Shown: positions 1-20,133 of the stretch, piece by piece | Layout: every line of letters starts with the position of its first letter | How positions within the stretch are numbered: the stretch's first letter is position 1 | The notes under the pieces: generated by a model | Told to the model about the DNA's origin: nothing | Database searches by the model: none | The model's input: the letters and a program-made list of their open reading frames with translations, nothing else | IMG/VR virus record: IMGVR_UViG_3300043100_000038 | Coordinates: 1 to 20,133 of that record | Reading direction: 5' to 3' (one strand) | Source: a virus | DNA length: 20,133 nt | Made by a program: the position numbers and the translations under genes

Positions 1-199
1 CCACATCATTGACCGGCAACCCGCGCTGATGCCCGAGATCATCAACGACCATCACGTGTATCCGATCCGCTAGCATCACCGTGTCACACGCCGTGCAGTC
101 AATTAACGCCTCAATCTGCGCCATCGTTTGAGGCCCGGTGAGCGCCTGATACGTGCCATTGGCGCGGAAAAGACACCTTACCGGGGGTTTGAGATTCAT
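1..199 (-). CDS. DUF3846-like phage protein, N-terminal part, cut by window edge
   Basis: The reading frame starts at an ATG at 199 and runs off the left edge after about 66 codons, so only the N-terminus is present. It begins MNLKPPVRCLF and later reads MVVDDLGHQRGLPVN. An acidic pair, then G, then G-L-P-V-N is the hallmark I recall for the DUF3846 family, found in phage and plasmid accessory genes and of unknown biochemical role. The ATG overlaps the stop codon of the upstream gene (ATGA), which points to translational coupling in the leftward operon. A second, more divergent relative lies at 1098-1454. The family assignment is from memory of the motif and the function is unknown. Confidence 0.6.
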   Translation of the reverse strand, partial: MNLKPPVRCLFRANGTYQALTGPQTMAQIEALIDCTACDTVMLADRIHVMVVDDLGHQRGLPVNDV

Positions 200-645
200 C
201 ATGCGTGAGCCTCGCTCGCGGTGACGTACTGCACGACATTCACGGCACGCCCGTGGCCCTTGAGATTTTCGAGCCACACGGTGCACTCGTTGAGTGAGCC
301 CGTGAAACCGAGTTCAAGCGCCACCATCCACACGGCCACACCATTGGGCACACGGCCCTCACGCTGCACACTCATGCTCATGTGCCGCATGGTGCCGTGC
401 GGGTGGTGCAATTCCATGCTGAAGGTGACCATATAGGCCGCAGGTATATCAACGGTCTGCTCGGTCATCCGCTCACGGTGTTCGGTCTTGCCGTCAGATG
501 TGAGAAGCAGCGCGGGTAAGGTGAGCATGTCGACCGGGCGCTCATTGGCGAGCGCGCGGATGCGCTGCAGCGCGATGCGTTCATGTTCACCGATGAGCAG
601 GGGTGTGCCGGTCATCACAGTGTGCTGTTCATGCTTGTGCGGCAT
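199..645 (-). CDS. Hypothetical phage protein, 148 aa
   Basis: I do not recognise this family. The frame is open upstream to 915, but that part overlaps the H-NS-like gene in another frame and has low-complexity, shadow-like composition. I chose the ATG at 645 (MPHKHEQHTV), which overlaps the 3' end of the H-NS-like gene by 17 bp. ATGs at 675 and 615 are alternatives, and none has a convincing Shine-Dalgarno. The protein has no membrane segment or Cys cluster. Its middle is rich in His and Met (MELHHPHGTMRHMSMSVQ), and its C-terminal half looks like a mixed alpha/beta fold (NGVAVWMVALELGFTG). It sits between the H-NS-like gene and the truncated DUF3846-like gene and is probably co-transcribed with both. 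Confidence 0.6.
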   Translation of the reverse strand: MPHKHEQHTVMTGTPLLIGEHERIALQRIRALANERPVDMLTLPALLLTSDGKTEHRERMTEQTVDIPAAYMVTFSMELHHPHGTMRHMSMSVQREGRVPNGVAVWMVALELGFTGSLNECTVWLENLKGHGRAVNVVQYVTASEAHA

Positions 646-967
646 CACGAATGAGAAAGGCGTCACGGTCCCCATTGATCCATGCGGGGGCCTTGCCGAT
701 ACCGGACCAGGTAGCACCGTTTTCGGGGTTCCGGTACTTGGGCGGATAGTTGCGTTTTGCCTCTTTCGGCGGAAAGCTCGAAGGCTGGGATTTTTTGGGC
801 GGCACGATCTGCGTTTTGACAAAACCGAGATCGAAGGGAGAAAGGCCGAACTTCGCAATAAGCGTTTTACACGTATCAGCAGCTTCACGTGATTCAATCG
901 CGCGGACTTCAGCAAGCTCGGTTTGCAGCTTCAAAAGCTGCGCCTGCAGTTCATCGTATCTGCTCAT
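629..967 (-). CDS. H-NS family nucleoid-associated / xenogeneic silencer-like protein
   Basis: This 112-aa protein has the H-NS layout. Residues 1-35 form a coiled-coil-like oligomerisation helix (MSRYDELQAQLLKLQTELAE), followed by a proline- and lysine-rich linker (about 52-78) and a C-terminal DNA-binding motif at about 78-97 (YRNPENGATWSGIGKAPAWI). The family binds AT-rich DNA in the minor groove and silences or remodels transcription. The TWSGxGKxPxWI form is typical of betaproteobacterial H-NS. The usual Q/R-G-R minor-groove triplet reads I-G-K here, an oddity in the key contact. The ATG at 967 has a good Shine-Dalgarno (GAGGG, about 6 nt upstream). A 130-nt gap separates it from the upstream gene, so it may have its own promoter. 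Confidence 0.88.
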   Translation of the reverse strand: MSRYDELQAQLLKLQTELAEVRAIESREAADTCKTLIAKFGLSPFDLGFVKTQIVPPKKSQPSSFPPKEAKRNYPPKYRNPENGATWSGIGKAPAWINGDRDAFLIRDAAQA

Positions 968-1097
968 GACATCCCTCGTTTATCTCAGGTAGTAAGCCCA
1001 CGCCTCTGCCCGGCATGGTGCGGTGCTGCTACAGCGGAAAAACGAAACTCGCGCTCACTTTATTCCGGTTCTTTTTTGTGGCCTTGTAAGCGCCTTA

Positions 1098-1454
1098 TTA
1101 CACCACTGATGCGTCGACCGCCCATTCGATGCTATCGCGCACGCAATCGAGCGCGCAGATGGGGTTGTCGTAGGTGCCATCTCGCGTGACACCCACCCAC
1201 AACGCGCAACCGGCCAGCGTGGCATGGGGATAAAGGCGACACCGGAAATAAGCCTGCTCGATAGTGCGTATCTTGCCAAGCTCATCAACGAGCAGCACAT
1301 CACCGTGTGACTTATGCGGGGATAACTGCTCAATGTCGCTACAGTGCAGCAGGGCATATATTTCCGCCAATTCGTCGCCACTGTCAACGGGTGCGGAAAT
1401 AAATATCTGTGTGACTGCCCGCTTAAAAGGGTCGATCAGATATGCATGGCGCAT
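1098..1454 (-). CDS. DUF3846-like phage protein
   Basis: This 118-aa protein starts at an ATG whose A is the last base of the preceding stop codon (TAATG), a coupled start. It contains AEIYALLHCSDIEQL, then GDVLLVDELGK, and ends with LAGCALWVGVTRDG. A helix, an acidic VDExG turn and a final G-x-A-L-x-V-G strand match the pattern I associate with DUF3846, a small family common in phages and plasmids with no known activity. It is more divergent than the copy at 1-199, because the G-L-P-V-N segment is absent. Two relatives in one operon suggest duplication or separate acquisition. Family call moderate, function unknown. Confidence 0.6.
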   Translation of the reverse strand: MRHAYLIDPFKRAVTQIFISAPVDSGDELAEIYALLHCSDIEQLSPHKSHGDVLLVDELGKIRTIEQAYFRCRLYPHATLAGCALWVGVTRDGTYDNPICALDCVRDSIEWAVDASVV

Positions 1455-2173
1455 TACTTGCCCCGTGGAAAGAAATCACGAATGTCACCGAGTGGCGGCA
1501 AGCTGGTTTGCATGCCGGGACGCATCACACCTCTCACGGGGTCGCGTTCAAGTATCTGCTTTTGTTCACCCACCATCAGCACCATCGCATCGTCATAATC
1601 CCGATGGTTTGCAAAGGGCACGTTGCCCACCGGGCCGATGAGTTCGCAGAGCAGTGCATCACGGTCAAGGTTATAGAGTGAGCGGCATGGACTTGGACGG
1701 TGTTCGTAAATCGAGCACGCATTATCTTTGAGGAAAGGGCACGGGTTGTGATAACCGCTTTCTATATCGTCACGCTTTCTCACACCGGTGTAATGCTTTG
1801 GTTTGACTCCGATGCGCTTGCCAATCAACTCGGCCTCGGGTGAAAAGATAAGCACCGATTGATGACAGCAGTGAGAGCACCCACGCCTGCAGGCCGCATA
1901 AGGTTTGATAAGTTTTCCAAGCTCATCGAGTGCCGCCCATACCGCCTCAATCTTTGCATACACCGAGCGCGGACTTTTGAGCACTGCATTGAGTCTTTTG
2001 TGTTGAGCAGTCTTGAGCGGCATGATTCCCTTGTTCATGGCTTCAATTTTTTGCTCAAGCTCGCCACTAGATTTGATCTCAAGCCATCGCTCTGCTACCG
2101 CTTCACCATGAGCCTCAATCTCTGCCTTTGAGACATGATGCAACGGGTGCACTTGAGGTGTGGGAGCGTTCAT
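1454..2173 (-). CDS. YkgJ-family cysteine-cluster (zinc/iron-chelating) protein
   Basis: This 239-aa protein has an alpha-helical N-terminal half (about 1-90). It then carries a cysteine-cluster domain with ACRRGCSHCCHQSV near residue 94, followed by NPCPFLKDNACSIYEHRPSPCR near 142-164. The spacing C-x3-C-x2-CC ... CPFL ... C-x-IYxxRPxxCR is the signature of the YkgJ/CxxCxxCC family, thought to bind Zn or an Fe-S centre. Its biochemical role is unresolved. The start overlaps the upstream stop by 4 bp (ATGA) and the stop touches the next start (TAATG), so it is embedded in the leftward operon. Its role in a phage is unclear. Confidence 0.85.
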   Translation of the reverse strand: MNAPTPQVHPLHHVSKAEIEAHGEAVAERWLEIKSSGELEQKIEAMNKGIMPLKTAQHKRLNAVLKSPRSVYAKIEAVWAALDELGKLIKPYAACRRGCSHCCHQSVLIFSPEAELIGKRIGVKPKHYTGVRKRDDIESGYHNPCPFLKDNACSIYEHRPSPCRSLYNLDRDALLCELIGPVGNVPFANHRDYDDAMVLMVGEQKQILERDPVRGVMRPGMQTSLPPLGDIRDFFPRGK

Positions 2174-2538
2174 GTTTTGCGCGCTACAAAGGAGGATTGC
2201 TCAAGGTCTTTATCTTTGTTGACCTCATCGAGCAGCAGCATGGCGAAGAGCAGGCGGGGGTCGATATCGGAGGGTATTGGCTTGTCACTGTGAGCCTCAC
2301 TGATGGGTGCGAACCTCACAAAATTGCACGCTGAATCTATCTCTACTATGTCCCATCGACCATCACTGTCTCTATAGATAACTCTTTGATAAGGGTGACC
2401 GGTCTTAAGCTCGCCCGTTGCCATCAGGGCTCTCAAAACGTTCTCTATATCGTTGGTCACAGTCCGCTGCTTCGAGTGGTCACCGGTATCCTGGATAGCA
2501 CACAGGTTTAGGGTGTGAGTCTTGTATGTAGCAATCAT
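2170..2538 (-). CDS. Hypothetical protein, first gene of the leftward operon
   Basis: This 122-aa protein of unrecognised family begins MIATYKTHTLNLCAIQDTGD and is mixed charged, with a short region resembling a beta-sheet (GHPYQRVIYRDSDGRWDIVEID). It has no membrane segment or Cys cluster. The start at 2538 is well supported by the upstream sequence CGAGGGAATATG, the same type of ribosome-binding site as the H-NS-like gene in this operon. It overlaps the following YkgJ-type gene by 4 bp. Its leader (2539-2740) carries the CTAGG repeat cluster and a TATAAT box inside an inverted repeat. This gene and those downstream are probably regulated from there. Confidence 0.72.
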   Translation of the reverse strand: MIATYKTHTLNLCAIQDTGDHSKQRTVTNDIENVLRALMATGELKTGHPYQRVIYRDSDGRWDIVEIDSACNFVRFAPISEAHSDKPIPSDIDPRLLFAMLLLDEVNKDKDLEQSSFVARKT

Positions 2539-2566
2539 ATTCCCTCGTTTTGGTTTGGCTCTGTCT

Positions 2567-2629
2567 CTAGGTCTTGGACTGCCAAGCGCTCTAGGTGTGG
2601 GTGTCTAGGGCTCTAGGTTTGAGACTAGG
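2567..2629. repeat. Cluster of five CTAGG motifs in operon leader
   Basis: CTAGG occurs at 2567, 2591, 2605, 2613 and 2625, five copies in 63 bp. Read along the leftward transcript the consensus is roughly (A/G)ACCTAGAG. The spacings are 24, 14, 8 and 12 bp. CTAG is generally rare in proteobacterial DNA, so clustering is unlikely by chance. The cluster lies just upstream of the ribosome-binding site of the gene starting at 2538, between it and the putative promoter at 2736-2741. It could be an operator array, an RNA-binding leader or a recombination site; I cannot tell which. Confidence 0.6.
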
Positions 2630-2720
2630 TTTCAAGGGCTCGGGAGTTTGTTTGCAAGGGCTTAAATTGAACATGATGAGCCTTAAGATTTTGCTAAGGG
2701 TTGAGACAATTTGAGCGGAG

Positions 2721-2769
2721 CGCGCCGCCGTTCCGATTATAGAAAAGTCACGCCACCCAGGGCGGCGCG
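2721..2769 (-). promoter_or_regulatory. Leftward TATAAT box framed by a 9-bp inverted repeat
   Basis: A perfect TATAAT on the minus strand (2741 to 2736) sits inside an inverted repeat with 9-bp perfect arms, CGCGCCGCC at 2721-2729 and GGCGGCGCG at 2761-2769. The right arm covers the expected -35 position and the left arm lies about where transcription would begin. No good -35 hexamer is seen. This suggests a regulated promoter for the leftward operon, with the arms as operator half-sites. Promoter activity is inferred. Confidence 0.45.
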
Positions 2770-2800
2770 TATTGGGAAATATTGGCGGGGTTTACCCTCG

Positions 2801-2817
2801 GTTTGACCGGTCTAAAC
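2801..2817. repeat. Near-perfect palindrome, possible attachment or operator site
   Basis: GTTTGACCGGTCTAAAC is centred on the 8-bp palindrome GACCGGTC, with GTTT and AAAC flanks that differ from perfect symmetry by one base. It lies about 140 bp upstream of the serine recombinase, where attP sites of such integrases often occur. It could equally be an operator. The evidence is symmetry and position only. Confidence 0.3.
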
Positions 2818-2909
2818 AGCCTTGCGCGCCTTGAGCCACGCGGTGCACGGTTATTTTTTGGGGTGGGCGCGGGTGCTGTATTTCAGGTTCGCCACGGCTG
2901 GCCGTAGAG

Positions 2910-2931
2910 AACCCGGTGTATAATCCGGGTT
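2910..2931 (+). promoter_or_regulatory. Integrase promoter -10 inside a 7-bp inverted repeat
   Basis: The arms AACCCGG (2910-2916) and CCGGGTT (2925-2931) enclose a perfect TATAAT (2919-2924). No clear -35 hexamer is found 16-18 bp upstream. The box is about 35 bp before the ATG of the recombinase, so it would give a short leader. The symmetry over the -10 element suggests repressor control, possibly autoregulation. Function inferred. Confidence 0.5.
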
Positions 2932-2958
2932 CCGTCAGTCTTTGGCCTCGAAACCCTT

Positions 2959-4692
2959 ATGAAACAAGCCTCTCAAGCCGCCGCGAAGCGTTCGCGGGCC
3001 ACCGCTTCGGCCACCCCTGCAGCATCACGCCGCCTCTATAGCTATTTCCGTTTCAGTGACAAGCGGCAAGGCAAGGGAACCAGTCTTGAGCGGCAGACCA
3101 AAGGCGCGCGCGAGTATGCGGTGACCCATGGTTATGTGTTCGATGAAAGCCTCACGATGCGCGATCTCGGCACATCCGCTTACCGTGGAAAAAACGCCGA
3201 CCCGCGCAGTGAGTTCGGTGCGTTTCTCGCGGCCATCGAGGGGGGTGCGGTGCCGCGTGGTTCGGTGCTCTATGTCGAATCGCTCGACCGGCTTTCACGG
3301 CAGCACGTGCTGCGCGCGATGGCGCAACTCACGCTCATCATCGAGAACGATGTGACCATTGTCACCGGTGTCGATGGCATGGAATACAGCCTCGAAGTGA
3401 TTGAAAAAAACTCGGGCATTCTCTTCATGGCAATGGGCATCATGATGCGGGCTAATAACGAGTCATCACAGAAAAGCCAGCGTGCCAACGACACGCTGCT
3501 CGGCAAGTGCGAGCGGTGGCAGAAAGGTGAACGCGGGTTTTATATCCCGGCAGGCATCAACCCTTCATGGGTGCGCTACCTGACTGAAGAGAAGCGGTGG
3601 GAGTTCAATGAGGAAAAGGCCGAACCGATCCGCGCGGCAATCCAGTTTTTTCGTGAAGGGCACGGCGGCCTCGGCATCATGCGAAAACTTGCCGAGCAGT
3701 TTGGCAAGGTGGACGGTATCGGCAACATGAGCCGGGTTTATCAGGTGATGCGCAACCGGGTATTGACCGGCGAAAAAAAGCTCACCGTTAAAGGCAAGGT
3801 ATTCACGCTCGTGGGCTATTACCCGGCACTGCTCAGTGAGGCAGAATTCGCAAGCCTGCAATACCTGCTCGACCAGCGCGGCGGCGGGCGGCAGGTGCGC
3901 GGTGACTTCGGCAACATTCTCACCGGCAACGGCCTCGCGTGCTGCGGTTACTGCGGCAACGTCTATTCAGCGCAGAACATGCGCAACCGGGCGGGCACCG
4001 GATGGCACCGCCGCCTTCGGTGCATGGGCAACGTGGGCCTTGAGAATCACTGCCGCTTTGCCAGTGTTCGCCTGCCTGCCATTGAGCGCGCCATCATTCA
4101 CTACTGCGGCGATCAGGTGAACCTTTCCACACTACTCGCGGGCAACGATCCGCGCACCGGCCTTGAGGGGCAATTGGCGCTCGCTCGTGGCGAAGTGCGC
4201 AGGCTCGAAGGTGAAATGAAAAGCCTGATGCGCTCGCTCGCCAAAGTCACCGATGAGATACAGCGCGAGTTCTATGAACAGGAATCGGGTGAGATCGCGG
4301 GCCACCTGAAAAAGCGGCGCGAAGAAGCGGCACACCTTGAGCGCGAACTGGCGAATGCGCAGGCGGTGGCTATTCCTGCCGCTTCGGAGTTGTGGCAGCA
4401 GATCGCGGCGGGGGTTGATGCGCTCGACCTTGATGACCGGATGACCGCCCGCCGCCTGCTTCATGAGACATTCAAGAAAATCAATGTGTACAGCCGGGGC
4501 GTGCCTGCGAGTGACGACGCAAAAACCGTCGTGATTGAACTTATCTCACGCCGTGACACAAGCCGGGTGTTGGAGATCAACGGCAGCACCGGCGAATTAC
4601 TGCGTGAGGCCATCGAACTCGCGGACCTCGCACACGTGCCTGACGCACCGGTCGCGCGCAACGCGCGGACCACAAAAAAGCGCGCCGCATAA
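2959..4692 (+). CDS. Large serine recombinase (phage integrase)
   Basis: This 577-aa protein has the full large-serine-recombinase layout. After a basic N-terminal tail comes the catalytic resolvase domain (about 26-180), with YSYFRFSDK (Arg31 and the likely nucleophile Ser33), TSLERQ, and the ESLDRLSR arginine motif near 111-118. The 'recombinase' DNA-binding domain follows (about 200-310). A zinc ribbon has CCGYC near 328 and LRC...NHC near 354-366. A long coiled coil (about 390-460) may control attP/attB synapsis. Such enzymes integrate phage DNA at attB by double-strand cleavage through a 5'-phosphoserine link. No Shine-Dalgarno precedes the ATG. It is flanked by a promoter-like repeat upstream and a strong terminator downstream, so it is a single-gene unit. 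Confidence 0.95.
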   Translation: MKQASQAAAKRSRATASATPAASRRLYSYFRFSDKRQGKGTSLERQTKGAREYAVTHGYVFDESLTMRDLGTSAYRGKNADPRSEFGAFLAAIEGGAVPRGSVLYVESLDRLSRQHVLRAMAQLTLIIENDVTIVTGVDGMEYSLEVIEKNSGILFMAMGIMMRANNESSQKSQRANDTLLGKCERWQKGERGFYIPAGINPSWVRYLTEEKRWEFNEEKAEPIRAAIQFFREGHGGLGIMRKLAEQFGKVDGIGNMSRVYQVMRNRVLTGEKKLTVKGKVFTLVGYYPALLSEAEFASLQYLLDQRGGGRQVRGDFGNILTGNGLACCGYCGNVYSAQNMRNRAGTGWHRRLRCMGNVGLENHCRFASVRLPAIERAIIHYCGDQVNLSTLLAGNDPRTGLEGQLALARGEVRRLEGEMKSLMRSLAKVTDEIQREFYEQESGEIAGHLKKRREEAAHLERELANAQAVAIPAASELWQQIAAGVDALDLDDRMTARRLLHETFKKINVYSRGVPASDDAKTVVIELISRRDTSRVLEINGSTGELLREAIELADLAHVPDAPVARNARTTKKRAA

Positions 4693-4710
4693 GCCTCGCG
4701 CACAAAGAGA

Positions 4711-4738
4711 AAAGCCCCGTGATAACGGGGCTTTTTTT
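4711..4738 (+). terminator. Rho-independent terminator after integrase
   Basis: A perfect 10-bp stem pairs AAAGCCCCGT (4711-4720) with ACGGGGCTTT (4725-4734), with a GATA loop and a run of seven T. It ends the integrase transcript. On the opposite strand it is preceded by A-rich and followed by T-rich sequence, so it may also stop the convergent leftward operon ending at 4757. Confidence 0.93.
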
Positions 4739-4756
4739 ATGGGCGCTACACCCGCG

Positions 4757-5041
4757 CTAGTGCACATCGTCGGGCAGGTGATCGGGTGACGAAATCACCT
4801 TGAGCGTGCCCTGGCCGATCAGAAAATTGCGGTACGCGAGAATTGATACGTTAAACGCCTCTTCGAGCACCGCATCACCGCTCTCGATGATCCGCCCATC
4901 ATCATCGAGTATGGCGAGCGTGGCATGCCTGCCGTCGATGGTCTGAACGCGCAGGCCTTGCCACGGTATCGCACTAATCACCGATTGTCGAAGCGGCGGC
5001 CCGTTCGCGGGCTCAACCGGTGTCGCCTTCAGTCTTTTCAT
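4757..5041 (-). CDS. Hypothetical phage protein, last gene of the recombination operon
   Basis: This 94-aa protein begins MKRLKATPVEPANG. The frame is open to 5080, but the ATG at 5041 has a GGGAG ribosome-binding site 7 nt upstream and fits the 29-bp overlap with the preceding gene. The sequence predicts a small beta-rich domain (LRVQTIDGRHATLAILDDDG) and an amphipathic C-terminal segment (NVSILAYRNFLIGQGTLKVI). I do not recognise the family and see no catalytic motif. It lies directly upstream of the terminator shared with the integrase gene. Confidence 0.6.
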   Translation of the reverse strand: MKRLKATPVEPANGPPLRQSVISAIPWQGLRVQTIDGRHATLAILDDDGRIIESGDAVLEEAFNVSILAYRNFLIGQGTLKVISSPDHLPDDVH

Positions 5042-5249
5042 TATCCTGCTCCCTGATGCCTGCCTCATTATCATTGCCACCGATCTGCAGCCCCTCTGTG
5101 GGCTCGCTTAGTCCATAGTCTGCCAGTGTATCGAAACACGTCTCACAAAGCCCGCTGATGCCCGTTTCGAGCCATCCCGCCGCGCTGTACACGTTCGCCT
5201 CGGTGAACGGCTCACCGCAGCGGCGGCAACGTGTGCGGGCGGCGGCCAT
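5013..5249 (-). CDS. Small zinc-ribbon phage protein
   Basis: This 78-aa protein has two Cys pairs, CRRCGEPFTEANVYS near the N-terminus and GLCETCFD about 25 residues later. They form a C-x2-C ... C-x2-C zinc ribbon. The pattern 'C-x2-C-x4-TEANVxSxAGWxETxISGLC' resembles small conserved proteins I have seen in phage recombination operons. They have no assigned function and may bind DNA or protein. The C-terminal 30 residues are acidic and Gly/Asn-rich and look disordered. The start at 5249 lies just after the stop of the upstream gene (5253), so it is tightly coupled. Confidence 0.7.
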   Translation of the reverse strand: MAAARTRCRRCGEPFTEANVYSAAGWLETGISGLCETCFDTLADYGLSEPTEGLQIGGNDNEAGIREQDNEKTEGDTG

Positions 5250-5252
5250 GGC

Positions 5253-5477
5253 CTACCCGTTCCAGGTGCTCGGGTCGGACCCGCGTGAGTCTTTCCAGAA
5301 ACACGGGCCGCACAGGCCCGAATCGATCACAACCGCGCCATCATGCAGGCCGGTGACCGTGGGGCACTCGCCGCAGTTCTCGCAGGACTGCGCATAATCC
5401 GGCTCATACCGGTCGACCGCGCCGGTGATATCAGGCGGGCTCAACCTCTCGTGTTTCCTGCGGCTTCTCGATGACAT
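5253..5477 (-). CDS. Small Cys-rich (zinc-binding) phage protein
   Basis: This 74-aa protein starts at the ATG at 5477, with AGGGAG upstream. The frame is open to 5576, but that extension is read inside the preceding gene and has no ribosome-binding site. The core SCENCGECPTVTG ... SGLCGPCFWKD gives C-x2-C-x2-C and C-x2-C clusters, consistent with one bound zinc. The 'CGxxPTVTG...LCGPC' arrangement recurs in small phage proteins of unknown function. It overlaps the upstream gene by 47 bp and is followed at 3 bp by another zinc-ribbon gene, so two small zinc proteins sit side by side. Confidence 0.68.
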   Translation of the reverse strand: MSSRSRRKHERLSPPDITGAVDRYEPDYAQSCENCGECPTVTGLHDGAVVIDSGLCGPCFWKDSRGSDPSTWNG

Positions 5478-6114
5478 GGCGCGCGCTCCCTTTGGTGAGT
5501 AACTTGCCCGGTATGCCCATGGTGAGGCCGATGGCCTCGTGCATGCTATGCGTGATGAGCGCGAGCGCATCGGCATGCGTCACGGTGAGGTAATCCACCG
5601 GGGCCGCGAAGTGCTCAACGCGCAGGCTACCGGGCACCAGCTTGAAAGTGATCGGCAGCTTCATGCGCATGCTGCGCAGGGCTTCGGCCTGGTCACGCGC
5701 CTCGCGCTCGGCGCGTTTCGTTTTCATGTGGTCGATCACACCGGCATTCAGCCCGTGCATTGAGGCCACCTCACGCAGCAGGCACCACCACATGAACGGC
5801 GCGTGATTGTCGTGCACTTTCTGCAGATTGCCGAGCAGGCGTTCGAAGCGCTGCAGGAAGGAAACGAACGGCGCAGAGCAACCATAACTCGCCGCGAAGG
5901 CAATCAGGCCACTCACACGCCTGCCTTCAAACATTGTCCGATACTCGGCATCGGGGATGAGCCACCCCACCGGGCAACGCTTGCCATCCATGGCGCGATA
6001 GGTGCACATATCCATGTTTAGCGCGCGCTCGCCCTGCTCAAGCATGTGCCATGCGGCAATGTCAAAAACATCCTGCTCGGTCAACTCTTCGAGCATCCGG
6101 GTTGTGAGATTCAT
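5431..6114 (-). CDS. Conserved phage protein with 'CxYR..G..CPVG.LI' motif
   Basis: In this 227-aa protein the N-terminal domain (about 10-130) carries DVFDIAAWHMLEQG, then MCTYRAMDGKRCPVGWLIPDAEY, then LLGNLQKVHDNH. This set matches a family seen in many phages and plasmids whose function I do not know. The Cys and Tyr-Arg residues are its conserved core. The C-terminal half (HMKTKRAEREARDQAEALRS and onward) is unrelated and may be a phage-specific extension. The ATG at 6114 follows a GAGG sequence 9 nt upstream. A 31-bp gap separates it from the preceding gene, one of the few gaps in the operon. Confidence 0.72.
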   Translation of the reverse strand: MNLTTRMLEELTEQDVFDIAAWHMLEQGERALNMDMCTYRAMDGKRCPVGWLIPDAEYRTMFEGRRVSGLIAFAASYGCSAPFVSFLQRFERLLGNLQKVHDNHAPFMWWCLLREVASMHGLNAGVIDHMKTKRAEREARDQAEALRSMRMKLPITFKLVPGSLRVEHFAAPVDYLTVTHADALALITHSMHEAIGLTMGIPGKLLTKGSARHVIEKPQETREVEPA

Positions 6115-6145
6115 GATGCGTCACCTCGTTTTTTCAGGGGTTTAA

Positions 6146-6658
6146 CTACTCTTCGTCATCGTCACCGGCAACGGTGGCATTCGTTAAATCGAGCGACACC
6201 GGCACCGAGTGGTTGAGCAGGCCTGACAGCTTGCCCACCTCTTCGGGTGTGGGGTGCACCTGCGCCCGTGCGATGCAGGCGCAGGTGCCACCCTCGCGCA
6301 ACGTCATGCTCAGTTTGCCGAACACGGCATCAGGAAAGATGAGATCACCTTTAGCCTTGCCGTTGCCCGAGTGCACGTGCATGCCCACGCCCGATAGTTC
6401 GCTATCCCACTTTACCGTGCCAAGCTGGGGGAACCGCACGTGTGTTAAATGCTCGGCATCGGGGCCTAACATATCGGGATCATCGGGCGGCGCATAGAAC
6501 GATTCGCGCAGGCCGGTGGCGAGCCCATCGAGCGCCGTGTTGGGCACATCAAACGCAAGTTTGATATCCACACACGACACTTCGGCATCACCGTGCAACT
6601 CGGTGCGCAGATTGAGGTGCGCAATTTTCATTGGGTGTTTCGTCAACTCAAGCATCAT
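6146..6658 (-). CDS. Conserved phage protein of unknown function in recombination operon
   Basis: This 170-aa protein looks all-beta. It has alternating hydrophobic strands with motifs such as LNLRTELHGD near the N-terminus, VRFPQLGTVKWDSELSG in the middle and GGTCACIARAQVHPT in the C-terminal third. It ends with acidic DDDEE. I recall similar proteins beside exonuclease/annealing genes in proteobacterial phages but know no assigned function. A single-strand-binding or accessory recombination role is conceivable from position only. The start at 6658 overlaps the upstream gene by 11 bp. A second ATG nine codons downstream (MKIAHLNL) is a possible alternative start. Confidence 0.68.
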   Translation of the reverse strand: MMLELTKHPMKIAHLNLRTELHGDAEVSCVDIKLAFDVPNTALDGLATGLRESFYAPPDDPDMLGPDAEHLTHVRFPQLGTVKWDSELSGVGMHVHSGNGKAKGDLIFPDAVFGKLSMTLREGGTCACIARAQVHPTPEEVGKLSGLLNHSVPVSLDLTNATVAGDDDEE

Positions 6659-6908
6659 GCCGCTCCCTTCGAAGGCCTAACATTTCCGCGTGAAAATCCT
6701 GCATTTCAAGGTGGATCGCTTCGAGCAGCACCACCGCACTGATGGCATCGAGCGATGCCAGGTGAATGGTGTACTGAAGCAGGGTTTCGACGCCGCCATA
6801 GAACGCAAGCCGCAACTGCTCAACCTGCTCGGGCCGGGTGTCACCTGTCACCATGTGCTCGCGGTAACAGGCCCACTGTTCGGCCATGGTTTTAAGTCTG
6901 CTCATCAT
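6648..6908 (-). CDS. Small conserved phage protein
   Basis: This 86-87-aa helical protein begins MMSRLKTMAEQWACYREHM. The frame is open to 7136, but that extension is Pro/Arg-rich shadow sequence inside the upstream gene. The two consecutive ATGs (6908, 6905) follow GGGAG at good distance. The 'QWxxYR ... P-x-Q-x-E-x-LR-x-AFYxG' pattern recurs in small proteins of temperate phages, with no function assigned. It overlaps the upstream gene by 17 bp and the downstream gene by 11 bp, so translation is coupled throughout. Confidence 0.65.
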   Translation of the reverse strand: MMSRLKTMAEQWACYREHMVTGDTRPEQVEQLRLAFYGGVETLLQYTIHLASLDAISAVVLLEAIHLEMQDFHAEMLGLRRERHDA

Positions 6909-8055
6909 CGAACTCCCCCATGCGCGCACTGAACAACTGTTCAAGCTCGGTGCGCTGTGTTGGATCGGCCACCCGTTTGATGAGCAATGACGCCTCATCG
7001 AGCGCGGGCACATCGGGGGCATCGTTGAGCATCGCGGCCACGTGCGCGAAGGTGAGCGGCGCATCGGTGGCGGCGGCCTTCGGTGCGCCCTTCGCAGGGG
7101 CCGCCGCCGCGCTGCCGGCGCCTTCGGTTTTGGCATCCGTTTTCGCGTCGGCCTTCGGCTTCGGTGTGGGTTTCGGTGCCTTGCCTGCGGCCTTTTTCTT
7201 TATCCGCGCCTTAACCGCGGCGGTGCCGGTGCCCTCGGGCTCGGGCGCATCATCACCGGCTTCATCGGTCGATGGCTCGCCCATATCGAACCACTCACCG
7301 GCATCGCTGATGCCATCGCGAAGGCTCGCATACACGCGCTTGAGATTGACCACCTGCGCGGGCGTGATCGCATCAAGCCGCCGCTGTATCCGCAGCTCGA
7401 TGTGCTCTTTCGTGATGCCGAACGGGGCGAAGGCCTCGACCATCTTTGCCATGCCTTCGGGTGATGTATCGGCTTTGGCCTTTAGTGTGAGATCGGCCTG
7501 TGTCATCGCGCGTTCGATCACATCGGCAGGTATCACGGCTTCAATGCATGCACGTAAGCGCCGCTGCGCCATGTTCGCGCAGAGTTCATACACGTCACGC
7601 TCATCGGTGAGCACATACCCGCCGCCCTTCGCTTCACCACGGTCACGCCAGTGCGGCACGATAAAGGCGATGCGCTTGCGGGTGCGCGCTTCGAGATCAA
7701 CCGCATAGGCTTCGATCTCGGAGAACGGAATGTTGTGACCATCAACACCGCGCGAGCGCACACGCCACCCAGTGTCGATGTTGCGCCACGCGCCTGCGAT
7801 GGCTTCCATGGCCTTGATGCTCGGGCCGCGAATATCGGTGCCGCCCTTCGAGTAGGAATACTGACTCTTTTCGGCAAGATCGGGCCGCGCGAAGGCGTTC
7901 AGTATCCGGTCGACACCGGCGCGCTCATCGCGGGGAAACTGCTGCGCCATCAGATAATTCACCTGCAGGTCGGCAAGCTCGCGCGATTGGTCCTGGCGCG
8001 CGCCTGCCGTATCGCCACGGCCCTGCGGCGCAGGGAACTCGGCAAGATCATTCAT
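6892..8055 (-). CDS. Probable single-strand annealing (recombinase) protein paired with YqaJ exonuclease
   Basis: This 387-aa protein has a folded N-terminal domain (about 30-260) with FPRDERAGVDRILNAF, GGTDIRGPSIKAMEAIA and IPFSEIEAYAVDLEA, then LTDERDVYELCANMAQRRLRACIEAVIP. A long Ala/Lys/Pro/Asp-rich linker follows (about 270-335) and a small helical tail. I recognise the N-terminal pattern from phage proteins encoded next to lambda-exonuclease-type nucleases, where the partner is usually a Red-beta/RecT-like annealing protein. It lacks an obvious RecT or Erf signature, so the annealing role is inferred from the neighbour and architecture. It overlaps the exonuclease gene by 4 bp (ATGA). 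Confidence 0.72.
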   Translation of the reverse strand: MNDLAEFPAPQGRGDTAGARQDQSRELADLQVNYLMAQQFPRDERAGVDRILNAFARPDLAEKSQYSYSKGGTDIRGPSIKAMEAIAGAWRNIDTGWRVRSRGVDGHNIPFSEIEAYAVDLEARTRKRIAFIVPHWRDRGEAKGGGYVLTDERDVYELCANMAQRRLRACIEAVIPADVIERAMTQADLTLKAKADTSPEGMAKMVEAFAPFGITKEHIELRIQRRLDAITPAQVVNLKRVYASLRDGISDAGEWFDMGEPSTDEAGDDAPEPEGTGTAAVKARIKKKAAGKAPKPTPKPKADAKTDAKTEGAGSAAAAPAKGAPKAAATDAPLTFAHVAAMLNDAPDVPALDEASLLIKRVADPTQRTELEQLFSARMGEFDDEQT

Positions 8056-8954
8056 TGTGGCTCTCCCTTTTTCGTGTAACGGAAATCAACGTATTTCATG
8101 GGCTCGACCTCATAGCCCTTGCGCTCGATGATCTTGCGGCGGTACGCGCCACCGTTCGGCAGGATGCCGATGGATGCCGAGCCCATCATGTGCATCAGGC
8201 GCGCGCGCGCGGCATCCGCACCGGCCTGCATCAGCTTCGCCTGCTCATCGAAATCGAGCCGCGCGTAATGCATGGTTTCGGCTTCGATGGGCAGGTGAAT
8301 GGTGGTGCCATCGGTGCCGGGATACATCCGTTTGAGCAGGCCGATGGCAGTGGGGTGCGTATAGTCGAGCGGGGGTGCCTCGCCGCGCTCAACGTGTTTC
8401 CAGAAATCCGCCTCGCCTTCGATGAGCATGGCGCTCATTTCTTCATCGCGCTCGATGTGATAGACCACGAGCCGGTTGCCGCCCACGCAGGCCGCAAGGT
8501 GCCACCGGTCATAACCGCTCACGGTGAGATAGTGATGCACCTGCAATAAATAATCGGGCGGCACCTGGTCTGAATGCTCTTCACCCCATTCACCGAAGCG
8601 AAACGCCATCGAATCGACGTTTTTGCACTCAAGGCCTTCGCGCTTGCCGTCAATGGTGCGGTCGTAGTTGGCGAGCATGAACGAGTGTTTGCGGTGCTGC
8701 GCGATGCGGTTATGTTTGCGCAGCTTTACGCCATACCGCCGCGCGTACATCACCGCAATCGGCTCTTCGAGCAGCTTGCCGAACTCGGTGCGCTCAATCG
8801 CATCGAGCGCGGTGATGTGCGAATCAAGCTGCCCGGTTTTTTCCTCGAACAACTGCAGCGGTGTCTTGTTCATGCTCTGCCCGAGTGACGCCGCCGCATC
8901 GCTGCCGCCGATACCCTTGCGGCGGTTTTCGAGCCAGCTTTCACGCGCATTCAT
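8052..8954 (-). CDS. YqaJ-type viral recombinase / lambda-exonuclease-like 5'-3' exonuclease
   Basis: This 300-aa protein shows the YqaJ/lambda-exonuclease (PD-(D/E)XK) pattern. It has GIGGSDAAASLG near residue 15, GKLLEEPIAVMYARR near 60, FMLANYDRTIDGKREGLECKN near 91-112 (the D...E-x-K catalytic core) and YLLQVHHYLTVSG near 136. Such enzymes resect dsDNA 5'-3' to give 3' tails for annealing and recombination. The ATG at 8954 is preferred because GAGG lies 8 nt upstream. A GTG at 8963 is in frame but directly abuts that ribosome-binding site. It overlaps the downstream annealing-protein candidate (ATGA) and forms a recombination module with it. Confidence 0.9.
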   Translation of the reverse strand: MNARESWLENRRKGIGGSDAAASLGQSMNKTPLQLFEEKTGQLDSHITALDAIERTEFGKLLEEPIAVMYARRYGVKLRKHNRIAQHRKHSFMLANYDRTIDGKREGLECKNVDSMAFRFGEWGEEHSDQVPPDYLLQVHHYLTVSGYDRWHLAACVGGNRLVVYHIERDEEMSAMLIEGEADFWKHVERGEAPPLDYTHPTAIGLLKRMYPGTDGTTIHLPIEAETMHYARLDFDEQAKLMQAGADAARARLMHMMGSASIGILPNGGAYRRKIIERKGYEVEPMKYVDFRYTKKGEPQ

Positions 8955-9132
8955 GGTGCTCACCTCGGGTGAGAAGCCACAAGCGCGAAATCAGCACACG
9001 CGGCTCGGGATAGGTGTAACGCTGCCGCCACCATGCACGGCGCAGCGCCTTCGGGATGGTTCGCAGGGTTGGGCGGTAACTCATCGGCGCGCGCGCATCG
9101 AAGTGATACGCGCAGCGCGCGGCCCCGTTCAT
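8941..9132 (-). CDS. Small basic hypothetical protein, 63 aa
   Basis: This 63-aa protein begins MNGAARCAYHF and is strongly basic and aromatic (RRAWWRQRYTYPEPRVLISRLWLL). The ATG at 9132 overlaps the previous stop by 4 bp (ATGA), which fits this operon better than the longer frame to 9216. I recognise no family. The Trp/Arg-rich segment could bind nucleic acid or be a short hydrophobic helix. It overlaps the exonuclease gene by 14 bp. Confidence 0.55.
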   Translation of the reverse strand: MNGAARCAYHFDARAPMSYRPTLRTIPKALRRAWWRQRYTYPEPRVLISRLWLLTRGEHHECA

Positions 9133-9410
9133 TGCAGGCCACCGGCGCGCGCTTCGGCAATGACCTGGCACGGGCAGCGCGGTGCCTGGGTGCGCTCGAT
9201 GAGCACGCACAGCCACAAGCCGGGGGCATGTTCGGACTGCTGCAGGCCGCGCGCCTCGAATGCGTGCTCGAAGCCCTGCGCGTTTTTACGGTCAAGCGCT
9301 TCGGACCACACCGCGTCGGGATCATCACCCACCACGGTGATGAGTTTTCGATGGTCATATGCAACCGTTTCAAACACGGCAAGAAACGGCGGATTTTCAG
9401 GCTCGGTCAT
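9129..9410 (-). CDS. Hypothetical protein, first gene of leftward recombination operon
   Basis: This 93-aa protein begins MTEPENPPFLAVFETVAYDHRKLITVVGD. It looks like a small alpha/beta protein with no clear motif and a C-terminal Cys pair (APRCPCQV). I do not recognise it. The ATG at 9410 is preceded by GGGAG about 8 nt upstream, and a near-consensus promoter on the same strand lies at 9452-9480. It is therefore the promoter-proximal gene of the ten-gene leftward operon. It overlaps the next gene by 4 bp. Confidence 0.68.
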   Translation of the reverse strand: MTEPENPPFLAVFETVAYDHRKLITVVGDDPDAVWSEALDRKNAQGFEHAFEARGLQQSEHAPGLWLCVLIERTQAPRCPCQVIAEARAGGLQ

Positions 9411-9451
9411 TGTCCTACTCCCTGTGAATAACTTGCCGTGAATGAGTGCGG

Positions 9452-9480
9452 ATAATAGGAATACGCCGCAGCGGTTTCAA
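9452..9480 (-). promoter_or_regulatory. Near-consensus leftward promoter for recombination operon
   Basis: On the minus strand TTGAAA (9480-9475), a 17-bp spacer and TATTAT (9457-9452) match the sigma-70 consensus at 5/6 in each hexamer. Transcription would start near 9445, about 35 nt before the first gene of the operon. The -10 overlaps a DnaA-box-like 9-mer (TGCGGATAA, 9447-9455), so DnaA or an initiator could regulate it. Confidence 0.78.
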
Positions 9481-9543
9481 TGCCTTTTTTTTGGGGCCTG
9501 ATTTTTAAATGCACCGCACAATCGGTGGATAACTTTTAATCAA

Positions 9544-9576
9544 AAGGGGCATCGAAGGGGCATCGAAGGGGCTTCG
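9544..9576 (+). repeat. 11-bp direct repeats (AAGGGGCATCG family), locus 1
   Basis: Three tandem 11-bp units are present, AAGGGGCATCG twice and AAGGGGCTTCG once. They are non-coding and lie inside the origin-like region. Identical or near-identical units recur within the O-like gene and before the endolysin gene. Confidence 0.9.
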
Positions 9577-9703
9577 GAATTTTGTTCCGGCCCATCATGC
9601 GGCGCGCATACGTCATACCCGCCGAAAGCCCTGCCCGGTGGATAACTCAGGCCGGTTATGCGAAATAGGTGCCATATATTGCATCGCGTCACGGCGCAGG
9701 TGC

Positions 9704-9730
9704 AACCGCCGTTTTAAGCGGGTTTTTTTT
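9704..9730 (+). terminator. Terminator-like hairpin with T8 tract in origin region
   Basis: CCGC and GCGG arms (9706-9709, 9718-9721) flank an 8-nt loop and are followed by one G and eight T (9723-9730). The stem is short, so termination is uncertain. If active it would stop rightward RNA from the 9480-9700 region, perhaps an origin primer or small RNA. Confidence 0.4.
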
Positions 9731-9786
9731 CATCAGGGTTTTCCCTTTAAATTAACCCGTGCGGCGCACAAAATGAGTGGTTTGCG

Positions 9787-9811
9787 GGGTGTCTGAATGC
9801 ACAGGACACCC
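9787..9811. promoter_or_regulatory. Inverted repeat GGGTGTC-N11-GACACCC, candidate operator
   Basis: Perfect 7-bp arms (9787-9793 and 9805-9811) are separated by 11 bp, giving 18 bp between half-site starts, or about 1.7 turns. This suits a dimeric repressor or initiator. It lies upstream of the perfect DnaA-box pair and the rightward operon. No protein is assigned. Confidence 0.4.
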
Positions 9812-9917
9812 GGCAATGTCAATACCCATAAGGCGCGCATAAAACCTGTGGATAACTAGGCACTTATCCACAAGCAGCGAATGCTTTCAGGAAACCGCTT
9901 TCACGTGCTTTACGCGT

Positions 9918-9946
9918 TTGATTTGAATGCGGATAAGGCCTATTTT
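9918..9946 (+). promoter_or_regulatory. Possible rightward promoter for replication operon
   Basis: TTGATT (9918-9923), a 17-bp spacer and TATTTT (9941-9946) each match 4/6 of the sigma-70 hexamers. The spacer contains a DnaA-like 9-mer. RNA would start near 9953, about 34 nt before the 26-aa leader ORF. It is weak by consensus and is listed because of its correct position and spacing. Confidence 0.35.
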
Positions 9947-9986
9947 TCTAAATCCGATCACCGGCAATGCAGCAGGGAGAGCCACC

Positions 9987-10067
9987 ATGAACACCGCACC
10001 AACGGGACAGCGCCACCCCCCTTTTATACGCCTCACCGATGGGCCTGCACTGCATAACGCCTCGTGA
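9987..10067 (+). CDS. 26-aa leader ORF coupled to the O-like initiator
   Basis: An ATG at 9987 has AGGGAG about 8 nt upstream, the same kind of ribosome-binding site used by confirmed genes here (for example before 13508 and 18824). The peptide MNTAPTGQRHPPFIRLTDGP... has 26 residues and stops at TGA 10065-10067. That TGA overlaps a GTG (10064) that is the first in-frame start of the next gene. I recognise no domain. It may be a real micro-protein or a leader whose translation controls initiator synthesis. The ribosome-binding site and the overlap are the only evidence. Confidence 0.45.
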   Translation: MNTAPTGQRHPPFIRLTDGPALHNAS

Positions 10068-10078
10068 CGGGGGCGCAC

Positions 10079-11230
10079 ATGCAAGCGCGCAATTACGGGC
10101 GAGTCATGCCCGAATACTGGACCGGGCGCACCGGCCAGCGCATCCAGAAACACGGACCCGAAGCCGTGGTTGTGGGTGCCTATCTCATGTCAAGTCCGCA
10201 CAGTACGATGCTCGGTCTCTATCACCTGCCGCTGCTCTACATCGCGGAAGAAACCGGGCTCGGTTTTGAAGGGGCATCGAAGGGGCTTCAGGGGTGCATC
10301 GATGCGGGTTTCTGCAGCTACGATCACGGCACCCGTTTCGTGTGGGTGCACGAGATGGCGCGCTTCCAGATCGCGGACCATCTTGAGGCCAGCGACAAGC
10401 GTGTCAAGTGGATGCAAAAACTCTATGACGGCATGCCCGAAAATCCGTTTCTCACACCGTTTTTCGAGCACTATCACCGCGCGTTCAAACTCACCAACCG
10501 GCGCGTCTTTTCGCCCGATTCACTTAGCACAACTACAAGCCCCTTCGAAGGGGCATCAATGCCCCTTGCAAGCCCCTTCGAAGGGGCATCGAAGGGGGTG
10601 GGTGAAAAAGGCCCATCGAAGGGGTTGAAAAAGCAAGGGGCATCCAAGGGGCATCCAAGGGGCATCGAAGCCAGAAGCAGTAGCAGTAGCAGTAAACCCA
10701 GTGGTAAGGATAAGCCTTTGATACATCAAACCTCAGTGGTTGGGTTAGTTGGGTTGGTGGAAAAAGCAAGCCCCATCGAAGGGGCATCGAAGGGGCTTCA
10801 CGCGTTATCGCCAGCTTCGAGCGCAGAACCGCACGCCGACAAAGCGGCGCGCGGCACTCGCCTGCCGACCGGGTGGGTTTTGCCGCTGCCGTGGGGGCAT
10901 TGGGCGATGACCGAATGCGGGTTCGATGAGCACCGGGTGCGCGAGATCGCGGTGACGTTCGCGGACTACTGGCACGCGGTGGCGGGCGCGAAAGGTGTCA
11001 AGCTCGACTGGCTCGCCACGTGGCGCAACTGGTGCCGCAAAGAGCGCGATTACATCGCACAGGGCAACGGCCACCGCGCGAACGGCGCGGCCTACGACGA
11101 GCGCAGCCGTGACCGCAAACAGGCCTTTGCGGAACTGACGGGCGAAGCATCGGGCGATGACATACCGCCCGCCGATGTGGTCGACGTCGAAGCGCGTGAG
11201 GTGAGCCGTGACGCCATCACCAAGCATTAA
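10079..11230 (+). CDS. O-like phage replication initiator with internal iteron-like repeats
   Basis: This protein of about 383 residues starts at ATG 10079 behind a GGGGG stretch; a GTG at 10064 is an alternative start. The N-terminal domain (to about residue 130) has a winged-helix look (MQARNYGRVMPEYWTGRTGQ ... LGLYHLPLLYIAEETGLGF ... IDAGFCSYDHGTRFVWVHEM), like phage O/DnaD-type initiators. The middle is low complexity: 11-bp DNA repeats are translated as repeated EGASKG / SPFEGASKG units, then a Ser run. The C-terminal part has LDWLATWRNWCRKERDYI, a motif typical of phage replication proteins that contact the helicase loader. In lambda the origin iterons also lie inside gene O. The downstream P-like gene overlaps its end. 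Confidence 0.75.
   Translation: MQARNYGRVMPEYWTGRTGQRIQKHGPEAVVVGAYLMSSPHSTMLGLYHLPLLYIAEETGLGFEGASKGLQGCIDAGFCSYDHGTRFVWVHEMARFQIADHLEASDKRVKWMQKLYDGMPENPFLTPFFEHYHRAFKLTNRRVFSPDSLSTTTSPFEGASMPLASPFEGASKGVGEKGPSKGLKKQGASKGHPRGIEARSSSSSSKPSGKDKPLIHQTSVVGLVGLVEKASPIEGASKGLHALSPASSAEPHADKAARGTRLPTGWVLPLPWGHWAMTECGFDEHRVREIAVTFADYWHAVAGAKGVKLDWLATWRNWCRKERDYIAQGNGHRANGAAYDERSRDRKQAFAELTGEASGDDIPPADVVDVEAREVSRDAITKH
10269..10301 (+). repeat. 11-bp direct repeats, locus 2 (inside initiator gene)
   Basis: Three consecutive 11-bp units run AAGGGGCATCG, AAGGGGCTTCA and GGGGTGCATCG; the last is degenerate. They encode EGASKGLQGCI in the initiator N-terminal domain, so the repeat lies inside folded-domain coding sequence and not only in the linker. 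Confidence 0.8.
10537..10667. repeat. Iteron-like array with two perfect 16-bp palindromes, locus 3
   Basis: About nine 11-bp units occur in both orientations. GCCCCTTCGAAGGGGC, a perfect 16-bp palindrome, is at 10539-10554 and again at 10572-10587, exactly 33 bp (three units) apart. Further direct units lie at 10581-10591, 10635-10645, 10646-10656 and 10657-10667. The array encodes the low-complexity linker of the initiator and is the best candidate for initiator-binding sites. Confidence 0.88.
10768..10800. repeat. 11-bp repeats, locus 4 (inside initiator gene)
   Basis: Three units run AAGCCCCATCG, AAGGGGCATCG and AAGGGGCTTCA. The first two form an almost perfect 16-bp palindrome (10770-10785). 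They are in the linker-coding part of the initiator, about 100 bp after locus 3. Confidence 0.85.
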
Positions 11231-11741
11231 AACGCGCGGCCAGTGGATTTTCACGAAAATGGCGTCGATATACGGCGCGCGTTTTCTCGACATGTGGCGC
11301 GATGTGAACCGCACCGAAGCCGAAACGATGTGGACGCAGGCCATGCACGGCATGAGCGACGAAGCAATCCGGCGCGGCATTGCAAAACTTTTTCACACAC
11401 CGAAGCCGCCCACGCTGCCCGAATGGATCGCACTGTGTGCGCCCGAGCCTGCCATGTATCGGCAGCATCACCTTGCGCTCACTGATGACCGCCGCACATC
11501 ACCCGAGCAGGCGCGTGAGCAGCTTGCGCACATCCGCGAACTCGCCAACGGGATACTGCAGCAGCACGAGGTGCCAACCGGGCGCGGCATCCGGTGGGCT
11601 TACCGGCTACTGCAGCGCGCGGCGCAGGGTGAGCCCATCACCGCGCATCAGATCGGCTCTGCGAAAGATGCCATTGAGGCCTATGCGCCCACGCACGGCA
11701 CGATGCAGCGTGATCGCATTCCAGGCAGTGATGATGAGTGA
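11208..11741 (+). CDS. P-like replication protein, probable helicase loader
   Basis: This 177-aa protein starts at GTG 11208, with GAGG 6 nt upstream, overlapping the initiator gene by 23 bp. It has SIYGARFLDMWRDVNRTEAETMWTQAM, then SDEAIRRGIAKLF and PPTLPEWIALCAPEPAMY. The order 'GxxFxxxW...W...L/M-x-G-x3-I-x2-G-x4...PPTLPEFxxLC' resembles lambda P-like proteins, which bring host DnaB to the origin. The C-terminal third (RGIRWAYRLLQRAAQGE...) is helical. No Walker motif is present, which excludes a DnaC-type ATPase. Position after an O-like gene supports the role, but similarity to P is only partial. Confidence 0.62.
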   Translation: MTPSPSIKTRGQWIFTKMASIYGARFLDMWRDVNRTEAETMWTQAMHGMSDEAIRRGIAKLFHTPKPPTLPEWIALCAPEPAMYRQHHLALTDDRRTSPEQAREQLAHIRELANGILQQHEVPTGRGIRWAYRLLQRAAQGEPITAHQIGSAKDAIEAYAPTHGTMQRDRIPGSDDE

Positions 11742-12402
11742 GATCGTGAGCCCGGTGACCATCGGCACCGCTACGCTCTATCATGCGGACTGCCGTGACG
11801 TGCTGCCGCTGCTGCCTTCGTTCGATGCGGTGATAACCGACCCGCCCTATGGCATCGATTACCCGGCACGCGCCACGCAGTACCGACGCATGAATGGGCT
11901 TGCCGGTGAATCCTGGGATGCCGAACCATTCGGCCCGCTCGATGACGTTATCGCCAAGGGCGCGAAGGTGGTGGTATGGGGTGGCAATCATTACGCGCTG
12001 CCACTGAGCCGTTGCTGGTTTGTTTGGCACAAGCCCGATGGGCCGCCATCGTTTTCGCGCGTCGAACTCGCATGGACGAATCTTGACCGGCTCGCCGGGT
12101 ATTTCCGCCACACGGTGTCGGCCACGAATCCCGAGCGCTGCGGCCACCCCACGCAAAAACCGCTTGCGCTCATGGCGTGGTGCATCGCGCAAGCTGGTGC
12201 GCCTCGCACGATACTCGACCCCTTCATGGGCAGCGGCACCACGGGCGTGGCAGCGGTGCGCATGGGTTGCGAGTTCACCGGCATCGAATGCCGCCGCGAT
12301 TATTTTGAAATGGCCTGCGAGCGCATCGAGCACGCGCAACGCCAGGGTGCGCTATTCGATCACGAGCCGCTGCGCGACTTCGAGCAAGGGGCATTGCTAT
12401 GA
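11734..12402 (+). CDS. DNA adenine-N6/cytosine-N4 methyltransferase (DPPY type)
   Basis: This 222-aa protein starts at ATG 11734; an adjacent ATG at 11731 is equally possible. The catalytic motif FDAVITDPPYGIDY lies near residue 36, and the AdoMet-binding motif ILDPFMGSGTTGVAAVRMG is in the last third, preceded by HPTQKPLALMAWCI. Catalytic motif before the FxGxG-type motif is the beta-class order of phage amino-methyltransferases. The short middle section is the target-recognition part. It probably methylates phage DNA against host restriction or alters regulation. No restriction partner is adjacent. It overlaps the P-like gene upstream and RusA downstream (ATGA). Confidence 0.92.
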   Translation: MSEIVSPVTIGTATLYHADCRDVLPLLPSFDAVITDPPYGIDYPARATQYRRMNGLAGESWDAEPFGPLDDVIAKGAKVVVWGGNHYALPLSRCWFVWHKPDGPPSFSRVELAWTNLDRLAGYFRHTVSATNPERCGHPTQKPLALMAWCIAQAGAPRTILDPFMGSGTTGVAAVRMGCEFTGIECRRDYFEMACERIEHAQRQGALFDHEPLRDFEQGALL

Positions 12403-12896
12403 GCACGCGCGTGTGCTTCACCATCAGGGGCGAGCCTGCGAGCAAGGCCAACTCACGCGAGATCGTGGCGCGCAAATACCGCGATGCGCAGGGCAAGGTG
12501 CGCACCCGGCCCATGAGCATCAAGAGCGACAAGGCGCGCGATTACGAGCGCACGGCCATGCTGCAGATACCCGCACACGCACGTGTGCAACTCACCGGCC
12601 CGGTGCGCGTGATCCTGCGGATTTACTACGCGAGCGAACGGCCTGACCTCGATGAGTCGGTGATTCTCGATGCCCTGCAATCGAAGTATCGGACCGTCAA
12701 GCGCAACGGCAAGCCGGTGCGCGAATGCCTGCGCGAAGGCGTTTTTATCAACGACCGGCAGGTGCGGCAGAAATTTGTTTTTCACGGTATTGACCGCGCC
12801 AACCCGCGCGCCGAGATCACCGTGGAGCCCCTGCAGGCGCAGCAGATCGCGCTTGCGCTAGAACCCGATTACGACCCGTTTGAGGCCATCGCATGA
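12399..12896 (+). CDS. rusA: RusA-family Holliday-junction resolvase
   Basis: This 165-aa protein has an N-terminal FTIRGEPASKANSR strand-turn typical of RusA. It carries the acidic core ERPDLDESVILDAL (Asp83, Asp85, Asp91) and GVFINDRQVRQKF (Asp119). The DLD...ND pattern matches the catalytic aspartates of E. coli RusA, a dimeric Mg2+-dependent endonuclease that resolves four-way junctions. The segment between the two motifs (SKYRTVKRNGKPVRECLRE) is longer than in E. coli RusA. RusA enzymes are common in lambdoid early regions, where they process replication and recombination intermediates. The start overlaps the methyltransferase stop (ATGA). Confidence 0.92.
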   Translation: MSTRVCFTIRGEPASKANSREIVARKYRDAQGKVRTRPMSIKSDKARDYERTAMLQIPAHARVQLTGPVRVILRIYYASERPDLDESVILDALQSKYRTVKRNGKPVRECLREGVFINDRQVRQKFVFHGIDRANPRAEITVEPLQAQQIALALEPDYDPFEAIA

Positions 12897-13105
12897 ACCT
12901 GCCACGCACCCAACCGCTAGTTGCCCACGCACATGCCGTGCACCTGCGGCACGAAAACGAGCGCATGCGTGAAGCGTTAGACCTCATCGCAAAGATGAGC
13001 GAACACAGCACAAGCGCGCTCGTGCTGCAGGATGTGGCGCGCATTGCCCGCAACGCGCTCGGGCCGGTGTATCCACCGAACCCGGCATTAACGATTGAGG
13101 TTTGA
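12893..13105 (+). CDS. Small hypothetical protein, 70 aa
   Basis: This 70-aa protein begins MNLPRTQPLVAHAHAVHLRHENERMREALDLI. The ATG overlaps the RusA stop by 4 bp (ATGA). The sequence is one long charged, probably coiled helix followed by a short helix (SALVLQDVARIARNALG). I know no domain. It resembles the short helical filler proteins common in phage early operons. Confidence 0.6.
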   Translation: MNLPRTQPLVAHAHAVHLRHENERMREALDLIAKMSEHSTSALVLQDVARIARNALGPVYPPNPALTIEV

Positions 13106-13109
13106 AGCC

Positions 13110-13511
13110 ATGAACGATTCATCGAAAACAGGCGCGGCATGGGTCTCGCCTACATCCGCCGATCACGCCGACCTCAAGGCGCTCGCGCGGCACACAGTCT
13201 CATCGCGCGCCATGCTCGATGTGATCGGTGAGCGTGTGCGGCAGGTGACGGACCTCGGTTACACCGCCGATCACGATGACGTGCACGCCGATGGCTCGCT
13301 CAGTGAGGCCGCCGCCGTGTTCGTGCTCAACGCCTACGGATACAGCACGCACACCTTCGGCTATGGGAGCCTGAATGTGTGGGATGCCTGGGGCGTGGCG
13401 TGGTTCAAGCCGAAGAGCCTGCGGCGCGATCTCGTGCGCGCGGCGGCGCTCATCATCGCGGATATCGAACGGATTGACCGCAGTGAAACACCCAAGGGAG
13501 AGCAACCATGA
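13110..13511 (+). CDS. Conserved phage protein ('DD.H...E' family, EaA-like C-terminus)
   Basis: This 133-aa protein starts at ATG 13110, 4 bp after the previous stop. A TTG five codons upstream is in frame but poor. Key parts are IGERVRQVTDLGYTADHDDVH, SLSEAAAVFVLNAYG and WFKPKSLRRDLVRAAALIIADIERIDR. The pattern 'ER-x-RQ...GxTxxHDD-x-H...LxxAA...W-x-KP...RRDLVxAxALIxAEIERxDR' is widespread in temperate phage early regions and forms the C-terminal part of lambdoid EaA proteins. Its HDD acidic core hints at a metal-dependent helical fold, possibly nucleotide-related, but no activity is known to me. Confidence 0.75.
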   Translation: MNDSSKTGAAWVSPTSADHADLKALARHTVSSRAMLDVIGERVRQVTDLGYTADHDDVHADGSLSEAAAVFVLNAYGYSTHTFGYGSLNVWDAWGVAWFKPKSLRRDLVRAAALIIADIERIDRSETPKGEQP

Positions 13512-14542
13512 GCGAAGCCGCACCGAGTCAAACAGCACGCCGCGAAGAGATACGCGCGGCCATTGAAGCCGATCCGACTGCCACCAACACCGCCATTGCG
13601 AAGCGCCTGAATGCCGCGCGCGATACGGTGATTGATGTGCGCCGAAGCCTTACCGGAACCACCGCGCCCGCCACTGACGAAGCGCCCGAGATCGATGTTT
13701 TTTCGCTGCCCGTGCATCCATGGGCCGCGCGCTTTCCGATGCGCGCCGACGATGATCTCGATGCAATGGCGCAGAGCATCAAGGCGAACGGCCTGCGCAT
13801 TCCGGTGGCGCTCGGCAATGCCGTGCTCGAAGCGGGCACCGAGCCCGTGCTATGCGTGATCGATGGGCGCAACCGAATTGCAGCATGCCAACGTGCGAAC
13901 ATCAGGCCGGATTACGTCATGCTCAACGGTGAAGATCAGGACGCATTTATAGCGGATGCCAACCTTGAGCGGCGCGACCTCTCGAAAGGGCAAAAAGCCA
14001 TGCTTTTCGCGTGGCGAATTCCCGAAGCGTCAAAAGGTGGGCGCGGAAAAAAGGCGCTAGAAACTAGCGCCTTTTCTCGCCAGCGTGTTGGGCAGGCTCG
14101 CACGGTGCTGCAGTTTTGCCCCGAAATGGTCGATTCGGTGATTGACGGCACGATTGGCCTTGATGATGCCTATGCCGAAGCGAACCGGCGCAAGGCGGTG
14201 AAGCAATCGCACGAAGGCCGGTTTGCCGAACTGCAGGCGAAAGATGCGGACCTTGCCGAACTCGTGCGCGAAGAGCGCATTTCAATCGCCAACGCCGAAG
14301 CCGAGCTACGTGACCGCATCGCGCGGGCCGAAAACGAACTACGCAGCGCCATCGCGCAGGTGCGCGACTTCGAGCAGCGCATCGGCTCATTTCACGGGGT
14401 GCACGCGCAAAAGCTCGCCGCGCTCTACCGGGACCATCACGCAGAATTCACCACCGGTGATCTTGCGGGCGATATCGCGCGATGGATTGAGGTGCTAACA
14501 GCTTTTCAGGTGGAGATTGAAAATGAGCAAGCGGCAGCCTGA
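13508..14542 (+). CDS. ParB/sulfiredoxin-fold nuclease-like phage protein
   Basis: This 344-aa protein has an N-terminal HTH-like segment (about 23-47, ATNTAIAKRLNAARDTVIDV). A ParB-like domain follows (about 62-155), with LDAMAQSIKANGLRIPVAL and CVIDGRNRIAAC (DGRNR at 119-123), then the ParB-type NLERRDLSKGQKAM and a second HTH near 188-205 (SRQRVGQARTVLQF). A long coiled coil runs from about 235 to 290. ParB-like domains bind CTP and DNA or act as nucleases. In phages they are often regulators, and no parA is present here, so partition is unlikely. AGGGAGA precedes the ATG, which overlaps the upstream stop. A perfect hairpin lies inside the gene at 14049-14075. Confidence 0.83.
   Translation: MSEAAPSQTARREEIRAAIEADPTATNTAIAKRLNAARDTVIDVRRSLTGTTAPATDEAPEIDVFSLPVHPWAARFPMRADDDLDAMAQSIKANGLRIPVALGNAVLEAGTEPVLCVIDGRNRIAACQRANIRPDYVMLNGEDQDAFIADANLERRDLSKGQKAMLFAWRIPEASKGGRGKKALETSAFSRQRVGQARTVLQFCPEMVDSVIDGTIGLDDAYAEANRRKAVKQSHEGRFAELQAKDADLAELVREERISIANAEAELRDRIARAENELRSAIAQVRDFEQRIGSFHGVHAQKLAALYRDHHAEFTTGDLAGDIARWIEVLTAFQVEIENEQAAA
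14049..14075 (+). repeat. Perfect 12-bp-stem hairpin inside the ParB-like gene
   Basis: AAAAGGCGCTAG (14049-14060) and CTAGCGCCTTTT (14064-14075) are exact inverted copies around an AAA loop. With six A before and four T after, it has the form of a bidirectional intrinsic terminator. It lies in the coding sequence, between the NLERRDLSKG region and the second HTH. Confidence 0.85.
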
Positions 14543-15044
14543 AGCCATCAAGGCGGTGATTGCAGAACTTGAGCAGGAATGCGCGCCCGCGCTTCAAAGC
14601 TATCTCGAAGCACGCGGCACCTATGGGCCTGATGATGAAGTGCTCGCGCGCGTGGTGAACGATCTATTGCGGCAGAACTCGCTTGCCATGCAACACGCCA
14701 CCTCTGCGATGTCACTCATGATCGCGCAGCACTTCGTTGAGCGCACCGACCGTGACAACCTTTCGTGTGCCCAACTACAGATGTTCGATACCGCTGCGGA
14801 CGTGCGTGAGTTTTTGCGCCATGCCACCCACCGGTGTGGCGATGGCACGACCATTCTGCAATCGTTCATGACGCGCGAGCAGGTGATTGCACGGCATGAG
14901 CGCAAGCGCACGAACAAGGCCCGCGTCGATGCGGCTTTTGACGAAAGCCAGCGCTTTACCGATGGCATCCTGCATTACATGGATGCGGGCTTGAGTTATG
15001 AAGATGCGGCGGTATCGCTGCGCGATGAACTCGCCACATCATGA
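14523..15044 (+). CDS. Hypothetical helical phage protein
   Basis: This 173-aa protein starts at ATG 14523, with GGAG 8 nt upstream, overlapping the ParB-like gene by 20 bp. It is predicted almost fully helical, with many charged heptads (KAVIAELEQECAPALQSYLEARG; SAMSLMIAQHFVERTDRDN). No catalytic motif, Cys cluster or membrane helix is seen. I do not recognise it. Coupling to the ParB-like gene upstream and the zinc-finger gene downstream (ATGA) makes an accessory regulatory role plausible but unproven. Confidence 0.65.
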   Translation: MSKRQPEAIKAVIAELEQECAPALQSYLEARGTYGPDDEVLARVVNDLLRQNSLAMQHATSAMSLMIAQHFVERTDRDNLSCAQLQMFDTAADVREFLRHATHRCGDGTTILQSFMTREQVIARHERKRTNKARVDAAFDESQRFTDGILHYMDAGLSYEDAAVSLRDELATS

Positions 15045-15325
15045 GCGGCCATCAGCCCGAAGGCGGCGAACTGCCACCGCCGCCCGCATCGAAGCGCCTG
15101 CACAAGTGCGAATGGCCCGGTTGCGAGCGCGTCATATCGCGCTCGATGTGGGGGTGCCGCGCGCACTGGTATGCGCTGCCGAACAACCTGCGCGCATGGA
15201 TCGGGCGCGCGTACCGGTACGGCATCGACACCGGCACACACCCCACGCGCAGCTATGTCGACGCACACCGCGCCGCGCTCGCATGGGTGGCCGAACGTGA
15301 AGCGGAGAACAAGCATGAATCCTAA
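15041..15325 (+). CDS. Small zinc-finger-like phage protein
   Basis: This 94-aa protein carries HKCEWPGCERVISRSMWGCRAHWYALPNNLRAWIGRAY. Cys-x4-Cys, then Cys-x2-His, is a probable single zinc site, and HW-x-xLPxxLRxxIxxAY is a conserved tail I have seen in several phage proteins of unknown function. The remaining C-terminus is a short charged helix. The start overlaps the previous stop (ATGA), and the 3' end overlaps the next gene by 11 bp. Nucleic-acid binding is likely from the fold but unproven. Confidence 0.72.
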   Translation: MSGHQPEGGELPPPPASKRLHKCEWPGCERVISRSMWGCRAHWYALPNNLRAWIGRAYRYGIDTGTHPTRSYVDAHRAALAWVAEREAENKHES

Positions 15326-15620
15326 AGACCGTGACGATTTGCGTTTTGGTGATGTTATCGAATGTTTGCATCTTTCAACGGGTACGACTAACGCGCTATT
15401 GCGCAGCAGGATCGGAACGATTGACGCCTTATGCGCACAGACCCGTAGCAGCCTGATGAAAATCGAAGGTATTGCAACCGGTAGTGTTGAGCACATCAGG
15501 GCAGCACTCGCAAACCGGTGCGGTCGCGCATTAACGGGTGATCGTGACGATCCGCAGAAAATCGAACGCAGGCACAGAGAATTTATCGCGTATCTGACCG
15601 AACACAACATTGAGTTATGA
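15315..15620 (+). CDS. RNA polymerase alpha-subunit C-terminal-domain-like small protein
   Basis: This 101-aa protein starts at ATG 15315; the frame is open further upstream but only as shadow sequence. Residues 17-70 align well with the RpoA alpha-CTD, for example LHLSTGTTNALLRSRIGTIDAL and LMKIEGIATGSVEHIRAAL against bacterial 'L-x-L-[ST]-x-R-[AS]-x-N-x-L-x...I-x-x-[IV]-G-x-L...LLK-x-x-x-x-G-x-KSL-x-E-I-K'. In my alignment the UP-element Arg (E. coli R265) is Gly and N268 is kept. No N-terminal RpoA domain is present, so it cannot assemble core enzyme by itself. It may bind host RNA polymerase or DNA. The DNA looks less GC-rich than its neighbours, suggesting a separate origin. It overlaps the next gene (ATGA). 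Confidence 0.8.
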   Translation: MNPKDRDDLRFGDVIECLHLSTGTTNALLRSRIGTIDALCAQTRSSLMKIEGIATGSVEHIRAALANRCGRALTGDRDDPQKIERRHREFIAYLTEHNIEL

Positions 15621-16786
15621 GCATGTTAATGCGCTCGCCTCTCGTGTTCGGCTCGGTGTGCAGCGGTATCGAAGCCGCTTCATGCGCCTGGCTGCCGCTC
15701 GGGTGGCGGTGCGCTTTTGTTTCGGATATCGACGCATTTTCCTGCGCCTTGCTCGCCCATCGTTATCCCGATGTGCCGAACCACGGCGATATGACCGCAC
15801 ACACGGGGTGGCCTCATGCAACTCTCGATGTTTTCGCCGGGGGAACTCCCTGTCAGAGCTACAGCGTCGCCGGCAGCAGAGCAGGCCTGGACGATGAGCG
15901 TGGTGCACTCATGCTCGCCTTCGCTCACCTTGCTCACCGATACGCTGCCCGCTGGGTCGTTTGGGAAAATGTCGCCGGGGTTTTGTCAGTGGACAACGGA
16001 CGGGCTTTTGGTGCCCTGCTCGGGACACTGGCAAAGCTCGGGTATGGGTTCGCATACCGGATTTTTGACGCTCAATTCTTCGGCCTGGCCCAGCGCCGCA
16101 ACCGTGTGTTCGTTGTCGGATATCCTGGAGACTGGCGAGCACCTGCGGCGGTACTTTTTGAGCGCGCGGGCCTGCTCGGGCATCCTGCGCCGCGCCGCAA
16201 AGCGGGGCAAAGTATTACCGGCACACTTGGCGCACGCACTTCGGCAGGTGGCGGGCTCGGCACCGACTTCGAATGTGATGGAGGCCTCATCGGCAACACG
16301 CTCACCGCCAGTAGCGGTCGTCACGTAAGCCATCACACGACGCTCGTGCCCGAAGTGGCAGGCGCGCTCACCGGCAGCAACGAGCGGCAGGATGCCGCCG
16401 TTGAGACTTTCGTGATTGCCCACACGCTGCGCGCCGATGGCTTCGATGCAAGTGAGGATGGCACCGGGCGCGGCACGCCGCTTGTGCCAATTGCCTTTGG
16501 CGGGCAGATGTCGACGCCGTTCATGAGCAGTGATTTGAGCAACACGCTCCAGGCCAAAAATCCGGCAGCAGTTTCGCAACCCGGTGTCGGTGTGCGCCGC
16601 CTCACGCCGCGCGAATGCGAGCGCCTGCAGGGCTTTCAGGATGACTACACACTCATACCGTATCGCGGCGGGCTCGCTGCCGATGCGCCGCGATATCGTG
16701 CGCTCGGCAACTCGATGGCGGTGCCGGTGATGCGGTGGATAGGCGAGCGCATTGCCATGGTTGATTCAATCCTGACGGGGCCATGA
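15617..16786 (+). CDS. C5-cytosine DNA methyltransferase
   Basis: This 389-aa protein has all the core motifs. Motif I is FGSVCSGIEAASCAW (about 11-25), motif IV is GGTPCQSYSVAG with catalytic Cys79, motif VI is WENVAG (Glu117, Asn118), motif VIII is QRRNRVFVVG (about 159-168), motif IX is RRLTPRECERLQGFQ, and motif X is YRALGNSMAVPV. Between VIII and IX, about 150 residues form the target-recognition region with repeated 'x-x-TLxA' elements. The enzyme moves a methyl group from AdoMet to C5 of cytosine. No partner nuclease is adjacent, so it is an orphan phage methylase, likely for protection from host restriction. It overlaps the genes on both sides (ATGA). Confidence 0.95.
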   Translation: MSMLMRSPLVFGSVCSGIEAASCAWLPLGWRCAFVSDIDAFSCALLAHRYPDVPNHGDMTAHTGWPHATLDVFAGGTPCQSYSVAGSRAGLDDERGALMLAFAHLAHRYAARWVVWENVAGVLSVDNGRAFGALLGTLAKLGYGFAYRIFDAQFFGLAQRRNRVFVVGYPGDWRAPAAVLFERAGLLGHPAPRRKAGQSITGTLGARTSAGGGLGTDFECDGGLIGNTLTASSGRHVSHHTTLVPEVAGALTGSNERQDAAVETFVIAHTLRADGFDASEDGTGRGTPLVPIAFGGQMSTPFMSSDLSNTLQAKNPAAVSQPGVGVRRLTPRECERLQGFQDDYTLIPYRGGLAADAPRYRALGNSMAVPVMRWIGERIAMVDSILTGP

Positions 16787-17391
16787 TGGACGGGGAAATA
16801 ACCTTTGAATCGGCATTCGATGCGGTGCGCTTCGCACTGAGCTATTCGGTGCAGCAGTATGGCGAGACGCTCATGTGCAAGCGCTTCGGCGGCCCGCCGC
16901 TCGGCAGCGGCATGGGCCTCACCGGCCTCGATGGCGCGGGGCAGGCGGGCATGATCCGGCGCGCACTGTGGGAGTTACCCGACCTCTATCTCGCGGTGCT
17001 CGTGGCGCGCGCCGCGCCGCGTGATACCCCGTGTGCCTGTGGTGCGGCATGCTGCTCGAAACACCGGCCTAATCCCGAGTGGCAGGCGGTGGTTGGATGG
17101 CTCACCGAGCAGAGCGCCGCGCACGTGGGTGGCTTCTCACACTACCAAGTGCGCCGCGCGATCATCGAGCGCATTTTCGGCTCGCACGATGACCTCAAGA
17201 CCATCGCGCAGCGGTGTGACGTGCACCGCAACACCGTGGGCAACCACTTCGCGGCGGTGCGCCTGTGGCTCGAAGGCAAGCGCGGGCGCAAGGGCATCCA
17301 GGCGCAGGCCGGGGTGATCGACCTCGCGTGGCAGGCCATCGAAACGCAGCTTGCGCCGCTCGGCATTCTGCCCACACAGGAAAGTGCGTAA
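16783..17391 (+). CDS. HTH/Cys-containing protein, probable late antiterminator (Q-like) by position
   Basis: This 202-aa protein starts at ATG 16783 (ATGA overlap), with a second ATG at 16786. The N-terminal half has CKRFGGPPLGSGMGLTGLDGAGQ and a Cys cluster, CACGAACCSKH (about 84-94), suggesting zinc. The C-terminal half has LKTIAQRCDVHRNTVGNHFAAVRLWLEG, a typical HTH. It is the last gene of the early operon and sits directly before a strong promoter-terminator pair leading to lysis genes, the place held by Q in lambda. I do not recognise a known Q family, so the antiterminator role is inferred from context. It may also be a general DNA-binding regulator. Confidence 0.65.
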   Translation: MMDGEITFESAFDAVRFALSYSVQQYGETLMCKRFGGPPLGSGMGLTGLDGAGQAGMIRRALWELPDLYLAVLVARAAPRDTPCACGAACCSKHRPNPEWQAVVGWLTEQSAAHVGGFSHYQVRRAIIERIFGSHDDLKTIAQRCDVHRNTVGNHFAAVRLWLEGKRGRKGIQAQAGVIDLAWQAIETQLAPLGILPTQESA

Positions 17392-17403
17392 TGCCAATGA
17401 ATC

Positions 17404-17431
17404 TTGACAATTGCACCGCATGCACAATAAT
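17404..17431 (+). promoter_or_regulatory. Strong late promoter, pR'-like
   Basis: A perfect TTGACA (17404-17409), a 16-bp spacer and AATAAT (17426-17431, 5/6) make this among the best sigma-70 matches in the window. RNA would start near 17438, in a short imperfect palindrome (17434-17449, GTGT...ACAC around ATCGAT). It is followed about 30 nt later by an intrinsic terminator. Confidence 0.82.
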
Positions 17432-17467
17432 CGGTGTCAATCGATACACGTGACCGCTGCGCCCAGA

Positions 17468-17501
17468 ACCCGCCAACCGCTTACAGCGTGGCGGGTTTTT
17501 T
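17468..17501 (+). terminator. Intrinsic terminator downstream of late promoter, tR'-like
   Basis: AACCCGCCA (17467-17475) pairs with TGGCGGGTT (17489-17497), with an inner CGC/GCG stem and six T (17496-17501). It would end the early operon and also stop the short RNA from the promoter at 17404-17431 unless antitermination occurs. Confidence 0.9.
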
Positions 17502-17515
17502 CATGACACCCGCCC

Positions 17516-18193
17516 ATGCTTGAGTTCAATATTCGCGCCGATGTGCGCCGCTTCACGAAGCAGGTGAACGGCTTCATTGAGAAGCAGGTGCCCTTTGCCA
17601 CGGCCATGGCAATCAATGCCGTGGCGGTGAAGGTGCAGGCCGCCGAAAAGGAGAGCATGAAAGACACGTTTGACCGGCCCACGCCTTTCACGGTCAACTC
17701 GGTGGCGGTGAAAAAAGCCACCAAGGCCACGCGCACGGCCGTGGTGTACATCAAACCCGTGGCGGCAAAGTTTCTGCAGCCTTACGCCGAAGGCGGCCCG
17801 CAGGTGCTACCCGGCACGAGCCGCGCGGTGCTCAATCCGAAAGACGCAGGATTGCTCAACAAATACGGCGGCATACCGCGCAACGCCATCGCGCGCCTGC
17901 GGGGCCGCTCTGATGTGTTTATCGGCACCGTGACCACCAGGGGCGGCGGGCAGATTGATGGCGTTTGGCAGCGCGCCGCGAAGCCGCGCAAGCTCACGCG
18001 CGGCGGCAGGCGGCCCAAGCTGCCACGCGGCTCGAATACCACCGGGCGGCTCAAGCTGCTCATCCGCTTCACCGATCCGCAGCCGGTGCGCAAGCGCCTG
18101 CCGTTCGGTGACACCGCCGCCGAGATCATCAACCGCGATCTGCAGCCCGAGTTTGACAAGGCACTCGCGCGCGCCGTGCAGAGCGCGAAGTAA
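17516..18193 (+). CDS. Conserved phage protein, probable tail/head-completion component
   Basis: This 225-aa basic protein begins MLEFNIRADVRRFTKQVNGFIEKQVPFATAMAINAVAVKVQ. The 'Q-x-PFAxAxAxN-x-x-A-x-x-VQ ... FxRPTPFTxxSVxxKxATKxxxxAxVxIKP' pattern recurs in temperate-phage proteins near lysis and structural genes. It also has LQPYAEGG, IPRNAIARLRG and a basic C-terminus rich in Lys/Arg/Pro. I know of no demonstrated function; a virion-assembly role is inferred. The ATG at 17516 lacks a clear ribosome-binding site. It is the first gene after the late promoter and terminator. Confidence 0.66.
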   Translation: MLEFNIRADVRRFTKQVNGFIEKQVPFATAMAINAVAVKVQAAEKESMKDTFDRPTPFTVNSVAVKKATKATRTAVVYIKPVAAKFLQPYAEGGPQVLPGTSRAVLNPKDAGLLNKYGGIPRNAIARLRGRSDVFIGTVTTRGGGQIDGVWQRAAKPRKLTRGGRRPKLPRGSNTTGRLKLLIRFTDPQPVRKRLPFGDTAAEIINRDLQPEFDKALARAVQSAK

Positions 18194-18211
18194 AAAGCAT
18201 GCCTGCTGCTG

Positions 18212-18258
18212 CTTATCGGCCCTTATCGGCCTTATCGGCCTTATCGGCCTTATCGGGC
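18212..18258 (+). repeat. Tandem 9-bp repeats (CTTATCGGC x5)
   Basis: Five copies of CTTATCGGC occur at 18212, 18222, 18231, 18240 and 18249, with one or two extra C/G between some units. They lie in the 91-bp gap between the structural-type gene and the holin-like gene. They could be replication-slippage DNA, or act on translation of the holin-like gene, which lacks a ribosome-binding site. Confidence 0.9.
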
Positions 18259-18284
18259 CGCCACCCGTAAAAGCTCACCCTCAC

Positions 18285-18812
18285 ATGATGTTCGATTCCG
18301 CCATGGCGCTCGTGGGCGCGCTCGGTGGTGGTCTGCTGCGCCTCGTGCCGGAACTCATCAAGGTGTATCTGCACCGCACCGATGACCGCACACACGTGAA
18401 GCTCGCTGAAATCCAGCTCGAACTACAGCAGACACGCGAAACGCTTGACGCAGCGGCGAGCGCTGCGCAGGCGCAGCGTGCCGAGATCGTGCGCCGCATG
18501 GCCCAGCGTGATGCCGACGCCGCCGCTGCCGAAATCACCGCACCGCCCGCACCGCTGCCCGCGCCGCAGATCGCACTACCGCGCGAGCGTGGCCGGTGGG
18601 TTGAGGCAGCGGTGACTTTCTGGCTACTGGCGATTTACACCGGATTCAAGGCGGTGCTCATGTGGGAAGCCTCATCACAACACGTCACCGCCGCCGTGCT
18701 CGCGCCGCTCATATGGGGTGATGACGACTGGACGATTTTTAGCGGCGCTATCACTTACTGGTTTATTGACCGCACGTTATCAACGCCTGACGCGCGCAAC
18801 CCTTCGAAATAG
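18285..18812 (+). CDS. Holin-like membrane protein (GTA/3-TM holin type)
   Basis: This 175-aa protein starts at ATG 18285; ATG 18288 is equally possible. It has a hydrophobic N-terminus (about 6-26), a charged coiled coil (30-80, ending in an Ala/Pro-rich spacer), a membrane segment AVTFWLLAIYTGFKAVLMW (about 109-127) and a second one, about 150-165 (TIFSGAITYWFIDRTL). The order 'coiled coil, then two hydrophobic segments ending in ITYWFxDR' resembles the GTA/3TM-holin family, whose members make holes in the inner membrane so that endolysin can escape. No ribosome-binding site precedes the start; the 9-bp repeats are directly upstream. The endolysin gene follows nearby. Confidence 0.68.
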   Translation: MMFDSAMALVGALGGGLLRLVPELIKVYLHRTDDRTHVKLAEIQLELQQTRETLDAAASAAQAQRAEIVRRMAQRDADAAAAEITAPPAPLPAPQIALPRERGRWVEAAVTFWLLAIYTGFKAVLMWEASSQHVTAAVLAPLIWGDDDWTIFSGAITYWFIDRTLSTPDARNPSK

Positions 18813-18823
18813 GGAGATTCGCC

Positions 18824-18973
18824 ATGATTACGCTCTCACTGCTGCTGCTCGTGGTGGCGCTCGTGCTGTTCGTGCTCGCCGCGCTCGCGGTGCCGGTGCC
18901 GCGCGTCAATCTCGTGGCGGCGGGCCTTGCTTGCTGGGTGCTCGCGCAGATCATCGGGCAGATCGTCCGATAA
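18824..18973 (+). CDS. 49-aa two-helix membrane protein
   Basis: This 49-aa protein starts at ATG 18824, with AGGGAG 7 nt upstream, and stops at 18971-18973. It is almost entirely hydrophobic, MITLSLLLLVVALVLFVLAA followed by VPVPRVNLVAAGLACWVLAQII. Two membrane segments are joined by a short Pro/Arg/Asn turn. Similar small phage proteins with 'RVNLxxxGLAxWVLxxII' are known to me as unassigned membrane proteins in lysis regions. It may be a second holin or antiholin. The endolysin gene starts 50 bp later, after an 11-bp repeat array. Confidence 0.72.
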   Translation: MITLSLLLLVVALVLFVLAALAVPVPRVNLVAAGLACWVLAQIIGQIVR

Positions 18974-19015
18974 GCCCCTTCGAAGGCCCTTCGAAGCCCC
19001 ATCAAAGCCCCTTCG
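18972..19015 (-). repeat. 11-bp repeats, locus 5 (before endolysin)
   Basis: Four tandem 11-bp units occur: AAGCCCCTTCG, AAGGCCCTTCG, AAGCCCCATCA and AAGCCCCTTCG. They are the complement of the AAGGGGCATCG family seen in the origin and initiator gene, 8 kb away. They occupy the gap between the 49-aa membrane protein stop and the endolysin ATG at 19024, leaving no room for a normal ribosome-binding site. Confidence 0.88.
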
Positions 19016-19023
19016 GTGTCCCG

Positions 19024-19692
19024 ATGATCCTGACGCTATCCCAACTCGCGGATGCAGTGCCGCGCGCCAACGCACACGCGTGGCTCGATCCGCTCAACCA
19101 GGCCGCTGCCGAGTTCGGCATTGACTCGCCCGAAAACTTCGCCGCCTTTCTCGGGCAGTGCGGCCACGAGTCTGCCGACTTCACCCGGCTCACCGAAAAC
19201 CTCAACTACTCGGCGCAGGGTTTGGCGAACACGTGGCCGGGGCGTTATAGCGATACCAACCGCAGCGGGCAGTTAGTGCCCAATGCGCTCGCGCTGCGCC
19301 TTAACCGGCAACCCGAAGCCATCGCAAATAACTGCTACGCCAACCGCATGGGCAACGGCAGTGAGGCAAGCGGTGACGGATGGCGGTTTTTGGGCCGGGG
19401 AATTTTACAAATAACTGGCCGGGATAACTACACCCGCGCCGCTGCCGCGCTCGGGCTCGATCTCGTGAACACACCGGCTCAGGCCGCTATTCCTGCCTAC
19501 GCTGCGCGCATTGCGGCATGGTGGTGGGTGGAGCACGGCGCATCACCACACGGTGAGGTGTGCGACTGGCTTGCATGCTCACGCCTCGTGAATGTGGGCA
19601 ATGCACGCAGCAGCGTTATCCCGCACGGATGGCCTGACCGCAAGACGCGTTCAGACCTCGCATACGCGGCACTCACTGCCGCACGGGTGTGA
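19024..19692 (+). CDS. Endolysin, GH19 chitinase-like (peptidoglycan muramidase type)
   Basis: This 222-aa protein starts at ATG 19024; the open frame extends upstream but only as repeat-coded sequence. It matches phage GH19 lysins. FAAFLGQCGHESADFTRLTENLNYSAQ holds the likely catalytic Glu49 and Glu58. WPGRYSD, then GRGILQITGRDNYTRAAAALGLDL and AARIAAWWWVEHG follow. GH19 lysins cleave the glycan strands of peptidoglycan. No signal peptide or SAR segment is seen, so export depends on a holin, in line with the upstream membrane proteins. No Rz/Rz1 spanin pair was recognised. There is no clear ribosome-binding site; the 11-bp repeats fill that place. Confidence 0.93.
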   Translation: MILTLSQLADAVPRANAHAWLDPLNQAAAEFGIDSPENFAAFLGQCGHESADFTRLTENLNYSAQGLANTWPGRYSDTNRSGQLVPNALALRLNRQPEAIANNCYANRMGNGSEASGDGWRFLGRGILQITGRDNYTRAAAALGLDLVNTPAQAAIPAYAARIAAWWWVEHGASPHGEVCDWLACSRLVNVGNARSSVIPHGWPDRKTRSDLAYAALTAARV

Positions 19693-19697
19693 GTGTC

Positions 19698-20000
19698 ATG
19701 CCTACCATCACGCTCACACCTCATGCACTGCACACGCTCGCCAGTGATGCCGAGCGTGAACGTGACTTCGTGCACCTGTCACCACTCGAAGCGCGTGAGA
19801 TTGCAAACGCATGGCATGACACACACGAGAAGGTGCGTTATCTCGAATCGCTGCTCGTGCGCTGCGCACGTGGTGGCGCTCACAGTCCTGCCGTGCTGAC
19901 ACTGCCGCCGCTCGATGAGAAGCAGCGCAAGTTTCTCGCCGCGCTAATCCTGCGCGCTGACGCCTTCGGCAATCTTGAACCGGGCGACCCATCAACCTAA
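19698..20000 (+). CDS. Hypothetical phage protein downstream of endolysin
   Basis: This 100-aa protein is read from ATG 19698; a GTG at 19689 overlapping the endolysin stop (GTGA) is an alternative. The sequence is mostly helical, with DAERERDFVHLSPLEAREIANAWHDTHEKVRYLESLLVRC. No membrane segment is present, so an Rz-type spanin is unlikely. I do not recognise the family. It may be a lysis accessory protein or the first packaging/structural accessory gene. Confidence 0.62.
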   Translation: MPTITLTPHALHTLASDAERERDFVHLSPLEAREIANAWHDTHEKVRYLESLLVRCARGGAHSPAVLTLPPLDEKQRKFLAALILRADAFGNLEPGDPST

Positions 20001-20133
20001 TCGCGCGAACGGCATGGCGGCCCGATTTGGGGCTCTCCCGGCGATTCCAGGGACTGCCGCACCCCTGCCCTACCCCATGGGGGGGTGCCTTGGGTCCTTC
20101 CCAGACATTTCTACATCGCGGGCATCGCGCGCG
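20001..20133. other. Non-coding end with CCCCATGGGG palindrome; nature uncertain
   Basis: 133 bp follow the last gene to the window edge. No reading frame, tRNA or clear terminator is evident. The stretch contains the 10-bp palindrome CCCCATGGGG, continued by three more G. In HK97-like phages the cos end or a terminase gene lies in this position, but nothing here confirms that. Confidence 0.3.

Follow-up and report, generated by a model that had tools for sequence, protein, structure and literature searches.

An 11-bp iteron family within a phage initiator gene: a candidate in-gene origin that includes codons of the predicted recognition helix

Iterons lying within an initiator gene are a principle already known from lambda O, SPP1 gp38 and pSK41 Rep (PMC7466680, PMC6316719, PMC5703833). 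In SPP1, gp38 binds direct repeats inside gene 38 (oriL) and also the intergenic oriR, some 13 kb away (PMC6316719), while in the RepA_N plasmid pSK41 the Rep boxes are located centrally within rep, in the region that encodes the linker (PMC5703833). In bacterial oriC, the DnaA-trio is formed by triplet repeats with a fixed A beside the initiator boxes (PMC10797057). Here we analyse 11-bp repeats in a phage sequence of 20,133 bp, hereafter the window, which is a whole IMG/VR record and, like other such records, may be a fragment. We propose, with a probability of roughly 85% and on the basis of sequence comparison, that these repeats are the origin iterons of the phage's own initiator, and that site 1, site 2 and an adjacent tract form an origin within its gene. 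An earlier sequence-only reading had suspected a protein-binding site or origin iteron in the initiator gene, and this suspicion is strongly supported by the comparison of homologues presented below.

Repeat units and the initiator of the window

About 22 units of the repeat, with the core AAGGGGC[T/A]T, are found at five places in the window (Table 1), which is far above chance: AAGGGGCATCG with at most two mismatches occurs at 25 sites against 8.2 +/- 2.9 expected from shuffles, and none of 100 shuffles reaches 25. The perfect 16-bp palindrome GCCCCTTCGAAGGGGC, of which 0.01 copies are expected, has exact copies at 10539 and 10572, spaced by 33 bp, and inexact ones at 10770 (one mismatch) and 18974 (two mismatches). 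The individual units of Table 1 were obtained by a scan for GAAGGGGC[A/T]TC with at most one mismatch, and the degenerate units between them come on top. The same 11-bp register is filled in either orientation, as GAAG-GGG-CTTC or as GAAG-CCC-CTTC; since the two forms share their ends, the register is kept through orientation flips, and the 16-bp palindromes are such flips without loss of phase. These counts and positions bear out the roughly 20 repeats at five loci, the 11-bp period in both orientations and the two perfect palindromes described in the sequence-only reading. Its placing of the repeats in non-coding DNA holds for the intergenic arrays at 9543-9575 and 18971-19014 only, three of the five loci (10268, 10536-10667 and 10767-10800) being inside the initiator gene; there, site 1 does encode EGASKG as had been claimed, within EGASKGL (residues 61-67).

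Table 1. Arrays and neighbouring features of the window (unit starts from the scan for single units)
Feature	Position	Strand	Description
Intergenic region	9422..10078	.	657 bp; 7 DnaA-box-like sites out of 9 in the record; GC 52% vs 60%
Upstream intergenic array	9543..9575	+	three units (9543, 9554, 9565), ~0.5 kb (-545) before initiator gene
Initiator (O-like) gene	10079..11230	+	winged-helix N-terminal domain, linker with iterons, C-terminal domain akin to primosomal / RepA-like initiators
Site 1	10268..10289	+	two head-to-tail iterons (10268, 10279) in EGASKGL codons (predicted recognition helix)
Site 2	10536..10666	both	about ten iterons; units 10536(-), 10547(+), 10569(-), 10580(+), 10634/10645/10656(+); perfect 16-bp palindromes at 10539-10554 and 10572-10587
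T-poor tract	10667..10700	+	GAAGCCAGAAGCAGTAGCAGTAGCAGTAAACC, A-phased with a 3-base period; adjoins site 2 on its 3' side
Third in-gene array	10767..10799	both	one - and two + units (+ units 10778, 10789); one-mismatch palindrome at 10770-10785
Next gene	11208..11741	+	weakly P-like helicase loader (phrog_109, E 6e-4)
Distal array	18971..19014	-	four degenerate units (18971, 18982, 18993, 19004); exactly fills the gap from a 49-codon ORF (18824-18973) to the endolysin start (19024)
GH19-type endolysin	19024..19692	+	adjoins distal array

The product of the initiator gene matches no family in Pfam, RepA_N included, or in NCBIfam. Its N-terminal domain (aligned region 10088-10507) matches PHROGs 25210 (3e-60), 12196 (9e-56) and 1701, annotated 'DnaD-like helicase loader' (1e-42), and its C-terminus matches PHROGs 3992 and 1408, 'replication initiation', as well as 'primosomal' families. 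The AF2 model of the N-terminal domain, built from a 50-sequence alignment (pLDDT 94.9), is a winged helix with helices at residues 49-56 and 59-72 and wing strands at 76-79 and 84-87; by winged-helix topology, helix 59-72, which contains EGASKGL, is predicted to be the recognition helix. Structure matches in BFVD include phage replisome organizers ('Replisome organizer', TMq 0.69, E 4e-4); the Foldseek matches in the PDB are weak (4pql and 4pta, E 0.2-0.5), and a search by sequence for relatives of solved structure gave none that is meaningful. In isolated phages, genes of CI/Cro/CII type are followed by the initiator homologue and then by DnaC or a primase-helicase. The early region of the window also encodes an N-type and a C5 DNA methyltransferase along with a ParB-like protein (11380-12402, 15617-16786 and 13508-14542), and a serine integrase is encoded at 2959-4692. 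For close relatives of the window itself, IMG/VR gave only a C-terminal match.

Conserved in-gene sites and additional arrays

One IMG/VR scan gave 522 relatives, and the prophage hosts belong to the alpha-, beta- and gammaproteobacteria, among them Acinetobacter, Klebsiella, Providencia and Rhizobium; a search with the profile through evenly drawn genomes yielded few homologues, mostly distant, and the distant homologues L257-L260, L262 and L268 are without such a repeat. Comparison of 190 distinct homologues shows that the arrays are conserved at two fixed in-gene places, site 2 being about 255 bp downstream of site 1. The units of site 1 are almost all forward (303 + vs 5 -), those of site 2 stand in both orientations (166 + / 188 -), and neighbouring units are 11 bp apart in every orientation (++ 214, -- 66, -+ 14, +- 6). 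Outside the two sites, 54 units were counted against about 56 estimated by chance at one mismatch. Site 2 of the window is expanded, its 11 core units being the joint highest number among the homologues compared. Compensation of a missing site 1 by more site-2 units was considered and is not supported (3.5 vs 3.0 units, p 0.43).

The linkage of the motif to the initiator is shown by searches with the exact 22-base double unit, which is present in at least 120 IMG/VR stretches; 118 of the 120 matches listed encode an initiator homologue. The same 22-mer occurs at 24 places in 84,980 prokaryote genomes, and a homologue stands alongside at 18 of them, while the five genomes holding the remaining six have none genome-wide. 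An even spread of the motif in hosts, which the sequence-only reading had considered as speaking against any special role, is rejected by this count. At L130, one of the six places without a homologue, the motif belongs to a hairpin that resembles a terminator. Two Lysobacter species carry the double unit at homologous chromosomal loci (L143 831-1080 and L148 1887-2136), without an initiator homologue in the genome. In four further loci (L236, L247, L237 and L246), the same iteron lies in the linker of initiators missed by the family profile, hinting that it may be common to more than the recognised domain.

For the codon test, homologues were picked by protein patterns only, at less than 80% identity, and the sample is free of motif-selection bias; many other loci were found through the motif itself. 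At site 1 of these homologues, E is encoded by GAA in 16/16 (45% expected in the same domains) and K by AAG in 16/16 (65% expected), and the Gly codons are GGG in 16/16 and 12/16 (22% expected; p 3e-11 for 16/16), while the Ser codon drifts to Leu, Thr or Lys. Site 2 occurs across homologues in both orientations and in all three frames, and hence encodes differing peptides. At the level of sequence comparison, the codon bias and the orientations and frames of site 2 show that the DNA itself is under selection at both sites. In the 13 representatives that lack site 1, helix 3 has a different sequence, never with EGASKG, and among the representatives this peptide always came with the DNA motif. 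Because of the codon bias, the three frames of site 2 and the absence of EGASKG where site 1 is missing, it appears that the sequence of the recognition helix is set by the DNA, and not the reverse. Homologues such as L042, L080 and L117 differ strongly in helix 3 and retain this iteron at site 2; recognition therefore cannot depend on the residues of the EGASKGL helix alone.

Of 92 representatives, 92% have a tract that immediately adjoins site 2 on its 3' side, typically AAGCCAAGAGCAGGAACAGGAGCAGG in the family, and that ranks higher than the 99th percentile of the controls; the phased A is at codon position 2 in 70, position 3 in 18 and position 1 in 4 of the 92. It usually encodes QEQEQE; in the 22/92 with another A phase the peptide differs, the window encoding SSSSSS and others TGTGTG. 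The tract is mostly not A+T-rich across members, unlike that of lambda, and we infer that it may serve as an unwinding or single-strand-loading element. A further A-phased tract near the distal array (18838-18880, minus strand) was set aside as an effect of hydrophobic codons. In the contig L100 (5.6 kb, with no initiator homologue), a small, unrelated ORF has at its 3' end a site-2 array and a CAGGAA tract (2958-3207). This arrangement suggests a portable cis element, and L100 is possibly a satellite or decoy exploiting the initiator of a helper phage.

Two arrays of the window lie outside the gene. The region of the upstream array holds seven DnaA-box-like (TTATCCACA-like) sites, three of them exact TTATNCACA at 9423, 9847 and 9864. 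This cluster was found in the window alone among 173 homologue loci tested, the others having at most three boxes, and is therefore rejected as a family trait; it suggests a host-DnaA-assisted origin or a plasmid-like prophage. The distal array is about 8 kb from the initiator gene. In whole-record scans of about 150 related records, the arrays among the matches listed are located within the initiator gene or shortly before it, except in the window and in record G002, whose intergenic arrays (70666 and 73960; L006 2861-2915) are 8 and 11 kb away from that gene. The earlier proposal that the site is dispersed and more than an origin iteron consequently stands for the window and falls for the family, within these listed matches. 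Such a dispersed site would be mostly particular to the window phage, and it resembles SPP1 oriR.

Proposed origin function and alternative readings

We infer initiator binding, DNA melting and a role of the extra arrays as follows. Copies of the initiator would bind successive 11-bp registers on one face of the helix, and the resulting nucleoprotein complex would melt the DNA at the adjacent A-phased tract, one strand of which would then be bound. The helicase loader from the next gene would recruit the host helicase, in the manner of lambda ori or SPP1 oriL. The same initiator probably also binds the upstream array in the DnaA-box cluster, which could be a second or host-assisted origin or act in autoregulation, and probably the distal array by the endolysin, which could be a second origin or a fork-pausing site comparable to SPP1 oriR. 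More tentatively, and at somewhat less than even odds, it can be hypothesised that the system is a dual-coded origin, in which the DNA encoding the recognition helix of the initiator is also bound by that initiator and selection on the origin sets the helix residues. Together with site 2 and a triplet-phased single-stranded DNA element, this would constitute a distinct class of origin, to which the window would add the SPP1-oriR-like distal site and the DnaA-box cluster.

The high conservation of EGASKGL, its position in a helix and the encoding of QEQEQE by most members could also be explained at the protein level, EGASKG and QEQEQE being kept for protein function and the DNA repeat being a by-product. 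We consider this very improbable, given the near-invariant synonymous codons against backgrounds of 22-65%, the use of either orientation and of every reading frame at site 2, the tracts that encode TGTGTG or SSSSSS in other frames, the intergenic copies of the window, and the site 2 and tract of L100 at the end of an unrelated ORF. A role of the arrays as operators controlling transcription, bound by a repressor or by the initiator mainly as an autoregulator, would suit the arrays upstream of the gene in the window and, just upstream, in three others (L045 at -73, L243 at -62 and Acinetobacter phage B1251 at -42); such upstream arrays are rare, however, two in-gene arrays with the tract are the rule, and a position inside the gene is characteristic of such origins as lambda ori and SPP1 oriL, which makes this role quite improbable.

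We give very little credence to the reading of the motif by a host factor instead of the initiator: the motif is unchanged where helix 3 differs and the hosts are alpha-, beta- and gammaproteobacteria, as this would allow, but it is scarce in hosts outside the prophage gene. For the two intergenic arrays of the window only, a further reading would make them terminators of transcription, hairpins formed in RNA or random relics. In favour of this, the distal array is degenerate, a terminator-like match (9563-9577) overlaps the upstream array, and the similar L130 sequence forms a terminator-like stem. On the other hand, a check of the distal array gave no terminator-like or promoter-like site and its RNA fold is not unusual (z -1.4), leaving a terminator or RNA-structure reading unsupported there, and both arrays keep three to four units in strict 11-bp register; we hold this explanation to be unlikely, and retain origin iterons as the preferred reading.

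Comparison with known origins

The closest arrangement is that of lambda ori and O, and of the O of Stx phages, where, as in the window, mid-gene iterons are followed by a T-poor, A-rich tract and then by the helicase-loader gene (PMC7466680). The lambda ori differs in having four to six iterons of 18 bp in the middle of O and an AT-rich tract, and iterons in recognition-helix codons, as at site 1 of the window, are not described there. Homology with lambda O was rejected (hhalign probability 0.2%, E 0.32; no Pfam match). From its published description, SPP1 gp38 is a precedent for one protein acting at an in-gene and a distant intergenic origin, like the distal array of the window, and the window initiator model has replisome-organizer matches in BFVD; SPP1 differs by its AT-rich unwinding element. 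The RepA_N plasmids have, like the window, an N-terminal DNA-binding domain, with weak Foldseek matches (4pql, 4pta). They are staphylococcal, and a site in the DNA-binding domain is not described there; membership of this group was not found for the window initiator (best Foldseek E ~0.2, no RepA_N match in Pfam). The phage tract is reminiscent of the DnaA-trio by its triplet repeats with a fixed A beside the boxes. It differs in that the strand with the A leads away from the boxes in the 5'->3' direction, an opposite polarity by our reading, that most members are without T preference, and that DnaA is not implicated in the family. No description of the motif in a phage context was found in open-access papers, subscription papers being outside the scope of the search. 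As far as the open-access literature shows, four elements are new: the motif itself, its layout in two sites across the family, the placing of one site within codons of the predicted recognition helix, and the triplet tract. With them, a large family of temperate phages, with an initiator that is missing from Pfam and carries annotations such as hypothetical or 'DnaD-like', gains a sequence-defined candidate origin, and they offer a clear case of one DNA stretch being both a conserved cis site and the codons of a predicted recognition helix. The conserved triplet tract bears on how a phage origin may open without an AT-rich element.

What the first reader, a model, noticed from the sequence alone, without database searches (positions are those of the whole stretch)
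15315..15620. Stand-alone RNA polymerase alpha-CTD-like phage protein with altered DNA-contact residue
The protein aligns over about 55 residues with the RpoA C-terminal domain but has no alpha N-terminal domain. The UP-element arginine (R265 in E. coli) appears as Gly while N268 is kept. Such a protein could compete with host alpha-CTD for activators or redirect RNA polymerase. It sits between a zinc-finger gene and a methyltransferase, and its DNA seems lower in GC than neighbours.
Basis: partly seen in the sequence, partly recalled or inferred. Interest (0 to 1): 0.7.

Follow-up and report, generated by a model that had tools for sequence, protein, structure and literature searches.

The report
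Phage-encoded RNA-polymerase alpha-tail look-alike
A temperate phage carries a small, rare accessory gene for a protein shaped like the tail domain of the bacterial RNA polymerase alpha subunit, but with most of the residues that grip DNA changed; other phages carry similar, untested proteins, so it is a plausible but unproven way of touching the host's transcription.

Summary
Window 15315-15620 (+) encodes a 101-aa protein whose residues 15-66 match Pfam RNA_pol_A_CTD above the curated cut-off (31 bits vs 23.8); generic helix-hairpin-helix models stay far below theirs. A relatives-based AlphaFold2 model matches RpoA alpha-CTD first (Z 12.4). There is no alpha N-terminal domain. R265 aligns with Gly and N268 is kept; G296, K298, N294 and E302 are also changed. 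Eight other phage alpha-CTDs that I aligned keep Arg (7) or Lys (1) at 265. The gene is compositionally foreign (GC 0.497, GC3 0.50). It fills a variable slot between a zinc-finger gene and a C5-methyltransferase: related phages have nothing or another small gene there. Two relatives carry an alpha-CTD elsewhere, beside the YqaJ exonuclease. Phage alpha-CTD proteins are already annotated (Bacillus Goe8, Microbacterium Mazun, Rhodococcus Finch and others) but I found none characterised. Best reading: an accessory protein that kept the alpha-CTD fold but acts mainly through protein contacts, not UP-element binding. A new member of a known, uncharacterised kind.

The parts
15315..15620 (+). alpha-CTD-like gene, 101 aa
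   Evidence: ORF; PF03118 E=2.1e-7 above cut-off; PDB alpha-CTD hits
15357..15512 (+). alpha-CTD domain (residues 15-66)
   Evidence: PF03118 boundaries; model core pLDDT 91-93
15381..15383 (+). codon 23 (Gly) at the position of E. coli RpoA R265
   Evidence: alignment
15552..15602 (+). extra C-terminal helix (residues 80-96), not part of the alpha-CTD profile
   Evidence: AF2 secondary structure; amphipathic moment not significant (7% of shuffles)
15304..15307 (+). GGAG, ribosome-binding-site-like, 7 nt before the ATG
   Evidence: read from the sequence
15041..15325 (+). upstream C-x4-C-x10-C-x2-H zinc-finger-like small protein; its end overlaps the alpha-CTD start by 11 nt
   Evidence: PHROG 18063 E=1.9e-19; 13 relatives in viral contigs
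15617..16786 (+). C5-cytosine DNA methyltransferase; ATGA overlap with the alpha-CTD stop
   Evidence: PF00145 E=4e-46

Best explanation
Shown: this is a rare, compositionally foreign accessory gene of a temperate phage, encoding a free-standing domain of the RNA polymerase alpha-CTD family, placed within a rightward gene run with overlapping neighbours. Inferred: it keeps the fold but has lost most of the residues with which alpha-CTD grips the minor groove of UP elements, so it most likely works through protein contacts. Either it attaches to a component of the host transcription machinery or its activators, or to a co-encoded phage DNA-binding protein (such as the zinc-finger neighbour), and so tunes transcription during infection or lysogeny. 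Partner and direction of the effect are not known.
For: Family: PF03118 above cut-off, HhH models below; PDB sequence hits are alpha-CTDs; AF2 model built with two relatives matches alpha-CTD at Z 12.4 and other phage alpha-CTD proteins. Accessory gene: lowest GC among the phage's genes; slot empty in L005, filled by an unrelated ~75-aa gene in L003 and L024 and by other genes in G058; alpha-CTD found in 3 of 14 records (the window and 13 that share the zinc-finger gene) and 0 of 66 further related records. Loss of DNA contacts: R265G, N294G, G296A, K298G, E302H, whereas alpha-CTDs of the relatives G005 and G006 keep R265, N268, G296, K/R298, S299 and E302. Operon: starts and stops overlap on both sides, no promoter-like site in 14900-15750.
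Against: No binding, expression or phenotype data. The protein-contact patches known from E. coli (261, 287) are also changed, so retained protein contacts are not shown by sequence. Without the two relatives the structure prediction fails (pLDDT 44), so the model is partly driven by its alignment. No close homologue exists, so purifying selection cannot be measured.
Confidence: 0.45

Rival explanations
1. It is a DNA-binding helix-hairpin-helix accessory protein of the phage's DNA-modification or recombination modules and has nothing to do with transcription: the alpha-CTD fold is re-used as a plain DNA- or protein-binding module.
For: It sits directly before a C5-methyltransferase; alpha-CTDs of the two relatives sit beside the RecE/YqaJ-like exonuclease; elsewhere in phages the domain is joined to NinX, to a pyrophosphatase domain and to an HNH-type zinc knuckle, which suggests a general-purpose module.
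Against: Scores clearly as alpha-CTD and not as generic HhH; the second Gly of the hairpin (G296) and the basic residue (K298) that HhH DNA contacts use are missing; the methyltransferase neighbour is not tied to it, since close relatives have the methyltransferase without this gene.
Confidence: 0.27
2. One reading: a competitor that binds the host activators or sigma in place of host alpha-CTD, or that redirects RNA polymerase.
For: Phages are known to attack this very domain: T4 Alt and ModA ADP-ribosylate Arg265 (PMC2988021) and phiKMV-like Rac triggers cleavage that removes alpha-CTD (PMC7552054). A free alpha-CTD without DNA grip would be a natural decoy.
Against: Residues of the E. coli 261 and 287 determinants are not preserved, and only about a quarter of residues match E. 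coli alpha-CTD. The host is unknown, so host-specific contacts could not be compared.
Confidence: 0.15
3. A decaying or passenger gene, acquired from elsewhere, without a function for the phage.
For: Foreign composition, rare, DNA-contact residues eroded, no relative found in 2.9 million viral contigs by close search.
Against: The frame is intact for 101 codons with a good start, a GGAG site and tight overlaps with both neighbours; hydrophobic core positions of the family are kept; the fold is predicted with confidence in the core.
Confidence: 0.13

Closest known systems
RpoA C-terminal domain (PF03118), e.g. E. coli and B. subtilis alpha-CTD
   Same: Profile above cut-off, same predicted fold over residues 8-75, N268 and S299 equivalents and hydrophobic core
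   Different: No alpha N-terminal domain or linker; R265, N294, G296, K298, E302 and the 261/287 patches changed; extra C-terminal helix
Annotated phage alpha-CTD proteins: Bacillus phage Goe8 'RNA polymerase subunit alpha', Microbacterium phages Mazun and Morrill 'DNA binding protein', Rhodococcus phage Finch, Mycobacterium phages Mithril and Marley1013, uncultured Caudovirales
   Same: Phage-encoded, no complete alpha subunit, a PF03118-type domain
   Different: Those aligned (Goe8, Mazun, Morrill, Marley1013) have extra sequence on one side of the domain and keep Arg at position 265; no tblastn match of the window protein to the phage collection
alpha-CTD proteins of the related phages G005 (L017) and G006 (L016)
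   Same: Same phage group (shared zinc-finger gene); PF03118 at 42-43 bits
   Different: 27-29% identical only, different genome position beside YqaJ, DNA-contact residues kept; the G006 one is joined to a ~90-aa N-terminal part
Morganella phage Mecenats66 ORF34, NinX (PF10765) joined to an alpha-CTD
   Same: Degenerate contact residues: Lys at 265, Gly at 298
   Different: Fusion to NinX, 187 aa

Membership tests
RNA_pol_A_CTD domain family (PF03118) | Profile match above the curated cut-off | tested here: met
   31.0 bits vs 23.8, E=2.1e-7, profile positions 15-66 of 67
RNA_pol_A_CTD domain family (PF03118) | alpha-CTD fold (compact helical domain with helix-hairpin-helix) | tested here: met
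   AF2 core pLDDT 91-93 with a 3-row alignment; best matches alpha-CTD, Z 12.4 over 67 residues, rmsd 1.7, with recombinase HhH domains (Dmc1, RAD51) at 9.6 and lower. Caveat: prediction without relatives fails
RNA polymerase alpha subunit (RpoA) | Minor-groove contact residues R265, N268, N294, G296, K298, S299, E302 | tested here: not met
   Only N268 and S299 kept; these are functional rather than fold-defining residues
RNA polymerase alpha subunit (RpoA) | N-terminal domain for dimerisation and core assembly | tested here: not met
   101 aa; NCBIfam rpoA (TIGR02027) matches positions 236-290 of 298 only, 25.6 bits vs cut-off 227.8
RNA polymerase alpha subunit (RpoA) | Binds RNA polymerase core, UP elements or activators | not testable with these tools
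   needs a binding assay
Generic helix-hairpin-helix families (HHH_5, HHH_2) | Profile match above the curated cut-off | tested here: not met
   15.8 and 12.8 bits vs 27
Phage NinX-alpha-CTD fusions | PF10765 domain before the alpha-CTD | tested here: not met
   no PF10765 match in the window protein

The most novel reading that the evidence does not exclude
A phage alpha-CTD decoy that has shed DNA binding and acts purely through proteins, sequestering a host activator or sigma surface or bridging a phage zinc-finger protein to RNA polymerase; a domain that most phages of this kind keep DNA-competent has here been turned into a protein-only regulator.
Probability: 0.15. Interest if true: 0.65.

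Novelty: new member of a known kind. Interest (0 to 1): 0.36.

Why it matters
Phages attack or modify host alpha-CTD (T4 Alt and ModA on Arg265, phiKMV-like Rac by cleavage); free alpha-CTD-like proteins carried by phages would be a further way of reaching the same control point. They are scattered over many phages, often joined to other small domains, and I found no report that tests one. The contrast between DNA-competent-looking forms in two relatives and the degenerate form here gives a natural comparison.

Tried and rejected
Close homologues of the window protein: none in phages, plasmids, viral contigs or PHROGs. The single genome contigs match (L002, Mycolicibacterium) has no PF03118 match at that place and weakly matches nitroreductase, so it is taken as a chance match. 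Idea that the N-terminus (DDLRFGDVIE) is left over from the gene that usually fills the slot (DDLKPGDVIE in L003): 1 of 10000 shuffles reaches the score, but a spurious ORF of the window scores higher, so it is not claimed. Idea that the zinc-finger neighbour is the same as the zinc knuckle fused to alpha-CTD in phage Marley1013: only a 14-residue match, E=0.01, and Marley's part belongs to HNH families; kept as a weak hint. Recent capture of the host's own rpoA: unlikely, since identity to RpoA is only about 19-33% over the domain and Bacillus alpha-CTD scores best in the PDB; the host itself could not be determined. Defence-system link: no PADLOC match for this gene or seven other window proteins. 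HhH recombinases (Dmc1, RAD51) score lower than alpha-CTD in the structural list. Papers: searches for phage-encoded alpha-CTD proteins returned no study of one; this covers open-licence papers only.

Full report
What is there. It starts 11 nt before the end of the preceding gene, has GGAG seven bases before the ATG, and its stop overlaps the methyltransferase start as ATGA. The window is a 20,133-base IMG/VR virus record with a serine-recombinase-type integrase, RecE/YqaJ-like exonuclease, RusA, two DNA methyltransferases, a minor tail protein and a GH19-type gene, so a temperate tailed phage, probably a fragment.

Family. Residues 15-66 match Pfam RNA_pol_A_CTD with 31 bits, above the curated cut-off of 23.8; HHH_5 and HHH_2 reach 15.8 and 12.8 bits, below 27. 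The PDB sequence search puts RNAP alpha chains first, best B. subtilis alpha-CTD at E=3e-4. An AlphaFold2 model from a three-row alignment has core pLDDT 91-93. Its best Foldseek matches are alpha-CTDs and the structural aligner gives Z 12.4 over 67 residues, rmsd 1.7; HhH domains of Dmc1 and RAD51 come lower, at 9.6 and less. Without the two relatives the prediction is poor (pLDDT 44), so sequence profiles carry the identification and the model is supporting evidence. PHROGs has no family for it.

Residues. With E. coli RpoA numbering (offset 242, no gaps through the contact positions) R265 is Gly, N268 Asn, N294 Gly, G296 Ala, K298 Gly, S299 Ser, E302 His. I extracted eight other phage alpha-CTDs (Goe8, Mazun, Morrill, V16, Marley1013, Mecenats66, G005, G006): seven keep Arg at 265, one has Lys (Mecenats66, which also has Gly at 298). 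A further unannotated scaffold, MT835636, also has Arg. The two relatives in the same phage group keep R265, N268, G296, K or R298, S299, E302. So the loss is a feature of this protein and not of phage alpha-CTDs in general. The activator-facing (287) and sigma-facing (261) patches defined in E. coli are changed as well. The roles of these residues are established knowledge; for Arg265 the role in UP-element and CRP contact is also stated in PMC2988021.

Origin and context. The gene has GC 0.497 and GC3 0.50; no in-frame 306-base stretch of the other phage genes (2708 tested, excluding two left-end genes that are also AT-rich) is as low. Thirteen viral contigs share the upstream zinc-finger gene. 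In L005 that gene is followed directly by the methyltransferase; L003 and L024 have a different small gene, with GDVIEV near its start, in the slot; in G058 the slot holds other genes. It is therefore a variable slot, and the alpha-CTD gene is one of its occupants. PF03118 occurs in 3 of 14 records of this group including the window and in none of 66 other records with a related methyltransferase or exonuclease; many of these records are fragments, so the counts are lower bounds. In the two other positive records, G005 and G006, the alpha-CTD lies elsewhere, beside the YqaJ exonuclease gene, in G006 as the C-terminal part of a 172-aa protein.

What is known. Phage proteins with this domain are already in databases: uncultured Caudovirales 'RNA polymerase, alpha subunit, C-terminal', Rhodococcus phage Finch, Mycobacterium phage Mithril, Bacillus phage Goe8, Microbacterium phages Mazun and Morrill, Ruegeria phage V16, Mycobacterium phage Marley1013, Morganella phage Mecenats66. 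They differ in their partner domains: NinX, a pyrophosphatase, an HNH-type zinc knuckle. I found no study of any of them in the open-licence library. Known phage attacks on alpha-CTD use modification (Alt, ModA; PMC2988021) or cleavage (Rac; PMC7552054), not a copy of the domain.

How it most likely works. Shown: membership in the domain family, absence of the alpha N-terminal domain, loss of most DNA-contact residues, accessory and compositionally foreign nature. Inferred: since the fold is kept and the DNA grip is not, the protein probably acts by protein contact. The partner cannot be named from sequence. Competition for E. coli-type activators is possible but gets no support from the residues. 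A DNA- or protein-binding module of the modification or recombination genes is the main rival, and a passenger gene the null.

Verdict. Observation confirmed; interpretation partly supported; a new member of a known but uncharacterised kind, of moderate interest.

Noticed in passing
window 9552-9570, 10257-10300, 10535-10677, 10756-10799, 18972-19022: An 11-base periodic repeat (GGGGCATCGAA / TCGAAGGGGCA); TCGAAGGG occurs 17 times against 0.5 expected. It lies largely inside the gene 10064-11230 (no Pfam family) and at 18.9-19.0 kb; looks like iterons or a dispersed short repeat.
   Followed up: partly
L016:1465-1980 (-) and L017:1262-1725 (+): In two related phages an alpha-CTD gene sits beside the YqaJ exonuclease gene; in G006 it is joined to a ~90-aa part that by eye resembles the separate small protein at window 9129-9410.
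   Followed up: partly
L020:3662-4222 (Morganella phage Mecenats66 ORF34): NinX (P22 nin region, unknown function) joined to an alpha-CTD, a possible clue to what NinX does.
   Followed up: no
L110:1423-2286 (Ruegeria phage V16) and L111:1483-1962 (Mycobacterium phage Marley1013): alpha-CTD joined to a pyrophosphatase-type domain, and alpha-CTD joined to an HNH-type zinc knuckle.
   Followed up: no
L003:606-836, L024:107-325, L007 near 6200-6400: The gene that fills the slot in some relatives: a 64-77-aa family beginning 'LRPGDVIEV', SH3-like by its motif; no significant Pfam match for the L003 copy.
   Followed up: partly
window 1454-2538 (-): Two genes near the left end are also AT-rich (GC 0.50-0.52); one has a CxxCxxCC zinc/iron-chelating domain (PF03692). 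Possible lysogenic-conversion or host genes next to the integrase.
   Followed up: no
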